Source of the DNA: Halorubrum xinjiangense
GTDB lineage: Archaea; Halobacteriota; Halobacteria; Halobacteriales; Haloferacaceae
Direction: 5' to 3'
NCBI RefSeq assembly: GCF_900102375.1
Contig: NZ_FNBO01000001.1
Coordinates: forward strand, 1 to 64,000
Length of the DNA stretch: 64,000 bases
In this document: positions 1 through 64,000 of the stretch, piece after piece
Layout of the letters: each line of letters starts with the position of its first letter
How positions within the stretch are numbered: the first letter of the stretch is position 1
Translations under genes and position numbers: made by a program
The notes under the pieces: generated by a model
Told to the model about the DNA's origin: nothing
Database searches by the model: none
Seen by the model: the letters and a program-made list of their open reading frames with translations, nothing else

Positions 1-431
1 CTGGCCATGCCAAATGGCCGTTACTCCTATCCTCGGCGCCGTTGACCCTCTCCTGTTGTTTTTGCCAGCAGAAGGTCGCTGGTGCGTTAGCGGATTTGGA
101 GTTACCTTTGGGCTTACTCAGGCCGACAGGCACGAGACGAACCCTTCGAGGATTCGTGTTCACCACGTCGGCGTTTCGGATACTGCCTCGTTACTGTGGG
201 CGGACAGACCGCCTCCAAAGGTCGTTCGGAATCCGCTCCGTTCCGACCTGACCTTACCATTATATATCGATTCTTGCTATTTGAAAGTGTGTATTGGAAA
301 TTCAGGCCGTGTGACTATCGGTGGAAATGTAACAGTATGTCGGTTTTATCACCCGCCTAAAGGCGGGTGTATTCACCTTACAGTCTGTATAAACAGAGCC
401 GCACGCCCCGCCGCCGCGGCTCCTCGCGCTT
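1..431. other. Gene-free left edge, AT-rich in part
   Basis: I find no supportable gene here. Reading frames exist on both strands but none matches a family I recognise, and the long plus-strand frame runs into the antisense of the next gene. Bases 250-345 are clearly more AT-rich than the surroundings and include a TATATAT-like stretch near 259-266. A perfect hairpin follows at 350-369. The composition could mark the eroded end of a mobile element, but no transposase remains to show it. Confidence 0.5.
350..369. other. Perfect 8-bp hairpin with TAAA loop
   Basis: The sequence CACCCGCC-TAAA-GGCGGGTG is a perfect inverted repeat. It lies about 60 bases beyond the stop codon of the minus-strand E1 alpha gene. 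Hairpins of the form CCGCCTTTAGGCGG occur at ends of IS200/IS605-type elements, so this may be an insertion-sequence remnant. It could equally be a transcript-end structure. No T-run follows directly on the minus strand. Confidence 0.45.
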
Positions 432-1724
432 CTACTCCTCCCGCCGGAACGCCCCCTCCCCGTGCTTCTCGACGGCCGCGAGCAGTTCGTCGCGCTGGCG
501 GCGGACCTCGGGCGGAAGCTCGGCGTACGCGTCCTCGAACACCTCGCTCGGCTCGGCCTCGATCGACTCGGCGAAGTCGATCGCGTCGGCGACGACGTCG
601 TCGGCCTCCTCGCGGATCGCCGCGACGCCCTCGTCGTCGATCCGACCCGTCTCGCGGAGGAACGCCTCCATGCGGTCGAGCGGGTCGAGCGCGCGCCACG
701 GGTCCACGTCGTCGGGGTCGCGGTAGGCGGTCGGGTCGTCGGCGGTCGTGTGCGCGCCGAACCGGTACTCGACGAACTCGATGAGGACCGGGCGCGGGTC
801 GTCCCCATCGGAGCCGTCGCCTCCCGACTCGTCCCCGTCGCCTCCCGACTCGTCCCCGCCGCTCCGCGCGCGCTCGGCCGCCTCCCGCGTGACCGCGTAG
901 CTCGCGAGCGGGTCCATCCCGTCGACGCGGACGCCCTCGAAGCCGTAGGCGGTCGCCTTCTGCGCGAAGGTGTCGCTCGCGGTCTGTCTCTCCCTCGGGA
1001 TCGAGATGGCCCAGCCGTTGTTGTGACAGCAGAAGAGGGTGGGCGTGTCGAAGACGCCGGCGAAGTTCATCGCCTCGTGGAAGTCGCCCTCGCTGGTCGC
1101 GCCGTCGCCGAAGTGACAGGCGACGACGCGGTCCTCGTCGCGGTGGTCGAACGCCCACGCGGCGCCGACCGCGTGCGGGAGATGCGCCGCGATCCCGATG
1201 TTGAGGGGGAAGACGTTGCCCTCGGCGATCGCCTCCGTTCCGGACTCGTGACCCATCCAGTACGGGAGGTACTCGGCGAGGAGGTCGCGGACGACGACCG
1301 CGCCGTGCTCGCGGTACTGGTAGCTGATCAGGTCGCGGTCCGCGAGCGCGTGCGTCGATCCGACCGCAGAGCCCTCCTGGCCCGCGCAGGGCGCGTACGT
1401 TCCGATCCGCCCCTGTCGCTGGAGGCTCACCGCGCGCTCGTCGAACCGGCGCGTGACGACCAGGTCGCGATAGATCGCGCGGAACTCCTCGTCCGACAGG
1501 TCCGGGACCGTCGCGTCCGGCAGGGGGCTGCCGTCCGGGCCGAGCACGCGATAGACGTCCTCGTCGGCGAGGGGGTCGGCCGCGGCGTCGTCGGTGTCAG
1601 CGCGGTCGGCGGCGTCAGTGCGGTCGACGGCCTCAGCGCGGTCGACGGCCTCAGCGCGGTCGGCGGCGTCAGCGCGGTCGGCGGCGTCAGCGCGGTCGGC
1701 GCCGTCGGCGCCGTTCTCGTTCAT
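432..1724 (-). CDS. Thiamine-diphosphate 2-oxoacid dehydrogenase E1 alpha subunit
   Basis: This 430-residue protein is the alpha chain of a pyruvate/branched-chain type E1, which decarboxylates a 2-oxoacid using thiamine diphosphate and passes the acyl group to E2. The thiamine-binding segment GDGATSEGDFHEAMNFAG followed by HNNGWAIS is intact, as is the N-terminal substrate segment QGRIGTYAPCAGQEG. The first about 50 residues are a low-complexity Ala-Asp-Arg repeat (ADRADAADR type), absent from typical relatives, and a Gly-Asp-Glu-rich insert lies near residue 290. The beta, E2 and E3 genes are not downstream in the window; they would have to lie left of base 1 or elsewhere. The substrate cannot be told from sequence: haloarchaeal complexes of this type are often not true pyruvate dehydrogenases. 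Confidence 0.9.
   Translation of the reverse strand: MNENGADGADRADAADRADAADRAEAVDRAEAVDRTDAADRADTDDAAADPLADEDVYRVLGPDGSPLPDATVPDLSDEEFRAIYRDLVVTRRFDERAVSLQRQGRIGTYAPCAGQEGSAVGSTHALADRDLISYQYREHGAVVVRDLLAEYLPYWMGHESGTEAIAEGNVFPLNIGIAAHLPHAVGAAWAFDHRDEDRVVACHFGDGATSEGDFHEAMNFAGVFDTPTLFCCHNNGWAISIPRERQTASDTFAQKATAYGFEGVRVDGMDPLASYAVTREAAERARSGGDESGGDGDESGGDGSDGDDPRPVLIEFVEYRFGAHTTADDPTAYRDPDDVDPWRALDPLDRMEAFLRETGRIDDEGVAAIREEADDVVADAIDFAESIEAEPSEVFEDAYAELPPEVRRQRDELLAAVEKHGEGAFRREE
1590..1705 (-). repeat. 18-bp tandem repeats encoding an Ala-Asp-Arg N-terminus
   Basis: About six to seven copies of an 18-base unit (GCGGTCGGCGGCGTCA and variants on the plus strand) lie in frame at the 5' end of the E1 alpha gene. 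They encode a repeated six-residue A-D-R-A-D/V-D unit. Because the unit is a multiple of three, copy number can change without breaking the gene. Confidence 0.8.
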
Positions 1725-1745
1725 GCGGATCGGTGTGCGCGCCGG

Positions 1746-2228
1746 TCACAAGGAGTTAGCGGTCGGGTCGGCCGCCGACCGCGCTCGGCTTCGCCGCCGG
1801 AAGAAGGCGATCGGCGGACCGATCAGCGTTCCGACGGCCGTCGACACCCCGAACACGAGCGCGATGAGGGTCAGCGTCGGTCCGGCGGCGAGCAGGTCGA
1901 CGCTCCAGACGCCGAGGAACCATGCGGTCCAGCAGAGTCCGGTGACGAGCGCCGTGAGCGCGCCGAACGCGACTCCAGCGGGATACGTGTACGCGCGCCG
2001 GCGTTCGACGAGCAGCCACCAGACCGCAGCGCCGACGAACAGCGCCGGCGCCGCGAGGAGGGGTACCGGGAACGACTCGGGGAGCCCGATAACCTGGGTG
2101 AACACGCGAAGGATGTCCGACAGCACACGGGCCGTGACCGCGCCGCAGCCGAAGGCGTAGACGCCGGCAAAGAGCGACCACAACTGCGGAGACGAGCGGC
2201 CGGACACGGGCGAGGCGGAGCCATCCAT
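1746..2228 (-). CDS. Four-helix membrane protein, unknown function
   Basis: A 160-residue protein with about four predicted membrane segments (roughly residues 17-45, 57-75, 84-108 and 113-140) and a basic C-terminus rich in Arg. I do not recognise a named family. It starts shortly upstream of the E1 alpha gene on the same strand, leaving about 20 bases between its stop and the E1 alpha start, so the two may be co-transcribed. Nothing in the sequence indicates a substrate or partner. Confidence 0.65.
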   Translation of the reverse strand: MDGSASPVSGRSSPQLWSLFAGVYAFGCGAVTARVLSDILRVFTQVIGLPESFPVPLLAAPALFVGAAVWWLLVERRRAYTYPAGVAFGALTALVTGLCWTAWFLGVWSVDLLAAGPTLTLIALVFGVSTAVGTLIGPPIAFFRRRSRARSAADPTANSL

Positions 2229-2374
2229 ACGCCGAGATCGCGAACGGTCGGTAAAGGACTTCCCGTGAGTGAAACGCTGATTTAAGCCACGCCTGCGGCG
2301 CGTCCGCGGGCGGAGTCGTCTCGGTCAGCGCGACCGCTGAGGGCGCTCACGCGTCGGCGGGCAATCCACCCCGC

Positions 2375-3787
2375 TCACGCGACGGAAATCGCCAGCTCGA
2401 ACGGGTACCTCCCGTGTTCGTCCGGCGTCTGGTCCGGGACGCCCCAAGAGACGCCGAACAGCCCGCGGCTCACGTACGTGTCCGCGGGGAGGTCCTCGGG
2501 GACCGCGTACGTCGCTGCCATCTCGTCGCCCGCGCCGAGCGACTCCAGCGCCTGGCCGTCGCTGCGGTTCGGTCGCGGCCCCTCGATGCCCTCGGTCTCG
2601 ACGATCTCCAGCGAGCGCCGCTCGCCCTCGTGGAAGGTCCAGAGGGCGCTCGGCAGCGCGCCACGGCTCGTGAACGTGTACGGGCCCTGGGCGTCGCCGT
2701 CGGCGTTCTCCGGCGCCGGCGCGACGGTGAGCGTGAACTGGCGGGGCGCGTCCTCGCTCGGCTCGACCGAGACCGACACCGGGAGCCGGTCGTATCGCGG
2801 CTCGCCGACGGCGATGTCGTACACCGTCCCGTCGATCCGGTAGTAGACCGGCTCGTCGCGCCCCGCGGCGAACGCCTCGTAGGCGTCCGGCACCTCGTCG
2901 GCGAAGAGCTGGCTGCGGTCGTCTCCCGACAGCGCGGGCGCCCGGTGTTCCGACGCCAGCGCGCGCTCGAAGAAGGTGACAAGCTCCGCGTCGAGTTCCG
3001 ACTCGTCGATCACCGGGCGCTCCCACATGTCCGCCGTGGACAGCTCGCGTGCCGTGATCGTGTACGGCGGGTCCTCGTTCTCGACGGCCGTCTCGATCCG
3101 GGTGACGCCCAGCATGTCCTCCAAGTAGTCGTACTCGTCGAGGAACGCGGCGACAGAGTCCGGGCGGACGCACCGACGGTACTCCCCGCGCGCCACGTTC
3201 GTCCCGTAGGCGGTCAGCGCGTGCACGAACGTCTCGACCGCCTCGGAGCGGAGGTCGTCGCGCTGCCCCGCCTCGCGGAGGACGCGGTCCTCGTCGTACC
3301 CATCGGCCTCCTCGTCCGCGAGTTCCGCGGTGAACGTCGGGAGCGTCGGGTCAAATGCATAGCGCGTCCCGTCGATATCGACGTACGGCTTCAGCTCGCC
3401 CCGGTCGTAGACGCGGAACTCGTCGACCGCGGCCAGCAGCGCGTCGCTCGGGTCCTCGGTCTCGAACCCGCCGTCGCGCGCGGCGGCGAGCGGGTCGCGC
3501 AGCGCGTCCGGGATCTCGGACTCGGGGACGACGTTTTTGGGGTCGATCCCGCGGCTCGGCGAGGGCTCGTAGGCGGTGACGACGTGGGGAACCGTCCGGA
3601 GTTCGACGTCGAGCGACGGGGTCGACCCCTCGCCGTCGTCCGATCGCCCGTCGTCGGTCCCGTTCGTCTCGTCGTCGGTCCCGTTCGCCGCCGGGTCCGT
3701 GACGGTCTCGCCGACGCACCCGGAGAGCGCGACGACGGAGCCGCCGACGGACCCACCGATAGCGGAGAGGAGGGCTCTGCGGTCCAT
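2375..3787 (-). CDS. Predicted Tat-exported lipoprotein, unknown function
   Basis: A 470-residue secreted protein. I chose the start giving MDRRALLSAIGG, which has a twin-arginine-like signal followed by the lipobox ALSGC, so the mature protein should be lipid-anchored outside the cell. An Asp/Gly/Thr-rich linker follows the Cys, as in many haloarchaeal surface lipoproteins. The rest is a mixed alpha/beta acidic domain with no motif I recognise. A longer frame starts five codons upstream but would put residues before the signal. Genes on either side run in the same direction without clear operon spacing. Confidence 0.7.
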   Translation of the reverse strand: MDRRALLSAIGGSVGGSVVALSGCVGETVTDPAANGTDDETNGTDDGRSDDGEGSTPSLDVELRTVPHVVTAYEPSPSRGIDPKNVVPESEIPDALRDPLAAARDGGFETEDPSDALLAAVDEFRVYDRGELKPYVDIDGTRYAFDPTLPTFTAELADEEADGYDEDRVLREAGQRDDLRSEAVETFVHALTAYGTNVARGEYRRCVRPDSVAAFLDEYDYLEDMLGVTRIETAVENEDPPYTITARELSTADMWERPVIDESELDAELVTFFERALASEHRAPALSGDDRSQLFADEVPDAYEAFAAGRDEPVYYRIDGTVYDIAVGEPRYDRLPVSVSVEPSEDAPRQFTLTVAPAPENADGDAQGPYTFTSRGALPSALWTFHEGERRSLEIVETEGIEGPRPNRSDGQALESLGAGDEMAATYAVPEDLPADTYVSRGLFGVSWGVPDQTPDEHGRYPFELAISVA

Positions 3788-3857
3788 ACCGGGCGTTCGC
3801 AACGAGCGATAAAAACCTTCCGTGGGCTGTGTCGGGTCTCGCCGATCGAAACCCGGC

Positions 3858-4898
3858 TCAGGGCGTGATGACGGCGCGCCCGTCGATCTCGCGGTGTTCG
3901 AGCTTCTCGGCGACGGTGTTGATCTCGCCGAGATCGTAGCGGCTGGTGTGGAGGTCGACGTCGCCCTGCTCGACGAGCGCGACGAGCTCCTGCAGCTCGG
4001 CGTACCGCCCGACGATGTTGCCGACGAAGGAGAACTCGCCGTTCACCAGCGCCTGCGCCGGCTCGTGGACGTGGCCGCCGTAGCCGATGATGTGGTGGTC
4101 GCCGCCGGCGGCGGTGATCTCGGGGGCGTACGCGGTCGTCACGTCCTCGCCGACGAAGTCGAGCACCTGCGCCGCGCCGGTGCCGTCCGTGATCGCCTCG
4201 ATCTCGGCGGTCACGTCTTTCTCGCTCGGATTTATCAGGTGGTCGGCGCCGTAGCTGTCGGCGAGGTTCAGCGCCGACTCCTTGAGGTCGACCGCGGTGA
4301 TCCGGGCCGCGCTCATCGCGTCGAGACACTGGAGGCCGATGTGGCCGAGCCCGCCGACGCCGATGACGACCGCGTGGTCGCCGGGGTTCAGGTCGCCGAC
4401 CGCCTTCTTCGCGGCGTGGTACGCCGTGATCCCGGCGTCGGCGTGGGGCGCGATGTCGATCGGCTCGACGCCGGACGGGAGCGGGATCACCGAGCGCTCG
4501 CTGGTGTGGAGGTACTCGGCGAAGCCGCCGTCGGTGGTGAGCCCGTTGAACGCGTCGTTCTCGCAGTACATCGTCTCGCCGAGCCGACAGGGGCGACACG
4601 TGCCGCAGGTCTGAACCGGGTGGCAGATCACCGGGTCGCCCGGGGAGACCAGGTCGACGTCGTCGCCCGTCTCGACGACGGTGCCGGCGTTCTCGTGGCC
4701 GAGGGTCAGTGGGAGCTCCTGGGGAACGTACTCGGCCCACATCCCCTCGATGATGTGGTTGTCCGTCTGGCACCACCCCGCCCCCTCGACCTCGACGATC
4801 ACGTCGTCCGGGCCCGTCGCCGCCGGCCGGTCTACCTCGTCGATCGTGAGCCCCTCGCTCATGTCGTCCGTGTACTCGTGGAGCCTGGCTGCTTCCAT
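3858..4898 (-). CDS. Zinc-dependent alcohol dehydrogenase (MDR family)
   Basis: This 346-residue protein belongs to the medium-chain dehydrogenase/reductase family, which oxidises alcohols or reduces aldehydes with NAD(P). Catalytic zinc ligands are visible as Cys43 in GWCQTD and His68-Glu69 in LGHEN. The structural zinc site is Cys98, Cys101, Cys104 and Cys112. The nucleotide-binding motif GVGGLGHIG lies at about 180-188. The ATG at 4898 fits the family N-terminus; the frame extends 64 codons upstream, but that part is unlike any dehydrogenase and crosses the duplicated 3' end of the next gene. The natural substrate cannot be assigned. Confidence 0.9.
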   Translation of the reverse strand: MEAARLHEYTDDMSEGLTIDEVDRPAATGPDDVIVEVEGAGWCQTDNHIIEGMWAEYVPQELPLTLGHENAGTVVETGDDVDLVSPGDPVICHPVQTCGTCRPCRLGETMYCENDAFNGLTTDGGFAEYLHTSERSVIPLPSGVEPIDIAPHADAGITAYHAAKKAVGDLNPGDHAVVIGVGGLGHIGLQCLDAMSAARITAVDLKESALNLADSYGADHLINPSEKDVTAEIEAITDGTGAAQVLDFVGEDVTTAYAPEITAAGGDHHIIGYGGHVHEPAQALVNGEFSFVGNIVGRYAELQELVALVEQGDVDLHTSRYDLGEINTVAEKLEHREIDGRAVITP

Positions 4899-4977
4899 GC
4901 GTGTGATCGTCACGCGGAATTCACATAAACGTTCGTCGGAGACTCCGGGAGCCGACCGCCGTCCGGGGAGGAGGCCA

Positions 4978-5049
4978 CCGGGCGAGACGTCGCCCGCGTC
5001 GGACTCACGACAGCCGGGCGAGACGCCGGCCGCATCGGACTCACAACAG
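4978..5049. repeat. 36-bp tandem duplication spanning a stop codon
   Basis: Two adjacent 36-base units (4978-5013 and 5014-5049) differ at only a few positions, each containing GGACTCAC(G/A)ACAG. The right-hand unit contains the stop codon and last codons of the phosphoesterase gene (stop complement TCA at 5041-5043). The left unit is therefore a copy of that gene end with the downstream bases. Confidence 0.85.
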
Positions 5050-5811
5050 CCGGTCGAACGCGCCGAGCGGCGGGAACCGGAGGGGCTCACCGACGTCGCC
5101 GGCGTCGGCGTCGTACACGATCGGCGCGAGCGCGGCCGCGTCGTCGACGAGCGGGGAGTCGAGCCCCGTGGTCCTCGCGTCGTTGACCGGGACGCCGGCG
5201 GCGAGCCGGGTGAACGCGGGCAGCAGCAGCAGGTCCGCGCCGCGATACGTCCCCTCGCCGCGGAGGACGCAGGGCCGGCGGTCGCCCTCGATCTCGATCG
5301 TCGGGTGGACGTGGCCGATCACGTAGCGGTCCGCCGCCGCGGACGGTTCCTCGTGGCCGTGACAGACGACGGTGCGGGGCGCGTCGGGCGCGTCGCAGCC
5401 GACGCCCGAGGTGTCGCCGCCGTCGGTCCCGCCGAGGACGACCTCCTCGCGGACCGGGCCGTCCCACGCGCTCGCGAGGGCGGCGTCGTGGTTGCCCGCG
5501 ACGAGTTCGAGGGCGGCGCCGCTCGCCTCGCAGCGGTCGCGGAGCGCGTTCAGGGTCCCGCGAGCCCTGTCGGTGACCCGGTCGAAGGTGTGGACGACGT
5601 CGCCCGCGACGACGACCGTCCCCGGGTCGAACCGGTCGAGGAGGGCGCCGAGCCGGTCGGTGAGGTCCGCGCGCTCGCCGAGCGGGAGAGAGACGGCGGA
5701 GGCCTCGCCGCGGCCGACGTGGAGGTCGGCGACGACGAGCGCGTCGGCCTCGGAGAGGTACACCGCCCGCTCCGCGAAGGCGACGCCAGCATCAGGGGCC
5801 GAGCCGATCAC
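5041..5811 (-). CDS. Calcineurin-like metallophosphoesterase
   Basis: A 256-residue single-domain protein of the COG1407-type phosphoesterases, predicted to hydrolyse a phosphoester with two metal ions. Metal-binding motifs are in order: DLHVG (Asp29, His31), AGD (Asp71), AGNHD (about 105-109), then CHGHEE and IGHVHP. Length and motif order fit archaeal nuclease-like members. Its ATG overlaps the stop of the upstream J-domain gene by four bases, so the two are likely translated from one message. The true substrate, nucleic acid or small molecule, is not evident. Confidence 0.88.
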   Translation of the reverse strand: MIGSAPDAGVAFAERAVYLSEADALVVADLHVGRGEASAVSLPLGERADLTDRLGALLDRFDPGTVVVAGDVVHTFDRVTDRARGTLNALRDRCEASGAALELVAGNHDAALASAWDGPVREEVVLGGTDGGDTSGVGCDAPDAPRTVVCHGHEEPSAAADRYVIGHVHPTIEIEGDRRPCVLRGEGTYRGADLLLLPAFTRLAAGVPVNDARTTGLDSPLVDDAAALAPIVYDADAGDVGEPLRFPPLGAFDRLL

Positions 5812-6566
5812 CGGCCGTACCCGGTCGAGCGCTCGCGGCGGCGGTCCGCGTCGCGGTCGGCCGGGCCGCCGTCGGCGTGGTTGCGAGCGGTGGCGTACGC
5901 CTCGCGGACGCGCCGGAACGACTCCTCGTCGCCGCCCTGGTCCGGGTGCGTCTCCTTGACGCGCTCGCGGTAGGCGCCCTTCACCGCGTCGAGGTCGGCG
6001 TCGCGGTCGAGGCCGAGCTCGTCGAAGGCGTCACCGACGGGGTCTGCGCGGCCGGCGGGGGCGCGCGGTCGCGACGCGCCCGCGGAGCGGTCGGCCCCGA
6101 AGCGACCGCCGCCGAAGCGGCCGGAGCCGCCGGCGCGTGAGTTCGTCGACTCGTCGGTCGCCCAGTCGGGCTCGTCGACGTCGAAGGGGAGCCGGCGGCC
6201 GAGCCCGCGGCCCGGCATCTCGTGCTCGCAGAGGACGGTGTAGACGCCCTCGCCCTCCAGCCGGAAGTAGTCGTGCGCGTCGAAGGTGATGGCGACGCCC
6301 CGCTCGGGGAGGTAGAAGGGAACCGAGACGCCGTCGAATCCGTGGTCCTCGGCGAAGCGCTCGCCGGCCGCGGTCAGGTACGTCCGGATCTCGCGGCGGC
6401 GGCGCTCGTCGCCGGCGGCGCCGCGGCGTCCGGTCGCGGCGGCGGGAGGGGGGACGAACCGGTCGCCGAGGTAGAAGGCGAGCGCGACGACCGCGGTGGC
6501 GACGGCACCGAGGCCGATCCCCCAGAGGACCCACCGCGGCACCAGCGTCGTGAGCTCGGCGAACAC
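5808..6566 (-). CDS. Membrane-anchored J-domain protein
   Basis: A 252-residue protein with one N-terminal membrane helix (about residues 10-32) and a J domain at the C-terminus. The J-domain signature His-Pro-Asp is present in KETHPDQGGDEESF, so it could stimulate an Hsp70/DnaK partner. The middle has a conserved-looking folded segment, then an Arg/Gly/Ala-rich linker. It lacks the Gly/Phe and zinc regions of DnaJ. The helix implies the J domain sits at the cytoplasmic face of the membrane. It overlaps the phosphoesterase gene by four bases and lies just downstream of a 40-bp tandem repeat array. Confidence 0.85.
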   Translation of the reverse strand: MFAELTTLVPRWVLWGIGLGAVATAVVALAFYLGDRFVPPPAAATGRRGAAGDERRRREIRTYLTAAGERFAEDHGFDGVSVPFYLPERGVAITFDAHDYFRLEGEGVYTVLCEHEMPGRGLGRRLPFDVDEPDWATDESTNSRAGGSGRFGGGRFGADRSAGASRPRAPAGRADPVGDAFDELGLDRDADLDAVKGAYRERVKETHPDQGGDEESFRRVREAYATARNHADGGPADRDADRRRERSTGYGR

Positions 6567-6614
6567 ACCCGCCGTAGCGGCTCCGCGGTAATCAACCTCC
6601 CGCCGGCGCGTCGG

Positions 6615-6812
6615 CTACGGCGACAGCGGATTCGCGAGAACAGCGGTGCGTCAACTACGGCGACAGCGGATTCGCGAGAACAGCGGTGCGTCAACTACGG
6701 CGACAGCGGATTCGCGAGAACAGCGGTGCGTCAACTACGGCGACAGCGGATTCGCGAGAACAGCGGTGCGTCAACTACGGCGACAGCGGATTCGCGAGAA
6801 CAGCGGTGCGTC
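6615..6812. repeat. Five perfect 40-bp tandem repeats
   Basis: Five head-to-tail copies of a 40-base unit beginning CTACGGCGACAGCGGATTCG start at 6615, 6655, 6695, 6735 and 6775; the last lacks its final two bases. The copies are identical over their full length. The period is not a multiple of three and there are no spacers. The array occupies most of the 258-bp gap between the MTH865-like gene and the J-domain gene, in front of the latter. Confidence 0.95.
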
Positions 6813-6824
6813 GTCGCTCGCCGG

Positions 6825-7082
6825 TCAGATCATTCCTTTCGCTTCGAGCCCGTCGAGGATGTCGTCGACGAGCGCTTCGGCGTTGTCGTAGGGAAACTCC
6901 TGTTCACTGCCGAGCTTCGCCGCCATCTCCATCGCGGTGAAGCTCACATCACCGGCCTCGAACTTCGTCCCCGGACCGTCCGGCAGCGCCGGGACGAGGT
7001 CCATCTGGTTCTCGACGGGGAAGTCTGCGCCGCCGAACGCGTCCATGAACTGTTCGCGGAGTTCCGCTTTCACGTCGCTCAT
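6825..7082 (-). CDS. MTH865-like small protein
   Basis: An 85-residue acidic protein that matches the MTH865-like family, a small helical domain found across archaea with no established function. The ATG giving MSDVKAELREQF is preferred over a GTG two codons upstream. Features include a Phe/Gly-rich segment near residue 17 and a helical C-terminus ending in LEAKGMI. It stands alone, read away from the dispersed element at 7189-7514. Confidence 0.8.
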   Translation of the reverse strand: MSDVKAELREQFMDAFGGADFPVENQMDLVPALPDGPGTKFEAGDVSFTAMEMAAKLGSEQEFPYDNAEALVDDILDGLEAKGMI

Positions 7083-7188
7083 ACACACGATATCCCGAGA
7101 GCGACCGCAAAAGGGTTGCGGAACAACGGTAAATGTATTTAGGGTTGTCTTTTCCGGTGACGCCCTCTGAATGCGTGACGCACCGACT

Positions 7189-7514
7189 CGAACACCGCCA
7201 GAGCCCCAGCCGTTCGCTTATAAATCGGTAATAGTAGATCGACAGCGAACACCGCCAAAGCCCCAGTCGCGAGGCGGGCGCACGCTAGTTGCGCTCCTCA
7301 CTCGGTCGCTACGGCTCCCTCGTTGCGGTGCTTACGTCGCCTGCGCCCGCCTCGCGACTGCCCCTTTGAGTCCCGCCCCGCACAGCGACCGCAACCGCAC
7401 CTCACGCCTCCCCAGCGTCGTCGGCGGTCCTCCGCTTCGCTCCGGATCGCCGACTCCCTCGCGCGTGCGACTCACGGCCGCCTCCGGCGGCCGCTCGTCG
7501 GCACGCGCCACCGC
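7189..7514 (+). repeat. Dispersed structured element, copy A
   Basis: One of four related elements in the window. In its own direction it has two leader units 57 bases apart (CGAACACCGCCA at 7189 and 7246) with a TTATAAAT box between them. Next comes a 19-bp perfect stem with arms 7264-7282 and 7342-7360 and a 59-base loop. The core TTTGAGTCCCGCCCCGCAC follows, then a hairpin CGGCCGCC-TCC-GGCGGCCG at 7475-7493, and the end GGCACGCGCCACCGC at 7514. A TTTATAAGTGA lies just beyond. Frames across it are not conserved between copies. The rest of the gap to the M42 gene (7515-7683) holds only that gene's weak promoter region. Confidence 0.85.
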
Positions 7515-7683
7515 GGTGGTTTATAAGTGATTCTCGTTGCCGTTCATCGTATTTCCCTATCGCCTCGCCGCGACGAGAGTCGAGAACGGGACCTCGGCGG
7601 TGTCGATGACCCGGCTGTCGTCGAAGGCCGACGGCCGTGCCGGATCCTGCGGACCTTTGTCGCTGGCGCGGTCACGTCTTCGT

Positions 7684-8742
7684 ATGCCACGCGAGTTCGA
7701 CTTCGACTTCGACCTGCTCCGAGAGCTGACCGAGGCGCGCGGCGTCCCCGGCTACGAGGACGACGTCCGCGAGATCGTCCGCCGCGAGTTCGCCGACAGC
7801 GTCGACCGCGTCCGGACCGACGCGATGGGCAACGTCGTCGGCACGATCGAGGGCGACTCGGACTACTCCGTCGCCGTCGCGGCCCACATGGACGAGATCG
7901 GGTTCATGGTCCGCCACGTCACCGACGAGGGGTTCGTCCAGGTCGACCCGCTCGGCGGCTTCGACGCCCGGGTGCTGCGCGCACAGCGCGTCACCGTCCA
8001 CGGCGACGAGGACCTGACGGGCGTCATCGGCTCCGTCCCGCCGCACACGCTGACGGAGGAGCAGCAGGAGAAAGACGACGAGGTGAAAGACATCTTCATC
8101 GACCTCGGGCGCGACGCCGAGGCGGTCGAAGAGCTCGTGAGCGTCGGCGACCTCGTCACGCTCGACCAGACCACGACGCGCATGGGCGACCGCGTCACGG
8201 GGAAGGCGCTCGACGACCGGATCTGCCTGTTCGCGACCTTCGAGGCCGCCCGCCGCATCGAGGACCCAGACGTGACGGTCCACTTCGCGGCGACGGTCCA
8301 AGAGGAGGTCGGCCTCCGGGGCGCGCAGGCGCTCGGCGTGGACATCGACCCCGACCTCGCGGTCGCCTTGGACGTCACCGTCGCCAACGACGTGCCGCAG
8401 ATCGGCGACCCGGCCGACGCCGTCACAGAGCTCGGCGAGGGGACGGCGGTGAAGCTGAAGGACTCGTCGGTGATCACCAGCCCGAAGGTTCACAGCCGCC
8501 TGACGGAGGTGGCGGAGGACGAGGAGATCGATCACCAGCACGAAGTGCTGCCCGCGGGCGGCACCGACACCGCGGGGTTCCAGAACGCGGCGGGCGCGAA
8601 GCCGGTCGGCGCCATCTCGATCCCGACGCGGTACCTCCACACCGTCACCGAGACCGCGGACGGCGGCGACGTCGAGGCGACGATCGACCTGCTGACGGCC
8701 TTCCTGGAGTCGGAGACGGGCGAGCACGACTACACCCTCTGA
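7684..8742 (+). CDS. M42 family metallo-aminopeptidase
   Basis: A 352-residue protein of the M42 family (tetrahedral aminopeptidases, also annotated as endoglucanases). It should trim short peptides released by the proteasome, using two metal ions in the cytoplasm. Motifs in order are VAAHMDEIG (His68, Asp70), a DDRI segment, VQEEVGLRG with the catalytic Glu pair, the VALDV metal site and a late metal-ligand region near the C-terminal SIPTRYLHT segment. I chose the ATG giving MPREFDFDFDLL; the frame opens earlier but there it reads as unrelated sequence. It lies downstream of, and in the same direction as, element copy A. Confidence 0.93.
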   Translation: MPREFDFDFDLLRELTEARGVPGYEDDVREIVRREFADSVDRVRTDAMGNVVGTIEGDSDYSVAVAAHMDEIGFMVRHVTDEGFVQVDPLGGFDARVLRAQRVTVHGDEDLTGVIGSVPPHTLTEEQQEKDDEVKDIFIDLGRDAEAVEELVSVGDLVTLDQTTTRMGDRVTGKALDDRICLFATFEAARRIEDPDVTVHFAATVQEEVGLRGAQALGVDIDPDLAVALDVTVANDVPQIGDPADAVTELGEGTAVKLKDSSVITSPKVHSRLTEVAEDEEIDHQHEVLPAGGTDTAGFQNAAGAKPVGAISIPTRYLHTVTETADGGDVEATIDLLTAFLESETGEHDYTL

Positions 8743-8775
8743 GCGGGACGTTCCGTCGTCGCGCCGTGATTGGGA

Positions 8776-10077
8776 TCAGTCGTCGCTTGGGACCGCCGCT
8801 CCCGGGTCCCGGTCCGCGCGGTGGGCGGCGCGCGCCTGCCACGCGAAGCCGGTGGTCGCGAACGCGATGAAGGCGGCCGCGAGTAGGAACCCCGTCTCCG
8901 TGCTCGTCCCGTCCATCGTGACGCCGACCAGCACGGGCCCGACGACCTGCCCGACCTTCCACGAGACGGAGCGCAGGCTCATCGCGCTGGCGACGGAGTC
9001 GTACGCCTCGCCCTCGCTGACGAACAGCGACATGCTCGCCGGCAGGCGGATCGAGTCGGCGATCCCGAGCAGGGAGTAGGCGGCGAACAGCGCGAAGAAG
9101 GCCCCACCGAGTGTCTGCGAGTCGCCGAGATAGGAGACGGTGACCGGCGCGAGGGTCCCCTCGAAGTACGCCGCGAGCGGGATTATCGCCGTGCCGACGC
9201 CGTACAAGAGCGCGCCGACCGCGACGAACAGGTACGTGCGCTCGTAGCGGTCGGTGAGGTCGCCGACGAACCCCTGCGTCAGCGCCTTCGTCGCCTTCCC
9301 GCCCGCCATGATCCAGCCGATAGCGAACGCGGAGATGCCGAACGTCGTCCGCGCGTAGATGGGGAGGAAGATTATCACGGCCATCTTGCCGACGCTAAAC
9401 GTGAACCGGAAGAAGACGAGCGCGCGCAACATCGGGAGCCCGAGCAGCGACCGGAACGTCTCGATCCCGCCCGCGTCCTCGGGGTCCTTCCGGCCGCCGG
9501 GGTTGTCGCGGAGGAAGGCGAAGACGAGGGCGAACGCCGCGAGCGTGACGAGGGTCAAGACGAGGTACGTCTCGGAGAAGCCGTACGCGTACAGGAGGTA
9601 ACCGCCGACGAGGTCGCCCGCGAGCGAGGAGAAGGAAGCGAACTGGTTGTACGAGCCGAGCCACCGGCCCTGCTCGTCGTCCGGACTGATCTCGCCGATC
9701 ACCGTCGCGCCCGTGATCCAGAGGATGCTCGCGCCGAGCCCCTGGACCATCCGCACGAGGACGACGTGGACCGAGCTGTCGACCAACGCGAAGCCGACGA
9801 AGACGGCGACGTTGATGAGAAACCCGCCGAGCAGCCACCGCTTCGCGTTGCCGGTGTCGACCTTCCGGCCTAAGGGGAGGACGATGACCAGTTGGACGAT
9901 CGCGAAGGCAGTACCGAACAGGCCCTCGATGAACCCGGTGGTACCGAACAGGTCGGCATACAGCGCAAGCGCGATGAGGATCGTCGAGTACGCCTGGCTG
10001 CGCGCGAACGCGGTCCCGGCGAGCGCCGCGAACTCCCGGTCCCCGAGCAGCCGTACCGAGTTGCCGAACTGGGCCAC
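8776..10077 (-). CDS. Major facilitator superfamily transporter
   Basis: A 433-residue integral membrane protein with about twelve hydrophobic segments in two halves. The loop between segments 2 and 3 carries PLGRKVDTGNAKRW, a version of the MFS motif A, and the matching loop of the second half is VGDLTDRYERTY. A charged central loop (RDNPGGRKDPED) separates the halves. The substrate cannot be deduced; relatives include drug and sugar exporters. Element copy B, in the same orientation, lies upstream of its start. Confidence 0.85.
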   Translation of the reverse strand: MAQFGNSVRLLGDREFAALAGTAFARSQAYSTILIALALYADLFGTTGFIEGLFGTAFAIVQLVIVLPLGRKVDTGNAKRWLLGGFLINVAVFVGFALVDSSVHVVLVRMVQGLGASILWITGATVIGEISPDDEQGRWLGSYNQFASFSSLAGDLVGGYLLYAYGFSETYLVLTLVTLAAFALVFAFLRDNPGGRKDPEDAGGIETFRSLLGLPMLRALVFFRFTFSVGKMAVIIFLPIYARTTFGISAFAIGWIMAGGKATKALTQGFVGDLTDRYERTYLFVAVGALLYGVGTAIIPLAAYFEGTLAPVTVSYLGDSQTLGGAFFALFAAYSLLGIADSIRLPASMSLFVSEGEAYDSVASAMSLRSVSWKVGQVVGPVLVGVTMDGTSTETGFLLAAAFIAFATTGFAWQARAAHRADRDPGAAVPSDD

Positions 10078-10240
10078 GGTCGTCTCCGATCCGGGCCAAG
10101 GACAGCCCGGGAAAAAAGCGGCGTCGATCCGGCGGTCCGCGTGGGGTTATGGTTTCAGAGCGGAAAGGGATCGAGCCGACTCCACCAGGGGTTTCTTAAA
10201 AATTCGAGAGCGTTGGCGACGACGATTGATAGAAGACGAC

Positions 10241-10710
10241 GCGGTGGCGCGCGCCTGCGAGCGGCCGCCCTCGGCGGCCGCGAGGAGCACGCGCGAGGGA
10301 GTCGGTCGCCGAGCGAAGCGACGGCGACCGACGAGGTTGGGGAGGTAAGAGGTGCGGGGCGGTGCTGTGCGGGGCGGGACTCAAAGGGGCAGTCGTGAGG
10401 CGGTCGCAGGCGTTCACGAGAGCAAAGCTCTCGTGAGCCAATCAGAACGCTCCGCGTTCTGATGACGACGTAAGGACCGCAGGGCGGGAGCGAGCGAAGC
10501 GAGCGACCGAGGACCGCAGCGAGCGTGCGACCGCCTCGCGGCTGGGGCTTTGAAGATGTTCGTCGTCGATCTACAATCAGTTATTTATAAGCGAGCGGCT
10601 GGGGCTTTGGCGGTGTTCGCCGCCGATCAGCAGTCGAGTATTTATATGAGAACGGCTGGGTCTGTAGGGCGGCTTCGTCACCAGTTCGGTATAGCCTATA
10701 TATACACGTC
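10241..10710 (-). repeat. Dispersed structured element, copy B (reverse orientation)
   Basis: Read on the minus strand, this copy has leader units whose CGGCTGGG motifs (plus strand) sit at 10653, 10596 and 10539, exactly 57 bases apart, each with a TTTATA-type box. The long stem uses arms 10526-10544 and 10390-10408, pairing with G-U or single mismatches. Its loop holds two extra perfect hairpins, TCACGAGAGC-AAA-GCTCTCGTGA and ATCAGAACGC-TCC-GCGTTCTGAT (plus strand). The TTTGAGTCCCGCCCCGCAC core, a 9-bp GGCCGCC hairpin and the GCGGTGGCGCGC end at 10241 follow. The 633-bp gap around it shows no other gene. Confidence 0.83.
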
Positions 10711-12315
10711 TCAGTCGTGCCGGAAGCAGCGCGACCCGGTGAACGCCATCGCCATGTCGCGCTCGTCGGCCGCGGCGATCACGTCCTCGTCGTTGACAGA
10801 GCCGCCGGGCTGGATTATCGCCTCGATGCCGGCGTCGGCCGCCTCCTCGACGGCGTCCGGGAACGGGAAGAAGGCGTCCGAGGCCATCACGGCGCCTTCG
10901 GCGGACTTGCCCTCCGCGTCCTTCTCGGCCTTCATCGCGGCGAGCGTCACGGCGTCGACGCGGGACACCTGCCCCATCCCGACGCCGACCGTCTCGGTGC
11001 CGGTCGCGAAGAGGATGCCGTTCGATTTGACGTGTTTCAGCGTCTGCCAGGCGAACAGCATCGTCTCGACCTGCTCGTCGGTCGGCTCGCGCTCGGTGAC
11101 GACCTCCAACTCATCGGTTGTCGGCGACTGCCGGTCGCGCTCCTGAACGAGGCGACCGCCGACGACCGGTTTCTCGGTGAACCGCTCGGAGAAGCGGTCG
11201 TCGCCCTCGCCGAGCGGGCCCACGTCGAGCACGCGCAGGTTCTTCTTCTCCGTGAGCACGTCGAGCGCGCTGTCGGTGTAGCCGGGCGCGACGACGACCT
11301 CTTTGAACGAGTCGGCGACGGCGGTGGCGGTGTCGGCGTCGCACTCGCGGTTCAGGGCGACGATGCCGCCGAACGCCGACTTCGCGTCGGTGCGCAGCGC
11401 GCGGTCGTACGCGTCCGCGAGGTCCGAGCCGACCGCGCAGCCCGCGGGGTTCGTGTGCTTGATCACCGCGGCCGCGGGCTCGTCGAACTCCTTGACGAGG
11501 TCGAGGGCGGCGTCGGCGTCGTTGTAGTTGTTGTACCCCATCCCTTTCGCGCCGGGGTTCAGCTGGGCGGCGTCGACGACGCTCGCCTCCTCGCAGCCGT
11601 CGTCGACGTACAGGGCGGCGTCCTGATGGGGGTTCTCTCCGTACCGCAGCGAGGCGCTCCGCTCCTCGGAGACGAACCGTCGCTCCGGGAAGTCACCGCC
11701 AACGTCGCCCTCGACCGCGACGCGTTCTGGGCTCCCCTCGGCGTCGCGCTCGACGGTGACGCGGTCCTCGGCGAACCAGCGGACCGCCCGCGGGTACGCC
11801 GTGAACTCGGCCTCGCGGAGGACGCGCGCCTTCAGCGAGTCCGCGTCGTCGTCCTCGTACACCGGGATCGGCTCCTGGGTGACGACCGGGCCGGCGTCGA
11901 CCGCCTCGGTGACGACGTGGACCGTACAGCCGGTCGTGCGGACGCCCGCGTCCAGCACCTGCTCGTGGGCGTCCGTGCCGGGGAACGACGGGAGCAACGA
12001 GGGGTGGACGTTCAGCGTCGTCGGGACGGCGTCGAGGAACTCGTCGGTGAGCACGCGCATGTAGCCGTCGAGACAGACGAGGTCGACGTCGTAGTCGGAG
12101 AGGCGCTCGACGATCCGGCGCTCGTGCGACTCGCGCGACTCCCCCTCCTCGCGCTCGACGACCTCGGTCGGGATCCGGCGCTCGGTCGCGGCCCCCAACA
12201 CGGGCGCCTGCTCGCGGTTCGTCAGGACGACCGACAGCTCCGCCCCGCCGGGCGCGGCGTCGGCGATGTGTCTGAGGTTCCGTCCCCGGTTGCTCGCGAG
12301 TCCCGCGATCTTCAT
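10711..12315 (-). CDS. purNH: PurN-PurH fusion: GAR formyltransferase / AICAR formyltransferase
   Basis: This 534-residue protein joins two folate-dependent steps of purine synthesis. Residues 1 to about 195 are GAR transformylase (PurN), with the catalytic Asn102 and His104 in LNVHPSLLPSFPG and Asp140. Residues about 215-534 are the AICAR transformylase half of PurH, with the Lys286-His287 pair in IKHTNPAGC. The IMP cyclohydrolase domain that normally precedes it in bacterial PurH is absent; in haloarchaea a separate protein (PurO) is known to do that step. A TATA-like ATATAC about 25 bases before the ATG suggests a leaderless transcript. It diverges from purB. Confidence 0.93.
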   Translation of the reverse strand: MKIAGLASNRGRNLRHIADAAPGGAELSVVLTNREQAPVLGAATERRIPTEVVEREEGESRESHERRIVERLSDYDVDLVCLDGYMRVLTDEFLDAVPTTLNVHPSLLPSFPGTDAHEQVLDAGVRTTGCTVHVVTEAVDAGPVVTQEPIPVYEDDDADSLKARVLREAEFTAYPRAVRWFAEDRVTVERDAEGSPERVAVEGDVGGDFPERRFVSEERSASLRYGENPHQDAALYVDDGCEEASVVDAAQLNPGAKGMGYNNYNDADAALDLVKEFDEPAAAVIKHTNPAGCAVGSDLADAYDRALRTDAKSAFGGIVALNRECDADTATAVADSFKEVVVAPGYTDSALDVLTEKKNLRVLDVGPLGEGDDRFSERFTEKPVVGGRLVQERDRQSPTTDELEVVTEREPTDEQVETMLFAWQTLKHVKSNGILFATGTETVGVGMGQVSRVDAVTLAAMKAEKDAEGKSAEGAVMASDAFFPFPDAVEEAADAGIEAIIQPGGSVNDEDVIAAADERDMAMAFTGSRCFRHD

Positions 12316-12482
12316 GTGTGAGCCTCCGACCGATCGGGTATATCGATTGCGGTCCGCGCCGCGAGAGTATCCACGTTTGCGGATCGGAACGCGGTCTCGA
12401 CGCGTCCCGAGGGCGAGACAGATCCACGTCCGTGCGTCGCCCCATCGACACGCTTTTGCTGGCTCCGGGGGCAGTCGCGGAC
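12316..12482. promoter_or_regulatory. Divergent promoter region of purNH and purB
   Basis: The 167-bp gap serves two purine genes reading away from each other. On the minus strand a GATATACC box is centred near 12341, about 26 bases from the purNH ATG. On the plus strand CTTTTGC near 12452-12458 lies about 27 bases from the purB ATG. Both spacings fit leaderless transcription. No operator repeat is obvious. Confidence 0.6.
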
Positions 12483-13985
12483 ATGACCGACGACTCCGAA
12501 CCGACGGCGGACGACCCCGGACCGACGGCGGACGACGCCATCGCCGGGCTCTCCCGGTCGGACCCGCTCGCGGCCGTCTCGCCGCTCGACGGCCGCTACG
12601 CCGGCCGGACGGCGCCGCTGTCTCCGTACGCGAGCGAGGCCGCGCTGATGCGCGCCCGGACCCGCGTCGAGGTCGAGTACCTGCTCGCGCTGGCGTCCCT
12701 CGACGCGACGCCGATCGGCTTCGACGAGGCGACCGCGGCGGCGCTCCGCGAGCTGTACGAGGAGTTCGACGCCGAGGACGCGCGGCTGATCAAGGACCTC
12801 GAAACCGAGGGCGCCGCGGGGTACGACGCCACCAACCACGACGTGAAGGCGGTCGAGTACTTCCTCCGCGTCCGGCTGGCGGAGCTCGCCGAGGGCGGGC
12901 CGGACGGGGACGCCGACGCCCCGCTCGACGACGCCGAGTCGCTGTACCCGTGGATCCACTTCGGGCTCACGAGCGAGGACGTGAACAACCTCGCGCACCG
13001 GCTGCTGCTCAAGCCCGCGGTGAGCGAGGTGATCGTCCCCGCGGTCCGCGAGGTGCGCGACGTCTTAGTCGATCTGGCACAGGAACACCGGGACGCGCCG
13101 ATGTTAGCCCGCACGCACGGCCAGCCCGCGACGCCGACCACCTTCGGCAAGGAGATGGCGGTGTACGCCGCGCGGCTCGGCCGCGCACTCGGACGGGTGG
13201 TCGTCGCGAACGAGGACCTCTCAGGGAAGCTGGCGGGCGCCTCGGGCACCTACGCCGCGCACCGCGCCGCCTACCCCGACGTCGACTGGCGGGCGTTCTC
13301 CGCGTCGTTCGTCCGTGACCTCGACCTCGAGCACACCGGGCTCGCGACGCAGGTGAACCCCTGCGACGACCTCGCGGCGCTGTTCGACGCGCTGCGGGGC
13401 GTCAACAACGTCCTCCTCGATTTAGACCTCGACGCGTGGTTATACGTCTCCGACCGCTACCTCGGTCAGGAGGCCGTCGAGGGCGAGACGGGGTCGTCGA
13501 CGATGCCCCACAAGGTGAACCCGATCGACTTCGAGAACAGCGAGGGGAACCTCTCGAAGGCGAACAGCGACCTCACCTTCCTCGCCGACTACGTGACGAC
13601 CTCGCGGCTCCAGCGCGACCTCTCGGACTCCACCGTCAAGCGCAACGTCGGCGCCGCGCTGGCGCACTGCCTGATCGGCTACTCCAAGGCCGGTGACGGG
13701 CTCGACAAGGTCGTCCCGAACGAGACCGTCATGCGCGAGGAGCTGGACGCGACCCCCGAGGTGATCGGTGAGGCGGTCCAGACGATCTTGCGCCGGGAGG
13801 GCGACACCGAGGCCTACGAGCGCGTGAAGGCGCTCTCGCGCGGGCGGTCGGTGACGCTCGACGACTTCCGCGACCTCTTCGACGACCTCGACGTCGACGA
13901 CGCGGTCCGCGAGGAGCTGAAGGCGCTGACCCCGGCCGGCTACACCGGGGTCGCCGACGAGCTCGTCGACGATATCGACGAGTAG
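12483..13985 (+). CDS. purB: Adenylosuccinate lyase
   Basis: A 500-residue member of the fumarase/aspartase superfamily. It cleaves SAICAR to AICAR and adenylosuccinate to AMP, each with release of fumarate. The family signature GSSTMPHKVNP is complete, and the catalytic-region segments TSEDVNNLAHR and ARTHGQPATPTTFGKE are present. The N-terminal extension MTDDSEPTADDPGPTADD is acidic and precedes the conserved SPLDGRYAG. I start at the ATG at 12483; the frame continues upstream into the divergent promoter. Its 3' end is followed by short duplications of its last codons. Confidence 0.95.
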   Translation: MTDDSEPTADDPGPTADDAIAGLSRSDPLAAVSPLDGRYAGRTAPLSPYASEAALMRARTRVEVEYLLALASLDATPIGFDEATAAALRELYEEFDAEDARLIKDLETEGAAGYDATNHDVKAVEYFLRVRLAELAEGGPDGDADAPLDDAESLYPWIHFGLTSEDVNNLAHRLLLKPAVSEVIVPAVREVRDVLVDLAQEHRDAPMLARTHGQPATPTTFGKEMAVYAARLGRALGRVVVANEDLSGKLAGASGTYAAHRAAYPDVDWRAFSASFVRDLDLEHTGLATQVNPCDDLAALFDALRGVNNVLLDLDLDAWLYVSDRYLGQEAVEGETGSSTMPHKVNPIDFENSEGNLSKANSDLTFLADYVTTSRLQRDLSDSTVKRNVGAALAHCLIGYSKAGDGLDKVVPNETVMREELDATPEVIGEAVQTILRREGDTEAYERVKALSRGRSVTLDDFRDLFDDLDVDDAVREELKALTPAGYTGVADELVDDIDE

Positions 13986-14031
13986 ACGGCACGAGGTCGA
14001 CGAATAGCCACGACGAAGTCGACGAATAGCC
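13974..14031 (+). repeat. Short tandem duplications of the purB 3' end
   Basis: The last codons and stop of purB (TCGACGAGTAG) recur twice downstream as GTCGACGAATAGCC, at a spacing of about 21-22 bases with CACGA/ACGA between. Each repeat retains an in-frame-looking GACGAATAG, so any read-through would meet further stops. Confidence 0.75.
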
Positions 14032-14137
14032 CGACACGAGAGCGACAGCGCGGGTGCCGGGGCGCCGGGGCGGCGCAGGCGACGAACGCGGAGTAGCGGC
14101 ACAAGAGGTTTATCGCTCGGCGGAGACGGAGCGACCG

Positions 14138-14476
14138 ATGCCCTCCGAGAACGACGAGACGAAGTACTCCGTCTTCGGCGACGGCGAATCGAGCGACGAA
14201 TGGGACCGCGCGGCCGACGGCTCGGCCGGGGGCGGCGACGCCGCGACGGCCGACGACCGCCGGCAGTCGCTCGGCGGCGACGGCGACGACGGCTGCCCGA
14301 AGTGCGGCGGCACCGAGACGGAGACCGACGAAATCGCCACCAGCGGGACGGGGCTCACCAAGATGTTCGACGTCCAGAACCGTCGGTTCGTGGTGGTCTC
14401 TTGTGCGGAGTGCGGCTACTCCGAGCTGTACAAGGGCCAGTCGTCCGGGAACGCGATCGACTTCTTCCTCGGCTAG
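14138..14476 (+). CDS. Zinc-ribbon protein
   Basis: A 112-residue protein whose C-terminal half carries two Cys pairs, CPKCGG and CAECGY, about 45 residues apart, forming a zinc ribbon like those of archaeal nucleic-acid-binding proteins. The N-terminal 50 residues are acidic and disordered-looking. The sequence between the pairs (TSGTGLTKMFDVQNRRF) and the GNAIDFFLG tail resemble a small COG3478-type family of predicted nucleic-acid binders. I prefer the ATG at 14138; the frame opens earlier in unrelated sequence. Confidence 0.75.
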   Translation: MPSENDETKYSVFGDGESSDEWDRAADGSAGGGDAATADDRRQSLGGDGDDGCPKCGGTETETDEIATSGTGLTKMFDVQNRRFVVVSCAECGYSELYKGQSSGNAIDFFLG

Positions 14477-14554
14477 GTCCGGCGGGCCGGGCGGCGGCCG
14501 CCCCGCGCCGTCGCCGAGCGACCGATTTTTGTCGGACGGCGAACCAGTCGCGGT

Positions 14555-15460
14555 ATGGTCTCCCTCCGACCGCTCGCAGCCCTCCCGGTCGTCGGCGTCG
14601 TCGCCGACGGCCGGACGTATCGCCACCTGCTGTACCTGCTGATCGCGGTCCCGCTGGCGGTCGTCTACTCGGGGTTCGTCTCGTTCGCGCTCGTGTTCGG
14701 ACTCCTATTTTCGGTCGTCCTCGTCGGGATCGGAATCTTAGCCGCCGCAGTCATCGGCTCGCGGCTCGTCGCCGGGCTCGAACGGTGGCAGGCGAACCGC
14801 CTGCTCGGCACCGACTTGGTCGCGCCGGACGACCTCCCCGCCGCCGCGGACGACGGCTCTGCGGGCGCGGTCGCGACCGTTCGCGCCTACCTCGCGGCGC
14901 CGTCGACGTGGCGCGGGCTCGGGTTCCTCTCGCTGAAGCTCTGGCTCGTGGTACTGGCGTTCGCGCCGCTCTACGTATTCGTGAGCGCGTTCCCGCTACT
15001 CGCTGCCCCGGTTCGGTACCCCTACGCGCCGGAGTTCGGCGAGCTGAACGGCGAGCCGCTGGTGTGGTCGGTCGACACCGCACCCGAGGCCGCCCTCGCG
15101 GCGGGGCTCGGACTGGTCGGCGTCCTGGTCGCCCTCCACCTGACGAACCTGATCGCGGGCGGCGCCCGATTGATGGCCGTCGCGCTCCTCGGCGACGAGG
15201 CCGGGGACGACGAGGGCGGATCGGCCGATAGCGACGGCAGCGACGGTATTACCGTCGACCGCGAGCCCGGCGACCGCAAGCTCGGTGACCGCGAGCCCGG
15301 CGACCGCAAGCTCGGTGACCACGACACGCCCGACCCCGATGCCGAGGCCGACGAATCGGTGCCGGACGCAGACGGATTCGAGTTCGGTGACGACCCGGAC
15401 GACCCCGCCGAGTCGGAGTTCGACTCCGACGATGGCGACGACCGGGCCGACCGCGATTGA
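14555..15460 (+). CDS. Membrane protein with putative sensor-type domain
   Basis: A 301-residue protein with about four to five membrane segments in two pairs (residues about 25-70 and 128-155, then 180-200). The layout resembles the 'putative sensor' domain common in haloarchaea. The C-terminal 90 residues are very acidic, with an internal repeat of about 12 residues (DREPGDRKLG) encoded by near-identical DNA near 15257-15318. There is no kinase domain. It may be co-transcribed with the two following genes, though that is only inferred from direction and close spacing (42 bases). Confidence 0.6.
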   Translation: MVSLRPLAALPVVGVVADGRTYRHLLYLLIAVPLAVVYSGFVSFALVFGLLFSVVLVGIGILAAAVIGSRLVAGLERWQANRLLGTDLVAPDDLPAAADDGSAGAVATVRAYLAAPSTWRGLGFLSLKLWLVVLAFAPLYVFVSAFPLLAAPVRYPYAPEFGELNGEPLVWSVDTAPEAALAAGLGLVGVLVALHLTNLIAGGARLMAVALLGDEAGDDEGGSADSDGSDGITVDREPGDRKLGDREPGDRKLGDHDTPDPDAEADESVPDADGFEFGDDPDDPAESEFDSDDGDDRADRD

Positions 15461-15502
15461 CCCGCCCGGAGCGCTTATTCGCTTCCGAGCGTCAGGACGG
15501 AT

Positions 15503-16207
15503 ATGGCACCGACGCTCGTGAGCGCGGCCGTGGGGGCGCTGCTCGCGGCCGCGCTGCTGGGGCACGCGTTCGACCGGCGCGGGGTCGCCGTCGTCGTCGC
15601 GGCCGCGGTCTTTCCCTCCCTCGACGCGGCCGCGAGCCTCGTCGTGCCGGGCGCGACGAACGCCCTGCTCCACGCCGTCTGGGCGCCGGTTCTCGTCGGC
15701 GGACTGCTGTACTGGGACACCGTGCGCCGACCCGCGGGGGCGTCGACGCTCCGCGACCGCTTCGGTCGCCGCGGGGTGCGGGTCGCGTGGGTCGCGCTCG
15801 CGTCGTTTGTCGTCGCCGGGATCGGGTCGGCGCTGTTCGCCGGCGAGGGGGCGGCGCTCCTCTACCCGCTGGAGGACGCGCGCTACGTCGTCCGCGGGCG
15901 GCTCGTGTTCTCGACGCGGGAGGGCGTCGTCCAGACGTTCCTCGCGCTGGGCGCGGAGGGACCGGGAGTCCTGCCGCTAGAGCGCGCCGGCGGAGCGGTC
16001 GCTGACCCGGTGGCTTCGTGGATCAACCCCGACGGACGCCCCGGTCTCGACCCGGGCGCCGCCCGCGAGTTCCGGTTCGTCGACGGCGGGTGGCAGCTGG
16101 TCATCGTCGCCGCCGCGGCCGCGACACTCGCGGTCCGGTTCCGGCGGCGCGGCGGGGGCGGGAGAGGAGGCGAAAGCGCGGCGACCGACGGCGAGGTGAG
16201 CCGCTAA
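15503..16207 (+). CDS. YdjM-like membrane protein (predicted metal-dependent hydrolase)
   Basis: A 234-residue protein with about four membrane helices. It resembles the LexA-regulated YdjM/DUF457 group called inner-membrane metal-dependent hydrolases, although several of the family's His residues are replaced here. It is a diverged neighbour of the next gene: both share STREGVVQTFL or STADGFVQTF, a hydrophobic N-terminus and a NPDGRP or NNPVQP segment before the last helix. Its stop abuts the start of the next gene with no gap, so they are almost certainly co-transcribed. Confidence 0.65.
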   Translation: MAPTLVSAAVGALLAAALLGHAFDRRGVAVVVAAAVFPSLDAAASLVVPGATNALLHAVWAPVLVGGLLYWDTVRRPAGASTLRDRFGRRGVRVAWVALASFVVAGIGSALFAGEGAALLYPLEDARYVVRGRLVFSTREGVVQTFLALGAEGPGVLPLERAGGAVADPVASWINPDGRPGLDPGAAREFRFVDGGWQLVIVAAAAATLAVRFRRRGGGGRGGESAATDGEVSR

Positions 16208-16885
16208 ATGCCCTCGACGGTCGTCCACGCCGGGTTTGCGCTGCTGCTCGCGGCGGGGCTGCTCGGGGCGTACTACGACCGGCGGGCGCTCGCGGTCCTG
16301 CTCGTCGTCCTCGTGCTCCCGGAGGCCGACAGCTTCCTCGGCGTGGTCATGGCGGGCGCGCACCGCACGGTGGGGCACAACTTCGTCCTCCCCGCGGCCG
16401 CCGCGCTGGCGCTGTACTACGACACCCGCGTGCGAGAGCGGTCGTGGATCCGCGAGCGGCTCTCGCCTCGGTGGATCGCGGTCGCGTGGGTCGCCGTCTT
16501 CGTCCACGTGTTCGCTCACGTCGCGCTCGACTGGACCCACCTCGACGGGGTGAACGCGTTCTGGCCGCTCCGCGACCGCTTTTTCGCCCTCGACGGCGAG
16601 ATACTCTACTCGACGGCGGACGGGTTCGTCCAGACGTTCGTCGACGTCCGCCTCGACCCGGAGACGGGTTCGCGGACCGTCGATGCGGGCGCGGGCGGCA
16701 CCAGCGAGTCGGTCCACGTCAACAACCCGGTCCAGCCGCGCGACCCCGACGTTGACGTCGAGGAGCCGGTCGACCGCCGGTTCCCCATCGCGAACAGCGG
16801 GTGGCGGCTCTACCTGATCGGGCTGGGGCTGTTCGCGCTCGGCGCCCGGCGGCTCCAAGGCGAGAGCGTCGGGGAGGACGCCTGA
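16208..16885 (+). CDS. YdjM-like membrane protein (predicted metal-dependent hydrolase)
   Basis: A 225-residue membrane protein of the same family as the gene before it, and closer to the family norm. It keeps the early VHAGFALLLAAG segment, HRTVGHNF and HVALDWTHLDG, where conserved His and Asp residues could bind a metal. About five helices are predicted. Its ATG directly follows the TAA of its neighbour. No substrate is known for the family. A tandem duplication followed by divergence is the simplest origin of the pair. Confidence 0.7.
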   Translation: MPSTVVHAGFALLLAAGLLGAYYDRRALAVLLVVLVLPEADSFLGVVMAGAHRTVGHNFVLPAAAALALYYDTRVRERSWIRERLSPRWIAVAWVAVFVHVFAHVALDWTHLDGVNAFWPLRDRFFALDGEILYSTADGFVQTFVDVRLDPETGSRTVDAGAGGTSESVHVNNPVQPRDPDVDVEEPVDRRFPIANSGWRLYLIGLGLFALGARRLQGESVGEDA

Positions 16886-16970
16886 CGAGCTCGCGGGAGT
16901 CGACCGACGGCGGCGCCCCTAACATGGTATGACCGCAGGGTAAACGTTCCCGGACGCGTAGGGTGATGTA

Positions 16971-18566
16971 ATGTCACATAAACCGGACCCGGACCACGCG
17001 GCCGAGCCGCTCGCCGGGGAGTCGATCGCGCTCGTCGGTGCCGGCTTCGGCGGACTCTCCGCGGCCTCGTACCTCGCCGACGCGGGGGCGGACGTGACGG
17101 TGTTCGAGCGGAACGAACACCCGGGCGGGTACGCCGGACGGATCGAGCGCGACGGGTTCCGGATCGACACCGGCCCTTCCTGGTACCTGATGCCGGAGGT
17201 GTTCGACCGCTTCTTCGAGCACTTCGGGCGCTCGACCGACGACTACTACGACCTAATCGAGTTGGACCCGCTGTACGAGGTGATCTGGAAGGACGGCGAC
17301 CGCGCGTCGATGCCCGCCGACCGCGAGGGGCAGAAGGCGCTGTTCGAGTCGTACGAGTCGGGCGCGGGCGAGGTCCTCGACGAGTACCTCGCGGACGCGG
17401 CGGAGGCGTACGAGCTCGGAATGGACCGGTTCGTCTACCCCAGCCGGTCGCGGCTGCGCGACATGGTCGACACCGACGTGCTCCGCTCGGGCCGAGCCCT
17501 GCCGAAGCTCCGGGAGATGGACGACTACGTCGGCGACTACTTCGACAGCGAGAAGCTCCGACAGATCGCGGAGTACAAGCTCGTCTTCCTCGGCGGGTCG
17601 CCGTACAACACGCCCGCGATCTACACGCTGATGAGCCACGTCGACATGAACCTCGGCGTCTACCACCCGGTCGGCGGGATCGCGAGCGTCGTCGACGCGA
17701 TGGCCGACCTCGCGCGCGAGCTCGGCGTCTCGATCCGGACGAGCGAGCCGGTGACCGCGATCGAACCGTCGGTCGCCGCGTCCGTCCCGAAGTTCACCGT
17801 CGAGACGGAGCGGCGCGGGGGGGACGGTGACTCGGCCGCGACGCCGTCAAGCGACCGCTTCGACCGCGTCGTGGCGAACGCGCCGCCGCCGCACGTCGAG
17901 CGCGACCTCCTCCCCGCGGGGACGGTCGACCGCGAGTCGTACTGGGAGTCGCGGACGTACGCCCCCTCGGCGTACCTCGCGTACCTCGGCGTCGAGGGCG
18001 ATGTCGACCTGGACCACCACACGCTCGTCTTCCCGACGGACTGGCGCCCGCACTTCGACGACATCTTCGACGAGCCGGCGTGGCCCGACGATCCCGCGTA
18101 CTACGTCCACGTCCCCTCGAAGACGGACCCCGAGGCGGCGCCCGACGGCCACGAGGCCGTCTTCCTGCTCGTCCCGCTGGCGGCCGGGTTAGAGGACGAC
18201 CCGGAGACCCGCGAGCGGTTCCGCGACCTGGTGTTCGACGACCTCGCCGAGCACGCGGGCGTCGACTTCCGCGACCGGATCGTCTTCGAGGAGACCGCCT
18301 GCGTCTCCGACTTCCGGCAGCGGTTCAACGCGCCGCGCGGCACCGCGCTGGCGCTGTCGCACACGCTCGGACAGACGGGCCCGCTCCGCCCCGCGCACCG
18401 CGCGCCCGGCGTCGACGGCCTCTACTACGTCGGGGCGTACACCAACCCCGGCATCGGGATGCCGATGTGCCTGCTCAGCGGCGAGCACGTCGCCGAGGCG
18501 GTCGTCGAGGACGCGACCGGCGGCGGTGTCCTCCCGTCGGTCGTCCCGACGTCGACGCTGCGGTGA
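16971..18566 (+). CDS. Phytoene desaturase-family carotenoid oxidoreductase
   Basis: A 531-residue FAD enzyme of the CrtI/CrtD type, which introduces double bonds into carotenoid precursors; haloarchaea make the C50 pigment bacterioruberin this way. The dinucleotide-binding motif VGAGFGGLSAASYL is at residues about 22-35, followed by VFERNEHPGGYAGR. Near the C-terminus is the family motif YYVGAYTNPGIGMPMCLLSG. Which step it performs (phytoene desaturation or a later 3,4-desaturation) cannot be decided without comparison. No other carotenoid genes are adjacent. Confidence 0.88.
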   Translation: MSHKPDPDHAAEPLAGESIALVGAGFGGLSAASYLADAGADVTVFERNEHPGGYAGRIERDGFRIDTGPSWYLMPEVFDRFFEHFGRSTDDYYDLIELDPLYEVIWKDGDRASMPADREGQKALFESYESGAGEVLDEYLADAAEAYELGMDRFVYPSRSRLRDMVDTDVLRSGRALPKLREMDDYVGDYFDSEKLRQIAEYKLVFLGGSPYNTPAIYTLMSHVDMNLGVYHPVGGIASVVDAMADLARELGVSIRTSEPVTAIEPSVAASVPKFTVETERRGGDGDSAATPSSDRFDRVVANAPPPHVERDLLPAGTVDRESYWESRTYAPSAYLAYLGVEGDVDLDHHTLVFPTDWRPHFDDIFDEPAWPDDPAYYVHVPSKTDPEAAPDGHEAVFLLVPLAAGLEDDPETRERFRDLVFDDLAEHAGVDFRDRIVFEETACVSDFRQRFNAPRGTALALSHTLGQTGPLRPAHRAPGVDGLYYVGAYTNPGIGMPMCLLSGEHVAEAVVEDATGGGVLPSVVPTSTLR

Positions 18567-18587
18567 ACCGCTCGGGGGACCGGTCGC

Positions 18588-19280
18588 TCACTCGACATCG
18601 GCGTCCGGTGCGCCGATCGGCCCCGGTTCCTGCGCCGCGATCCAGTGCGTGACCGTTCCCGCGTCGCCGAACAGCGGCCGCAACGTGATCCGATTCGCGA
18701 ACGGGGTGCCGTCACGGCGCCGGTTGCGGAGTTCGACGGTGACCGTCGACCACGTCGACAGCGCCTCGCGGATGTCGGCGCGAGCGGCCCCGTCCGCGCG
18801 GGCGTTTCGGTCCGCGCGGGCGTTTCGGTCCGCGCGAGCCTCCTCATCGGCGCGAGTGCCCTCGTCGGCGTCGGGTCCCTGAAGCAGCCGGGGGTTCCGG
18901 CCGCGGAGCTCGTCGAGCGCGTAGCCCGTCCGGTCCCGAAACCAGCGGTTGACGTAGACGATCGGCGTGTCGCGATACGCCGGGCCGGTGAGGGTGAGTC
19001 CGAGCGGGAGGTCGTCAAATACGCGCACGCGATCGACGAGAGTCGCCTCGCGCTCCGTCCGGTCGGCGGGGTGGACGGCTTCCGGCACCGCCGAGACGAC
19101 ATCGCATCCGTGTTCGTCCGCCAGCGCCGACAGCCTGGTCCGGAATGCGCCGCGGTCGGCGTCGATCGCCGCGAGAACGTCGCGTCGGAGCGTCACGCAG
19201 TCGCTTGGCCGCGCGGCGACAAGCCGGTATCGGTCCGCGACGAGCCCCCCTCCCCCGGAGAGCGAGGGTGGACCGGACAC
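18588..19280 (-). CDS. PAS-domain protein, LOV-like but lacking the flavin cysteine
   Basis: A 230-residue protein with GTG as probable start. Residues about 95-220 form a PAS domain with IVYVNRWFRDRTGY and GRNPRLLQGPDADEGT, the arrangement seen in LOV light sensors. The Cys that forms the flavin adduct in LOV (GRNCRFLQG) is Pro here, so classical LOV photochemistry is not expected. A low-complexity insert of R-A-D-R-N-A repeats (about residues 140-165) sits just after that motif, from an 18-bp DNA repeat near 18783-18835. The N-terminal 90 residues are helical and may be a signalling or HalX-like part. No output kinase is fused. Confidence 0.65.
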   Translation of the reverse strand: MSGPPSLSGGGGLVADRYRLVAARPSDCVTLRRDVLAAIDADRGAFRTRLSALADEHGCDVVSAVPEAVHPADRTEREATLVDRVRVFDDLPLGLTLTGPAYRDTPIVYVNRWFRDRTGYALDELRGRNPRLLQGPDADEGTRADEEARADRNARADRNARADGAARADIREALSTWSTVTVELRNRRRDGTPFANRITLRPLFGDAGTVTHWIAAQEPGPIGAPDADVE

Positions 19281-19453
19281 CGAGGGGCACGAAGCCCTCG
19301 ACCGGGCTCGGTCCCCGAGAATTGCCCGTGGCGTTTATTACACAGATAATTCAGATATACCGACGTGAATCGAAGCAGCGAGTCGGCGCGGGGCACTCTG
19401 TCGCTTCGGGTCGTCGATGGCGGGGAGAGGCGGAGTCGCGAGCGCGGCACGAA

Positions 19454-19511
19454 GGGTGGACGGCGATGACGCTCGGCGCAGGGGGTGGACGACGATGACG
19501 CTCGGCGCGGG
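19454..19511 (+). repeat. 29-bp tandem duplication around the permease start codon
   Basis: The segment GGTGGACGGCGATGACGCTC recurs 29 bases later as GGTGGACGACGATGACGCTC. Each copy contains an ATG-ACG-CTC-GGC start. Because 29 is not a multiple of three, the upstream ATG (19466) is in another frame and makes an 11-codon reading frame that ends in TGA at 19496-19498, overlapping the ATG at 19495 as ATGA. Confidence 0.85.
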
Positions 19512-21255
19512 CGCGCCGCTGGCGCTGGTGCCGCTCGTCGTCGTCGCCGCGCTGCTCGTCGGCCTGCTGTGGCCGGCCTCGCGGGCGATGCCCGTCGCGT
19601 GGCTGGCGGCCGCCGCGGTGGCGTTCCTCGCGTGGGGGATGCCGGTCGAGTGGATCATCGCGGCCTCGGTCAACGGCGCAATGGCGGCCGTCGAGATCCT
19701 GTGGATCGTGTTGGGCGCGCTGGTGCTCCTCTACACCCTGATGAACTCCGGCGCGGTCGACCGGATCAACGCGGGCTTCGCGTCGATAAGCGACGACCGG
19801 CGCGTCCAGGTCGTGCTGCTCGGCTTCTTCCTCGCGACGTTCATCGAGGGCGTCGCCGGCTTCGGGACGCCCGCGGCCGTGGTCGCGCCGCTGCTCCTGG
19901 CGCTCGGGTTCCCGGCGTTCGCCGCGGTCGTCGCCGCGCTGATCGGCCACGCGGTCGCGACCGTCTTCGGCGCGGTGGGGACGCCGGTCATCGTCGGGTT
20001 CGAGCAGCCGCTCGACGCGGTCGCCGACGCGATCGCCGCCGGCGGGTTCGAGTCGGTGGCGACGTACTCGACCGCGGCCGGCGGGTGGGCCGCCGTGTTC
20101 AACGGCCTCCTCGGGGTGTTAATGCCGTTCCTCGCCGTGGCGATGGTCGTGTACTTCTTCGGCGCGGTCGACCCCGACGAGCGCTCGCTCGGGCCGGCGC
20201 TCGCCGTGGCGCCGCTCTGTCTGTTCGCCGGGGTCGCGTTCGCGGTGCCGTACGTCGCGGCGGCGTGGTTCGTCGGCCCGGAGCTGCCGTCGCTCATCGC
20301 GGCCATGGTCGGCGGCGGCGCCGTCGTCGCGGTGCTCCGGGCCGGGTACCTGCTGCCCGACGATGAGTGGACGTTCCCGCCCCGCGAGTCGTGGCCGGAC
20401 CACTGGGTGGGGAGCATCGAGCCCGGCAGCGAGACGGCCGGCACCGGCGCCGCGACGGGCGGCGGGGAGGCGGACGGGGGCGGTCCCGGCGATGTCGACG
20501 GCGCCGAGATATCGCTGTTGCGCGCGTGGTCGCCGTACCTCGCACTCGTCGTCCTCCTCATCGGGACCCGCGTGATCGGCCCGATCGCGACCTTCCTTCA
20601 GGAGGGACCGTTGATGACGATCGCGCTCTCTGACATCCTCGGCACGACGATCGACGGGGCGATCGGCTGGGCGTACGTCCCGGGGACGTGGCTGCTCGTC
20701 AGCGCGCTGATCGCGGTGCCGGTGTTCGGGATGTCGGCGGACGAGGTGACGAGCGCGTGGCGCGAGGCCGGCGCGAAGATCGTCTCGCCCGCCGTCTCGC
20801 TCGTCTTCGTTATCGCGATGGTCGAGGTGATGCTCCAGACCGCGGCGCACCCGGGCGCGACCGCCGACGGCAGCATGATCGTCGTGCTCGCGGACGCGAC
20901 CGCCTCGACGTTCGGCGCCGCGTACCCGCTGTTCGCGCCCGTGGTCGGCACCCTCGGCGCGTTCATCGCGGGGTCGATCACCGTGAGCAACGTTACGTTC
21001 GCGGCGTTCCAGTTCGAGATCGCCCAGGAGCTCGGGCTCTCGACGCAGCTGCTCGTCGGCGCGCAGACGATCGGCGCGGCGATCGGTAACACGATCGCGA
21101 TCCACAACGTGATCGCCGCGCTCGCGACGGTCGGACTCGTGGGGAAGACCGGTCGCGTCGTCCGGCTGAACCTGATCCCGGTCGCCTACTACGTCGGGGT
21201 CGGCGGACTACTGACCGCGGGGTTCGTCTACCTGTTGTTCCCGACGCTGTTCTGA
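19495..21255 (+). CDS. L-lactate permease-family transporter
   Basis: A 586-residue membrane protein of the lactate/glycolate permease family, which imports 2-hydroxy acids with protons or cations. About 13 or 14 hydrophobic segments are visible. Family-typical stretches include the FIEGVAGFGTPAAVVAPLL region, IGHAVATVFGAVGTP and, later, QTIGAAIGNTIAIHNVIA. The ATG at 19495 gives a short N-terminus before the first helix; an in-frame ATG at 19417 would add 26 Arg-rich residues and cannot be excluded. A TTTATTA box near 19334 could be the promoter. The start region is duplicated (see 19454-19511). Confidence 0.9.
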   Translation: MTLGAGAPLALVPLVVVAALLVGLLWPASRAMPVAWLAAAAVAFLAWGMPVEWIIAASVNGAMAAVEILWIVLGALVLLYTLMNSGAVDRINAGFASISDDRRVQVVLLGFFLATFIEGVAGFGTPAAVVAPLLLALGFPAFAAVVAALIGHAVATVFGAVGTPVIVGFEQPLDAVADAIAAGGFESVATYSTAAGGWAAVFNGLLGVLMPFLAVAMVVYFFGAVDPDERSLGPALAVAPLCLFAGVAFAVPYVAAAWFVGPELPSLIAAMVGGGAVVAVLRAGYLLPDDEWTFPPRESWPDHWVGSIEPGSETAGTGAATGGGEADGGGPGDVDGAEISLLRAWSPYLALVVLLIGTRVIGPIATFLQEGPLMTIALSDILGTTIDGAIGWAYVPGTWLLVSALIAVPVFGMSADEVTSAWREAGAKIVSPAVSLVFVIAMVEVMLQTAAHPGATADGSMIVVLADATASTFGAAYPLFAPVVGTLGAFIAGSITVSNVTFAAFQFEIAQELGLSTQLLVGAQTIGAAIGNTIAIHNVIAALATVGLVGKTGRVVRLNLIPVAYYVGVGGLLTAGFVYLLFPTLF

Positions 21256-21423
21256 GAGGGGACGCAAGGATCTGCGGTGAAGGCAATCGGCGGCGGGGAC
21301 GCTCCGCGGCGGGGGAGATCCGCGGCGAGGGGATCCCCGGCGATCCCCCCGTCCAGCATGCCGAGACGTGACCGGGCGATGAAACGAACGTTATACGTCT
21401 CCGCCGTCGAGGGGCGGACGACG

Positions 21424-22920
21424 ATGCCCGACACCCGAGCCGTCGCCGCCGCGGTCCTGCTCGTCGCGCTGGCCGGCTGCGGCGGCATCGGCGGCGACGC
21501 GGCGCCCGGCGGCCTCCTCGGCGACGCCTCGCTGTCGATCGAGACCGTCTCCGCGCCGGCGTCGGTGACGCAGGGAGAGGAGGCGACGGTCGCCGCGACC
21601 GTTCGACAGAGCGTCGACGCCGACGGGACCGCGCCGCTCTCGGTCGCGATCCGACTCGACGGGCGGACGGTCGCGAGCGAGAACCGCTCCGTGCCGCCCG
21701 GCAACGAGACGACGGTGACGGCCGCCCTCGACACCGCGACGCTCGACCCCGGCGAGTACGAGATCGCCGTCTCCGCCGGCGACGTCACCGAGACGCGGAC
21801 GATCGTCGTCGAGCGCGTCCGTCCGGCGACGTTCGCGGTCGCGGCGCTCGACGCGCCAGAAACCGTCGGCTACGGCGACGACCTCGTCGTCGACGTGACC
21901 GTTCGGAACCGCGGCGACCGCGCCGGGACCCGCCCGGTGACGGTGCGGTTCGGCGACGACGAGAACGCGTCGCGGACCCTCGATATCGCTCTCGACGGCG
22001 GGGAGTCCGCGACCCGCTCGGTCACGCTCGAAGCCGTCCGAGGGGACGAGGGCGACCACCGGCTCGTCGTCGAGACCCCGAACGAGACCCGCGACCGGAC
22101 CGTCGCGCTCGATCACCCGAGCCCGTACGGGAAGACGGCGCTCCGGCTGTACGTGGACGACGAGGGGGTCGACCGGAACGTCTCGGACGTCGTCGCGGCC
22201 GCGACGAGGTACTGGGAGCGCAACGACGAGCGCTACCTCGGCTACCCGGTCGCGTACGATCGCGTCGGCGAGGAGGACCGCGCCGACGTCATCCTCCGGT
22301 TCGACCGCGTGGAGCGCTGCGGCGTGGAGGGCAACGACACGCGGTACTTCGGCTGCGCCGACCTCCTCGTCGACGAGCCGCGGACGCCGATGACCGCGAC
22401 CGTCGACCCCCGGATCTCCGACGCGGAGATGAACGCGACGATCATCCACGAGCTCGGGCACGTTCAGGGGCTCGAACACGGTGCGGAGCCGGCCGGGCTG
22501 ATGAGCGCGACGAGCACGCTCGCGACCCACCAGCCGGTGAAGGTCCACCTGCGCGCCGACGACGGCGCGGTCACGGGCCCCGTCGAGGACGAGGTGGCCG
22601 CGGCGCTCGACCACTTCGCGGGCCGCGACGACCTTGCCGGGAGCGACGCGTTCGCGTGGGAGTTCGTCGACGAGGCGCGCGACGCGCACATTCAGATCAC
22701 CTACGACGAGCGCGGCGACGTCTGCTTCGCCGACGGTGGCGGCTCCTGTACGGTCGCGGGCGAGTACTACGGGCAGGAGGACGTGCGACTGGAGTCGTTG
22801 GACGACGAGGTGGTCGCGTGGCACGTCGGCGCGTCGCTCGCGCCGGTGCTGTTGGAGGAGGTGCCGCCGGAGCTCACTGGCGAGGCGGAGCGGCGGGAGC
22901 GGGAGGCGTGGCCGGAGTGA
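21424..22920 (+). CDS. Predicted lipoprotein with metzincin-type zinc protease motif
   Basis: A 498-residue secreted protein. The chosen start gives a signal ending in LVALAGC (Cys19), so it should be lipid-anchored on the cell surface. Two Ig-like/CARDB-like beta domains follow (about residues 35-130 and 135-220). A metalloprotease-like domain then carries HELGHVQGLEH at about 342-352, the HExxHxxGxxH zinc site of metzincins, followed by AGLMSA, a possible Met-turn. Upstream in-frame ATGs would place residues before the signal. It is probably an extracellular protease; the substrate is unknown. Confidence 0.78.
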   Translation: MPDTRAVAAAVLLVALAGCGGIGGDAAPGGLLGDASLSIETVSAPASVTQGEEATVAATVRQSVDADGTAPLSVAIRLDGRTVASENRSVPPGNETTVTAALDTATLDPGEYEIAVSAGDVTETRTIVVERVRPATFAVAALDAPETVGYGDDLVVDVTVRNRGDRAGTRPVTVRFGDDENASRTLDIALDGGESATRSVTLEAVRGDEGDHRLVVETPNETRDRTVALDHPSPYGKTALRLYVDDEGVDRNVSDVVAAATRYWERNDERYLGYPVAYDRVGEEDRADVILRFDRVERCGVEGNDTRYFGCADLLVDEPRTPMTATVDPRISDAEMNATIIHELGHVQGLEHGAEPAGLMSATSTLATHQPVKVHLRADDGAVTGPVEDEVAAALDHFAGRDDLAGSDAFAWEFVDEARDAHIQITYDERGDVCFADGGGSCTVAGEYYGQEDVRLESLDDEVVAWHVGASLAPVLLEEVPPELTGEAERREREAWPE

Positions 22921-23004
22921 GAGCGGGCGAGCGAGCCCGTCCGTCCTTCGGCGCAGTCTCGGAGCGACAGAACGCTTATTCCACGGTGACGACTACCATT
23001 ACCC

Positions 23005-23208
23005 ATGAGTACTGGCCGGGAGATCCGTCTGATCGAAGAGGATGAGGGCGGTTGGTCGGCGATCGACCAGGAGCTGAACGTCGCCAGCCAAGGCGAGACG
23101 CGCGAGGAGGCGCTTTCGAACCTCGACGAGGCGGTCGAACTGACGAAGGAAGCCCGCGAGGCGGACACGGACGCGCCAGAACCGGACGCTCCCTGGTTCG
23201 AGGAATGA
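23005..23208 (+). CDS. hicB: HicB-family antitoxin
   Basis: A 67-residue acidic protein with the HicB fold pattern: GWSAIDQELNVASQGETREEALSNLDEAV. HicB proteins bind and neutralise the HicA RNA-cleaving toxin. It lacks an obvious C-terminal DNA-binding domain, so repression of its own promoter is uncertain. Its stop overlaps the hicA start by four bases (ATGA). A CGCTTATTCC box about 27-30 bases before the ATG suggests a leaderless transcript. Antitoxin-first order is less common than hicA-hicB but is seen for short HicB members. Confidence 0.85.
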   Translation: MSTGREIRLIEEDEGGWSAIDQELNVASQGETREEALSNLDEAVELTKEAREADTDAPEPDAPWFEE

Positions 23209-23456
23209 GCGGTCCGCCGCGAAACTTCTCCGGCCGAGAGATAGTCACCGTCCTCACTTCTTTCAATTACCGCAAAGACCGACAGCGCGGAAGCCACGCG
23301 ATTCTGAAGTACACGAATCCCGACACCGGCGAGGTCCGAACCGTCACCGTCCCGCTACACGACCGGGTGAAGATCGGGACGCTCCAGTCGATCGCAGACC
23401 AGTGCGGCGCGGAGGACTTCGACGCGTGGTGTCGCTGGATCGACGAGCATCGCTGA
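23205..23456 (+). CDS. hicA: HicA-family mRNA interferase toxin
   Basis: An 83-residue basic-to-neutral protein of the YcfA/HicA family, with a double-stranded-RNA-binding-like fold that cleaves mRNA. The family signature is present: FSGREIVTVLTSF, then the catalytic His in RQRGSHAILKY (His31), then VTVPLHDRVKIGTLQSI. The ATG at 23205 overlaps the hicB stop. All visible catalytic features are intact, so it is likely an active toxin. The pair stands alone between a metzincin-like gene and a tRNA gene, a common setting for mobile addiction modules. Confidence 0.87.
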   Translation: MSGPPRNFSGREIVTVLTSFNYRKDRQRGSHAILKYTNPDTGEVRTVTVPLHDRVKIGTLQSIADQCGAEDFDAWCRWIDEHR

Positions 23457-23565
23457 CGCGGTCACACGCGAGTTCCTTCTAAGCCGCTCCCCGCCGGTAT
23501 CGGCGACCTTGTCGACCGCTGCGCCACAAGAGAACGAGGAAATGAGGCGACTGGAGGGTGCTGAA

Positions 23566-23578
23566 TGGACTCGCGGGG
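23566..23578. repeat. 13-bp direct copy of the tRNA-Ala 3' end
   Basis: TGGACTCGCGGGG here is identical to the 3' end of the tRNA-Ala gene at 23653-23665, 87 bases away in the same orientation. A duplicated tRNA 3' end is what integration of a mobile element can leave. The 75 bases between them contain no gene, only GGTCCC and GGGACC arms and short GAGCGA repeats, so any element is gone. Confidence 0.45.
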
Positions 23579-23652
23579 GTCCCGCGAGCGAACGGAGTGA
23601 GCGAGTGGGACCAAGCGAGGGAACGACTGAACGACCGAAGGGAGTGAAGGAG

Positions 23653-23724
23653 TGGACTCGCGGGGATTTGAACCCCGGGCCTTCCCCGTGCCAGGGGGAT
23701 GATCTACCACTGATCTACGAGCCC
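23653..23724 (-). tRNA. tRNA-Ala (anticodon GGC)
   Basis: A 72-base tRNA folds cleanly on the minus strand. The acceptor stem is GGGCTCG with CGAGTCC, including a G3-U70 pair, the identity mark of tRNA-Ala. The anticodon stem TCCCC/GGGGA encloses CTGGCAC, giving anticodon GGC for GCC codons. The T arm is CGGGG-TTCAAAT-CCCCG and the discriminator base is A. There is no intron, and CCA is not encoded. Confidence 0.95.
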
Positions 23725-23806
23725 GCGAACGCATCTTTTCGTTCCCCGCTGGATATATTAAGGCCTTCGACTCAGGGACGCGGTCGGTCCGGAGGCGGAT
23801 GCGGCG

Positions 23807-24370
23807 TCAGATTCGGTCTGAATCCACGTACACGTCGAGGTCGACGTCCCGCGTCGAGCCTTCGAGGTCCTGAACGGCGCGCTCGACGACGCGCTCCGCC
23901 TCGCTTCGGATCAGCGGGATCGCCTTCTTCAACACCCAGTCGAACGAGACCAGCCGCGGCAGGTCGAGCGCGTCGGAGCTGGCCGAGCCGGGGTCGAACT
24001 CGACTTCGAGCGCGACCTCGCAGGGAGCGTCGTCGCTCGGGTCGGCGGTTTCTTCATCGGTCGCTTCGTCGCCCTCGTCGGTCTCGGCCGGCGTCACGCG
24101 CCAACACCCGCCGGCGTCGATATCCTTCGTGATCTCCCAGTCGATCCGCTCGGGCGGCTCGACGCCGGTCACCTCCGAGCGGGCGGTGTAGGAGATCTTC
24201 CACCACGCGAACGTGAGTGCGTACCGGGTCCCGGGACCGCCGTCGCCGGTGACGGTCCGGACCTCCCGGAGGTACTCGGAGTAGTTCGCGTACCGCGGGA
24301 AATCGAGCAGGAACGCGTACACCTCTTCGGGGTCGGCGTACACCTCCGTGCTCACGACGAGTTCGTCCAC
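23807..24370 (-). CDS. SRPBCC-fold (START-like) protein
   Basis: A 187-residue protein of the polyketide cyclase/START-like superfamily, a fold that binds hydrophobic ligands in a deep cavity. The N-terminus (VVSTEVYADPEEVYAFLLDF) and the C-terminal long helix (LIRSEAERVVERAVQDLEG) follow the family pattern. An acidic low-complexity insert lies near residues 97-115. The ligand and role are unknown. Upstream lies element copy C, reading away from it. Confidence 0.72.
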   Translation of the reverse strand: MDELVVSTEVYADPEEVYAFLLDFPRYANYSEYLREVRTVTGDGGPGTRYALTFAWWKISYTARSEVTGVEPPERIDWEITKDIDAGGCWRVTPAETDEGDEATDEETADPSDDAPCEVALEVEFDPGSASSDALDLPRLVSFDWVLKKAIPLIRSEAERVVERAVQDLEGSTRDVDLDVYVDSDRI

Positions 24371-24456
24371 GTACTGGGGTTCGGGCGGCGCTTATTAAAC
24401 GAACCGGCGACCAGATCACTCTCGCTGAGACGAGTCGGTCGCCGCTTCAGGCGTCG

Positions 24457-24865
24457 AGCTATAGCTTTTATAAATGGTTGCTGGTGGATCGGCGGCGAAC
24501 GCCACCAAAGTCCCAGCCGTTCGCTTATAAATGGCTGATCGCGGATCGGCGGAGAATACCGCCAAAGCCCCAGCCGGGAGGGCGGCGCACGCTCGCTGTC
24601 GTTCGAAAGGCGCTTTGCGCCTTTCGTCATGACGAGACGCCGGAGGCGTCTCGAACCACGCGCTTCAGTCGCTCACTCCGTTCGCTCCTTCCAGTGCTTG
24701 CGTCGCCTGCGCCGCCCTCCCGGCTGCCCCTTTGAGTCCCGCCCCGCACAGCACCGCAGCCTCACACCTCCCCAGCCTCGCGGCTCCCTCCGCTTCGCTC
24801 CGGTCGCCGCGTCCCTCGCGCGTGCTGCTCGGCCGCGGAGCGGCCTCACAGGCACGCGCCACCGC
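24457..24865 (+). repeat. Dispersed structured element, copy C
   Basis: Leader units with TTATAAAT boxes (near 24468 and 24523) and CAGCCG motifs at 24514 and 24571 are 57 bases apart. The long stem has perfect 19-base arms at 24571-24589 and 24708-24726, with a sequence different from copy A yet fully complementary. The loop contains two nested hairpins, CGAAAGGCGC-TTT-GCGCCTTTCG and GAGACGCC-GGA-GGCGTCTC. The core TTTGAGTCCCGCCCCGCAC, a GGCCGC-GGA-GCGGCC hairpin (24831-24845) and the GGCACGCGCCACCGC end follow, then TTTATAAGTGA. The remaining bases up to the ABC gene hold no other gene. Confidence 0.85.
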
Positions 24866-24976
24866 ACTCGGTCGGTTCTTTATAAGTGATCCGCGGGGCG
24901 GGAGCCGAGATCGTCGGAACCCGGAACGGGCCGCCGAGGCCGCCGGATACATGGGGATCGCCGCGTTGCTACCCGC

Positions 24977-27046
24977 ATGGCCGCTGACGACCGCAACGCC
25001 TTCGAAGTGTACCGCGACCGGGTCGACCGACCCCTGGGTCGGCTGTTCCGTGAGTACGGGGCCTCCGAGGCTCACTGGCTCGTGATCGGGATGGTCGCTA
25101 ACGTCGTCGCCCGCGTCGCGGGGCTGCTCCCGCCGGTCGTCCTCGGCGTCGCAATCGACGCCGTCTTCACCGGCACCGGTCCGTACACGCTTCCGATCGT
25201 CCCCGACGCGTTGCTCCCCACCGAAGAGAGCGCGCAGTTCCGGCTCTCGGTGCTGCTCATCTTCGGGTCGTTCATCGTGACGGGCGTGTTCACGTACATC
25301 TACGGCATCGCCGCGAACAACTTCGCACACCGCGTGATGCACGCGGTCCGCACCGACTCCTTCGACCAGATGCAGCGGCTCGACATGACCTTCTTCGACG
25401 ACAAACAGACCGGCGAGGTCATGTCCGTCCTCAACAACGACGCCTCGAACCTGGAGGTCTTCCTCGATAACGCCCTGCAAAACTCCGCCCGTTTGGGCGT
25501 GATGGTGGTCGGGATCGCGACCGTCCTCGTCTACTACAACTACGAGCTCGCCGTCGTCACTCTCGCCGCCATCCCGCTTATGTTCCTCTTCACGCTCTGG
25601 TTCATGCGAGCCGTGGAGCCGCGGTACGTCGCGCAGCGCTCGGTCGTCGGCGACCTCAACACGGCCCTCGAGAACGCGCTCTCCGGCGTTGAGCTAGTGA
25701 AGACCTCGAACACGGAGGCCCACGAGAGCGAGCGCGTTGAGGACGCCTCGTTCTCGTATTTCAAGCGCACGATGTCGATCCTCCGTCTCAACTACGTCTA
25801 CCGGCCGGGGATGGAGCTGCTCGCCGGGCTGGCGTTCGCCGCCACCTTCGCGGTCGGCGGCTTCTGGCTCGCGAACGGCCCGCCCGGCCCGTTCTCGACT
25901 GAGCTGACGGTCGGGACGTTCGTCACCTTCGTCCTCCTCACCCAGCAGTTCGTCGCCCCGCTCGCGGAGGTGTCGAACATCATCGACCAGTACGAGAACG
26001 CGAAGGCCTCCTGCGAGCGCGTGTTCGGCCTGCGAGACATCCCGGTCCGTATCGAGGACGACGACGACGCGGTCGAACTCGGCGGCGGGACGCGAAGCGA
26101 CGGCGGAAGCCAGGGCGACCGCAAAACCGATGAGACCGCCGACCACGGCGGCGTCAGGGGCGCCGTCGAGTACGACGACGTCTCCTTCGCGTACCCCGAG
26201 AACGCCCTCGTCGACCCCGAAGACGCCGACGAGGAGGTCCTCCGCGGCGTCTCCTTCACCGCAGACCCGGGCGACACCGTCGCCCTCGTCGGCCCGACCG
26301 GCGCCGGGAAGTCGACGCTGCTCAAGCTCCTCCTCCGGCTGTACGACGTCACCGACGGCGCGGTCTCCGTCGACGGCCACGACGTCCGCGACGTGACCGT
26401 CGAGAGCCTCCGCTCCGCTGTCGGCTACGTCGCGCAGGACACCACGCTGTTCGACGGCACCATCGCCGAGAACATCCGCTACGGGCGGTTCACCCGGATC
26501 GACGATGAGGACGAGGGAGAGGAGATCCGCGAGCGCGTTATCGAGGCCGCGAAGGCCGCGGAGGCCCACGAGTTCATCTCGTCGCTGCCGAACGGCTACG
26601 AGACGCGGATCGGCGAGCGCGGCGTGAAGCTCTCCGGCGGCCAGCGCCAGCGGCTCGCCATCGCGCGGGTTGTCCTCCAAGACCCCACGATCTTGATTCT
26701 CGACGAGGCGACCTCGGCGGTCGACACGGAGACCGAGATGCTGATCCAACGCTCGCTCGACCGCCTCGCGGCCGACCGGACCACCTTCGTCATCGCGCAC
26801 CGCCTCTCGACGGTGACCGACGCCGACACCGCGCTCGTGTTGGAGGACGGCGAGGTCGTCGAGCGCGGGACCCACGACGAGCTGCTCGCCGCGGACGGCC
26901 TCTACGCGAAGCTCTGGGGTGTTCAGGCCGGCGAGATAGACGAGCTGCCGGAGGAGTTCGTCGAGCGGGCCCGCGAGCGCCACGTTGACCGCGCGGTCGA
27001 GCGGGCGACCGCCGAGAGCGAAGTCGAGTCGGAGACGCTCGAGTAG
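24977..27046 (+). CDS. ABC transporter, fused permease and ATPase
   Basis: A 689-residue half-transporter of the exporter type (MsbA/BmrA-like). Residues about 30-350 form the six-helix membrane domain. An acidic linker (about 365-395) leads to the ATPase domain, with Walker A GPTGAGKST near 440, the signature LSGGQRQRL near 553, Walker B ILILDEATS and the switch His in IAHRLS. It should work as a homodimer, exporting lipids, peptides or drugs; the substrate is unknown. The ATG at 24977 follows element copy C. It converges on the glutamate synthase gene, with only 17 bases between stops. Confidence 0.92.
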   Translation: MAADDRNAFEVYRDRVDRPLGRLFREYGASEAHWLVIGMVANVVARVAGLLPPVVLGVAIDAVFTGTGPYTLPIVPDALLPTEESAQFRLSVLLIFGSFIVTGVFTYIYGIAANNFAHRVMHAVRTDSFDQMQRLDMTFFDDKQTGEVMSVLNNDASNLEVFLDNALQNSARLGVMVVGIATVLVYYNYELAVVTLAAIPLMFLFTLWFMRAVEPRYVAQRSVVGDLNTALENALSGVELVKTSNTEAHESERVEDASFSYFKRTMSILRLNYVYRPGMELLAGLAFAATFAVGGFWLANGPPGPFSTELTVGTFVTFVLLTQQFVAPLAEVSNIIDQYENAKASCERVFGLRDIPVRIEDDDDAVELGGGTRSDGGSQGDRKTDETADHGGVRGAVEYDDVSFAYPENALVDPEDADEEVLRGVSFTADPGDTVALVGPTGAGKSTLLKLLLRLYDVTDGAVSVDGHDVRDVTVESLRSAVGYVAQDTTLFDGTIAENIRYGRFTRIDDEDEGEEIRERVIEAAKAAEAHEFISSLPNGYETRIGERGVKLSGGQRQRLAIARVVLQDPTILILDEATSAVDTETEMLIQRSLDRLAADRTTFVIAHRLSTVTDADTALVLEDGEVVERGTHDELLAADGLYAKLWGVQAGEIDELPEEFVERARERHVDRAVERATAESEVESETLE

Positions 27047-27049
27047 CGG

Positions 27050-27062
27050 GCTACTCTTTTTA
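27050..27062. terminator. T-rich terminator between convergent genes
   Basis: A run of five T followed by ATT (CTCTTTTTATTC) fills the 17 bases between the ABC exporter stop and the glutamate synthase stop. Archaeal transcription commonly ends at such U-runs. It would act directly for the plus-strand transcript; the minus-strand message sees A-runs instead. Confidence 0.5.
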
Positions 27063-27063
27063 T

Positions 27064-30000
27064 TCAGTCGTCGCCCGAGACCTGCCCGGCCGCGTCGGCG
27101 TCGGCGTCCGGCACCGCGGCGGCGGGCGCGGGCGGCTCCTCGCGCACGTCGGCCCCCTTGCCCTCGGCGATGACCTCGGCGTACGCGTCGGGGAAGACGC
27201 GGACGAAGTCGCCGAGCGCGGCCTCCCAGTCGTCGAGCAGGTCGGCCGCGCGCTCGCTGTCGGTGTACGCGCGGTGGTTCTCGACGAGCCGCCGGAGCAT
27301 GCGCTCGTCGGACTCCTCTAGCGTCTCGGAGACGGACACCATCCCGCGGTTCACGCGCTCGTCGAACCGGTCGTCCGGGTCGTACACGTACGCGATGCCG
27401 CCGGACATCCCGGCCGCGAAGTTGCGGCCCGTGTCGCCGAGGACGGCGACGACCCCGCCGGTCATGTACTCGCAGCCGTGGTCGCCGACGCCCTCGACGA
27501 CCGCCCGAACGCCGGAGTTGCGGACGCCGAACCGCTCGCCGGCGACACCGTTGACGTACATCTCGCCTGAGGTGGCGCCGTACAGGCAGACGTTGCCGGC
27601 GACGACGTTCTCAGTCGGGTCGTACGCCGCCTCGGCGGGCGTGTCGATCACGATGCGGCCGCCGGAGAGCCCCTTGCCGACGTAGTCGTTGGCGGCGCCC
27701 GACAGCTCCAATGTGATCCCCGGCGCGAGGAACGCGCCGAAGCTCTGTCCGGCCTGACCGTCGAACCGGCAGGAGACCGTGTCGTCCGGGAGTCCCTCGC
27801 CGCCGTGCTCGGAGACGACGCGGTTCGAGAGCGTCGCGCCGACCGCGCGGTCGACGTTGCGCACGTCGCGGGTGAGCGCGACCGGCGCGCCGTCCTCGAT
27901 GGCCGGCGCGGCCTCGTCGATGAGATCCCAGTCGAGCAGGTCGTCGATGCCGCCGTGCGCCTGCTCGCGGACCTTCGTGCGGGCCTCGCCCGCGGGCTCG
28001 GCGATGACGGCCGAGAGGTCGAGGTGCTTCGCCTTCTCGTGGTCGGTGTCGCGCTGGGCGAGCAGCCCGGGGCGACCGATGAACTCCTCAAGCTCGGTGT
28101 AGCCGAGCTCGGCCATGATCTCCCGGAGCTCCTGGGCGATGAACGTCATGTAGTTGATGACGTGGTCGGGCTGACCGGGGAACCGCTGGCGGAGGTCCTC
28201 GCGCTGGGTGGCGACGCCGACCGGACAGGTGTTTTCGTGACACTGCCGGGCCATCACGCAGCCCGAGGTGACGAGCGACGCGGTGCCGAAGACGTACTCC
28301 TCGGCGCCCAAGGCGGCCGCGACCGCGACGTCGCGGCCGGTCTTGAGCCCGCCGTCCGCGGTGACGCGAATGCGGTCGCGAAGGCCGGTCGCGCGCAGCA
28401 TCTGGTTCGCCTCCGCGAGCCCCAGCTCCCACGGCAGGCCGGCGTTCTTGATCGATGTCTTCGGCGAGGCGCCGGTGCCGCCGTCGTGGCCGGAGACGTG
28501 GACAACGTCGGCGTTCGCCTTCGCGACCCCGGCCGCGATGGTGCCGATCCCGGCCTCCGAGACCAGCTTCACGTTGACATCGGCGTCGGGGCTCCCGGCC
28601 TTCAGGTCGAAGATGAGCTGCTTGAGGTCCTCGATCGAGTAGATGTCGTGTTGGGGCGGCGGCGAGATGAGCCCGACGCCGGGGGTCGAACACCGGACGT
28701 GCGCGATCATCTCGTTGACCTTCTTCCCGGGGAGGTGGCCGCCCTCGCCGGGCTTCGACCCCTGCGCCATCTTGATCTGGAGCTCATCGGCGTTCGCGAG
28801 GTACTCCGAGGTGACGCCGAAGCGCCCGGAGGCGACCTGCTTGACCGTACACTCCTTCTCGGTGTCGAAGCGCTCCGGAAACTCGCCGCCCTCGCCCGTG
28901 TTCGACTTCGCGCCGAGCCGGTTCATCGCGATGGCGTTGTTCTCGTGGGCCTCCGGCGAAATGCTCCCGAGGCTCATCGCGGCCGTCGAGAATCGCTCGA
29001 CGATCGACTCGACCGGCTCGACCTCCTCGACCGGCACCGGGTCGCGGTCGGAGTCGAACGAAAGGAGGCCGCGCAGCGACTGTAGCTCCTCGGTCTGGTC
29101 GTTCACCAGCTCGGCGAACTCGCGGTACTGCTCGTAGTCGCCGCCGCGGACCGCCTGCTGGAGCGTGCCGACCGTCTGGGGGTTCCAGCCGTGTTTCACG
29201 CCGGACGAGCGGTGCTCGTACTCGCCGATGGTCTCCAGCTCGGGGTCGGCGCCGAACGCCATCGCGTGGCGGGTGCGGAGGTCGTCTTCGATCTGCTCGA
29301 TCCCGATCCCCTCGGTGCGGATCTCGGTCCCCTCGAAGTACTCGGCGACGAAGTCGGAGTCGAGCCCGACCGCCTCGAAGATCTGGGCGCCCTGGTACGA
29401 CTCCATCGTCGAGATGCCCATCTTCGCCATCGTCTTCAGGAGGCCGTCCTCCAGCGCGTGCCGGTACGCCGCGAGCGCCTCGTCCTCGGCGGCGCCGTCC
29501 GGGCCGGCGACCACGTCGGCGATGGAGGCGTACGCGAGGTACGGGTCGATCGCGTCCGCGCCGTAGCCGACGAGCGTCGCGATGTGGTGGACCTCGTGGG
29601 GCTCGCCCGACTCGACGACGACGCCAGCGCGATTGCGCAGCCCCTTGCGGACGAGGTGGTGGTGGACCGCGCCGGTCGCGAGCAGGCTCGGCACCGCGAG
29701 GCGGTCCGGGCCCACGTTACGGTCGGAGAGGACGACCACGTCGGCGCCGTCCTCGATGGCGGCCGCGGCGTCCTCGCGAACGCGGCTCACGGCGTCGACG
29801 AGCGAGCCGTCGCGGTCGTAGGTGACGTCGACGGTGACGGCGGTGAACGAGGGACCGTCGGCCGCGTCCCCGTCGCCCGGCGTCCGCTCGCCCGGTCCCG
29901 GCAGGTCGCGGAGCGCGGTCGTCTCGGCGTCCGTCAGGACCGGCGTGTCGGCGACGATCTGCTCGGCGTGTTCGGGCGTCTCCGCGAGGAGATTGCGCTG

Positions 30001-31806
30001 GTTCCCGATCCGGGTCTCCAGCGAGGTGACGAGCTCCTCGCGGATGTAGTCGATCGGCGGGTTCGACACCTGCGCGAACAGCTGCTTGAAGTAGGTGAAG
30101 AGGGGGCGGTCGACGTCGGCGAGGACCGAGAGCGGCGTGTCGTCGCCCATCGATCCGACCGGGTCCTTCCCCTCCTTCGCCATCGGCTCGACGAGGTGGT
30201 TCAGCGAGTCGGTCGTGTACCCGAACGCGGCCTGGTGAGCGCGGACGGTCGGTTCCGTCTCGTCCGCCTCGGCCGCCTCCGCACCCTCGCCGTCTGCCTC
30301 GCTCGCCTCCGCAGCCTCACCGTCCGCCTCGTCGATCGAGTCGCCGTCGATCCCGGCCGCGACGCCGTCCTCATCGGTGAGGTCGGCGAGGTCGACCTGT
30401 CCGCGGTCGACCCATTCGCCGTACTTCTCGTCGGTGAGCTCCTCGAACACCTCGTCGTCGGGGACGATCCGGCCCGCCTCGGGGTCCGCGACGAAGATCT
30501 CGCCGGGCTGGAGCCGACCGCGGCGGCGCACGTCGGCGGGTTCGGTCGGGAGCGCGCCCACCTCGCTGCCGACCACGAGGCGGTCGTCGGTCGTCACCTC
30601 GTAGCGACAGGGGCGGAGGCCGTTGCGGTCTAAGACGCCGGCGACGCGCTCGCCGTCGAAACCGATGACGAGCGCGGGGCCGTCCCACGGCTCGACGAGC
30701 GACGCGTGGTAGTCGTAGAACTCGGCGCGGTCGTCGTCCATCAGGTCGTCGCCGCGGAACGCCTCCGGGATCAGCATCCGGAGCGCGTGCGGGAGGTCGC
30801 GGTCGGTCTGGAGGAGGAGTTCGAGCGCGTTGTCGACGCTCGCGGTGTCGGACTGGTTCGGGTCGTCGATCACCGGTTTGATCGTGTCGAGCTCGGCCCC
30901 GAACGCCGGGTGGTCGAGGTCGTTCTCGCGGGCCCGCATCCAGTTGACGTTGCCGCGGATCGTGTTGAACTCGCCGTTGTGGACGATGTTGCGGTACGGG
31001 TGCGCGAGGTGCCACGCGCCGAGCGTGTTCGTCGAGAAGCGCGCGTGGACCAAGGCGACGTGGCTCGCGAAGCGCTCGTCGGTCAGGTCCGGGTAGTAGT
31101 CCGCGAGCTGCGAGCCCTTCAGCAGGCCCTTGTAGACGACGCGCTGGCGGTCGAGCGAGCAGACGTAGAAGCGGCCGGCGCCGTCGACTTCCGACACCGC
31201 GTTCTCGATCTCGCGGCGGGCGGCGTACAGCGCGCGGTCGAACCCGAGCAGGTCGGGATTGGCGTCGTCCGGGCGGTTCTCCTCGCTGGTGAACCGCTGG
31301 GCGAGCCCCGCGCCCTCGACGGGGGCGACGAACACCTGTGACACCTCCGGCTCCGATTCGAGCGCCGTCGCCCCGAGGTCGGCGTTGTCGGTCGGGACGG
31401 AGCGCCACGCGAGCACCTCCAACCCGTAGACGGCGCACACCTCAGCGATGACGTCGTGGATCTCCGCCTGGACGCCCGGTTCCGGCGGCATGAACACGGA
31501 GCCGACCGCGTACTCCTCGGGGAGGTCGGCGTCGACGACCTCGCGGAAGAACGCGTCCGGACGCGCGACCATGATCCCGGCGCCGTCACCGGTGTTCTCC
31601 TCGGCGCCCGTCGTGCCGCGGTGTTCGAGGTTTTCGAGCAGTTCGACCGCGTCCGCGACGGCCTCGTGCGATGGTGCGCCGTCGAGGTCGACGACGCCTC
31701 CGATACCGCAGTTCGACCGGTCGTCCGTCTGTGCCGCGAGTCCCCCCTCCTGACCCGAGGGCTCCGAGTCGCGTACGCCCCGGGTGGTACTACGTGACTT
31801 GGTCAT
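27064..31806 (-). CDS. gltB: Glutamate synthase large subunit
   Basis: A 1580-residue enzyme that makes glutamate from glutamine and 2-oxoglutarate. Domains in order are: N-terminal glutaminase, central domain, FMN-binding synthase domain and C-terminal GXGXG beta-helix. The nucleophile Cys33 lies in SNCGIGGVVD after a short propeptide. The iron-sulfur motif CVMARQCHENTCP is present. An acidic insert lies around residues 495-530. I choose the ATG at 31806 (MTKSRSTT); the frame opens 21 codons upstream through the leader. No gltD-like small subunit lies beside it, so it probably uses ferredoxin, as other haloarchaeal GltB proteins are thought to. Confidence 0.95.
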   Translation of the reverse strand: MTKSRSTTRGVRDSEPSGQEGGLAAQTDDRSNCGIGGVVDLDGAPSHEAVADAVELLENLEHRGTTGAEENTGDGAGIMVARPDAFFREVVDADLPEEYAVGSVFMPPEPGVQAEIHDVIAEVCAVYGLEVLAWRSVPTDNADLGATALESEPEVSQVFVAPVEGAGLAQRFTSEENRPDDANPDLLGFDRALYAARREIENAVSEVDGAGRFYVCSLDRQRVVYKGLLKGSQLADYYPDLTDERFASHVALVHARFSTNTLGAWHLAHPYRNIVHNGEFNTIRGNVNWMRARENDLDHPAFGAELDTIKPVIDDPNQSDTASVDNALELLLQTDRDLPHALRMLIPEAFRGDDLMDDDRAEFYDYHASLVEPWDGPALVIGFDGERVAGVLDRNGLRPCRYEVTTDDRLVVGSEVGALPTEPADVRRRGRLQPGEIFVADPEAGRIVPDDEVFEELTDEKYGEWVDRGQVDLADLTDEDGVAAGIDGDSIDEADGEAAEASEADGEGAEAAEADETEPTVRAHQAAFGYTTDSLNHLVEPMAKEGKDPVGSMGDDTPLSVLADVDRPLFTYFKQLFAQVSNPPIDYIREELVTSLETRIGNQRNLLAETPEHAEQIVADTPVLTDAETTALRDLPGPGERTPGDGDAADGPSFTAVTVDVTYDRDGSLVDAVSRVREDAAAAIEDGADVVVLSDRNVGPDRLAVPSLLATGAVHHHLVRKGLRNRAGVVVESGEPHEVHHIATLVGYGADAIDPYLAYASIADVVAGPDGAAEDEALAAYRHALEDGLLKTMAKMGISTMESYQGAQIFEAVGLDSDFVAEYFEGTEIRTEGIGIEQIEDDLRTRHAMAFGADPELETIGEYEHRSSGVKHGWNPQTVGTLQQAVRGGDYEQYREFAELVNDQTEELQSLRGLLSFDSDRDPVPVEEVEPVESIVERFSTAAMSLGSISPEAHENNAIAMNRLGAKSNTGEGGEFPERFDTEKECTVKQVASGRFGVTSEYLANADELQIKMAQGSKPGEGGHLPGKKVNEMIAHVRCSTPGVGLISPPPQHDIYSIEDLKQLIFDLKAGSPDADVNVKLVSEAGIGTIAAGVAKANADVVHVSGHDGGTGASPKTSIKNAGLPWELGLAEANQMLRATGLRDRIRVTADGGLKTGRDVAVAAALGAEEYVFGTASLVTSGCVMARQCHENTCPVGVATQREDLRQRFPGQPDHVINYMTFIAQELREIMAELGYTELEEFIGRPGLLAQRDTDHEKAKHLDLSAVIAEPAGEARTKVREQAHGGIDDLLDWDLIDEAAPAIEDGAPVALTRDVRNVDRAVGATLSNRVVSEHGGEGLPDDTVSCRFDGQAGQSFGAFLAPGITLELSGAANDYVGKGLSGGRIVIDTPAEAAYDPTENVVAGNVCLYGATSGEMYVNGVAGERFGVRNSGVRAVVEGVGDHGCEYMTGGVVAVLGDTGRNFAAGMSGGIAYVYDPDDRFDERVNRGMVSVSETLEESDERMLRRLVENHRAYTDSERAADLLDDWEAALGDFVRVFPDAYAEVIAEGKGADVREEPPAPAAAVPDADADAAGQVSGDD

Positions 31807-31892
31807 ACACTCGCATACGAGTGAACACTTAAAGGTATGACCCTGATAGGGGTAGGATCCATCGTACACACATTAGGGTATATAAGGTAATT
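31807..31892 (-). promoter_or_regulatory. gltB promoter and leader with inverted repeat
   Basis: On the minus strand a clear TATA box (CTTATATACC, about 31878-31887) would start transcription near 31857, giving a leader of about 50 bases. The leader contains CACTCG-TATG-CGAGTG (31808-31823), a perfect 6-bp inverted repeat directly before the ATG. The repeat could bind a regulator or form a hairpin that covers the ribosome entry region. A second short repeat, CCCCTATCAGGG, lies at about 31840-31852. Confidence 0.6.
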
Positions 31893-32038
31893 ATTCATCA
31901 CGGGTGGTGACCAGATCACACACCAGCGGATCGATCAGAAGTCACGCGATTTCGAGCGATAGAACGACAGAATCAAGAATTTTCTACTGTGAACGTCTCG
32001 CATACTCGGATAAGAGTGTCGGAACGTCCAATAAGCGG

Positions 32039-32206
32039 CTACTCTTCGAGGGGGACAAACGAGCCGTTGATGTCCCACTCGTGGATACAGTAGACGTTGC
32101 CGGGTTCGTCCGCGATCCGCCACCCCTCGGCCTCGGTGTCCCACCGCTCATCGCGACCGCACAGTTCGCACGTGCGCTCTTTCGGCGGTGTGATGGTCAC
32201 GCTCAT
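32039..32206 (-). CDS. HEWD family small protein
   Basis: A 55-residue protein, too short to stand out by length but with a recognisable pattern: RTCELCGRDERWD near the N-terminus and YCIHEWDINGSFVPL at the C-terminus, the HEWD motif that names this haloarchaeal family. The CELC pair plus a later Cys and His may bind zinc. Function is unknown. The start is the ATG before SVTITPP; a much longer frame continues upstream but is antisense to the next gene. Confidence 0.82.
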   Translation of the reverse strand: MSVTITPPKERTCELCGRDERWDTEAEGWRIADEPGNVYCIHEWDINGSFVPLEE

Positions 32207-32318
32207 ACGCGAACGAACGGCGTCGGCGAGCAAAAGGATACCGGCGAGCGGCGACGCCGACCGACCGCAGGAACCCGATCCGACGACGCGCACCCGGACC
32301 GTTCGCGCCGTCGCACGC

Positions 32319-35300
32319 TCACGATCCGGGTCCACGGCGCCGAGCGAGCAGCGAGGCGGCCCCGACCGCCGCGAGCGACGCGAGGGGGCCGAATCCGGGG
32401 AGGTCGTACGCCGTCGATCGGATCGGCGCGTCGTCGTACCCGAGGTCACTCGCGTCGGTCTCGTCCGCGGACCGACCGCTCGGCGCGGACGAATCGCCCG
32501 GCGCCGACGAATCGCCCGATTCGGAGATATCTGATGAATCCGTCGACTCGTCCGATGGTGTATCCGACGGCGCGTCGTTGCGTTCGCCTCCGGCGTCGTC
32601 AGGCTGCGCGCCGACCGACCGAGACTCCCCGCCTGCGGGGCCCTCCGCGCCGCGCTCGGGCCGACCGGCGTCGAACAGCCCCGACGGCCCCGCAGACCGC
32701 GGTATCTCGGACGTACCGGGAGCGATGGAGATCCCCACCCCGGGACGCGGCCCCGAGCGGTTCGCGTCCGACTCGGACGACCCTCCGGCCGAACTCGGCC
32801 CGCCAGCGCCGGCCGCGGTGCCACCACCGGTCGAGTCGGGAGAATCGGCGGCGCTGCCGGACCCAGCGGAGCCGCCGGTCGAACCACTGCCTCCAGCCGA
32901 ACCACTGCCTCCAGCCGAACCACTGCCTCCAGCCGAACTACTGCCTCCAGCCGAACCACTGCCTCCAGCCGAACCACTGCCTCCAGCCGAACCACTGCTG
33001 TCGCCGGCCGAACTGCTGCCGCCGGCCGAACCACTCCCGTTGGTCGTGCCGGATTCTGACGGGCCACCGTCGGTTGGTGCCCCGGACGAGTTGGACATCT
33101 CGGCGTCGGCGGACTGGTCCGTATCAGTCGTGTTGCTGTCGGCAGTCGACGTCTCCGAGTCGGCGGACTGGTCCGTATCAGTCGTGTTGCTGTCGGCAGT
33201 CGACGTCTCCGAGTCGGCGGACTCGTCCGTATCAGTCGTGTTACTGTCGGCAGTCGATATCTCGGTGTCGGCGGACTCGTTCTTCTTAGTCGTGTCGCTG
33301 TCGGCAGTCGACGTCTCGGACTCGATAGACTTGTTCGTCTCAGTCGTGTTGCTGTCGGCAGTCGACGTCTCGGACTCGATAGACTTGTTCGTTTCAGTCG
33401 TGTTGCTGTCAGCAGTCGACGTTTCGGAGTCGGCGGACTCGTTCGTATCAGTCGTGTTGCCGTCGGCAGTCGACGTCTCGGTCGCCCCGTCGGCCATCTC
33501 GTTTTCCGTGGCCTCGTCGGTCGAGTTCGGTGCGGCGTAGGCCAGTTCAGCCGTCACGCGGTGGCGGCTGTCCGCCGCGGTCCGGCGCAGTCGGTCGTCG
33601 TCGACGCGAAACGCGGCCGCGAACGTCTCGCCGGGATCGGGTGCCGTCTCGGTGCCGAACGCGCGCTCGCCGTCGGCGACGAGGTACAGCCCCTCGCGGT
33701 CGAGGTGGACCGCGGACTCGTTCGGCGTCGTCCCGAGCGCGTCGCCGTCGACGGTCTCGTTGTCGTCGCTGGTCTCCGCCGGCGCGACCCCGAACGAGAA
33801 GCCGTCGAGTCGGTCGAGATCCGCGCCGCGGTCCAGCGAGGCGTTCGCGGTCGCCGGGAGACCGGTCAGTCCGGTCGCGTTCACGGCGTACACGACGGTG
33901 TCGTTCGCGGTGGCGTTCGGTTCGGGCGTGAGCGTGCCGTCGTCGATCGCCTCCCGGATCGCGGTCGCGTTTTCGAACCCGTCCGGGGAGACCTCGCGCG
34001 TCGTGTACGCGGTCAGGTTGTTCGTCGAACGGGGGCCTACGGTGACCGTGGCGGTGTCGTTCGCGATTTCGGTGCCGTGTTCCGACCGCAGCGTGAGGTC
34101 GTACGTCCCGGGCGAGAGCGGACCGGTAGATCCCGTGACCGATTCGACGCTGACACCGCTCCCGGTCGCGGCGAACTCCGACGGGGAACCCGGTGACGCG
34201 TAGGTGTTGAGTGTGACGGGGCTAGGGCCTCTCTCGCTGGTGTTCAGTTCGAGTGTGGTGGTGGTGTTACTAGTCGTATTGGTAAGTGTCAAGTTCAAGT
34301 ATGGAACACTATGGAAGACCGACGTTCGAATGTAATTCCCGTAAACAGACCGATTTGGGGTGTGATTTAATTCTATTCCCTTCTCGCCCTTACCAATGAT
34401 GTTGAAATTTTCTGAGTTTCTTTTTGATGAGTGAACGTAATATGTACCAGAGGAGAGCCTAGATGTGTTGTATCCGACTTTGGATGAATTATTTATTCTA
34501 GTTCCCACAGAGACGACACGAGCTTCGTTTTCATCGACTACTTTGTGTAGTTCGATAGAATTTTCTTTTAATGATGAATTGATATAAATATGTTGTCCAG
34601 AATATACCGGCTTATTTAGTGAACGATTATAATTGATTTGGATATCAGTACCTAAATGAGATTTATTCGTGTTGAATGGTTCTTCTATTGAAATTATTCC
34701 AGCATCCGCAACACCGTCAGAGACGAACTGGTTATTTAGATCCGAGTTCCGGAGCAACTCGAAGTTTTGAGGAGAGATTTGGTCGCCAGTCTCGTGGCCG
34801 CGTGAAAGTTGAATTGCCGCAGCATAGCGGTTGCTGTGGTAAATTCCTGATTTATTGTTGGGAGTATTGAAATAAAGGGCAACATTATCATTCCATCCAG
34901 TCAGGACCCTAGAGTTAGCAATAGTTACATTTTGTAACATATACCCGGTTGAGTTGACTGGGTGTAACGAAACAAAAAATGGCGTTTCGTCTTGAATAGT
35001 GTCTTTGACTGTAGCGCTAGAAACTATGATTTTGTCTGTCTGTGGAGACTCATACGAGCGATTTTTGAGATTAACCTTCGCATTGAGTATCCGCCCTGTA
35101 TCCCTTGATAAAGCAGACTGTGCTACGTTGTGGGATAAACTATCCCGGATCTCGTAGTCAGCATCTCCAAGCGTAGAATTAGCAATAAGAAATGCCTTCA
35201 CATCACCACCAGGATAGGATGTATCAACAGAAACCGTTCGTCTTGTTCTAAGAACATTTTCAGGAAGAGGCCGAATTCCAATGATTTCATTCTCATCCCC

Positions 35301-35987
35301 GCGAGCAATGAACAACGTTGAATTTACGTTTCCACTGACATTGTCGATCGTTATTCCAGTGGTTGTTCGACCACTCCGATGGAGTTGAGGGGAAGCGGTG
35401 GCCTGATCATGAACCTCAATAGAGCCGTCAATTATTTTGAATGGATCCGAATTTGTTTCGTTAATATTTTCTGGAGGATTCTCGCTGCCAGTATTGTAAA
35501 CACTAATATTATACGTTAAGTTCTCCGATTTTTGGGCTGTACTTGTATTAATACCGGATATTCTAGCAGAATCGATCTGTACGGAGCGGCTGGAACTATC
35601 TGGACGAATAGTGGCTCTTAGGATTATCCTATCTTCTGATCTTAATCGTGTTGTGTTGGTTATAGATCCACGTTGAATGCTTTCGATCGAAAATGAGGCA
35701 GAAGATGTGTTAACATTCTTTGACTTAAGACTAGTTAGATTTATACGTAAATTGAATTCATCGTTGACATGCGTCTGATTTGTAACTATTATCTCTATAT
35801 TGCTAATATTCTGCTCAGATTGACCAATCCGAATAGATTCTGCGTCACCAGTCTCATTTAGAATAGGAGTGTCGTCAGAGGTTTGGGCTGCGACGGTGCC
35901 TGTACCCGGCAATAACACAACAGCACCGATCATCAAACAGACGACGATACCGATTGACAGCCAACGGAGCGATCGCGTCCGGATCAT
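32319..35987 (-). CDS. Large cell-surface glycoprotein with PGF-CTERM tail
   Basis: A 1222-residue secreted protein. Residues 1-34 are a Sec-type signal ending near TVAAQTS. The next about 560 residues are rich in Asn-X-Ser/Thr glycosylation sites. A 34297-33540 segment follows with beta-sandwich, BGTF/DUF7827-like surface domains. Then come seven 18-residue repeats (ETSTADSNTTDTDQSADS type), Ser-Ala-Gly-Gly repeats and a disordered acidic tail. The C-terminus, LPGFGPLASLAAVGAASLLARRR, fits a PGF-CTERM anchor signal processed by archaeosortase A, whose gene lies at 46154. The 5' part of the gene (about 34290-35960) is strikingly AT-rich and the rest GC-rich, so the protein is a mosaic. Confidence 0.85.
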   Translation of the reverse strand: MIRTRSLRWLSIGIVVCLMIGAVVLLPGTGTVAAQTSDDTPILNETGDAESIRIGQSEQNISNIEIIVTNQTHVNDEFNLRINLTSLKSKNVNTSSASFSIESIQRGSITNTTRLRSEDRIILRATIRPDSSSRSVQIDSARISGINTSTAQKSENLTYNISVYNTGSENPPENINETNSDPFKIIDGSIEVHDQATASPQLHRSGRTTTGITIDNVSGNVNSTLFIARGDENEIIGIRPLPENVLRTRRTVSVDTSYPGGDVKAFLIANSTLGDADYEIRDSLSHNVAQSALSRDTGRILNAKVNLKNRSYESPQTDKIIVSSATVKDTIQDETPFFVSLHPVNSTGYMLQNVTIANSRVLTGWNDNVALYFNTPNNKSGIYHSNRYAAAIQLSRGHETGDQISPQNFELLRNSDLNNQFVSDGVADAGIISIEEPFNTNKSHLGTDIQINYNRSLNKPVYSGQHIYINSSLKENSIELHKVVDENEARVVSVGTRINNSSKVGYNTSRLSSGTYYVHSSKRNSENFNIIGKGEKGIELNHTPNRSVYGNYIRTSVFHSVPYLNLTLTNTTSNTTTTLELNTSERGPSPVTLNTYASPGSPSEFAATGSGVSVESVTGSTGPLSPGTYDLTLRSEHGTEIANDTATVTVGPRSTNNLTAYTTREVSPDGFENATAIREAIDDGTLTPEPNATANDTVVYAVNATGLTGLPATANASLDRGADLDRLDGFSFGVAPAETSDDNETVDGDALGTTPNESAVHLDREGLYLVADGERAFGTETAPDPGETFAAAFRVDDDRLRRTAADSRHRVTAELAYAAPNSTDEATENEMADGATETSTADGNTTDTNESADSETSTADSNTTETNKSIESETSTADSNTTETNKSIESETSTADSDTTKKNESADTEISTADSNTTDTDESADSETSTADSNTTDTDQSADSETSTADSNTTDTDQSADAEMSNSSGAPTDGGPSESGTTNGSGSAGGSSSAGDSSGSAGGSGSAGGSGSAGGSSSAGGSGSAGGSGSAGGSGSTGGSAGSGSAADSPDSTGGGTAAGAGGPSSAGGSSESDANRSGPRPGVGISIAPGTSEIPRSAGPSGLFDAGRPERGAEGPAGGESRSVGAQPDDAGGERNDAPSDTPSDESTDSSDISESGDSSAPGDSSAPSGRSADETDASDLGYDDAPIRSTAYDLPGFGPLASLAAVGAASLLARRRGPGS
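32875..33045 (-). repeat. 18-bp repeats encoding Ser-Ala-Gly-Gly tracts
   Basis: Multiple copies of GAACCACTGCCTCCAGCC (plus strand) run head to tail. They encode GSGSAG/GSSSAG units in the surface glycoprotein stalk. The unit is a multiple of three, so length can vary in frame. Confidence 0.85.
33098..33485 (-). repeat. Seven 54-bp repeats in the surface glycoprotein stalk
   Basis: Seven in-frame units of 54 bases encode an 18-residue Glu-Thr-Ser-Thr-Ala-Asp-rich motif with an NTT glycosylation site in most copies. Adjacent pairs are nearly identical (for example the two NKSIES units), pointing to recent duplications. Confidence 0.88.
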
Positions 35988-36258
35988 AGCGAACGAGCCG
36001 CGGATGCCAGAGCGATCGCTCCCGGGGTCACACGGCGTCGGTCATCGACCCGTTACCCACGAAGCGGCTCTTGTCACACCGCGGGATCTCTCACTCGGGC
36101 CGATCGATTATAAGTGTGTTACGGACGTGAAAGCTTCCGCTCAGAGAAATAATCGCATGACTGCGGCGTCAAATATTCGGATAATCGGCTACGCTTGCGA
36201 GAACAAGTTTGAAATCCGAAAGGAACTGACCGACGAAGAGGGAACTCGCTGAGCCGAG
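35988..36258. other. Gap with no supported gene
   Basis: The 271 bases between the surface glycoprotein start and the lipoprotein stop hold a TTATAAGTG box near 36107 and a 31-codon plus-strand frame (about 36158-36253) with no recognisable product. I see no repeat or RNA gene. The second half is AT-richer than average. Confidence 0.45.
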
Positions 36259-36924
36259 TCAGTGCTCGACCGCTTCCATCATCGAGAGCAGCTGGTCGGA
36301 CTGGTCGATCTGGACGGGGTGGATACCGACGAGCGCGATCACGTCGTCGTCGTGCTCAACGGTCACGAGATAGAGGACGACGGGCACGTCCTCGACGGAT
36401 TCGCTCGAGTTGCCGCCCCCCTCGACGTCGGCGCTGATTGTCGTCTCGAAGATCGAGACGGTGGTCTCCTCGCCGAGGACCGTCCGGGTCTCCTCGCCGC
36501 GCGACTCGATGTCGTCCGTTTCGATGTCGGCGTTCCCGCCCCCGACGTCTTGCTGGTTGATCTGGTTGAGGAGCCGCCGGATGAGGTCCGCGCCCTCGAC
36601 CCTAACGAGAGGGTTGACCGACTGTCCGGCGACCGACGCGTTCGGCGTGCTCGCCACGAACAGTGCCGATTGCGTTTCCGAGTTGACGTACCGGGCGACC
36701 CACGTCGTGGCCGTCACCTCCGCGTTCACGCCCGTGGCGTTGAACTCCCGGTCGACGGTGTACGACTCCGGATCTTCGCCGGAGTACGCGGCGTCCGCGT
36801 ACGCGCTCTCGGGGACGCGTGCGGGGTCCGCGTTGAACTCGTAGCTCCCGTCCTGGCCGGCGCACCCGGCGACCGCGACGGACGTTGACGCGGCGATCGC
36901 CGCGAGCAGCTCTCGTCGGTTCAT
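36259..36924 (-). CDS. Predicted lipoprotein, DUF6517-like
   Basis: A 221-residue exported protein. The chosen ATG gives MNRRELLAAIAAS with lipobox VAGC, so it should be anchored at the cell surface, probably through the Tat route. The folded part (TATTWVARYVN, FEVS-like strands and LVTVEHDDDVIALVGIHP) resembles haloarchaeal DUF6517 lipoproteins. Function is unknown. It diverges from the membrane-protein gene at 37038. Confidence 0.72.
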   Translation of the reverse strand: MNRRELLAAIAASTSVAVAGCAGQDGSYEFNADPARVPESAYADAAYSGEDPESYTVDREFNATGVNAEVTATTWVARYVNSETQSALFVASTPNASVAGQSVNPLVRVEGADLIRRLLNQINQQDVGGGNADIETDDIESRGEETRTVLGEETTVSIFETTISADVEGGGNSSESVEDVPVVLYLVTVEHDDDVIALVGIHPVQIDQSDQLLSMMEAVEH

Positions 36925-37037
36925 GTGTCGTGCTAGGTCTGTACAGTTCTTTAAGCCTATCGACGCGTCTATCGGTCGCGAGAACCCCGCAGTCGAAGGC
37001 ACAAAGTTCACGTCGGGGCGCGCGCGACGTGAGGCAA

Positions 37038-37805
37038 ATGGAACGTCGAGGGCAAACCGGGCTGGTGGAAGCGCTCTTCTTAGACGTGGTTCGCCTCCAC
37101 GAGACGTGGATGGAGATCGTCTTCCCGCGACAGCTCGATCCGAGCGCCGTCCTAGGGAAGTGGAAGCCCGAGACGACCGTCCAGTCGGTCGGGTACTACC
37201 TCTGGGCGGTGCTGGGCGCGCCGCTCGTCGCGGTCGCGTACCCGCTGCTGCTCGTCGGGTTCGCCACGCGCTACTACGCCGCGAAGCTCGACTCGGCGGT
37301 CACGCGCATCGGCGTCGCCGGCGCCGTGGTCGTCGCCGCGGTCGTCTGGGGGACGCTGACGGTGATCACGCACCTCCAGCTCCCGTTCGACGCCGTGATC
37401 GCGGTGGGCGCCGCCAGCGCGGTGGCGGTCGTCTCCGCCGCCCTCGCCGCCGGCTTCTCGAAGGTCGGCGGGCGGTTCGTCAGCGTGCTGCTCGCGTACC
37501 CGTTCGCGATGACGGCGCTGTTTTTACCGCCGGTCGTCGCCGCGCTCGTCACGCCGACGCTGGAGGAGCTAATCCTCCCGCCGAGCTACGAGCTCGCGCG
37601 GTGGATCCTCGACACGTTCCTCTCGGTGGGCGGGATAAACGAGACGCTCCGCGGCGCGTTCAATCTGGAGACGTTCGGCGAGCAGTGGGGGCTCCCCGGA
37701 CTCGGCTACGTCCTGATGTGGATCGGCATCTCGGTGCCGCTCGGTTGGTTCCTCGGGCTGCTCGTCGCGCTGGCGAACCTGATCCGGCCGGCGCCAGACG
37801 CCTGA
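37038..37805 (+). CDS. Membrane protein, unknown function
   Basis: A 255-residue protein with about five hydrophobic segments (residues about 52-77, 88-110, 118-140, 148-172 and 222-248). The N-terminal 45 residues are soluble (LVEALFLDVVRLHETWMEIVFPRQLD). I do not recognise a named family. I prefer the ATG at 37038 (MERRGQTG) since upstream sequence is antisense to the divergent lipoprotein start. Confidence 0.65.
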   Translation: MERRGQTGLVEALFLDVVRLHETWMEIVFPRQLDPSAVLGKWKPETTVQSVGYYLWAVLGAPLVAVAYPLLLVGFATRYYAAKLDSAVTRIGVAGAVVVAAVVWGTLTVITHLQLPFDAVIAVGAASAVAVVSAALAAGFSKVGGRFVSVLLAYPFAMTALFLPPVVAALVTPTLEELILPPSYELARWILDTFLSVGGINETLRGAFNLETFGEQWGLPGLGYVLMWIGISVPLGWFLGLLVALANLIRPAPDA

Positions 37806-37832
37806 ATCGTCGACTCACTCCTCTGAGTCGTA

Positions 37833-38342
37833 CTACTTCTTGCGGTCGTACCGCTCGCTCGCCGTTTCGAACGCGGACGCCGAGCGTTCCGTCTCTCGCC
37901 GCCGCTCGCGTTCGGCGACCGCCTCGGGGTCCGGGCTCGCGTCGTCATCGATCCGGGCGATCGACTTGTGGACCTTGGCGTGACACCAGCGACACAGCCC
38001 GACCGTGATCTCGTGGGCGTCATCGCCGCCGTACGAGAGATGGTGTTCTTCCACGAGCGGGCGGGACTCGTCGTGCGCCAGTCGCACGTTATCCAGTCCG
38101 CACCGAACGCAGGTCTTCGCGTCAGTCGTCGAGCGGTAGTGCGGGCAGGCGCGCCACTCGCCGTCGGCGCCGACGTGACAGTCGTAGCCGTCGGCGCGCC
38201 GGTCGGCCGAGAACGCCGGGTCGTCGCCCGCCCGGGTCAGCGCGAAGCGGCACCGGCCGTCGTCGGTGAGGTGGTCGCAGACGCCGGCGACCGCGTACGG
38301 GTCGTCGACGCCGACGGGAGTCCCGTCGGGGGTGCGCTCCAT
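37833..38342 (-). CDS. HNH-type zinc protein (DUF7097-like)
   Basis: A 169-residue cysteine-rich protein. It begins with a Cys/His cluster (VCDHLTDDGRCRF, then YDCHV and ACPHY), followed by CVRCGLDNVRLAHDESRPLVEEHHLSY and LCRWCHAKVHK. The EEHHLSY and WCHAKVH parts match an HNH nuclease core with two Cys pairs holding a zinc. Whether it cuts DNA is not known. The C-terminal 40 residues are highly charged and helical. It is separate from the phosphodiesterase gene, which ends 83 bases away from its start. Confidence 0.72.
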   Translation of the reverse strand: MERTPDGTPVGVDDPYAVAGVCDHLTDDGRCRFALTRAGDDPAFSADRRADGYDCHVGADGEWRACPHYRSTTDAKTCVRCGLDNVRLAHDESRPLVEEHHLSYGGDDAHEITVGLCRWCHAKVHKSIARIDDDASPDPEAVAERERRRETERSASAFETASERYDRKK

Positions 38343-38425
38343 ATCGGGCGGTGGGGGCGGACTCACTTCAATTCGGTCGCTCGAGGAGGAAGAGCGGTCA
38401 CCGAGCGCGCGGGACCGCGGAGGCC

Positions 38426-39772
38426 TCAGATGAGGCTGGCGCCGTCGAAGTCCGTGCGGCCGTAGTCGACGTCGAGCAGTCGGAGGAGCGTGGGCGCGAC
38501 GTCGAGGAGGTCCGCGTCCTCGACCGTCGCGTCCGGATGGTCGACGAACAGCGCGGCGTCGTCGAAGGCGTGCATCCCGGTCCGCGGCCCGTCGGGGTCG
38601 AACACCGCGTCCTTGGGGCGGAACCCGGACTTGAGATCGAACCCGTCGTTCGGGAGGACGACGAGGTCGGGCGCGATGGCCGCGTGGTCGCCGCGGAACA
38701 CGGTCTCTCGGTCGACGACGCGGTCGGCGACGGGCTTCCCTCCCGGACCCGTCCACGACTCCAGCGCCTCGCGCAGCTCCGCGCGCGTCTCCTCGTACTC
38801 GGACTCGGAGACGACGCCGTTCGGCTCGCGGCCCTCCACGTTGAGGTAGAAGCGGCCGGGGACGAGCGAGTACGCGCGGGCGTCGTCGTCGATGTTCGCG
38901 AGGGCGTCGTGGTCGTCGTTCGCGTAGGAGAGCCACCCCTCGCGTTCGAGCCACTCGTTGCAGTAGACGTCGTAGCGCAGCCGCCGGAACCCGTGCGTCG
39001 AGCCGACGACGAGCGTGACGTCGTCCTGGAGCGCCTCGCGGACCGCACCGATGTGTTCGTCGAGCGCGGCGTGGAAGGAGAGCAGTTCCTCGCGATACGT
39101 CCCGCCCTCCTCGTAGTCGCCCCACAGGAAGTGGTTGACGCGGTCGGGGGCGGTGAAGACGCCGACGAAGAGGTCCCAGTCGTCGCGCTCGACGTACCGC
39201 TCGAACGCCGCGGCGCGGGCGTCGAGCGTCTCGCGGGCGTGGTCTAAGAACGCCGTCTTGTCTTCCTTGTGCCCCAGCTTCGCGTTGACCGACAGCCGGT
39301 AGTCGCTGCCGGTGAGGTGCTCGCGCAGCTCCTCGGGGTGCGCGGCCGCGTCGAGGTCCGGCGAGAGGTAGCCCGAGACCATCCGCTGGACGGTCCGCTG
39401 CGGCGGGAATGTGACGGGGACGTTCATGACTGTCGCGTCGAGCCCCGCGTCGGTCGCGCGGTCCCACACCCGGGGGGCCTGGACGTCGCGCCCCATCGGC
39501 ACGTAGGTGTCGTAGGATCCGACCTCGCGGTCCTGGAACCCGTACACGCCCGTCTCGCCCGGGTTCTTCCCCGTCGTGAGGCTCGGCCAGCACGCGCTCG
39601 ACTCCGCCGGGACGATGCTGTCGATCCGTCCGCCCTCGCCGTCGTCCGCCATCGCCGACAGCGTCGGGAACGTCTCCGGGTTGTCGGCGACGAGCCGGTA
39701 CGAGAGGCCGTCGATCCCGATGAACGCCACGCGCGGCGTGTCGCTCCCTCGCAGCCGGTCGAAGAGACCCAT
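38426..39772 (-). CDS. Type I phosphodiesterase / nucleotide pyrophosphatase family protein
   Basis: A 448-residue member of the alkaline phosphatase superfamily. The N-terminal metal site GIDGLSYRLV and the nucleophile region SACWPSLTTGKNPGETGVYGF are present, followed by downstream metal-site segments such as GVFTAPDRVNHF and GSTHGFRR. The C-terminal AAIAPDLVVLPNDGF and DVAPTLLRLLDVDY segments are typical of archaeal predicted AP-superfamily proteins. It should hydrolyse a phosphodiester or pyrophosphate; the substrate is unknown. The start is the ATG giving MGLFDRLRGS. Confidence 0.85.
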   Translation of the reverse strand: MGLFDRLRGSDTPRVAFIGIDGLSYRLVADNPETFPTLSAMADDGEGGRIDSIVPAESSACWPSLTTGKNPGETGVYGFQDREVGSYDTYVPMGRDVQAPRVWDRATDAGLDATVMNVPVTFPPQRTVQRMVSGYLSPDLDAAAHPEELREHLTGSDYRLSVNAKLGHKEDKTAFLDHARETLDARAAAFERYVERDDWDLFVGVFTAPDRVNHFLWGDYEEGGTYREELLSFHAALDEHIGAVREALQDDVTLVVGSTHGFRRLRYDVYCNEWLEREGWLSYANDDHDALANIDDDARAYSLVPGRFYLNVEGREPNGVVSESEYEETRAELREALESWTGPGGKPVADRVVDRETVFRGDHAAIAPDLVVLPNDGFDLKSGFRPKDAVFDPDGPRTGMHAFDDAALFVDHPDATVEDADLLDVAPTLLRLLDVDYGRTDFDGASLI

Positions 39773-39807
39773 ACACACTCATCCGCGGTCGAGGGCAAAA
39801 GGATTGA

Positions 39808-40053
<246 letters not shown>

Positions 40054-40075
40054 CCGCGACCGCGAGGGGGTTGAC

Positions 40076-40984
40076 ATGGAGACCAGACGCGCGCTGCTCG
40101 TCGACGCGTTCGCCGCGGAGCCGCTGGCCGGGAACGCCGCCGGCGTCGTCCCCGAAGCGGAGGGGCTGAGCGACGACCAGATGGCCGCGGTAGCCGCCGA
40201 ACTCGGCGCCTCAGAGACGGCGTTCCTGACCGACGCCGACGGCGCGGCCGACGACCGGCTCCGCTACTTCTCGCCGACCACGGAGGTCGACCTCTGCGGG
40301 CACGCCACGATCGCGACCTACGGCGTCCTGTTCGCCGAGGGCGCGATCGACGGCGGCGAGCGCACGGTCCGCACGAACGTCGGCGACGTCGCGGTCGCGG
40401 TCGACGACGACGGCACCGTCTGGATGCGACAGCAGGCGCCGAGCGTCGAGGTCGTCGACGTCGACGTCGAGCGGGTCGCGACCGCCCTCGGCGTCGACCC
40501 CGCCGCGCTGCGCGACGTGGGGGCCGACCTCCCGGTCGCGGTCGCGTCGACCGGGCTGCCGTTCCTCGTCGTCCCGGTGAACTTCTTGGAGCGCCTCGGC
40601 GAGGCCGACTCGGACGACGCGGCGGTCGAGCGCCTCGCCGAGGAGTTCGACGTCGCGGGCGTGTACGCGTTCACCTTCGACGCGCTCGACGCCGACTCGA
40701 CGCTCCACGGCCGGGCGTTCGCGCCCTCGCTCGGCGTCTCGGAGGACCCCGTGACCGGGACCGCGAGCGGAGCCGTCGGCGGATACCTCCGGCACGTCGA
40801 CGCCTTCGAGGGCGACGATCCCGACGAGCTCCGGTTCGAGCAGGGCCACTTCGTCGACCGGCCGGGGCACGTCCGCGTTCGCGTGGCGGCGGACGGGGTC
40901 CGCGTCGGGGGGCGGGCGACGGTCGCGCTCGACGGGGAGATCCGGATCCCCGACGAGGAGGACGACGAGATCATCGAGGCCTGA
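40076..40984 (+). CDS. PhzF-family isomerase/epimerase-like protein
   Basis: A 302-residue protein of the PhzF family, whose best-known member isomerises a phenazine precursor. The N-terminus (LLVDAFAAEPLAGNAAGVV) and the catalytic Glu in LGASETAFL are conserved, as are FSPTTEVDLCGHATIAT and EDPVTGTASGAVGGYL. Haloarchaea are not known to make phenazines, so this likely acts on another small metabolite. Two 18-bp tandem copies lie just after the stop. Confidence 0.9.
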   Translation: METRRALLVDAFAAEPLAGNAAGVVPEAEGLSDDQMAAVAAELGASETAFLTDADGAADDRLRYFSPTTEVDLCGHATIATYGVLFAEGAIDGGERTVRTNVGDVAVAVDDDGTVWMRQQAPSVEVVDVDVERVATALGVDPAALRDVGADLPVAVASTGLPFLVVPVNFLERLGEADSDDAAVERLAEEFDVAGVYAFTFDALDADSTLHGRAFAPSLGVSEDPVTGTASGAVGGYLRHVDAFEGDDPDELRFEQGHFVDRPGHVRVRVAADGVRVGGRATVALDGEIRIPDEEDDEIIEA

Positions 40985-40987
40985 CCA

Positions 40988-41026
40988 CGTCGGCTCGATA
41001 GCGGGCGTCGGCTCGATAGCGGGCGT
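40988..41026. repeat. 18-bp tandem duplication after the PhzF gene
   Basis: CGTCGGCTCGATAGCGGG occurs twice in direct succession immediately after the PhzF stop codon, followed by a partial third CGTCG. It is unique in the window. Confidence 0.8.
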
Positions 41027-41091
41027 CGCCCCGCAGCAGAATCCCGCGCCGCGGACAGAACGTTTAGGCTCGCTCGCGACATAACGCATTC

Positions 41092-41286
41092 ATGGAGTTC
41101 GACCTTCCACGCGCGGCAGCGGTCCTCGTACTGATCGTCGCGGTCGGCGCCGGCGGACTCATCGGCGCGGGGATGATGCCCCTCCAGACGACGCTAATGA
41201 TGGTCGTCCCGTCGATGCTCGTCTTCGGCGCGCTCGCGTTCGCGATCGGTGTGAAACACGGCGAGTTCCGGGCGGGACACGCCTAA
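41092..41286 (+). CDS. Small two-helix membrane protein (DUF7333-like)
   Basis: A 64-residue protein with two membrane helices (about residues 8-28 and 34-53) and a short tail KHGEFRAGHA. It resembles a conserved family of tiny haloarchaeal membrane proteins of unknown function. The ATG is 26-30 bases downstream of a CGTTTAGG box. It precedes the antiporter gene in the same direction. Confidence 0.65.
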   Translation: MEFDLPRAAAVLVLIVAVGAGGLIGAGMMPLQTTLMMVVPSMLVFGALAFAIGVKHGEFRAGHA

Positions 41287-41363
41287 TCCCGGACCGGTAC
41301 CGTCTGTCCCCCACACGGGCGGGGACCACGACCCTTTTGAAACGTCGTTGCGAACCGAGAGCC

Positions 41364-42314
41364 GTGCTTCCCGGGTCGCCACTCGTCGAACTACTGTTGA
41401 TCGCCGGCGGCGTCGCCCTCCTCTACGCTGGCGCCGAACTGCTCGTGTCGGGCGCGAGCGACCTCGCGCTCGCCGTGGGGCTGAAGGCGCCGACCGTCGG
41501 CGTCACCGTCGTGGCGTTCGCGACCACCGCCCCGGAGCTTTTCGTCTCCCTCCTCGGCGCCGTCACCGTGTCGACCGACATCGGCCTCGGCGCCATCGTC
41601 GGTTCGAACATCGCGAACATCGGCCTCGTGTTAGGGATCTCCGCGCTCATCCGCCCGCTCGACGTCTCCGACACCGTGTTCCGCCGGCACGTCCCGTTCA
41701 TGGTGCTGGCCGCGCTGCTGCTCGTCGGCCTCGGCTGGGACGGGCGGATCGGTCTCGTCGACGGCGTCGTGCTGCTCGCGGCGCTCGTCGCGTTCACCGC
41801 CGCGGTCCTCCGCAACGTCCAGCAGAACCAGTCGGCGATCACCGACGCGCAGCGCGACGAGATGCCCGACGCGAAAGCGCGCGACGTCGCGATGGTGGTC
41901 GGCGGCATCGTGGCGCTCGTCCTCGGCTCGCGGTGGCTGATCGACGGCGGCGAGTCGCTTCTGTCGGCCGCCGGCTTCTCCGACATCTTCATCGGGCTCA
42001 CGGTGTTGGCGCTCGGCACGTCGCTGCCGGAGTTAGCCGCCAGCGTCGTGGCCGCGGCCCGGGGCGAGGCCGAGTTCAGCGTCGGCAACGTCGTCGGCTC
42101 GAACATCTACAACGTCCTCGCGGTCATCGGCATCGTCGCGGTGGTGACCCCCATCGGCGTCGCCCCGAGCGTCCGCGGCTTCGAGTTCCCCGCGCTGCTC
42201 GCGTTCACGGCGGTCATCGTCGGCATGATGGCGTACGGCGAGCGGATCACTCGGGTCGACGGCGCGGCCCTCACGGTCGGCTACGGCGTCTTCGTGTACC
42301 TCCTGCTCCCGTAG
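41364..42314 (+). CDS. Calcium/sodium (CaCA) antiporter
   Basis: A 316-residue membrane protein of the YrbG/CaCA family, exchanging calcium (or another cation) for sodium or protons. It has two inverted halves of five helices, each with an alpha repeat: VAFATTAPELFVSLLGA with VGSNIANIGLVLG, and LALGTSLPELAASVVAA with VGSNIYNVLAVIG. An acidic loop separates the halves. I choose the GTG at 41364 because the only upstream option is a TTG giving a basic, non-family N-terminus. A CCCTTTTGAAA box lies about 30 bases upstream. Confidence 0.9.
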   Translation: MLPGSPLVELLLIAGGVALLYAGAELLVSGASDLALAVGLKAPTVGVTVVAFATTAPELFVSLLGAVTVSTDIGLGAIVGSNIANIGLVLGISALIRPLDVSDTVFRRHVPFMVLAALLLVGLGWDGRIGLVDGVVLLAALVAFTAAVLRNVQQNQSAITDAQRDEMPDAKARDVAMVVGGIVALVLGSRWLIDGGESLLSAAGFSDIFIGLTVLALGTSLPELAASVVAAARGEAEFSVGNVVGSNIYNVLAVIGIVAVVTPIGVAPSVRGFEFPALLAFTAVIVGMMAYGERITRVDGAALTVGYGVFVYLLLP

Positions 42315-42411
42315 CGGGGGACCGACCCGCCGGGCCGAGACGGGAACGAAACGGGACTGAGACGAGGCGCGAACCGACGGGTATTCGGTCGCGGGCGGCG
42401 GAGCCGGTGAC

Positions 42412-43929
42412 GTGATAGCGATCGTCGTCAGCCGGGCCGACGGCGCCTCGGCGCACATCGGCGAGCGGCTCTTGGAAGTCGGCGACTGGGAGGCGCGCGA
42501 GGACGGCTCGCGCCCCGACGCCGACGGGGGCGGGACCTACTACCGGACGGCGGGGTTCGAGCTCCGCGAGTTCGACGACCTCCACATCCGCCTCTCGGAC
42601 CCGACCGCCGCGTTCGACTGCGACCCCGCGTTCCTCGCGTTCGTCTCCAGGCACTCGGGCGAGACCGGCGAGCTCCTCACCGCGCACGTCACCGGGAACT
42701 TCGGCGGCGCCGAGTACGGCGGCGACCCCGAGTCGCTGGCGCGGGCCGCGCCCGGCGCCGAGAAGCGCGTCGTCGAGGCGCTCGGGCGGCACGCGCCCGA
42801 GGGATACGAGGTCGGTATCGAGTGTACCCACCACGGGCCCACGGACGTCGGCGTCCCCTCGCTGTTCGTCGAACTGGGGTCGGACGAGCCGCAGTGGGAG
42901 GACCCGGAAGCGGCCCGGGCGGTCGCGCGGGCGATCCTCGATCTGCGCGGCACTGGCGCGGACCTAGTCGGCGACGGCGACGCCGGCGATGCGGCCGACA
43001 CCGAGCGCCGCCCCCGCCACGTCGTCGGGTTCGGTGGCGGCCACTACGCGCCGCGGTTCACCCGTATCGTCCGGGAAACGGAGTGGGCGGTGGGCCACGT
43101 CGGCGCCGACTGGGCGCTCGCCGACCTCGGCGCGCCCGACGCGAACCGCGACGTGATAGCGGCCGCCCTCGAGCGGAGCCGCGCCGAGCGCGCCGTGATC
43201 GACGGCGACCGCCCGGATCTGGCCGCGGTGGTCGAGGACCTCGGCTACCGGACGGTGAGCGAGACGTGGGTCCGCGAGGTGGGCGACGCGCCGCTCCCGC
43301 TCGTCGAGTGGCTGGAGGCCGAGATCGGTCCCGTCGAGGAGGGACTGCGGTTCGGCGCTGTCGCGCTCGACGGCGACGGGATCGACGACGGCAATAACTC
43401 TGACGCGGCCGACGACCGCGACAACTCCGGCGCGGCCGACGACCGCGACGACTCCGACGCGGCCGACGGTGACTCCGACGCGCTCGGCGACGCGGTCCGC
43501 GTCCGCGACCTCCCGGCGGACCTGCTCGCGCGGGCGCAGGGGCTCGACGCCGACGCGGCGCGGGAGGCGGTCGAGCGCGTCGCCGTTGCCTTCGACACGG
43601 AGCAGGGCGGCACTCGCGCCGCCGGCCGCGTCGCCTTCGCGACGGCGGCGGAGGCGCCGGGGTACGCCGACCTCGTCGCGGGGTTGGCGACGGTGTTAGA
43701 GACGGGGTACGACGCGGTCGAGGTGGCGCCGGATCGGGGCGCGGTCGTCGCCCGCGAGAACGCGTTCGACCCGTCGCTGGCGGCCGAGCGGGGCGTGCCT
43801 GAGGGGCCGGCGTTCGGGCGGTTGGCCGACGGGGAGGCCGTCGAGGTCGACGGCGAGACCGTCGCCCCCGATGACGTGTCGCGGACGCGCACGGATCGGT
43901 TCCCGATCGACGCGGGTACGTTCGAGTGA
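42412..43929 (+). CDS. dtdA: D-aminoacyl-tRNA deacylase (archaeal DTD2 type)
   Basis: A 505-residue enzyme that removes D-amino acids wrongly attached to tRNA. Residues 1 to about 280 hold the catalytic fold, with ECTHHGPTDVGVPSLFVELG and GFGGGHYAPRFTRI, the family's hallmark stretches. The protein is longer than the core family; the C-terminal about 200 residues, as in other haloarchaea, contain an Asp-Ala-Asp-rich insert (NNSDAADDRDNSGAADDRD) encoded by a 27- to 30-base repeat near 43390-43470. The start is GTG at 42412. Confidence 0.9.
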   Translation: MIAIVVSRADGASAHIGERLLEVGDWEAREDGSRPDADGGGTYYRTAGFELREFDDLHIRLSDPTAAFDCDPAFLAFVSRHSGETGELLTAHVTGNFGGAEYGGDPESLARAAPGAEKRVVEALGRHAPEGYEVGIECTHHGPTDVGVPSLFVELGSDEPQWEDPEAARAVARAILDLRGTGADLVGDGDAGDAADTERRPRHVVGFGGGHYAPRFTRIVRETEWAVGHVGADWALADLGAPDANRDVIAAALERSRAERAVIDGDRPDLAAVVEDLGYRTVSETWVREVGDAPLPLVEWLEAEIGPVEEGLRFGAVALDGDGIDDGNNSDAADDRDNSGAADDRDDSDAADGDSDALGDAVRVRDLPADLLARAQGLDADAAREAVERVAVAFDTEQGGTRAAGRVAFATAAEAPGYADLVAGLATVLETGYDAVEVAPDRGAVVARENAFDPSLAAERGVPEGPAFGRLADGEAVEVDGETVAPDDVSRTRTDRFPIDAGTFE

Positions 43930-43992
43930 TTTATAAGTAGCGGCGCGCTCGGCGGTGGCGCCCTCGACGCCCGTACTCTCGGCGGTCGGCGG

Positions 43993-44052
43993 CGGACGCC
44001 GGTGATTTCGGCGTCCGACTCGCGTCAGACGAACGGGCAAAAATAAATACGT
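43993..44052 (+). promoter_or_regulatory. Hairpin and TATA box before ftsZ
   Basis: A perfect 9-bp hairpin, CGGACGCCG-GTGATTT-CGGCGTCCG (43993-44017), lies after dtdA. It is followed by AAAAATAAATA (44039-44049), a strong TATA-like box about 30 bases before the ftsZ ATG. A further TTTATAAGTA lies at 43930. The hairpin may end the dtdA transcript or be an operator for ftsZ. Confidence 0.6.
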
Positions 44053-44075
44053 CCGGGTCGCAACCACACCACATA

Positions 44076-45233
44076 ATGGACTCTATCGTTGAGGACGCCA
44101 TCGACGAAGCCGAAGAGGCCCCCGCAGACGACGCCGGGGGAGCCGGCGAGAACGCCGCCGGAGGGAGCGCCGGCGCGCCGCCGCAGACCGGGACGATGAC
44201 CGACGACGAGCTGCAGGACGTCCTCCAGGACCTCCAGACGAACATCACGGTCGTCGGCTGCGGGGGCGCCGGCGGCAACACGGTCAACCGGATGACCGAG
44301 GAGGGGATCCACGGGGCGAAGCTGGTCGCAGCCAACACAGACGTCCAGCACCTCGTCAACATCGAGGCCGACACGAAGATCCTCATGGGCCAGCAGAAGA
44401 CGCAGGGCCGCGGCGCCGGCTCGCTCCCGCAGGTGGGCGAGGAGGCCGCCATCGAGTCCCAAGAGGAGATCCAAGACGCCATCGACGGCTCCGACATGGT
44501 GTTCGTCACCGCCGGGCTCGGCGGGGGCACGGGGACGGGCTCCGCGCCGGTCGTCGCGAAGGCGGCCCGCGAGTCGGGCGCGCTCACCATCGCCATCGTC
44601 ACGACGCCGTTCACGGCCGAGGGCGAGGTCCGACGGACGAACGCCGAGGCGGGCTTAGAGCGGCTCCGCGACGTGAGCGACACGGTCATCGTCGTCCCCA
44701 ACGACCGCCTGCTCGACGCGGTCGGGAAGCTCCCCGTGCGGCAGGCGTTCAAGGTGTCCGACGAGGTGCTGATGCGCTCGGTGAAGGGGATCACGGAGCT
44801 CATCACGATGCCCGGGCTCGTCAACCTCGACTTCGCCGACGTTCGCACCGTGATGGAGAAGGGCGGCGTCGCGATGATCGGGCTCGGCGAGTCCGACTCC
44901 GACTCGAAGGCGCAAGACTCCGTGAAGTCGGCGCTGCGCTCGCCGCTGCTCGACGTCGACATCTCCGGCGCGAACTCCGCGCTGGTGAACGTCACCGGCG
45001 GCACGGACATGTCCATCGAGGAGGCCGAGGGCGTCGTCGAGGAGATATACGACCGCATCGACCCCGACGCGCGGATCATCTGGGGGACCTCGGTCGACGA
45101 CGAACTGGAGGGCGAGATGCGCACGATGATCGTCGTGACCGGCGTCGAGTCGCCGCAGATCTACGGGAGCAACGGCGAGCCGCCGGAGGGCGGGGCGCCG
45201 AGCGACGTCGAGGACATCGACTACGTCGAGTAA
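44076..45233 (+). CDS. ftsZ1: Cell-division GTPase FtsZ1
   Basis: A 385-residue tubulin-like GTPase that assembles at the division site. The GTP-binding motif [12 protein letters not shown] is at residues about 147-158, with the upstream [14 protein letters not shown] (60-73) and the T7 loop [11 protein letters not shown]. An acidic, Gly/Ala-rich N-terminal extension of about 45 residues precedes the core. The haloarchaeal order ftsZ1-secE-spt5 supports the FtsZ1 assignment. The C-terminus is short and acidic, ending near DVEDIDYVE. Confidence 0.95.
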
Positions 45234-45346
45234 CGGGAGTCCGGCGTCGGGGGCGGAGGGCGGTCCCGCGGGCGGCGAATCGCGCCGCGGCGCTCCGGGG
45301 TCGCATCAAAAGGTAAAAACCGTCTCGTCTCGAATCTCCTCGTAAC

Positions 45347-45523
45347 ATGGACGTTCCGTACGACCTCAACAGCTACATTCGGGTGCTGAAGCTGGCGAGC
45401 ACGCCGAGCACCGACGAGTTCCTCCAGGTGTCGAAGATCGCTGGCGCCGGAATCCTCCTCATCGGGTTCATCGGCTTCCTGATCTTCGCGATCATGAGCC
45501 TGCTCCCGGGGGTCGGCGCGTAA
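45347..45523 (+). CDS. secE: Protein translocase subunit SecE
   Basis: A 58-residue protein with one C-terminal membrane helix (about residues 32-53) after an amphipathic LNSYIRVLKLASTPSTDEF region, the archaeal SecE/Sec61-gamma pattern. It forms the SecYEG channel for protein export. Its TAA overlaps the spt5 ATG by one base (TAATG), giving tight coupling. An AAAAGGTAAAA box lies about 30-40 bases before its start. Confidence 0.92.
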   Translation: MDVPYDLNSYIRVLKLASTPSTDEFLQVSKIAGAGILLIGFIGFLIFAIMSLLPGVGA

Positions 45524-45975
45524 TGCCGATCTACTCGGTCAAGACGACGGCGAGCCAGGAGCGAACCGTCGCCGACATGCTCGCCGAGAAGGAGACGCCG
45601 GAGATCCAGGCCGTCATCGCCCCCGACCAGCTCACGAGCTACGTGATGGTCGAGGCGACCGACGGGGCCGCATTCGGGCGGATCCTCGACGAGATCCCGC
45701 ACGCCCGCGGCGTCATTCAGGGCGGCGACGGCCCCGCCGAGAGCCCCTTCTCCGAGGTCGAGCACTTCCTCTCGCCGACCCCGGACGTGGAGGGGATCGG
45801 CGAGGGCGACATCGTCGAACTGATCGCTGGCCCGTTCAAGGGCGAGAAGGCCCGCGTCCAGCGGATCGACGAAGGGAAAGACCAGGTGACCGTCGAGCTG
45901 TACGAGGCGACGGTCCCGATTCCGGTGACGGTCCGCGGCGACCAGATCCGCGTGCTCGACAGCGAGGAGCGGTAG
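45523..45975 (+). CDS. spt5: Transcription elongation factor Spt5 (NusG-like)
   Basis: A 150-residue protein with an N-terminal NGN domain (IYSVKTTASQERTVADML to about residue 85) that binds RNA polymerase with Spt4, and a C-terminal KOW domain containing GDIVELIAGPFKGEKARV. It raises processivity and couples transcription to translation. It follows secE with a one-base overlap, a conserved archaeal pairing. The 3' end is duplicated downstream (45957-46068). Confidence 0.95.
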   Translation: MPIYSVKTTASQERTVADMLAEKETPEIQAVIAPDQLTSYVMVEATDGAAFGRILDEIPHARGVIQGGDGPAESPFSEVEHFLSPTPDVEGIGEGDIVELIAGPFKGEKARVQRIDEGKDQVTVELYEATVPIPVTVRGDQIRVLDSEER

Positions 45976-46068
45976 TTCCTCGTTTGAACGAGCGGCGTGA
46001 CACGCCACGAGCCGACAGCGAGGAACGGTAGCGCCACATACTGAGCGAGCGGCGCGATACGCGGCGGC
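45957..46068 (+). repeat. 56-bp degenerate duplication of the spt5 3' end
   Basis: CGACAGCGAGGAGCGGTAG at the spt5 end recurs 56 bases later as CGACAGCGAGGAACGGTAG. Flanking words (GAGCGGCGTGACACG and GAGCGGCGCGATACG) also match. The stop codon is inside the repeated unit. The copies have diverged, so this is older than the other duplications. Confidence 0.75.
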
Positions 46069-46153
46069 GTCGCGGCCGGCGGGTCCGGCGCGCCGACTTC
46101 TGGCTCGCACGCAACGACAAGGGCTTTATTCGACGACGACGGACCACTCCGGT

Positions 46154-47116
46154 ATGCTCGGCCACGGCGCGCCAGCGGTGTTGAGCGTGATCCCCGACAC
46201 GTTCACGTTCGCGTGGATCGTCGCGGCCCTCTTCGCGGCGGCGTGGCTGCTCGACAGCCGCGGGCTGTCCGCGGGGCGCACGCTCGCGGCCGCGACGTGG
46301 GCACTGTTCGGGCTCTTCTGGCTGTCGACGGTGCCGTACTTCGCGCTCGAACACCAGAGCTACGTGGAGTCGATCCTCGCGCTCGTGGGCTTCCCGGCCA
46401 GCGTGTACGCGGGGTACCTTCTCTACGACGGCCGGGCGTCGCTTTTTACCCTCACCCGGGCCATCGCACTCATGTTATTCATCTACCTCCCGTTCGAGAC
46501 GATCCCGGCGTTCACCGTCGCCGGGGTCGCGTTCCCGGAGCCCCGTCGGATCCTCATCGAGGTCGTCGCGACGCAGACGGGGATGCTCATCGACCTCCTC
46601 GGGTACGCGCCGGAGGCGGTGACGAGCAGCGAGGGGTACGACGCGGCGTACTCGTGGACGCTGGCCGACGGCCACACCGTCGTCATCCACATCGTGCTGG
46701 CGTGTACGGGGCTGGGGAGCATGGCCATCTTCGGCGGCCTCGTCGCCGCCGTCGAGGCGCCGCTCTCCCGGAAGCTCCGTGCGCTCGCGGTGTCGATCCC
46801 GCTCATCTACGTCCTGAACCTCTTCCGGACGACGTTCATCTCGGTGGTGTCTGGCAACCAGTACATGCACTGGTACCCGGACCTCGTGATGACGATGTTC
46901 GGCGCGACAGACCCCTATCGGGTCTCCTTTCTCATCTCCGACCGCATCATGAGCCAGCTGCTGGCGGTCGTGGCGCTCATCGGCATCACCTTCCTCGCGG
47001 TGCGGGAGCTGCCCGAGCTGGCGGTCATCTTAGAGGACGTCCTCTACCTGATCACCGGCGAGGAGCACGACCTGACGGAGGCGCTCGACCTCCCGCGCGA
47101 GCCGACGAACCGGTAG
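46154..47116 (+). CDS. artA: Archaeosortase A
   Basis: A 320-residue membrane enzyme that cleaves the PGF-CTERM tail of surface proteins and joins them to a lipid. It has about eight helices. The catalytic Cys184 lies in LACTGLGSM, with Arg225 in LNLFRTTFIS and Arg264 in ISDRIMSQ. These have the same spacing (41 and 39) as the Cys and two Arg reported for the Haloferax enzyme. It acts on proteins such as those at 32319-35987 and perhaps 57951-59279. The start at 46154 leaves a family-like MLGHGAPAVLSVIPDTFTF. Confidence 0.95.
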   Translation: MLGHGAPAVLSVIPDTFTFAWIVAALFAAAWLLDSRGLSAGRTLAAATWALFGLFWLSTVPYFALEHQSYVESILALVGFPASVYAGYLLYDGRASLFTLTRAIALMLFIYLPFETIPAFTVAGVAFPEPRRILIEVVATQTGMLIDLLGYAPEAVTSSEGYDAAYSWTLADGHTVVIHIVLACTGLGSMAIFGGLVAAVEAPLSRKLRALAVSIPLIYVLNLFRTTFISVVSGNQYMHWYPDLVMTMFGATDPYRVSFLISDRIMSQLLAVVALIGITFLAVRELPELAVILEDVLYLITGEEHDLTEALDLPREPTNR

Positions 47117-47178
47117 GTCGGAGGTCGGTCCTCGACTCTGCCGAGGCCGTCACGTCCCTGACTACCCTCCCAAAATAC

Positions 47179-47201
47179 ATAGCGCTATATAGCAAGCTAT
47201 A
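47179..47201. promoter_or_regulatory. Nested palindromes before the MgtC-type gene
   Basis: ATAGCGCTAT (47179-47188) is a perfect palindrome and TATAGC-AA-GCTATA (47188-47201) is a perfect inverted repeat sharing a base with it. An AAAATACATA box lies directly upstream. This is a strong candidate operator or promoter for the following transcript. Confidence 0.5.
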
Positions 47202-47227
47202 GACGTGCGAGACGGGTACGACGGGCC

Positions 47228-47302
47228 ATGACTGCGAGGACGCGAGACGGACCGCCGGGCTCCGCGGGCGGATCGCGGCCGCGAGGGGGTGGTCGCCGGT
47301 GA
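47228..47302 (+). CDS. Possible 24-residue upstream leader frame
   Basis: An ATG at 47228 opens a 24-codon frame (starting MTARTRDGPPGSAGG, then Arg/Gly-rich) whose TGA shares its last base with the ATG of the MgtC/DUF4010 gene. The predicted start of transcription from the box near 47172-47180 would include it. Translation would deliver ribosomes to the main start. It might also be chance. Confidence 0.4.
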   Translation: MTARTRDGPPGSAGGSRPRGGGRR

Positions 47303-48546
47303 TGGGCGCGGTCGACCCGTTCGTCTACCTGGAGACGAACGTCGCCAAGCTCGTGTTAGCGACCGCGCTCGGGATGTTCCTCGGGCTGGAACGCGAGTGG
47401 TCACAGAAGTCGGCGGGGATCCGGACGTTCGCGCTCGTCAGCCTCGCGGCCGCGGTGTTCTCGATACTCGACGAGACGGGGCTGCTCGTCGTCGGGGGCG
47501 TGCTCGTGGTCGCCAGCGCGGTGCTGTTGGCGGTTCGGAGCTTCGTCGAGGCCGACGTCGACGGGCTCTCTTTGACGACGTCGGCGTCGATGCTCGTGGC
47601 GTACGGGGTCGGCGTCCTCGTCGCGGAGGGCCTCTTCATCGAGTCGGTGACGGTGGCGGTGCTGTCGTCGCTCCTGCTCGTGTTGAAGCGGGAACTCCAC
47701 GAGTTCGCGTGGGGGCTCTCCCGCGAGGAGGTTCGCAGCGCGGTGGAGTTCACCATCCTCGCGTTCGTCGTCTTCCCCCTCCTCCCCGCTGAGACGATCG
47801 ACCCGTGGAATGCGGTCCAGCCGCGGCTCGTCTGGTCGCTCGTGGTCGCGGTCAGCGCCATCGGCTTCGTCAACTACGTGCTGGTGAAGCGGTATCAGGG
47901 GCGCGGCTACGCGGTGACGGGCTTCTTCGGCGGGCTCGTCAACTCGACCGCGGTCGTCGCCGAGATGGCGAAGCGCGCGAAGGGCCGGGCGGACCTCGGC
48001 GAGATAGCGGTGGGGTCGATCCTCCTCGCGAACGCGGCGATGGCGTTCCGGAACGCCGCGGTCGTGGCCGTCTTCGTCCCCGAGGCGGCGCTCGTCGTCG
48101 GGGCTCCCCTCGGCGCGATCACCCTCGCGGGCATCGGCGTCGCCGTGTGGCGCAGCGACTGGCGGACGACGATGGAGGCCGAGCTCACCTCGCCGTTCAG
48201 CCTCGGGAACGCGCTCACCTTCGGCGCCCTCTTCTTGGTCGTGCTGCTCGCCTCCGCCGTCGCAGAGCAGACGTTCGGTGCGGGCGGGTTCGTTGCCACC
48301 TCGTTTCTCGCGGGGCTGGTGTCGTCGGGAACCTCGACCACCACGGCGGTCTCGCTGCTCGGGACCGGACAGATCGGCGTCGACACCGCGGTCGCGGGCG
48401 TGGTCGCCGGCACCGCCGCCAGCATCCTGATCAAGACCGCCTTCGCGGCGAGCATCGCGCGCGAGCTGGTCCGGCCGGTGTTCCTCTGGAACCTCCTGTT
48501 GATCGTCGTGGGGGTACTCGCCGGGCTGCCGCTCTTTCTGCTCTGA
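47302..48546 (+). CDS. MgtC/SapB-DUF4010 family membrane protein
   Basis: A 414-residue protein with about twelve membrane helices. The N-terminal part matches MgtC (LGMFLGLEREWSQKSAGIRTFALVSLAAAVFS), a domain linked to magnesium stress and ATPase regulation. The C-terminal part is DUF4010 (GFFGGLVNSTAVVAEMAKRAK and GTSTTTAVSLLGTGQI). I prefer the ATG at 47302 to the GTG one codon earlier. It is preceded by palindromes and a short leader frame. Confidence 0.88.
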   Translation: MGAVDPFVYLETNVAKLVLATALGMFLGLEREWSQKSAGIRTFALVSLAAAVFSILDETGLLVVGGVLVVASAVLLAVRSFVEADVDGLSLTTSASMLVAYGVGVLVAEGLFIESVTVAVLSSLLLVLKRELHEFAWGLSREEVRSAVEFTILAFVVFPLLPAETIDPWNAVQPRLVWSLVVAVSAIGFVNYVLVKRYQGRGYAVTGFFGGLVNSTAVVAEMAKRAKGRADLGEIAVGSILLANAAMAFRNAAVVAVFVPEAALVVGAPLGAITLAGIGVAVWRSDWRTTMEAELTSPFSLGNALTFGALFLVVLLASAVAEQTFGAGGFVATSFLAGLVSSGTSTTTAVSLLGTGQIGVDTAVAGVVAGTAASILIKTAFAASIARELVRPVFLWNLLLIVVGVLAGLPLFLL

Positions 48547-48588
48547 GGAGCCCCGGCCCCGGCGTGCGGCCCATATCGGGGAGGACCC

Positions 48589-48963
48589 CTACGAGAGGTG
48601 TTCGGCGATGTCCGTCGACGAGACCATCCCCACGTAGTCGTCGTCGACGACCGGGAGGTGTTTCACGCCGTACATCGTCATCATCGCGGCGACCTCCTGC
48701 ATCATCAGGTCGGGCGTCACCGTCTCGACGTCGTCGGTCATTACCTCGCGGACCGTCGTCGCCTCGGGGTCGCGGCCGTCGGCGACCGCCCCGACGACGT
48801 CGCTCTGCGTGACGATACAGCCGCCGCCGGTCGTCACGACGAGCGCGCTGATCTCCTCGTCGCGCATCCGGCGGGCGACCTCCCGGAGCGGTGCCTCCGC
48901 TCCGATCGTCTCCAGCGGCGTCGACATCACGTCCGCGACGCGGGTTCTGTCATCGAGATCCAT
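48589..48963 (-). CDS. Two-CBS-domain protein
   Basis: A 124-residue protein built from two CBS motifs (RVADVMSTPLETIGAE to about residue 60, then TVREVMTDDVETVTPDL to the end), a fold that senses adenine nucleotides as a regulatory module. There is no fused catalytic domain. It resembles the neighbouring CBS gene at 49129 in size and pattern. The ATG at 48963 starts MDLDDRTRV; an upstream start would add 15 unlikely residues. Confidence 0.85.
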   Translation of the reverse strand: MDLDDRTRVADVMSTPLETIGAEAPLREVARRMRDEEISALVVTTGGGCIVTQSDVVGAVADGRDPEATTVREVMTDDVETVTPDLMMQEVAAMMTMYGVKHLPVVDDDYVGMVSSTDIAEHLS

Positions 48964-49043
48964 ACGTGGACGTGTGTTACCACATTTCATTACTCTTCCG
49001 GAACGCACAACCGGGCGGGGGCGGCTCGGAGCCGGTCGGCCGA

Positions 49044-49112
49044 AGCCAACCGGATTCGACCGAGTTCGAAGCGTGACCGGATTCGACCGGGTTCGAAGCG
49101 TAACCGGATTCG
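49044..49112. repeat. 28-bp tandem repeat between the CBS genes
   Basis: The unit ACCGGATTCGACC(G/A)GTTCGAAGCGT(A/G) occurs about two and a half times. It lies between the two minus-strand CBS genes. No spacer or reading frame is conserved. Confidence 0.8.
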
Positions 49113-49128
49113 ACGCCCGGTCGGTCCG

Positions 49129-49515
49129 TCACCGCGCCTTCGAGAGGTGCGCTGTGAGGTCGGTCGTGGACACCATTCCGATCGGCCGGCCGTCGCCGTC
49201 GGTCACCGGGAGGTGGGTGTAGCCGTGGGCGGTCGGCTCCGCCAGCTCGGCGACGGTATCCTCGCGGCCCACCGTGACGACATCGGTGGTCATGAACGCC
49301 TCGACCGGCGTCCGGTCCTTCGGGTCGTTGTCGCGGACGAGCGCGACGAAGTCCGTCGCGGTGATCAGGCCGGCCAGCGCCCCGTCGGGCTCGACGACGA
49401 GAATCGAGCTGACCCCGGTCTCGCGCATCTTCTCGGCCGCCTCGGCCGCGGCGGCACCGCGTTCGATCGTCGTGAGGTCGGTCGACATGAGTCGGTCGAC
49501 GGGCACGTCTTTCAT
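49129..49515 (-). CDS. Two-CBS-domain protein
   Basis: A 128-residue protein with two CBS motifs (VDRLMSTDLTTIERG and VEAFMTTDVVTVGRE), each followed by a VSSILVVEPDG- or THLPVTDGDGR-type strand. It is likely a cytoplasmic nucleotide-sensing adaptor. It is a paralogue-like neighbour of the gene at 48589, with about 165 bases and a repeat between them. Confidence 0.87.
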   Translation of the reverse strand: MKDVPVDRLMSTDLTTIERGAAAAEAAEKMRETGVSSILVVEPDGALAGLITATDFVALVRDNDPKDRTPVEAFMTTDVVTVGREDTVAELAEPTAHGYTHLPVTDGDGRPIGMVSTTDLTAHLSKAR

Positions 49516-49607
49516 GGTTCATGATAACGTTCGGCACGGTAATCAAACGTGCGGTCGGTCCGGGAGCGCCGCGGAGTCCGACCGCGTGCGGTCCGAGGGC
49601 GAGGGAT

Positions 49608-50405
49608 TCACTCCTCGACGAGCGACTCGGGGGCGCCGGCGAGGCCGACGAGGGCGTCCGCCTCGACGTGGTGGAGGTCGCCGGGAATCACGAGCAGGTG
49701 GAGCGGATCGCCGAACTCGCGGTCCGCGAGCGCGCGCAGCCGGTCGGCGGCGACGACCGCGTCTGGAGAGCCGGCGCGCGCGACGACGACCGCGAGCTCG
49801 GCGCCCCAGTTATCGGCGAGCAGGCCGGCGGCCACGTCCGCGGTCATGTACTCCTCGTGGTCGGGGTCCGGTCCGGTCGGTCCCGTCCCGACCTTGATGT
49901 CGAGGTAGACGACGGTGTGGAGCCCGCGCTCCCGGTTCGCCTCTATCGTCTCGATCACGCTCGCGGGCACGTCGTCGCCGCCGTGCGCGTACGGGAACGG
50001 CAGCGTCGTCGCCTTGCCGAACCGGTAGTTCTGGAGCCCGGTCAGGCTCGACGCCGCCGACTGGGCGGTGACGCCGTGGACCACCCGCGTGTCGATCCCG
50101 CGCTCCTCGGCGCGGAGGCGGAGGTCGGTGTGGGTAGTCGAGATCATCGTGTCGCCGGCGGTGAGGAACGCCGCGTCGCCGGACGCGGCCGCCTCGAGTA
50201 TCGGCTCCGGGTTCCGCTCGACCCCGTCGCGGTCGCGAACCTCGACGTCGACGTCGTGGTACGCCTCGAGGTCGGCGACGTCGGCGCCGACCAGCCGGCT
50301 GGTGTAGAACTCCGCGAAGACGCGGTCGGCCTCGCGCAGCGCCTCGCGCCCCTCCACGGTGACGGAGCGCTCGTCGTAGAGGCCGAGTCCGATGAACGTG
50401 AGCAT
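49608..50405 (-). CDS. dphB: Diphthine synthase
   Basis: A 265-residue SAM-dependent methyltransferase of the tetrapyrrole-methylase fold. It methylates the modified His of elongation factor 2 during diphthamide formation. The N-terminal MLTFIGLGLYDERSVT and the DAAFLTAGDTMISTTH and HGVTAQSAASSLTGLQNYRFG segments are characteristic of DphB. The ATG at 50405 starts with the family N-terminus; upstream residues are not conserved in type. It diverges from porA. Confidence 0.93.
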   Translation of the reverse strand: MLTFIGLGLYDERSVTVEGREALREADRVFAEFYTSRLVGADVADLEAYHDVDVEVRDRDGVERNPEPILEAAASGDAAFLTAGDTMISTTHTDLRLRAEERGIDTRVVHGVTAQSAASSLTGLQNYRFGKATTLPFPYAHGGDDVPASVIETIEANRERGLHTVVYLDIKVGTGPTGPDPDHEEYMTADVAAGLLADNWGAELAVVVARAGSPDAVVAADRLRALADREFGDPLHLLVIPGDLHHVEADALVGLAGAPESLVEE

Positions 50406-50577
50406 GCGAGCGTTCGGCGCGCGGCGCAGTAAAAGGGCGCGGACCCCGGCCGGCGGTATGCGACGGCGTGGCAACCTAATAGACCTTCATGATTGTCCCT
50501 TGGGATTCCATAGCAAGCCCTAAGAGGGAACCAACATAACTTCGGACCACGAGGCCCACTCGGGCTCACATACCACT
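50406..50577 (+). promoter_or_regulatory. Promoter region of porA
   Basis: The 172-bp gap between dphB and porA, which diverge, contains AT-rich CCTAATAGACC (near 50474) and a word pair CTTGGGATTCC and GGAACCAAC that could form an imperfect inverted repeat. An Lrp-type regulator at 53499 could bind here, but no clear operator is visible. Confidence 0.4.
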
Positions 50578-52473
50578 ATGACTGACGACGAACTCATCTG
50601 GCGGATATCGGGGGGGTCCGGTGACGGGATCGCTTCGACCAGCCAGAACTTCGCGAAGGCCTTGATGCGATCGGGGCTCAACGTCTTCACGCATCGGCAC
50701 TACCCGTCGCGGATCCGCGGCGGTCACACCTACACGGAGGTCCGCGCGTCGGCGGACCCCGTCGAATCCCGGGGCGACGGCTACAACTTCCTGCTCGCCT
50801 TGGGCGACTCGTTCGCCCGCAACCCGCAGGAGGAGGCCGTCTACGGCAACGAGGAGATCAAGCCGCTCTCAGAGAACTTAGACGAACTCCGCGAGGGCGG
50901 CGTCATCGTCTACGACGAGGGGCTGCTCGACGCCTCGGAGATCCCGGACTTCGACGAGCGCGTCGAGGAGAACGACTGGCACGTATACCCCCTCGACCTC
51001 CGCGGGCTCGCCCGCGACATGGGTCGCGAGGTCATGCGCAACACCGCCGGCGTCGGCGCGACCTGCGCTTTGACCGGCATGGAGCTCGACCACGTCGAGG
51101 ACCTGATGCGCGACGCGATGCCGGAGAAGATCCTCGAGCCGAACCTCGAGATCTTAGAGACGGCGTACAACCAGGTCAGCGAGGAGTACGACATCGACGC
51201 GCCCGACGTGTCGGTCCCGACGGGCGAGCACGACGAGACCCAGCTGCTCATGTCCGGGTCGGACGCCATCTCCTACGGCGCCATCGACGAGGGGTGCCGG
51301 TTCATCGCCGGCTACCCGATGACGCCGTGGACCGAGGTGTTCACCATCATGACGCAGAACCTGCCGAAACTCGGCGGGATCTCCGAGCAGGTGGAAGACG
51401 AGATCGCCGCGGCCGCGCTCGCGGTCGGCGCCTCGCACGCCGGCGTCAAGGCGATGTCCGGCTCCTCCGGCGGCGGGTTCGCGCTGATGTCCGAGCCGCT
51501 CGGGCTCGCGGAGATGACGGAGACGCCCGTCGTCCTCGTCGAGGCCATGCGCGCCGGCCCCTCGACCGGGATGCCGACGAAGCCGGAGCAGTCCGACCTC
51601 GAACACGTCCTCTACACCTCGCAGGGCGACTCCCAGCGGGTCGTTCTCGCGCCGGGTACCGTCGAGGAGGCGTACGAGCAGTCCCGGATCGCCTTCCGGC
51701 TGGCCTACGAGTACCAGATCCCGACGATCCTGCTGTACGACCAGAAGCTCGGCGGCGAGATGAAGAACGTCCCGAAGAGCCACTTCGACCGAGAGCCGAA
51801 CCCGACGCTCGGGAAGACGCTCTCCGAGGACGCGCTCGCCGACGAGCCGCACTCCGGCGACGGGAAGTTCCACCGCTTCCAGCACGACGTCGAGGACGGC
51901 GTCTCCCCGCGGTCGATCCCCGGCCAGAAGGGCGGTCGCTTCCTCGCGACCGGCAACGAGCACGACCCCACCGGGCACATCGCCGAGTCACCCGACAACC
52001 GCGTCGCGCAGATTGACCGCCGGACCCAGAAGCTGGAGGCCATCCGCGACGACCTCGACGGGGAGGACACAGGTTCGTACACCGGTCCCGAGGACGCCGA
52101 GTACGGCATCCTCACGTTCGGTAGCCAACAGGGAACCGTCGAAGAGGCCGTCGAGCGCCTCAACGACGCCGGGATCTCGGTGAAATCGTACGGCGTCTCC
52201 GACATGCTCCCGTTCCCGACAGAGCAAGTCGAGGCGTTCGTCGAGAGCGTCGACGAGGTCCTCGTCGTCGAGATGACGGCGTCGGGACAGTTCCGCGGGC
52301 TCGTCCAGAAGAACCTCGGCCGCTACGGCGAGAAGCTGTCGAGCCTGCTGAAGTACAACGGGAACCCGTTCGAGCCGGCGGAGGTCGTCGACGGGTTCGA
52401 GGCCGCCATCGTCGAGGGCGACGGCGACGCGTCCGGCCATCAGACCACCTTCGTCCCAGCCGCAGGTGACTAA
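50578..52473 (+). CDS. porA: 2-oxoacid:ferredoxin oxidoreductase alpha subunit (fused gamma-alpha)
   Basis: A 631-residue subunit. With the beta chain it oxidatively decarboxylates a 2-oxoacid, probably pyruvate, to acyl-CoA and reduces ferredoxin. Residues about 5-190 are the gamma domain (GGSGDGIASTSQNFAKAL, then FTHRHYPSRIRGGH). Residues about 225 onward are the alpha pyrimidine domain (FIAGYPMTPWTEVF, then GGGFALMSEPLGLAEM). The length (about 630) and partner length (312) fit haloarchaeal PorA/PorB better than the KorA/KorB pair, but the substrate is an inference. porB follows after three bases. Confidence 0.88.
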   Translation: MTDDELIWRISGGSGDGIASTSQNFAKALMRSGLNVFTHRHYPSRIRGGHTYTEVRASADPVESRGDGYNFLLALGDSFARNPQEEAVYGNEEIKPLSENLDELREGGVIVYDEGLLDASEIPDFDERVEENDWHVYPLDLRGLARDMGREVMRNTAGVGATCALTGMELDHVEDLMRDAMPEKILEPNLEILETAYNQVSEEYDIDAPDVSVPTGEHDETQLLMSGSDAISYGAIDEGCRFIAGYPMTPWTEVFTIMTQNLPKLGGISEQVEDEIAAAALAVGASHAGVKAMSGSSGGGFALMSEPLGLAEMTETPVVLVEAMRAGPSTGMPTKPEQSDLEHVLYTSQGDSQRVVLAPGTVEEAYEQSRIAFRLAYEYQIPTILLYDQKLGGEMKNVPKSHFDREPNPTLGKTLSEDALADEPHSGDGKFHRFQHDVEDGVSPRSIPGQKGGRFLATGNEHDPTGHIAESPDNRVAQIDRRTQKLEAIRDDLDGEDTGSYTGPEDAEYGILTFGSQQGTVEEAVERLNDAGISVKSYGVSDMLPFPTEQVEAFVESVDEVLVVEMTASGQFRGLVQKNLGRYGEKLSSLLKYNGNPFEPAEVVDGFEAAIVEGDGDASGHQTTFVPAAGD

Positions 52474-52476
52474 CCA

Positions 52477-53415
52477 ATGAGCACGTTTTCAGCAATCGGC
52501 GACGAGCGAGAGATCGACCGCGACGAGTACACCCCGAGCGTCGAGCCCCAGCCGACCTGGTGTCCCGGCTGCGGTGACTTCAGCGTCCTGAAGGCGCTCA
52601 AGCAGGCGCTCCCGGAGGTCGGGCGGACCCCCGAGGAGACCCTGCTTTGCACCGGAATCGGCTGTTCGGGCAAGCTGAACAGCTACCTCGACACGTACGG
52701 GTTCCACACGATCCACGGGCGCTCGCTGCCCGTGGCCCGCGCCGCGAAGCTCGCCAATCCCGACCTCGAAGTGATCGCCGCCGGCGGCGACGGCGACGGC
52801 TACGGGATCGGCGGGAACCACTTCATCCACACGGCCCGGGAGAACCACGACATGACGTACATCGTCTTCAACAACGAGATCTTCGGGCTCACGAAGGGGC
52901 AGACCTCCCCGACCAGCCCGAAGGGCCACAAGTCGAAGACGCAGCCCCACGGGAGCGCCAAGGAGCCGATCAAGCCGCTCTCGATGTCTTTGAACGCCGG
53001 CGCCTCCTACGTCGCCCGCACGGCCGCGGTGAACCCGAACCAGGCGAAAGAGATCATCATCGAGGCGATCGAACACGACGGGTTCGCGCACGTCGACTTC
53101 CTTACCCAGTGTCCGACCTGGAACAAGGACGCGCGCCAGTACGTCCCGTACATCGACGTACAGGAGTCGGAAGACTACGACTTCGACACTACGGATAAGG
53201 TCGAGGCCGCGGAGATGATGCGCGAGACGGAGGAGGCGCTCCACGAAGGGAAAGTCCTCACCGGTCGTTACTACGTTGACGACGACCGCCCGTCCTACGG
53301 CGCGGAGAAACAGGCGATCGGCGAGATGCCCGAGGAACCGCTCGCCGAGCGCTACTGGGACGACGACTACGAGTGGGAGCGCTCCCACGACATGTTCCTC
53401 GACAAACACGCCTGA
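52477..53415 (+). CDS. porB: 2-oxoacid:ferredoxin oxidoreductase beta subunit
   Basis: A 312-residue thiamine-diphosphate-binding chain. The Cys-rich motif TWCPGCGDFSVL and CTGIGCSGKLNSYL hold iron-sulfur ligands, and the thiamine motif GGDGDGYGIGGNHFIH with VFNNEIFGLTKGQTSPTSP is complete. It starts three bases after the porA stop and completes the enzyme. Haloarchaea use this ferredoxin enzyme instead of a pyruvate dehydrogenase. A poly-T run follows its stop. Confidence 0.92.
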   Translation: MSTFSAIGDEREIDRDEYTPSVEPQPTWCPGCGDFSVLKALKQALPEVGRTPEETLLCTGIGCSGKLNSYLDTYGFHTIHGRSLPVARAAKLANPDLEVIAAGGDGDGYGIGGNHFIHTARENHDMTYIVFNNEIFGLTKGQTSPTSPKGHKSKTQPHGSAKEPIKPLSMSLNAGASYVARTAAVNPNQAKEIIIEAIEHDGFAHVDFLTQCPTWNKDARQYVPYIDVQESEDYDFDTTDKVEAAEMMRETEEALHEGKVLTGRYYVDDDRPSYGAEKQAIGEMPEEPLAERYWDDDYEWERSHDMFLDKHA

Positions 53416-53446
53416 ACGGGGCCGGCGGCCGTTCACGGCGCGGTGA

Positions 53447-53482
53447 GTTCGTTTTTTGATTCGCAAGGTATTTTTTCATTGG
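53447..53482 (+). terminator. Poly-T terminator after porB and promoter of lrp
   Basis: TTTTTT (53452-53457) after porB is a likely terminator. GTATTTTTTCATTGG (about 53467-53481) is both T-rich and about 25 bases before the lrp ATG at 53499, so it may supply the TATA box for lrp. GGAGAGG lies just before the ATG as a possible ribosome-binding site. Confidence 0.55.
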
Positions 53483-53498
53483 TGACAAACGGAGAGGT

Positions 53499-53927
53499 AT
53501 GAGTACGGTATCGACGGAAGAACGGATCCTCTCCGTGTTAGAAGAGGACGCGCAGGCGTCCTGCGGGGAGATCGCCGAACGCGCGGACGTCTCGAAGCCG
53601 ACGGTGCGGAAGTATATCGACCGCCTCGAAGAGCGGGGCGTAATCGTCGGCTACTCCGCGGAGATCGATCCGAAGAAGCTCTCGTCACAGTCGATCGCCA
53701 TGGTCGGGATGGACGTCGACTCCGGTCAGTACGTGGAGGCCACCCGCGAACTGAAGTCGCTCGACGAGGTCCAGGCGCTGTACACCTCCTCGGGCGACCA
53801 CATGCTGATGGCCGAGGTACGCGCCGGCGACGGCGACGAACTCGGCGACGTCATCTCCGAGAAGCTGCTCGGCGTCGACGGCGTCACCGCCGCACATCCT
53901 TCGTTCCTTCAAGAACGGCTAAAATAA
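53499..53927 (+). CDS. Lrp/AsnC-family transcription regulator
   Basis: A 142-residue regulator with an N-terminal winged helix-turn-helix (CGEIAERADVSKPTVRKYIDRLEERGVI, about residues 20-49) and a C-terminal RAM/ligand-binding domain. It probably responds to an amino or keto acid. Its position right after porAB in the same direction suggests control of that operon. The sequence does not show what it senses. Confidence 0.9.
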   Translation: MSTVSTEERILSVLEEDAQASCGEIAERADVSKPTVRKYIDRLEERGVIVGYSAEIDPKKLSSQSIAMVGMDVDSGQYVEATRELKSLDEVQALYTSSGDHMLMAEVRAGDGDELGDVISEKLLGVDGVTAAHPSFLQERLK

Positions 53928-53959
53928 AACCGCGTTCCGTTTTCCACGTCGCGCCCGCG

Positions 53960-54433
53960 TCAGGCGAGCACGTGCGGGTCCGCGACGACGACCGACTCGT
54001 CGCCCGCCGGGCTCCGGCGGGTCCCGCGCCGCGCGAACCCGTGCGCGCTGAAGAACTCCTGCGCGCTCGGTTGGTCCGCGGGGACCGTCGCGCGCAGGGT
54101 CTCGACCCCGCGGTCGGCCAGCGCGTTCCCCACGCGGGCGAGCAGCTCGTCCGCGACGCCCTCCCCCGCGCGGTTCGGGTGAACCCACAGGGCCAGCAGC
54201 TCCGCCTCCGCTCCGTCGGGGTCCGGGTGGGCGATCGCCAGACCGACGGGCCCCTCTTGATCGTGTTCCATCAGGAACGACCACTCCGCCTCGGCGGCGG
54301 CCTCGCGGACGCCGGCAGCGGACACGTCGAGTAAGGGCGCGCCGATGTCGTCGAACACCGTCTCCTCGCGGGCTCGCGAGACCGCCGTTCGCAGGTCCTC
54401 TGCGTCGTCGGGCCGAGCCGCCCGGACATCCAT
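53960..54433 (-). CDS. GNAT-family N-acetyltransferase
   Basis: A 157-residue protein with the GNAT acetyl-CoA fold. The N-terminus MDVRAARPDDAEDLRTAV and the acetyl-CoA motif LWVHPNRAGEGVADELL (motif A, about residues 85-101) are visible, then GFARRGTRRSP near the end. The acceptor substrate is unknown. The ATG at 54433 is preferred over a longer frame whose first 24 residues do not fit. It converges with the lrp gene. Confidence 0.85.
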   Translation of the reverse strand: MDVRAARPDDAEDLRTAVSRAREETVFDDIGAPLLDVSAAGVREAAAEAEWSFLMEHDQEGPVGLAIAHPDPDGAEAELLALWVHPNRAGEGVADELLARVGNALADRGVETLRATVPADQPSAQEFFSAHGFARRGTRRSPAGDESVVVADPHVLA

Positions 54434-54576
54434 GTACGACCGTGAGTAAAGAACGCACCTATAGGTTTCGGGGTGCGAATTGTTGTCACAGTAATCCGGG
54501 ACCACGCGGTGGACGGTGTCGGCTCGGGACGGCGCGTCGCGACTTCGCGGTCGACCGGCTCAGGCGATCGGGAGAG

Positions 54577-57500
54577 CTACGCGACCGGCTCGATCCCGAT
54601 CGTCACGGCGACGCCCTCGACCGTCCACTCCTCGACGAGGCCGCCCTCGGCGTCCGCGGCGTCGCTCGGGTCGTCCAGCCACGCGTCGGCGCGCACCTCG
54701 CCGGCGATCAGGTCGGCGTGGTCGTCCACGAAGCCGGCGACGCGCTCGTCGTCGACCGCGACGCCGACGCGGATCCGCGCCTCCACGTCCAGGTCGAGCT
54801 CCTTGCGCATCTCTTGGATCCGGCGGATCACGTCGCGGGCGTACCCCTCGGACTCGATGTCGGGAGTCAGCGAGGTGTCGACGTAGACGGTGCCGCCCTC
54901 GAAGTCGGCGCCGGAGACGTTCTCGGGCGGCTCCGCGACGTACTCGACCATCTCGTCGTCGAGGTCGACGGGCTCGCCGTCGACGGTCACCTCGCCGCCC
55001 TCGACCGCCGATCGGGTCGCGCCCTGGACCGCCTCCATCACCCGCTGCGCGTCGCCGCCGAACGCCGGCCCGATGGCGGCCATCTGCGGCTCCGCGGTCT
55101 CGACAAGCTCGTCGAAGGCGTCGGTGACGACCACCTCGCGGGCGTTGACGCGGTCGGCGATCAGCGCTTCGAGGCGGTCCACCGCGGCCGAAACGGTCTC
55201 GTCGTCCGTCTCGACGACGACGCGCGGGACGGGCCAGCGGAGCTTACGGCCGGCCTGCTGGCGCGCGTTCGCGGCCGCCTCCTCGACGTCGCGGAAGACC
55301 GCCACGTCGCGTTCGAGGTCGGGGTCGCGCAGGGCGGCGTCCGGCTCGGGGTACGACAGCGCGTGGACCGTCGTCGCCTCGCCGTCGAGCCGCTGGTACA
55401 TCCGCTCGGTGAGGTACGGGGCGATCGGCGCGAGCAGGCGGATCACCTCGTCAAGGACGGTCGCGAGCGTGGCGTAGGCACCGCGCTTCGAGGCGGAGTC
55501 GGCCTCCTCCCACATGCGGTCGCGGACCGCCTTGACGTAGAACCGCGAGACGTCCTGCGTGACGAACTCGATCACGGCGTTGACCGCGTCGCTGACCTGA
55601 TAGTCCTCCCAGGCGTCGGCGACCTCGGCCTCCACCGACTGGAGCCGCGAGAGCACCCACTCGTCGACGAGCTCGAGCTCGCCGTCCGCGAGGTCTGCCT
55701 CGGCCGGGTCGTAGCCGTCGAGCTCCATGTACTCCAGCGGGAACCGGAACACGTTCCAGAGGATGTTGAGCTTGCCCTGTAACTCGGCGAGCCCGTCCCA
55801 CTCGAACGCGAGGTCGACGCCCTGCTGGTCGTGCGAGAGCAGGTAGGTGCGGAGCGGGTCGCGGCCGGCGCGCTCGATCGCCTCCTCCGGGGTGACGATG
55901 TTCCCGACCGACTTCGACATCTTCCGGCCGTCCTCGTCGTTGGCGAAGCCGTGCATCAGCACCTCCTCGTACGGGACCTTGCCGACCGCAGCGGTCCCCA
56001 TGCCGAGCTGCGACCAGAACCAGCCGCGCGTCTGGTCGTGCGCCTCGATGATCAGGTCGGCGGGCCACAGCTCGTCGTGTGCTGCCTCGTCGCTCGGGTA
56101 GCCGAGCGTGCCCCACGTCGCGACCGAGGAGTCGAGCCACACGTCGAACACGTCCTCGACCCGGCGGTACGTCGTCCCGTCCTCGACGATCGTGAGGTCG
56201 TCGACGGCGGGGCGGTGGAGGTCGATCGAGTCTGGGTCGACGTCCTCCTCGACGCGCTCGGCGAGCTCCTCGCGGGTGCCGATGACGATCATGTCCTCGT
56301 CGAGGTTGCCGGACGCGGCGTCCTCCGGCACCCAGATCGGGATCGGCACGCCCCAGTAGCGCTGCCGGGAGACGTTCCAGTCGGGCGCGTCCTCGATGAA
56401 GTCGCGGAACCGGTTGTCGCGGGCCCACCCCGGGTGCCACTCCGAGTCCTCCATGTTGTCGAGGAGGTCGTCTTTCACGTCCGTGATCGAGATGAACCAC
56501 TGGTCGGTGACCAGCTGGATGATCCCGGTGTCACAGCGCCAGCAGTGGCCGTAGCTGTGGTCGACGGTGCCGTGCGCGAGCATGTGGCCGTCGGCGACCA
56601 GATCGTCGATGATGTCGTCGTTGGCGTCGCGCACGAACTGGCCGGCGTACTCGCCGGCGGCCGCTTCGAACTCGCCGTTGGCGGCGACCGGACAGTAGAT
56701 ATCGAGTCCGAGCTCCGTGCCGCGGTGGAAGTCTTCCTCTCCGTGGCCCGGCGCGGAGTGGACGAGGCCGGTGCGATCGGCCTCGACGTAGTCGGCCGCG
56801 TACACCTCGCCGGCGCCCTCGAAGTCCGGGTACTCGGCGACGCGGTCGGCGAGCGGGTGGTCGTACGCCCAGCCGACGAGCTCCTCGCCCGTCAGCTCGG
56901 CCTCGACGTCGTACGACTCGTAGCGGCCCTCTCCGAGGACGTCCTCGACGCACTCCTCGGCGACGTAGAGGAGCTCCTCCTCGTCGCCCTTCTCCGCGCG
57001 GACCGCGTTGTAGGTGAGGTCCTCGTCGACGGCGACGAAGGTGTTCGCGGGGATGGTCCACGGCGTCGTCGTCCAGATGACGAGGCTCCCCTCGCGGTCA
57101 GCCAGCGGGAACTTCACGTAGATGGAGGGGTCCTCGACGTCCTCGTACTCGACCTCGTTGTTGGCGAGCCCCGTCTCGCAGCGCGGGCACTGCGAGATGG
57201 AGCGTTTCCCCTGCTCGACGAGGCCGTTGTCGGCGACCTCGGAAAACGCCCACCAGGCGGCCTCCATGTACTCCGGCGAGATGGTCTCGTAGGGGTTGTC
57301 CCAGTCCATCCACGCGCCGATCGATTTGAAGTCCTCGTCCATCGCCGCCCGGTTTTCTAAGGCGAACTCCTTGCACTTCTCGATGAACGACTCCATTCCG
57401 TACTCCTCGATGTCCCGCTTGTTTTCGAAGCCGAGCTCCTCTTCGACTTTCACCTCGATCGGGAGCCCGTGCATGTCGTAGCCGGGGCGGTCGGTGACGC

Positions 57501-57729
57501 GGTGGCCGGTCATCCGCTTGTACCGGATGACGGCGTCCTTCAGCGTCTTGTTCCAGGCGGTCCCGAGGTGCATCTGTCCGGAGGTGTACGGCGGGCCGTC
57601 CACGAAGAAGAACGGCGGGTCGTCGGCGTGCGCCTCTTTCGCCGCCTCGTAGGCGTCGTGCTCGTCCCAGTACTCGTCGACCGCCGACTCGACGTCGGCG
57701 GGCGCGTACTGGTCATCGATCTGCTCCAT
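54577..57729 (-). CDS. ileS: Isoleucyl-tRNA synthetase
   Basis: A 1050-residue class I synthetase that charges tRNA-Ile. The HIGH-type motif PPYTSGQMHLG is at residues 46-56 and KMSKS in EDGRKMSKSVGNI near 604. An editing domain (including CPVAANGEFEAAAGEYAG) and a long C-terminal tRNA-binding part, including the anticodon-binding domain, follow. The ATG at 57729 gives MEQIDDQYAP. A TTCAAATA box lies about 25-30 bases upstream, with a 31-bp repeat array immediately behind it. Confidence 0.96.
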   Translation of the reverse strand: MEQIDDQYAPADVESAVDEYWDEHDAYEAAKEAHADDPPFFFVDGPPYTSGQMHLGTAWNKTLKDAVIRYKRMTGHRVTDRPGYDMHGLPIEVKVEEELGFENKRDIEEYGMESFIEKCKEFALENRAAMDEDFKSIGAWMDWDNPYETISPEYMEAAWWAFSEVADNGLVEQGKRSISQCPRCETGLANNEVEYEDVEDPSIYVKFPLADREGSLVIWTTTPWTIPANTFVAVDEDLTYNAVRAEKGDEEELLYVAEECVEDVLGEGRYESYDVEAELTGEELVGWAYDHPLADRVAEYPDFEGAGEVYAADYVEADRTGLVHSAPGHGEEDFHRGTELGLDIYCPVAANGEFEAAAGEYAGQFVRDANDDIIDDLVADGHMLAHGTVDHSYGHCWRCDTGIIQLVTDQWFISITDVKDDLLDNMEDSEWHPGWARDNRFRDFIEDAPDWNVSRQRYWGVPIPIWVPEDAASGNLDEDMIVIGTREELAERVEEDVDPDSIDLHRPAVDDLTIVEDGTTYRRVEDVFDVWLDSSVATWGTLGYPSDEAAHDELWPADLIIEAHDQTRGWFWSQLGMGTAAVGKVPYEEVLMHGFANDEDGRKMSKSVGNIVTPEEAIERAGRDPLRTYLLSHDQQGVDLAFEWDGLAELQGKLNILWNVFRFPLEYMELDGYDPAEADLADGELELVDEWVLSRLQSVEAEVADAWEDYQVSDAVNAVIEFVTQDVSRFYVKAVRDRMWEEADSASKRGAYATLATVLDEVIRLLAPIAPYLTERMYQRLDGEATTVHALSYPEPDAALRDPDLERDVAVFRDVEEAAANARQQAGRKLRWPVPRVVVETDDETVSAAVDRLEALIADRVNAREVVVTDAFDELVETAEPQMAAIGPAFGGDAQRVMEAVQGATRSAVEGGEVTVDGEPVDLDDEMVEYVAEPPENVSGADFEGGTVYVDTSLTPDIESEGYARDVIRRIQEMRKELDLDVEARIRVGVAVDDERVAGFVDDHADLIAGEVRADAWLDDPSDAADAEGGLVEEWTVEGVAVTIGIEPVA

Positions 57730-57758
57730 ACGCGTTGGTCTGCGCGCGCGTATTTGAA

Positions 57759-57851
57759 TACGGCGGAGTCGTGGGAACGGTTCGGTCGGTACGGCGGAGT
57801 CGCGAGAGGGGTTCGGTCGGTACGGCGGAGTCGCGAGAGGGGTTCGGTCGC
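57759..57851. repeat. Three 31-bp tandem repeats before ileS
   Basis: The unit TACGGCGGAGTCGCGAGAGG plus GGTTCGGTCGG is repeated three times (57759, 57790, 57821). Copies two and three are nearly identical; copy one differs at a few bases. The array fills part of the 221-bp gap between the divergent ileS and the surface protein at 57951, overlapping the edge of the predicted ileS promoter. Confidence 0.9.
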
Positions 57852-57950
57852 GGGAATCGCGATCGGCGCCGCGGACGGTTCCGGACCGACGACGCCGGAG
57901 AGACGGGTAATCGCCCCATACCAATACCGACTTGCTCCGTGGGCCTCCGC

Positions 57951-59279
57951 ATGGACGTCGCACGTTCGACGCTGATCGGCGCGGCAGTACTGTTCGTCGC
58001 GGTCGTCGCGACCGGCGGCGCGGTCGCCGCGGATCCGGTCACGCTCACCGTCTCGGTGACCGATCAGGACGGCGACACGCTCGGCGGCGTGACCGTCGAG
58101 GCGACGTGGGAGACCGAGTCGGGGGAGACGGAGACCGCGTCGGGGACGACGGCGAGCAACGGGAACGTGCTCCTCGACGTCCCCGAGGGGGCGAACGTCG
58201 AGCTGGACGTCGACGACGACACCTATGTCCGGAACAGACCGCTTCGGGTCACTAACGCGAGCGCGACGGCCGTCGCGCTCGGCGTCACGCGGAGCGGGAC
58301 CGCGACGGTGACCGTGGTCGACGGCGAGAACCGGTCACAGGCCAACGCGACGGTCCGGATCCGCGAGGACGGGCGGACGGTCGACCGCGGCGAGACCGGC
58401 GCCGACGGCGTCTACGAGACAGCGCGCCTCGAGCGCGGCGCGTACGAGGTCGCCGTCGTGAAGCCGGGGTACCTCCGGACGGAACGCGAGGTTACGGTGG
58501 CGCTGAACGCGGAGACGACGGTCGGAATCGAGCGGGGGGCAACGACGCTCGACGTGCGCGCCCTCGACGACCACTTCGACCCGCCCGCCCGGATCGAGAC
58601 GGGAGCGGTTCAGGTGTCCTCGTCGGTGTACGAGGCCGAGGTGAGCGTGACCGAGGGGACGGCCTCGATCAACGTCCCCGTGAACGCGGTGTACACGGTC
58701 GAGGTCGTCAAGGAAGGGTACGACGCTTCGCCCGAACGCGTCAGGGTGCGGGAGTCCTCGGTGAGCGTGAACGCCACGGCACAGCGGGCCGCCACCCTCT
58801 CGGTCACACCGGCGAACCAGCGCGTCCTCGTCGGCGAGACGACCCGCGTGACGGTGCGGAACGCCTACGACGAACCGGTATCGGGCGCGACCGTCGAGGT
58901 CGACGGCGACGCGGTCGGTGAGACCGACGACCGCGGGGAAGTCGACGTACCGGTGTCCGCGGCCGGGAACCGAACGGTGGTCGCCCGGGACGGCTCCGTC
59001 GCGTCTGAGCCGGTGACGATCGAGGGCGTCGACAGCGCGGAGGAAGCGGACGCAAACAGCTCTGACGGCGCGGGAAGCGGGGGCGATGACGACGGCTCCG
59101 GGAGTACCGACGACGACTCCGGGAGTACCAATGACGACTCCGAGAGTACTGACAGCGACTCCGGGAGTACTGACAACGACTCCGGGAGTACCGACGACGA
59201 CAGCCCCGGACTCGGGGTCGTCGCGGCCGTGCTCGCTCTCCTGGCGGTCGGTCTCGGGAGCCGCGTTCGCCGTCGGTGA
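57951..59279 (+). CDS. Secreted protein with repeated beta domains and PGF-CTERM-like tail
   Basis: A 442-residue surface protein. A signal (AVLFVAVVATGGAVAADP) is followed by about four Ig-like/carboxypeptidase-regulatory-like beta domains (GVTVEATWETESGE, ANATVRIREDGRTV, YEVAVVKPGYL and SGATVEVDGDAVGE). A linker of eight-residue DDDSGSTN-type repeats leads to DSPGLGVVAAVLALLAVGLG and a basic RRR end. This resembles PGF-CTERM, but with PGL in place of PGF. It may be an archaeosortase A substrate or simply a membrane-anchored protein. The ATG at 57951 begins the signal peptide. Confidence 0.8.
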   Translation: MDVARSTLIGAAVLFVAVVATGGAVAADPVTLTVSVTDQDGDTLGGVTVEATWETESGETETASGTTASNGNVLLDVPEGANVELDVDDDTYVRNRPLRVTNASATAVALGVTRSGTATVTVVDGENRSQANATVRIREDGRTVDRGETGADGVYETARLERGAYEVAVVKPGYLRTEREVTVALNAETTVGIERGATTLDVRALDDHFDPPARIETGAVQVSSSVYEAEVSVTEGTASINVPVNAVYTVEVVKEGYDASPERVRVRESSVSVNATAQRAATLSVTPANQRVLVGETTRVTVRNAYDEPVSGATVEVDGDAVGETDDRGEVDVPVSAAGNRTVVARDGSVASEPVTIEGVDSAEEADANSSDGAGSGGDDDGSGSTDDDSGSTNDDSESTDSDSGSTDNDSGSTDDDSPGLGVVAAVLALLAVGLGSRVRRR

Positions 59280-59349
59280 GGCGTCAGACTGAGGGGGCGA
59301 GCGAAGGTCGTCGCGGGCATCGACCGGCGCCGGCCGGGGACGTTGCCGC

Positions 59350-60471
59350 TCACCGCGGGTCAACCGCGCCGTCGGCGAAGTAGTCGGCGAGCCGCTCGGC
59401 GGCCTCGGTCGCGCGCGGCGTCACGAGGGCGAACCGGATCCACTCGTCGCGGGCGGTGCCGAACGCCTCGCCCGGCATCCCGGCGACGCCCGCCTCGTCG
59501 ACCAGGCGCTTGACGTTCGCCATCGTGCCGGGGAACCCCTCGAAGCGCGCCAGGACGTAGAAGGCGCCCTCCGGGCGGCTGTACTCCGCGCCGGCCGCGT
59601 CGAGCGCGTCGGTGAACGCGTCGACGCGGTCCGCGAGCAGGTCGCGCGACGCGGCGTAGTAGTCCGACGGCGTCTCCGCGAGCGCGTGGTAGACCGCGTA
59701 CTGGGAGGGGCGCGCCCCGGTGACGTTCACGAGCATGTGCCGGGTCTTGGCGTCGCCGACGTGCGCCTCCGGGAACACGCCGTAGCCGACGCGGAGCCCG
59801 GTGATCGCCATCGACTTCGAGAAGCCGCTCGTGACGATCACGCGGTCGGAATCGAGGGTGAGGGCGGACTCGAAGGAGCCGGAGAGGTCGAAGCGGTCGT
59901 ACACCTCGTCGACGACGACGAGCGCGTCGACCGCCTCGGCGACACCGACGACCTCGCGGACCGCGTCGAGGTCGTAGACGGCGCCGGTCGGGTTGTTCGG
60001 CGTGTTGAGGACGATGAGGGCGGTGTCCTCGCTGGCGGCCTCGCGGACCGCGTCGACGTCGAGGCCGCCGTCGCGCTCGGTGGGCACGAGCGTCGGCTCC
60101 CCGTCGAGCAGGTGCGTCTTTCCCGGGTAGTACGGGTACACCGGGTCCATGAGCAGCGCCTCGTCGCCGGCGTCGCGGTTGAGCGCGCGCGCCATTGCGA
60201 GGTAGTTCGCCTCGCCGGTGCCGTTGGTGACGACCACGCACTCGGGGGCGACGTTTTCGCGGGTCGCGATCGCCGCCCGCAGCTCGCGGAGCCCGTCGCT
60301 CGGCGGGTACTGGAAGTCGGCGGGCGGCAGGTCGGCGTACTCGCGGAGCGCCTCGCGGAGCGCGGCGGGCGGCTCCCAGTCGGGGTTGCCGCTCACCATG
60401 TCGATGACGTCGCCGTCGGCGGCCGCGGCGTACTGCATCACGTGGAAGAACTTCGGCTCCTCGTACTCCAT
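59350..60471 (-). CDS. Class I/II pyridoxal-phosphate aminotransferase
   Basis: A 373-residue aminotransferase of the aspartate aminotransferase fold, moving amino groups between amino and keto acids. The cofactor motifs are present: NTPNNPTGAVY, VVDEVYDRF and the Schiff-base Lys in VTSGFSKSMAITGLRVGYG. Sequence alone does not give the substrate. The ATG at 60471 gives MEYEEPKFFHVMQY, and upstream residues look unlike the family. Confidence 0.9.
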   Translation of the reverse strand: MEYEEPKFFHVMQYAAAADGDVIDMVSGNPDWEPPAALREALREYADLPPADFQYPPSDGLRELRAAIATRENVAPECVVVTNGTGEANYLAMARALNRDAGDEALLMDPVYPYYPGKTHLLDGEPTLVPTERDGGLDVDAVREAASEDTALIVLNTPNNPTGAVYDLDAVREVVGVAEAVDALVVVDEVYDRFDLSGSFESALTLDSDRVIVTSGFSKSMAITGLRVGYGVFPEAHVGDAKTRHMLVNVTGARPSQYAVYHALAETPSDYYAASRDLLADRVDAFTDALDAAGAEYSRPEGAFYVLARFEGFPGTMANVKRLVDEAGVAGMPGEAFGTARDEWIRFALVTPRATEAAERLADYFADGAVDPR

Positions 60472-60605
60472 ACGGGCGGGTCGAGCGCGCCCGCCGTGGC
60501 TCTTTCGACCCGGGAGCGGTAGCGCGGGACGGCTCGTGGTAAGCACCGCTTACGTCCCTCGCCGCGATCCGGTGGTTTGACCTACCGACGCGCACAGCCA
60601 GCGGT

Positions 60606-61106
60606 ATGAACAAACGCGGCCACGTCCTCAACGGGCTGCTGCTCGCCTTGGGGCTGGGGTTCATCCTCGAACCGAGCCTTACCCTCGCGACCGCCGAGAC
60701 GATCGCAGAGATCACCGTTCCCGTCGTGTTGGGGGCGCTGTTCCCCGACGTCGACACCGCCTTCGGGCGCCACCGGAAGACGCTCCACAGCCTCCCCGTG
60801 TTGGCTGTCTTCCTCGCGTACCCGATCGTCTTCGGGAACCTCCAGTACGTGTGGATCGGCGTGTTGACCCACTACATCCTCGACGTGGTCGGGAGCCGGC
60901 GCGGCATCGCGCTGTTCCACCCGCTCTCGGACAAGGAGTTCGGGATGCCGTCCGGCGTGACGACGAGCAGCAAGTACGCCGACCTCGTCACCGTGATCAT
61001 CACCGGTATCGAGCTGGCGGCCTTCTGGGCGATCCACACCTACGTCGTGAACCTCGATCTGGACCTGTCCGCGGCGTCGGAGGCGGCGGCCGGATTCGGC
61101 TTATAA
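60606..61106 (+). CDS. YdjM-like membrane protein (predicted metal-dependent hydrolase)
   Basis: A 166-residue membrane protein of the YdjM family. The conserved starting His (MNKRGHVLNGLLL), PDVDTAFGRHRKTLHSLPV and LTHYILDVVGSRRG match the family metal-ligand pattern, which is more complete here than in the pair at 15503-16885. About three to four helices are present. Its stop is followed directly by TTATAAGTGA and by element copy D. Confidence 0.78.
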   Translation: MNKRGHVLNGLLLALGLGFILEPSLTLATAETIAEITVPVVLGALFPDVDTAFGRHRKTLHSLPVLAVFLAYPIVFGNLQYVWIGVLTHYILDVVGSRRGIALFHPLSDKEFGMPSGVTTSSKYADLVTVIITGIELAAFWAIHTYVVNLDLDLSAASEAAAGFGL

Positions 61107-61149
61107 GTGAGTCGGCGTCGGGCCGGTCTTGTGGGGATCGACGGCTCCG

Positions 61150-61588
61150 AGGAGGTCGTCAACGATCCGGCCGTCCACTTATAAATAGCCGGTGTAGGAT
61201 CGGCAGCTACGAGCGCCAAATCTCCGACCGCTTATTTATAACTAGTTGTTAGCAGATCAGCGGCGGACACTGCCAAAGATTCGGCCATTCGCTTATAAAT
61301 GAGTGACTGCGGATCGATAGCGAACACCGCCAAAGCCCCAGCCGCGAGGGCTCGGTGCGCTCGCTGCGCGCCTCGTTCGTTCGCTCCGCTCACTCACTGC
61401 GGTGCTTACGTCGCGCGGCTTCGCCCTCACGGCTGCCCCTTTGATTCCCACCCCGCACAGCGCCTCACGCCTCCCCAGCCTCGCCGCTCGCTCGGGGCTC
61501 CCTTCGGTCGCCCACGTCGCTCGCGGCGTCCCTCGCGCGCGCTCCTCGCGGCCGCCGCCGGCGGCCGCTCGCAGGCACGCGCCACCGC
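61150..61588 (+). repeat. Dispersed structured element, copy D
   Basis: Three leader boundaries (GCCAAA at 61215, 61272 and 61329) are exactly 57 bases apart, each with a TTATAAAT or TATTTATA box. The stem is 13 bp with one mismatch (arms 61339-61351 and 61423-61435); the rest of the arms has eroded. The core reads TTTGATTCCCACCCCGCAC, two changes from the others. A 9-bp hairpin GCGGCCGCC-GCC-GGCGGCCGC and the GGCACGCGCCACCGC end at 61588 follow, eight bases before the stop codon of the convergent PHP gene. Confidence 0.82.
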
Positions 61589-61595
61589 AATCTCT

Positions 61596-62360
61596 CTACT
61601 CGTAAACGCTCACGTCGTCGAACCGGCCCTCGTAGGCGACGTTCGAGGGGAGGGTCGGCTCGTTGCCGGAGAGAAACATCCGGTCGAGTTTCACCCACGT
61701 GTTCTCGTAGGCGAGGTGTGCAAACTCCACGAGGCCGCGGAGCCGGTGGCCGGCCCCGCCGCGGTGGATCACCTTGCGGGGGCGGCGCTCGCGGAACGCG
61801 TCGGCGACCGCCTCGGCGTCGTCGAGGTCGCCCTCGAAGGCGGTCCACGCCTCGCCCGCCGTGCCGGGGAGGTGCGCGTACGACGAACCGAAGCCGGCGC
61901 AGCCGGTCGCCTCCGCGGTCCGGCGCGCCCTGACATTCTGGTGGGGGAGCAGCTTCGTGTTGTACGTCTCGACCGCGTCGATCCGGTCGGCGTGGGCGTC
62001 GACCTCCGGCCGCGTGAGCGAGATGGTGGCGAAGCCGGGATGGGGGACGAGGACGGCGGCGTCCTGCCGCTCGAACTCGGCCATCGCGCCCTCGAAGGTG
62101 ATGTAGTCGGGGACCGGCTCGGAGAGGCCTAAGACGAGGAGGTGCCGCCGGTTTCCCCAGTCGCCGGTGAACACCTCGCGAGCGGGAACGACCGTCAGCT
62201 CGTCGTCGGTGTACCGGGCCGCACGCTCGCGGATCGTCGGGAGGCGCGTGAAGTGCGGCGCGTACACGAGCGCGTCGATCCCGCGGGCCTTCGCGCGGGC
62301 GACGACCTCGTCGTCGAGCACCTTGACGTGGGCGTCGACGCGCGTTTGCGATCGGGTCAC
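61596..62360 (-). CDS. PHP-domain protein
   Basis: A 254-residue protein of the PHP metal-dependent phosphoesterase superfamily. DAHVKV near the N-terminus, YAPHFTRLP, HPGFATISL and a final KVIHRGGAGHR provide possible metal ligands. The first HxH is altered to DAHVKV, so activity may be reduced or specialised. The probable start is GTG at 62360 (VTRSQTRVDAH). The ORF ends eight bases from the dispersed element, which converges on it. Confidence 0.78.
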   Translation of the reverse strand: MTRSQTRVDAHVKVLDDEVVARAKARGIDALVYAPHFTRLPTIRERAARYTDDELTVVPAREVFTGDWGNRRHLLVLGLSEPVPDYITFEGAMAEFERQDAAVLVPHPGFATISLTRPEVDAHADRIDAVETYNTKLLPHQNVRARRTAEATGCAGFGSSYAHLPGTAGEAWTAFEGDLDDAEAVADAFRERRPRKVIHRGGAGHRLRGLVEFAHLAYENTWVKLDRMFLSGNEPTLPSNVAYEGRFDDVSVYE

Positions 62361-62520
62361 GGTCGCATGGTCGTCGCGCCCGCGCAAAGGCGTATCGTTC
62401 GACGACGACGGTGCCGCGACCGCGGACAGGGACGGTTGTGGCAGCAGGCACCGGTCGACGCCGGGAGGAGAGTCCGCCGGCTTGGGAAACCGTTAATCCC
62501 CCTCGGGCGAGAGTTCGGGT

Positions 62521-62820
62521 ATGGCCCCTCGCTGGACGTGCGGCATCGGCGACTGCGACGCCGCCTTCGACGACGTGGAGGCGGCGATCGTCCACCAGAC
62601 GAACGACCACCAACGCCACGAGTGCAAGGTCTGCGGCACCATCGTCCCGGACGGCTACTTCGCGATCCGCCACGCGTTCGACGAGCACACCCGCGCCGAG
62701 TTCGTCCGCGCGTACGACGCTGACTCAGCGGCCGTCCGCCGCCGCGAGGAGATCAAAGGCGAGATCGAGGCCGCGGCGGACCTCCAGCGGGTCGTCGAGG
62801 ACCTCGACCGCGGCGTCTGA
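62521..62820 (+). CDS. Small zinc-finger-like protein (DUF7565-like)
   Basis: A 99-residue protein with CGIGDCDAAFDDVEAAIVHQTNDH near the N-terminus, then HECKVCGTIVPDGYFAIRHAFDEH. The Cys/His spacing suggests two zinc-finger modules, and the C-terminal third is charged and helical. It resembles a conserved haloarchaeal family without known function. The ATG at 62521 is well placed. Confidence 0.72.
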   Translation: MAPRWTCGIGDCDAAFDDVEAAIVHQTNDHQRHECKVCGTIVPDGYFAIRHAFDEHTRAEFVRAYDADSAAVRRREEIKGEIEAAADLQRVVEDLDRGV

Positions 62821-62873
62821 CCCGGCGTTTCGCTCGCCCGGGGTTCCGCCCGCTCTGTCTCCCTCCCTCCGAG

Positions 62874-63779
62874 TTATAAGACGCGCTTCCCGAACGCGCT
62901 CGCTGCCAGCTCCGTCGCCAGCTCGGCCGTCTCGTTGTGCTGGTCCAGCGTCGGATTCACCTCGACTATCTCCATCGAGCGGAGCGCGTCCGTCTCGTCG
63001 ACGATCTCCATCGCGCTGTGCGCCTCGCGGTAGGTGACCCCGCCGCGGACGGGGGTCCCGACGCCGGGCGCGGCGTTGGGGTCGAGCCAGTCCAGATCGA
63101 GGCTGACGTGGATCCCGTCGACGCCGTCCGCGGCGACCGACAGGGCCTCCTCCGTGACCTCCGTGATCCCCCGCTCGTCGATGTCGGACATCGTGTACGC
63201 GGCGAAGCCGCGCTCTTTGATTAGCTCCGCCTCCGCTCCGTCGACCGAGCGGAGCCCGACCAAGGCGACGTTCTCCGGCGAGAGCCCCGGCGCGTTCGCC
63301 CACTCGGTGTCCGCGAACTCGTCGATCCCGAGCGCGGCCGCCAGCGGCATCCCGTGAACGTTGCCCGACGGCGTCGTCGCGGGCGTGTTGAGGTCGGCGT
63401 GCGCGTCGAACCACACGGCGCCGATCTCCGCGTCGCGCGCGGACCCGGCGAGGCTCCCGATCGCGATGGAGTGGTCGCCTCCGAGCGCGAGCGGCACCTC
63501 GCCGTCGGCGAGCGTCGCGGCGACCTCGTCGCCGAGCCGGCGGCAGACGTCTTCTGTCTCCCGGAGGAACTTCGCTTTCCCCTCGCTGGGCGCGTCCGCG
63601 TCCGGGTCGCGCTCCTCCGCCCGCGGGACGAGGAGGTCGCCCCCGTCGACGGTCTCCACGCCGGCGCCGGCGAGCTGGTCCGCGAGCCCGCCGTACCGGA
63701 TCGCCGAAGGCCCCATGTCGACCCCGCGTCGGTTCGCCCCGTAGTCGGTCGGCGCGCCGATGATCCTGACCGTGGTCAT
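62874..63779 (-). CDS. rocF: Arginase
   Basis: A 301-residue ureohydrolase with a two-manganese site: GGDHS (His103), DAHADLN (Asp125, His127, Asp129) and HVSLDLDWLDP with its two later Asp residues. The family C-terminal PVRGGVTYREAHSAMEIV and IVEVNPTLDQHN favour arginase over agmatinase. It hydrolyses arginine to ornithine and urea. The ATG at 63779 gives MTTVRIIGAPTDYG. The frame continues upstream without homology. Confidence 0.93.
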   Translation of the reverse strand: MTTVRIIGAPTDYGANRRGVDMGPSAIRYGGLADQLAGAGVETVDGGDLLVPRAEERDPDADAPSEGKAKFLRETEDVCRRLGDEVAATLADGEVPLALGGDHSIAIGSLAGSARDAEIGAVWFDAHADLNTPATTPSGNVHGMPLAAALGIDEFADTEWANAPGLSPENVALVGLRSVDGAEAELIKERGFAAYTMSDIDERGITEVTEEALSVAADGVDGIHVSLDLDWLDPNAAPGVGTPVRGGVTYREAHSAMEIVDETDALRSMEIVEVNPTLDQHNETAELATELAASAFGKRVL

Positions 63780-63909
63780 ACCGGCTACGCGGCGCGCCGC
63801 CGCTTCAATGGTGGGGGATCGGCGCGCTCGCGTCGCCCCGGATTCGTCGGCGACCCCGCCGTCCCCCCTCGCCGGATCGGACACCGTTTTGCGCCCGGCC
63901 CGCCACGGG

Positions 63910-64000
63910 ATGCTCATGGACAGCTCCGATCCCTACTCGGTCGACCCCGGCGACATCGAGCCGATCGGCGCCGTGATCGCGGTCGCGTTCACCGGGGCGG
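63910..64000 (+). CDS. Truncated gene at the right edge
   Basis: An ATG at 63910 (second ATG at 63916) opens a frame still open at the window end: MLMDSSDPYSVDPGDIEPIG then a hydrophobic start (AVIAVAFTGA). That suggests a membrane protein of which only about 30 residues are visible. The product cannot be named. Confidence 0.55.
   Translation, partial: MLMDSSDPYSVDPGDIEPIGAVIAVAFTGA

Follow-up and report, generated by a model that had tools for sequence, protein, structure and literature searches.

A dispersed Halorubrum repeat is probably an IS5-type MITE family with a structured centre that outlasted the ends and with hairpins shuffled among copies

The 64-kb stretch of Halorubrum xinjiangense DNA analysed here (the window) carries four copies of a structured repeat that we regard as belonging to a MITE family of the IS5 type, in which the structured centre outlived the ends and hairpins were shuffled between copies (probability about 0.64). 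A preliminary description of the window had proposed an undescribed non-coding RNA. That the element is structured, covarying, non-coding and distributed genome-wide was upheld, but its identity as RNA was not, given IS5-type ends and 8-bp duplications that match an IS/MITE family, a finding that the description itself had named as evidence against its proposal. The alternative it had mentioned, a structured DNA site, fits the data better than RNA.

Anatomy and distribution of the repeat

Copies were recognised by a core, TTTGAGTCCCGCCCCGCAC, and an end, GGCACGCGCCACCGC. At up to 3 mismatches the core matches four times in the window, against 0.03 matches expected (7365-7383 +, 10367-10385 -, 24731-24749 + and 61440-61458 +). 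The last match has 2 mismatches. The end is present in all four, copy 2 having one mismatch; at 3 mismatches this 15-mer is otherwise not rare. Both the core and the succession of parts first described were recovered at the positions given, far above chance.

With the strand originally read taken as plus, the parts follow the order leader units, P1, core, linker, P2, TCCCTC, P3 and CACCGC, and the simpler succession given before, running from leader through long stem, core and hairpin to the end, is correct for every copy in the window. Their features are as follows.

Copy 1
7189-7256, plus strand: leader of two 57-bp units, the one complete and the other degenerate; CTTATAAAT at 7217-7225
7217-7249: leader unit motif
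7257-7367, plus strand: P1 stem, AAAG[CCC]CAG...CTG[CCC]CTTT
7365-7383, plus strand: core
7384-7419, plus strand: linker, ending in CCTCCCCAGCGTC
7420-7454, plus strand: P2 hairpin (exchangeable)
7461-7508, plus strand: P3 hairpin, GCGCGTGC...GGCACGCGC
7509-7526, plus strand: end CACCGC and tail TTTATAA, the beginning of a decayed 3' inverted repeat
Copy 2
10552-10670, minus strand: leader, two 57-bp units
10383-10551, minus strand: P1 stem with an extra two-hairpin insert
10367-10385, minus strand: core
10301-10332, minus strand: P2 hairpin
10241-10294, minus strand: P3 hairpin and end
Copy 3
24457-24563, plus strand: leader, two 57-bp units
24564-24733, plus strand: P1 stem with a two-hairpin insert
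24731-24749, plus strand: core
24780-24811, plus strand: P2 hairpin
24818-24865, plus strand: P3 hairpin and end, followed by an TTTATAAGTGA tail
Copy 4
61178-61331, plus strand: leader, three 57-bp units (one diverged)
61332-61442, plus strand: P1 stem
61440-61458, plus strand: core, 2 mismatches
61483-61528, plus strand: P2 hairpin
61535-61588, plus strand: P3 hairpin and end

The leader is a 57-bp tandem unit that contains CTTATAAAT and is repeated 1 to about 5 times. The base of P1 reads AAAG-CCC-CAG...CTG-CCC-CTTT and encloses an inner part that is variable in length and content. The core overlaps this base, and the subsequent linker ends in CCTCCCCAGCCTC. The C-runs of the feet, the core and CCTCCCCAGCCTC, which are G-tracts on the minus strand, are 98-100% conserved at almost all positions, and the single strongly variable core base sits between two C-runs. 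A TTTATAA tail follows CACCGC in about half of the copies. Extra two-hairpin modules are present inside some P1 loops and in a few P2 or P3 hairpins, and the hairpin modules tested occur almost exclusively at element loci.

Several individual elements depart from this plan. In Haloparvum sedimenti (L082) the post-core linker is expanded and consists of ACCGCACAGC-like units in tandem. Leader units are amplified within single elements as near-identical tandem copies in L010, L009 and L162, and the amplified unit is without the TATA-like motif in L010 and L162. A P2 hairpin in L015 carries its inner part inverted, reading CCGGAGCGAAGCGGAGG where the common form reads CCTCCGCTTCGCTCCGG.

The expectation of many copies genome-wide was amply confirmed, since the organism's own genome (3.26 Mb) contains 120 core copies at up to 3 mismatches, whereas a reversed control pattern yields 1. 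When the core was searched for among Halorubrum genomes, as had been suggested, it was found in 47-48 of 51 same-genus genomes (2 mismatches), with very uneven copy numbers of 0 to 128 per species. The sister genus Haloparvum carries the core as an TTTCAGTCCC variant and Halobellus captivus has one clear copy (L141); from the remaining genera of the order the core is essentially absent. One Lachnospiraceae MAG (L122) also matches the core exactly but is missing the remainder of the element, and this match was taken as chance. No match to the repeat was found in viral contigs or phage records and only two weak matches were found on plasmids, and therefore it is not chiefly a viral or plasmid repeat. 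No published description of the Halorubrum repeat was found in the open-access literature.

Convergent predicted genes flank 72 of the 192 placeable copies and divergent ones flank 28, and the two tandem contexts hold 53 and 39; these are approximate counts, as genes were called with a simple codon model. Such a distribution is consistent with insertions being tolerated at gene ends and holds no hint of directional regulation. Among the copies listed on the G037 chromosome (up to 1.2 Mb), no strand bias is visible.

Termini and transposon origin

Following copies with longer tails outwards revealed the tail in inverted orientation on their 5' side, as well as terminal GGCTCTGTTGAAATCC-like repeats. 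Full-length copies span about 480-720 bp, have no transposase visible inside, and carry GGCTCTGTTGAAATCC-type inverted repeats at both ends (e.g. L311, L292, L101 and L220). Target duplications of 8 bp flank eight of these elements, with 7 of 8 bases matching in L324, L311 and L292 and 6 of 8 in L307, L220 (from the organism's own genome), L167 and L101; L326 also reaches 7 of 8, provided that its right end is moved by one base. At random, at least 6 of 8 matching bases are expected in about 0.4% of cases.

A search with one element end revealed that the same termini are widespread across the genus. Perfect 8-bp duplications border other Halorubrum elements with these ends (L258, L260, L266, L277 and L280), and in L255 and L259, the autonomous partner elements, the same termini accompany a DDE transposase gene. 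This transposase belongs to the IS5 family, as evident by a match to NCBIfam NF033579 at 219.6 bits (cut-off 140), and Pfam PF01609 is matched as well. An IS6-family origin, which had been suggested by GGCTCTGTTGAAA ends, was dropped because the transposase of the elements with matching ends belongs to the IS5 family; PF13610 matches are found without these ends.

The five elements with perfect duplications are short and enclose unrelated DNA, and some of them hold small ORFs resembling passenger genes rather than a transposase. At L275:1500-2638, ends of the same type surround a 268-aa membrane-protein-like frame, with ACTGATCG and ATTGATCG as the 8-mers at its borders, and this element is possibly a passenger-gene transposon.

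REP/BIME and the IS200/IS605-linked PATE are dispersed palindromic DNAs that are thought to be mobilised in trans. The Halorubrum repeat resembles them in both respects. However, those elements have hairpin ends and produce no duplication, whereas the family described here ends in inverted repeats flanked by 8-bp duplications and goes with a transposase of the DDE rather than the HUH type, and it therefore falls outside the IS200/IS605-type PATE/REP class.

Taken together, the inverted-repeat ends, the termini shared with IS5 elements and the 8-bp duplications argue that the family is an old MITE. Most copies have lost these ends and kept a centre of three hairpins, which comprises P1, the core with its linkers, P2 and P3. 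Both ends are retained in only about a dozen sampled copies, and thus MITE descent is extrapolated from these to the rest. The four copies in the window have decayed ends without terminal inverted repeats, and their shared anatomy suggests that they descend from a full-length MITE whose ends were lost.

That the family is old is indicated by the closest copy pairs within the organism's own genome, which are about 83-89% alike, and by the many loci common to several species. No recent duplicate was seen when the copies of this genome were compared, and active movement is not evident; relatives were sampled at one genome per species, so that very recent events are invisible. At the locus of copy 1, the element is absent in several species and whole or partial in others, between flanks that are about 91-95% identical between species, a pattern characteristic of MITEs. 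The site of copy 2 (window 10157-10715) is variable: among relatives it is nearly empty in G007 (38 bp), the element is found in G016 and G021, and other species have different DNA there, often a substrate-binding-protein-like gene.

Stem covariation, strand and hairpin exchange

The preliminary description was correct that complementarity is kept despite sequence change. Scored at 13 P1 pairs, 60 distinct arms from the organism's own genome are 94.9% Watson-Crick, compared to 77.4 +/- 0.8% when the 3' letters are shuffled and 20-40% when the arms are slid, and double-change cells number 101 versus 24 +/- 3.7 in shuffles. Covarying base pairs of this kind are expected equally from a DNA hairpin and from a structured RNA, and folding is better than that of shuffled sequences on both strands.

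The mismatches and loops are more discriminating as to strand and chemistry. Because G.U counts over all hairpins are blurred by register errors, we employed a strand-symmetric hairpin alignment, in which the non-paired positions read on the minus strand comprise 1341 G.A against 103 C.U. These positions are dominated by tandem GA/GA loops (397 cases) and by GGG opposite GGG at the P1 base, seen 148 times among 156 copies. For stems of at least 8 bp in the organism's own genome, 49 of 56 have a 3-nt loop; all 49 of these loops are closed by C-G, a closure found in 10 of 31 triloops from the background. Among the minus-strand tetraloops, 18 are GNYA and none is GNRA. In DNA, GNA and GNNA loops with a closing C-G pair have unusual stability, whereas RNA favours GNRA. 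The G-A pairs, the C-G-closed triloops and the lack of GNRA therefore argue for DNA, on the strand opposite to that first read. The structure proposed earlier thus stands, but its orientation does not, since the structural grammar lies on the other strand and the loops are DNA-like. A plus-strand RNA was rejected as the main reading because the mismatch types favour the minus strand.

Comparison of 37 orthologous element pairs reveals different levels of identity among the parts of the element. The P1 feet are 91-93% identical, the core 90% and P3 82%, and feet, core and linkers together range over about 77-93%, while adjoining intergenic DNA is 65% identical. Orthologous P2 hairpins are only 59% identical, which is no higher than the value for P2 of unrelated copies (62%; shuffled, 47%). 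Identical P2 hairpins occur in 0 of 31 orthologous pairs versus 130 of 10265 non-orthologous pairs, and a single 33-nt P2 is found at 13 loci in several species. Within the organism's own genome, mutual information among P1, P2 and P3 classes equals shuffled values, indicating independent assortment, and the two parts of P3 are associated with each other. In orthologous P1 pairs, changes on both sides that still pair outnumber one-sided changes by 82 to 28.

The simplest reading of these patterns, judged from sequence comparison, is that whole hairpins have been replaced between copies. If hairpins are replaced as whole units, the earlier reasoning that complementarity would be lost in selfish DNA no longer holds. 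Core identity is 0.928 within the organism's own genome and 0.938 across species, without drift of the consensus; these values are inflated because most copies were collected via the core, and a small tail-based collection, which still finds the core at most loci, removes this bias only partly. Near-invariant linkers and the absence of consensus drift point to selection on both linkers and core, either for the exchange itself or for some role in the host.

We propose that the unit under selection would be DNA of the strand opposite to that first read, which would fold, once single-stranded or extruded next to its AT-rich TTTATAA flanks, into hairpins with tandem G-A pairs and with triloops closed by C-G. 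Template switching or gene conversion could then replace entire hairpins among dispersed copies, with the near-invariant linkers perhaps serving as short homology for the exchange. Such exchange, together with selection on linkers and feet, may maintain the family without IS5 transposition.

Alternative explanations and related systems

It is conceivable, if rather unlikely, that Halorubrum operates a dedicated single-stranded DNA hairpin exchange, in which linker-bounded cassettes at about 100 copies would be cut and pasted or template-switched. Should this doubtful scenario hold, hairpins would change loci faster than they mutate, by a logic akin to that of folded recombination sites.

We consider it unlikely that the repeat is a structured non-coding RNA family of about 280 nt, transcribed from TATA boxes in the leader of each copy. 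Such RNAs would explain the strong covariation and the sequence constraint at orthologous loci, and on the strand first read CTTATAAAT precedes P1 by about 31 nt, a normal spacing for archaea. This promoter-like spacing suits the plus strand, yet the G-A pairs and the loops sit on the minus strand. The main point for RNA is that G.U exceeds A.C by 72 to 28 in the P1 outer arms read on the minus strand; however, triloops dominate among the loops and GNRA tetraloops are absent, orthologues exhibit wholesale replacement of P2, and the copies are not clearly biased in orientation with respect to neighbouring genes. Moreover, Rfam, in which a known family would also have spoken against a new RNA, gives nothing at the element at the gathering threshold or at E values up to 1. 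The sole Rfam match of the window is a tRNA gene at 23653-23724 (-).

An ordinary decaying MITE, whose complementarity stems from quasi-palindrome correction or gene conversion and whose centre is unselected, is quite improbable. It shares with the preferred reading the terminal repeats and target duplications, it is consistent with enrichment at the 3' sides of genes, which is typical of tolerated insertions, and block rewriting is expected to yield the observed excess of double over single changes in stems. Neutral conversion also predicts drift between species, however, and the core is as similar across species as within one genome. The contrast between feet and core (90-93%) and adjacent intergenic DNA, and the strong strand asymmetry of mismatch types, likewise tell against an unselected centre.

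Very unlikely, finally, is a MITE-derived DNA architecture or recombination site that serves the host, such as a K+-stabilised G-quadruplex and hairpin scaffold: haloarchaea hold molar KCl inside, and the conserved minus-strand G-tracts and the facing GGG runs at the base of P1 would suit it, but the range of copy numbers between species implies that the element is not essential, the G037 copies lack visible strand bias, and both quadruplex and folding are predictions from sequence.

Haloarchaeal MITEs are known, for example as families in Haloquadratum walsbyi (PMC3119063). The favoured IS5-type MITE family is like these (PMC3119063) in being transposase-free and intergenic, with inverted ends matching an autonomous element, a duplication of fixed length and presumed mobilisation in trans. 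Unlike them, it has a centre of three covarying hairpins and near-invariant linkers, its hairpins assort independently, and most copies keep this centre without ends. The BOX, RUP and SPRITE repeats of Streptococcus pneumoniae (PMC3049150) are similarly high-copy, modular and intergenic with predicted stem-loops; BOX also has internal tandem modules in variable number, and RUP has IS-like terminal repeats. Their sequences are unrelated to the Halorubrum repeat, whose tandem module is the 57-bp TATA-containing leader and whose hairpin sequences appear to be exchanged, beyond mere changes in count. Hairpin-forming repeats of sponge mitochondria (PMC2800124) are also intergenic DNA hairpins that are spread over the genome with variable structure and composition, whereas the present family resides on an archaeal chromosome as a larger three-hairpin composite whose full-length copies bear clear IS5-type ends.

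For annotation, the family accounts for a large set of Halorubrum intergenic repeats. It also serves as a caution that covariation in dispersed repeats is no proof of RNA, because DNA hairpins swapped as units mimic it. Hairpin replacement is directly readable in its natural copies, which number in the hundreds and span dozens of species, and the rate and mechanism of chromosomal hairpin exchange become testable. If its hairpins are indeed swapped, this family would be an unusual natural record of DNA hairpin exchange within a genome.

Follow-up and report, generated by a model that had tools for sequence, protein, structure and literature searches.

Why should the two arms of a long hairpin change together between the copies of a dispersed repeat? 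The question is raised by four copies, A to D, of an element lying in the first 64,000 nt of a contig of Halorubrum xinjiangense (GCF_900102375.1, NZ_FNBO01000001.1, positions 1-64,000), hereafter the window. An earlier note on the window had pointed out that the arms of copies A and C differ in sequence while each is perfectly complementary to its partner. Both copies do pair at 19/19 bases, 24571-24589 with 24708-24726 in copy C and 7264-7282 with 7342-7360 in copy A. Dinucleotide shuffles of the window give 0.05 (copy C) and 0.23 (copy A) as the expected number of such arms at three or fewer mismatches. The G-U pairs ascribed to copy B are also present (10390-10408 with 10526-10544; two U.G pairs as read on the window's plus strand). 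Copy D (61340-61435) has a stem of a second type; its helix is shorter, and is extended to 13 bp in like copies. R1, a covariance model built from the hairpin, matches hairpin 1 of all four: on the minus strand in copy A (7256-7368, 125.1 bits), copy C with its base helix (24563-24734, 84.9 bits) and copy D (61331-61443, 95.2 bits), and on the plus strand in copy B (10382-10552, 70.5 bits), which is oppositely oriented and has a different loop insert. The four are best explained as members of a family of intergenic elements that extends through the haloarchaeal class.

In copy C, the element, whose folded strand is taken to be the minus strand, extends from about 24468 to 24889 and is described here along the plus strand. 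The range 24571-24726 given in the note does hold the first hairpin, but the helix continues below it and the element is larger. At one end lie two tandem units with a 57-bp spacing (24468-24581; 83% identical 52-nt direct repeats). Each unit carries TTATAAAT and ends in a CCAAAG(C/T)CCCAGCC box, the second unit continuing into the first arm. The base helix is formed by CAAAG of the plus strand (24563-24567) and CTTTG (24730-24734) across an internal loop that reads GGG/GGG on the minus strand, and 99.2% of its cells are paired in alignment A1 (see below). With this helix, hairpin 1 is 104-120 nt long; its first arm on the plus strand (24571-24589) becomes the 3′ arm when the hairpin is read on the minus strand. 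The apical loop of copy C holds a foreign double-hairpin mini-element of 62 bp (24598-24659), which by itself matches plasmids of several haloarchaeal genera at 79-95%. The loop of copy B (about 10410-10470) contains a different double-hairpin mini-element, and copies such as L035, L062, and L090 have an insert starting with TTCAC at the same loop position.

Beyond the second arm (24708-24726) comes a conserved linker, CCCCTTTGAGTCCCGCCC ... CTCCCCAGCCTC (24727-24779), followed by hairpin 2 (24780-24810). The stem of hairpin 2 is GCGGC/GCCGC in copy C and of other sequences elsewhere; its fitted stems comprise 1074 Watson-Crick, 3 G.U, 4 A.C, and 49 other cells. Hairpin 3 (24818-24859), as read from the sequence and from the fold of copy A, consists of GCGCGTGC/GCACGCGC enclosing GGCCGC-GGA-GCGGCC. 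Just beyond the right end stands a TATA-box-like TTTATAA (24879-24885), a possible promoter of a minus-strand transcript; 46/95 copies have an exact TTTATAA no more than 27 nt past the right end, as against 0.15% of shuffled tails. Read along the minus strand, two further variable hairpins lie upstream of hairpin 1. Along that strand come, in turn, the box GGG(T/C)GGGACT(G/C)AAAGGGGC, a long helix whose sequence is free, an internal loop that is conserved, the tip, and then GGGGCTTT(C/G).

The source genome (3.26 Mb) harbors about 160 copies of this intergenic element of about 430 bp. The linker is found at 160 places genome-wide at three or fewer mismatches (control, 0), and the end of the tandem unit at 297 places (reversed-pattern control, 2). 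Within the genus Halorubrum, the element occurs in 48/52 genomes with 0 to 185 matches per genome; since 4/52 genomes have no copy at the search sensitivity used, the element is not essential. A pattern search returned 108 stretches, and the 80 among the matches listed all belong to Halorubrum or to the uncultured archaeon A07HR67; the named set from this search was selected by an exact GGCTG..., so that one kind of mismatch cannot occur in it at position 4 of the stem. According to a rough gene call, based on a home-made acid-composition score and not on a gene finder, 110/111 copies are intergenic. Convergent gaps are enriched (44/111 copies versus 107/450 background gaps), as would be expected of an ordinary terminator or insulator between genes. 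However, all four orientations of neighboring genes occur around the copies, and an element of about 430 bp with promoter-like boxes, other conserved boxes, and a GA-rich tip exceeds what a terminator needs; we give this explanation almost no credence. A fixed orientation toward the neighboring gene was also considered and was not seen among the 111 copies.

The note took coordinated changes as the sign of selection for base pairing, and suggested aligning the copies and counting the compensatory changes. Among the copies of the source genome, 112 of 114 have both arms; 80 of these, on which the position table is based, are paired without a gap at no fewer than 16 of the first 19 positions, with complete pairing of the 19 in 46 copies. 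A broader set of 338 distinct copies from several genomes gave 320 stems, including 57 distinct stems that are paired throughout their fitted length. Alignment A1 comprises 100 of 130 hairpins chosen from the 338 copies on the plus-strand 5′ arm alone, with the partner arm disregarded. In A1, 98.0% of 3565 pair cells are paired, compared to 84.1% after partner shuffling and 27-49% when the partners are slid. Changes on both sides are found in 27/36 pairs, and there are 470 double-change cells versus 133.9 in the shuffles; none of 500 shuffles reached any of the measures. Alignment A2, ungapped, with 39 of 40 rows of length 112 (L069, which has a second-type stem, was dropped), is 99.0% paired with 152 double-change cells versus 37.0 shuffled. 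RNAalifold, unaided, returned the same fold on A2 plus three more pairs. Thus, the arms do not vary independently, and the count bears out the note's reading of the coordinated changes.

Such matching could also arise if one arm were copied onto the other through palindrome correction or conversion, with no selection on folding, a mechanism that the note itself had named as a possible refutation. Swaps of G-C for C-G without intermediates are common among the 320 stems, commoner than stepwise change through wobble pairs would give. Furthermore, a motif search showed the interior to be inverted relative to the arms in at least 5/320 hairpins (L098, L169, L257, L275, and L294), and therefore the arms do recombine. 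One more inverted interior, in L267, was seen by eye. Arm copying may thus contribute to the change through inversions and swaps, but it leaves unexplained the fixed unpaired positions that persist inside the helix (GGG/GGG, G.G, and tandem G.A), the 2-bp steps of the loop that covary between conserved GA dinucleotides, a wobble bias on one strand, and the class-wide conservation of boxes outside the hairpin. As the sole cause, we regard it as improbable. Selection on folding fits best, with arm copying as a possible contributor.

The loop steps and the wobble bias also bear on which strand is folded. On the minus strand, the apical loop consists of facing NNGA modules ([NNGA]n), in which 2-bp Watson-Crick steps alternate with tandem G.A, and its tip is closed by a loop of 3 or 4 nt. 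Two, three, or four modules fit 270/338 copies, and 68 fit none. In the three-module class (96 distinct loops), 164, 179, and 187 of 192 positions are Watson-Crick at the three steps, where shuffling gives means of 91.8, 101.1, and 142.3, respectively; each step covaries. Mismatches in the stem of hairpin 1 (320 stems) amount to 71 A.C and 23 G.U on the plus strand. These are reversed on the minus strand, where wobbles moderately outnumber A.C mismatches. Position 4 of the stem supplies 36 to 5 of this bias; the remainder is 35 to 18 (p = 0.027). A1 as a whole shows 51 G.U versus 34 A.C on the minus strand (p = 0.08), with 14 of the 34 A.C cells in one column, which we tentatively attribute to second-type stems. 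Because position 4 supplies so much and A1 gives p = 0.08, the wobble bias supports the minus strand but does not decide for it. The NNGA modules are more telling.

We therefore correct the strand read in the note: the informative strand is the opposite, minus one. An RNA of the plus strand as the selected molecule was set aside, as its mismatches favor A.C and the GA modules occur only on the minus strand. It speaks against the minus strand that the plus strand, too, folds better than its shuffles, with z -6.1 compared to -4.8 for the minus strand.

Many sites are common to several species while the hairpin at the site turns over. Copies that share both flanks form 39 groups. At the site of copy C, 30 orthologous loci (its own included) comprise 22 with the hairpin, two with remnants, and six with none, an occupancy biased upward since the compared loci were mostly fetched for holding copies; the hairpin is present in 18/18 of the loci that are followed by an ABC transporter gene. 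Among hairpins under 130 nt, those at a shared site resemble each other (identity 0.835, 49 pairs) no more closely than random pairs do (0.824, 154 pairs), where the flanks are about 0.89 identical, and stem types switch at one site. These observations are what the exchange of whole hairpins between dispersed copies would produce, each copy receiving a ready-made pair of arms with no ongoing compensation. However, 188 copy pairs, also of hairpins under 130 nt, whose loops are within 3 nt of each other show 475 compensated versus 231 single-sided stem differences, and so whole-hairpin exchange is insufficient; nor can it create 57 distinct perfect stems. We consider it very improbable that exchange acts alone.

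The hairpin retains its shape while the sequence of its stem is free, in Halorubrum and in the 14 other genera examined. R1, whose E-values are rough, matches 118/167 genomes of the family sample and 203/292 genomes (59/77 genera) of the class sample. In the phylum sample, the 22/196 genomes with a match belong without exception to the same order or to nearer groups, and no genome listed beyond the order has one (154 non-matching genomes are not itemised). In all three samples, the number of matches taken per genome was capped. The 14 genera were picked for strong R1 hits, and 33 of 38 matches were examined, as weaker second matches in five loci were dropped. The box just outside the model adjoins 32/33 of these hits, compared to 9.7% of random positions. 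All 33 have the NNGA tip, and GGCTGGGGAGG lies upstream in 13/33 (4.0% at random). The stems outside Halorubrum are of other sequence, yet 94.0% of 1331 cells are paired and 32/36 pairs have double changes in an alignment obtained by fitting to R1, a procedure that favors the fold. One locus from another genus (L345, about 1300-1510) has tandem units with a AGAAAGCCCCGG box beside the hairpin, as in Halorubrum. A genome of a different genus (G062, e.g., L202 and L220) has a fourth stem type and the variant box TTTCAG.

G.T wobbles, tandem G.A, and GAA triloops are stable in DNA as well. Hence, the hairpin could instead be selected as single-stranded DNA, as the folded strand of a non-autonomous mobile element that an enzyme supplied in trans recognises, in the manner of REP, PATE, or IS200-like ends. 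The high copy number and the intergenic dispersal would suit such an element, and so would the oppositely oriented pairs of hairpins about 150-370 bp apart in two genomes (G255 and G349), as if doubled head to head. The loop insertions also recall the insertion of SMR-A into PATE palindromes, as described in parts of PMC3119063. Against this, copies at sites common to many species still pair, where an immobile relic should decay. G255, with its 84 hairpin matches, has no TnpB (PF07282) match, and the six Y1 transposase matches in the source genome all lie away from the 100 copies listed of 160. Among three candidate sites compared, the two alignable ones without the element revealed neither a target duplication nor a clear boundary. 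We thus view selection as single-stranded DNA as unlikely. An origin from plasmid or phage was rejected, as the plasmid matches are partial and no phage record matched the element.

Among described haloarchaeal elements, the palindrome-associated transposable elements (PATEs) of Haloquadratum and other haloarchaea are the nearest kind, judging from parts of PMC3119063: they, too, are non-coding, a few hundred bp long, palindromic, and a target of small mobile repeats. In copies B and C, the loops hold double-hairpin inserts whose placement recalls that of SMR-A in PATE palindromes. PATEs have no terminal inverted repeats, target duplication, or transposase gene; our element of about 430 bp is too short for a transposase, and its boundaries were not fixed by the two aligned empty sites. 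In contrast, PATEs are tied to IS605-type ends, and our element has no TnpB link, as judged by TnpB matches in G255. The species-shared sites, class-wide fold, covarying stems, and tandem TATA units set it further apart. Transcription of a 489-bp PATE in a Halorubrum virus runs mostly in the reverse direction (PMC10544981).

REP/BIME with RAYT combine a tagged palindrome of 20-40 bp with a Y1 gene, unlike the 104-120-nt hairpin with no Y1 match near the listed copies. MITEs have transposon-related terminal inverted repeats and target duplications, features for which the two empty sites gave no clear boundary. The IS200/IS605 omega RNAs of haloarchaea (RF02656 and RF02657) are structured transcripts of repeated elements, as our element would be if transcribed. 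At the gathering score, Rfam reported only tRNA in the window and 12 further loci, with no RF02656, RF02657, or other family, and permissive Rfam searches with copies C and A yielded no relevant match.

The note called coordinated changes unusual in dispersed repeats, which is too strong, since dispersed repeats with a structure are known, ERIC and REP among them, and in BOX the number of middle modules varies. ERIC, BOX, and REP/BIME are likewise dispersed intergenic repeats that fold. They are bacterial, and the haloarchaeal element differs in its larger multi-hairpin fold, its GA steps, and the almost complete turnover of its stem sequence, a distinction drawn by description. No description of the hairpin element was found in mainly open-access literature, where the conserved boxes were also sought as letter strings, including sections of PMC3119063, PMC10544981, PMC5018182, PMC6749651, PMC6011602, PMC12558985, PMC3733652, and PMC4666352. 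What is new is the architecture and its range, neither of which was found described; dispersed structured repeats as a kind are already known. The element is probably an undescribed structured element acting at the RNA level.

On balance, we lean modestly towards the view that the minus strand folds in single-stranded form, RNA being the likeliest, that selection acts on its folding, and that the sequence turns over by exchange and compensation. Transcription of the minus strand would perhaps be driven by the TATA box that lies past the right end. With the usual archaeal spacing, however, we estimate that a TATA box about 10 nt outside would place the start about 16 nt inside hairpin 3, cutting its helix, which speaks against this promoter. 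The folded RNA may be bound through its shape by a predicted host protein, with the conserved loops and boxes as putative contacts. Exchange between copies, together with compensating changes under selection for folding, would then account for the turnover.

A bolder proposal, which we advance tentatively and with some doubt, is that of a class-wide haloarchaeal family of non-coding RNAs reaching about 185 copies in a genome, almost all of them paired, with a free stem and a modular tip of 2-bp steps and tandem G.A. Such a family would have to be read by shape alone by a host protein or enzyme, each genome expressing a large RNA library from shared intergenic sites. Should the fold be maintained for its own sake, then haloarchaea harbor, in very many copies, a structured element that is so far undescribed. 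It would amount to an unusually clear natural experiment on the structure of RNA (or of a single strand), in which a very large set of stems builds one shape from different letters. It would also offer a testable target, namely the protein reading that shape, as well as a model for the in-place turnover of dispersed repeats.

Two further repeats lie in the window. Upstream of copy A, tandem 40-bp repeats are present in 6 copies in register (6564-6852), and 32853-33536 is occupied by tandem repeats with units of 18 and 54 bp that look like coding sequence.

Follow-up and report, generated by a model that had tools for sequence, protein, structure and literature searches.

Palindromic elements of Rickettsia insert in-frame into genes and are, like the repeat described here, mobile palindromes that respect a reading frame, whereas the tandem array of the present element lies after a stop codon and amino-acid constraint is absent from it. 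According to the part of PMC3733652 available to us, the Rickettsia elements have a CGTC end, and REP families with GTAG or CGTC tags are likewise intergenic palindromes that lie downstream of genes, are clustered and have stems with alternative complementary bases. REP sequences measure 20–40 bp in that source, whereas the element here measures ∼250–450 bp and has neither a fixed tetranucleotide tag nor dependence on Y1_Tnp; the available main text of the paper holds no word beginning with 'Halo'. The PATEs (palindrome-associated transposable elements) of Haloquadratum, as presented in the available part of PMC3119063, are also transposase-free, with near-terminal palindromes, many haloarchaeal copies and no coding capacity. 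The present element differs from them in its three hairpins, a freely covarying P1 stem, a tandem array at one end and an occurrence in many genera, and a link to Y1 was not found. Repeats of a comparable length are the class I intergenic repeats of the Halorubrum virus HF2, which likewise measure 56–58 bp, contain a TATA box and are proven promoters (PMC8707807, in the part available). These are dispersed single copies, their motifs (TCTTTAAGTC and CGTCTNNTAGAG) are by eye unlike the unit consensus reported below, and a hairpin body is not described for them in that part of the source.

Anatomy of the elements and spacing of the repeat unit

The window, by which we mean the whole 64,000-nucleotide stretch of Halorubrum xinjiangense DNA that was analysed, contains four elements: E1 (∼7.2 kb), E2 (∼10.5 kb, minus strand), E3 (∼24.5 kb) and E4 (61.2 kb). 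All share one plan, an array of short units at the left followed by a body of three hairpins and, in E1 and E3, by a second TATA-like box (neighbouring genes were delimited as open frames with high GC3, not from annotation). At the left edge of E4, TTATAA (61101–61106, plus strand) includes the TAA stop codon of the upstream plus-strand gene (60606–61106). The E4 array comprises three 57-base units (61174–61344, plus strand; motifs at 61215, 61272 and 61329), the two left units being diverged, and leads into a body with hairpins P1, P2 and P3 (61331–61588) that abuts the stop codon of a convergent minus-strand gene (61596–62387). E1 has an array of two 57-base units (7156–7269, plus strand; motifs at 7197 and 7254) and a body at 7256–7514, followed by TTTATAA at about 7520. 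E2 lies in minus orientation, with its array at 10539–10709 (units at 10539, 10596 and 10653) and its body at 10241–10551, downstream of a gene that we take, from its position, to be purH-like. The two 57-base units of E3 (24463–24576, plus strand; motifs at 24504 and 24561) adjoin a body at 24563–24865 with a nested double hairpin inside the P1 loop, and TTTATAA follows at about 24879. Two further tandem arrays were seen in the window, one with a 40-bp unit in 5.2 copies (6604–6812) and one with a 54-bp unit in 7.2 copies within a long minus-strand open frame (33094–33481).

A preliminary description of this DNA had reported leader units spaced by exactly 57 bases in all four elements, and this is borne out at 7197/7254, 24504/24561, 61215/61272/61329 and, on the minus strand, 10539/10596/10653; its positions 7189/7246 and 24514/24571 reflect a different anchor with an identical 57-base step. 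Genome-wide, the unit motif (up to two mismatches) occurs 142 + 159 times, compared with 22 + 28 for the reversed control, and of the 114 distances of at most 70 bases between neighbouring units, 101 are 57. The remainder in this genome are 51 (seven cases), 63 (two cases), 48, 56, 60 and 66 bases, and spacings in other species of the genus range from 48 to 75. Variable spacing in other copies, which had been named as evidence against a fixed unit, thus occurs in part, at 48–66 bases within this genome and 48–75 across the genus. Among 188 non-57 spacings listed from other species, 96 are 54 and 38 are 51 bases long, and 170 of the 188 are multiples of three; these rows were compiled by hand, with three rows containing N left out, and many share ancestry, so that p-values derived from them are overstated.

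The consensus of the 57-base unit in this genome is CTCGCTTATAAATGGTTGACGGCGGATCGGCGGCGAACACCTCCAAAGCCCCAGCCG, with the box and the motif as its best conserved columns. The TATA-like boxes of the preliminary description are genuine, as TTATAA or TTTATA is present in 83 of 101 57-base units, whereas the GGCGG-CGAACA-CCGCC hairpin said to lie in many units retains all five pairs in only 8 of 101 and the exact 16-mer in 4, a distribution that matches the expectation from column composition. Units resemble the consensus less the further they lie from the body (identities 0.79, 0.60, 0.40 and 0.32; background 0.27), with the best preserved units adjoining P1, and the final 13 bases of the last unit double as the first arm of this hairpin, so array and body constitute one element. 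Of the diverged units (56–75% identity over 32 bases of the right-half consensus), 33/38 are still spaced by exactly 57, which indicates that unit length is conserved beyond sequence; at the E4 locus, TATA offsets of 0, 78, 135, 192 and 249 are likewise kept across species. The earlier suggestion of a functional constraint on length therefore stands insofar as some constraint exists, but serial promoters, helical phasing and the unit hairpin are not supported as its reason; as regards helical phasing, the other unit lengths move in 3-base steps and not in helical turns. By eye, a second conserved module resembling TTTATAAGTGATCGAGTGGTGTTGCTGTCGGCTGTTTATAAG, with ∼34 bases between its two boxes, lies left of the array at seven loci (L101, L102, L107, L125, L077, L052 and L047).

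The main stem of P1 covaries strongly: in 241 distinct bodies, 10 of its 13 positions are at least 95% Watson–Crick, and all four of the pairs G-C, C-G, A-T and T-A occur. P3 pairs nearly always, and P2 less well in the register used. The foot of P1 is AAAG/CTTT plus an unpaired CCC/CCC internal loop, and by eye it is the same in copies of a sister form from other genera (see below). The body, with P1 and P3 as near-terminal palindromes, holds no open reading frame, and the distance between the P1 arms does not keep to a frame. A search of the window against Rfam at gathering score returned one tRNA only, and a relaxed search of E3 gave no credible match. Extra double hairpins are frequent in the P1 loop and the P2–P3 junction. 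The nested double hairpin (CGAAAGGCGC...GCGCCTTTCG, ATGACGAGA...TCTCGAACCACGC) is found in the P1 loops of E3 (24595–24665) and many other bodies, in sister copies and on plasmids of other haloarchaeal genera, where the matches cover mainly query positions 33–108; it has the appearance of a further mobile hairpin of smaller size.

Copy number, distribution, gain and loss

The body is multicopy and intergenic. A 26-base body marker (up to three mismatches) detects 118 copies in this genome and none with the reversed control, and 92 of these at least 118 elements were analysed, low-scoring places not being among the matches listed. A 20-base marker gives 157 copies here and between 0 and 192 per genome in 52 genomes of the genus, the element being present in 50 and absent from 2. 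The loci listed for the exact body marker number 80, of which 78 have Halorubrum in the title and the other two are titled uncultured archaeon and Halobellus, and in the sampled family outside the genus the unit motif (up to one mismatch) occurs 0 or 1 times per genome, which is background. Across the order, 84 of 195 sampled genomes contain a sister body, GGCCCCTTTCAGTCC, in up to 67 copies per genome (control matches 0). This sister form is array-poor, with tandem copies of the P1 arm at 4 loci of the 55 copies read, in steps of 54, 72, 75 and 75/75. Diverged bodies also reside on Halobaculum and Haloarcula plasmids; on that of Halobaculum sp. XH14 (L296, 1430–1960) two inverted sister bodies stand back to back between two genes. 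A viral origin was considered and rejected, as no match was obtained in phages.

At a given site the element is present or absent according to species and may take either orientation. Thirty orthologous E4 loci carry the marker in five cases, arrays or remnants in several others and a short empty spacer in many. The upstream gene ends in TTA TAA (or ATA/CTA TAA) in species with the element and stops mostly with TGA or TAG at the same codon in species without it; three orthologs without the marker (L134, L139 and L150) are read as remnants, yet their last codon and stop stay TTA TAA. At the purH-like locus the element is oriented one way in some species and reversed in others. Of eight sites aligned with a relative (G100), six have kept the element, one (L001) is empty and the purH-like site has a different, inverted element. 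At empty sites the host spacer is replaced and no clean element boundary is apparent. Orthologous arrays have grown and shrunk locally and so differ in length between this genome and G100, with 2 versus 7 units (L003), 1 versus 3 units of 51 (L043) and 3 versus 0 (L042). At another orthologous site (L006) the pairing of P1 has been retained through compensating changes. Flanking gene pairs are convergent in 28 cases and divergent in 7 in this genome, and 53 versus 27 elsewhere, and tandem flanks exhibit no orientation preference (++ 17, −− 19 in this genome; 30 versus 29 elsewhere). At three loci of this genome (L078, L080 and L084) the neighbour of the element is a tRNA-like sequence, after which 3′ ends recur (GAGTTCAAATCTCGGCCGGTGCA copies, by eye) in a pattern that resembles scars of integrase-mediated insertions.

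Phase of the array with the adjoining gene

In 62 of 94 arrays (p ≈ 1e-10) the stop codon of the adjoining plus-strand gene and the leftmost motif share one phase, as they do in 50 of 71 with gene and array less than 150 bases apart. Measured at the body motif, the phase is kept in 30/40 cases in this genome, 6/8 in G100, 9/15 in picked arrays, 4/7 in the ortholog sets and 20/43 in other named loci. Minus-strand neighbours show no phase, with counts of 6, 6 and 5 over the three frames in this genome, and the lock is absent from sister copies of other genera (7/18). Ten orthologs of E4 were read, and all seven with a detectable motif are in phase. With few exceptions among the pairs listed, orthologs that lack the element have their stop at the identical codon position, and for these pairs the gene stops are thus native.

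Across orthologs, the difference in stop-to-body distance is a multiple of 3 in 23/39 plus-strand pairs versus 11/29 minus-strand pairs (Fisher p 0.085 after the score of one plus pair was revised by eye, giving 24/39). Leaving out differences of zero and multiples of 57, the figures are about 11 versus 15, and the lock is thus not strongly conserved from species to species.

Several candidate causes of the lock were rejected. Coding of amino acids by the array is contradicted by the lack of an excess of synonymous differences in that frame, and a role as back-up stops by the next frame-0 stop, which lies at a median of 48 bases as compared with 33 and 33 in the other frames (phase 0, same loci, this genome). 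The prediction that arrays with steps other than multiples of three should avoid plus-strand neighbours failed, as 13 of 17 clear cases lie beside plus genes. Amino-acid constraint, back-up stops, a frame in the body, length differences between orthologs and Y1 transposases (see below) do not account for the frame lock.

Nature of the element and alternative explanations

The leader is probably the left end, repeated in tandem, of an interspersed haloarchaeal repeat that is non-autonomous and rich in hairpins, and the most likely description of the whole is a palindromic repeat of REP/PATE type with a locally copied, frame-locked minisatellite at one end. Such a repeat would be mobilised in trans, and its arrays would grow next to P1 by local tandem duplication, either through slippage or through unequal exchange. 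On this view 57 would primarily be the unit length passed down in the commonest subfamily, and the TATA-like boxes would belong to the repeated unit rather than form a series of promoters for the body. Length would in addition be kept from drifting by a second constraint, whose grain is three bases and which is tied to the reading frame of the gene ending at the array. Three observations count against the simplest form of this explanation: the 57-base spacing of strongly diverged units (33/38), together with the frame lock (62/94), exceeds what inheritance of a unit length provides; the compensating changes in P1 at L006 suggest selection on single copies, as opposed to a purely selfish repeat; and no transposase could be linked to the element (see below).

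Serial promoters, the first function proposed for the leader, would have the TATA box of each unit start a transcript ∼27 bases downstream and fire into the body. The presence of a box in 83/101 57-base units and its place among the best conserved columns are consistent with such a function, but a box in every functional unit is not what is observed, as most 51- and 54-base units of other species have TACGTG in its place and are amplified nonetheless. The five bases before the box are of the CTCGC type, without the A-rich, BRE-like purines of the consensus used for comparison; a box also lies outside the right end of the body, 12–15 bases beyond the last hairpin in 79 of the 108 bodies having one; body orientation is independent of tandem neighbours; and the wobble bias of P1 and P3 points to the opposite strand, though that of P2 points the way of the array. 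A paper search returned no start-site data for a Halorubrum host. We consider serial promoters very unlikely, and the boxes standing in a row are more readily understood as repeated copies of a single sequence. Single units may nevertheless act as promoters, by analogy with the HF2 repeats of 56–58 bp, which are real promoters (PMC8707807, available part). The wobble bias raises the possibility that the body's minus strand forms a structured RNA or a folded single strand, the array being its 3′ tail. Non-Watson–Crick cells of P1 on the plus strand are A·C rather than G·T by 28:2 in this genome, 50:9 elsewhere and 19:7 in sister copies. The preference is 49:21 and 88:33 among single mismatches of predicted helices and 17:4 in P3, and since A·C on the plus strand is G·U on the minus strand, the excess argues for minus-strand folding. 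P2 behaves oppositely (G·T 25, A·C 3 on the plus strand), although its subfamilies are partly out of register, strand-biased mutation could produce the same asymmetry, and the Rfam searches gave no match for such an RNA. A right-end promoter for it was rejected, because the box there is too near the P3 foot for a transcript to start at the foot. On balance, a functional minus-strand fold is doubtful.

With regard to mobility, derivation from IS200/IS605, as a PATE-like or REP-like element mobilised by a Y1 transposase through recognition of its end hairpins, would agree with the near-terminal palindromes, the absence of coding capacity and the kind of host, all as for PATEs (PMC3119063, available part), and with tags resembling T(A/C)G that precede the foot of P1 in sister copies (among 55 copies CTCG 13, TTCG 12, GTAG 7, TTAG 6 and others). 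These tags are not one fixed tetranucleotide, however, in contrast to the conserved tag at the hairpin foot that defines REP/REPIN sequences, and the stem of P1 varies freely, unlike a hairpin recognised by sequence. Copy number is uncorrelated with the count of Y1_Tnp (Spearman 0.03, 52 genomes), on which ground Y1 transposase was rejected as the mobiliser, and 11 of the 52 genomes have no Y1_Tnp match yet contain up to 101 bodies. Such a derivation is accordingly unlikely. As to the frame lock, the array could act as a read-through buffer on ribosomes running past the upstream stop codon, hence its three-base grain. The phase beside plus-strand genes, overall and within 150 bases, its absence beside minus-strand genes and the preponderance of multiples of 3 among non-57 lengths are in line with this idea, as is the presence of a stop in that frame in 85 of the 91 distinct 57-base units. 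Against it, synonymous bias in that frame is absent, the next in-frame stop is no nearer than in other frames, arrays that break the three-base rule lie mostly beside plus genes and sister copies lack the lock; a read-through buffer thus appears highly improbable. Somewhat less so, but still only a tentative reading, is the broader one of a non-coding minisatellite kept in the reading frame of the adjoining gene, with 3-base steps and native-stop phase but without conservation of amino acids, as either a cis element acting on ribosomes that pass the stop codon or the outcome of stop-targeted insertion.

No description of a hairpin family with such arrays was found in searches of open-access literature, and this holds for a family with up to about 190 copies per Halorubrum genome as well as for the sister form found in 84 of the 195 genomes sampled across the order. 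The fast-changing arrays could serve strain typing. The frame lock is a statistical anomaly within non-coding DNA, and, if the frame-held reading is true, a minisatellite kept in the reading frame of its neighbour would be attached to an order-wide, apparently undescribed structured repeat of haloarchaea.
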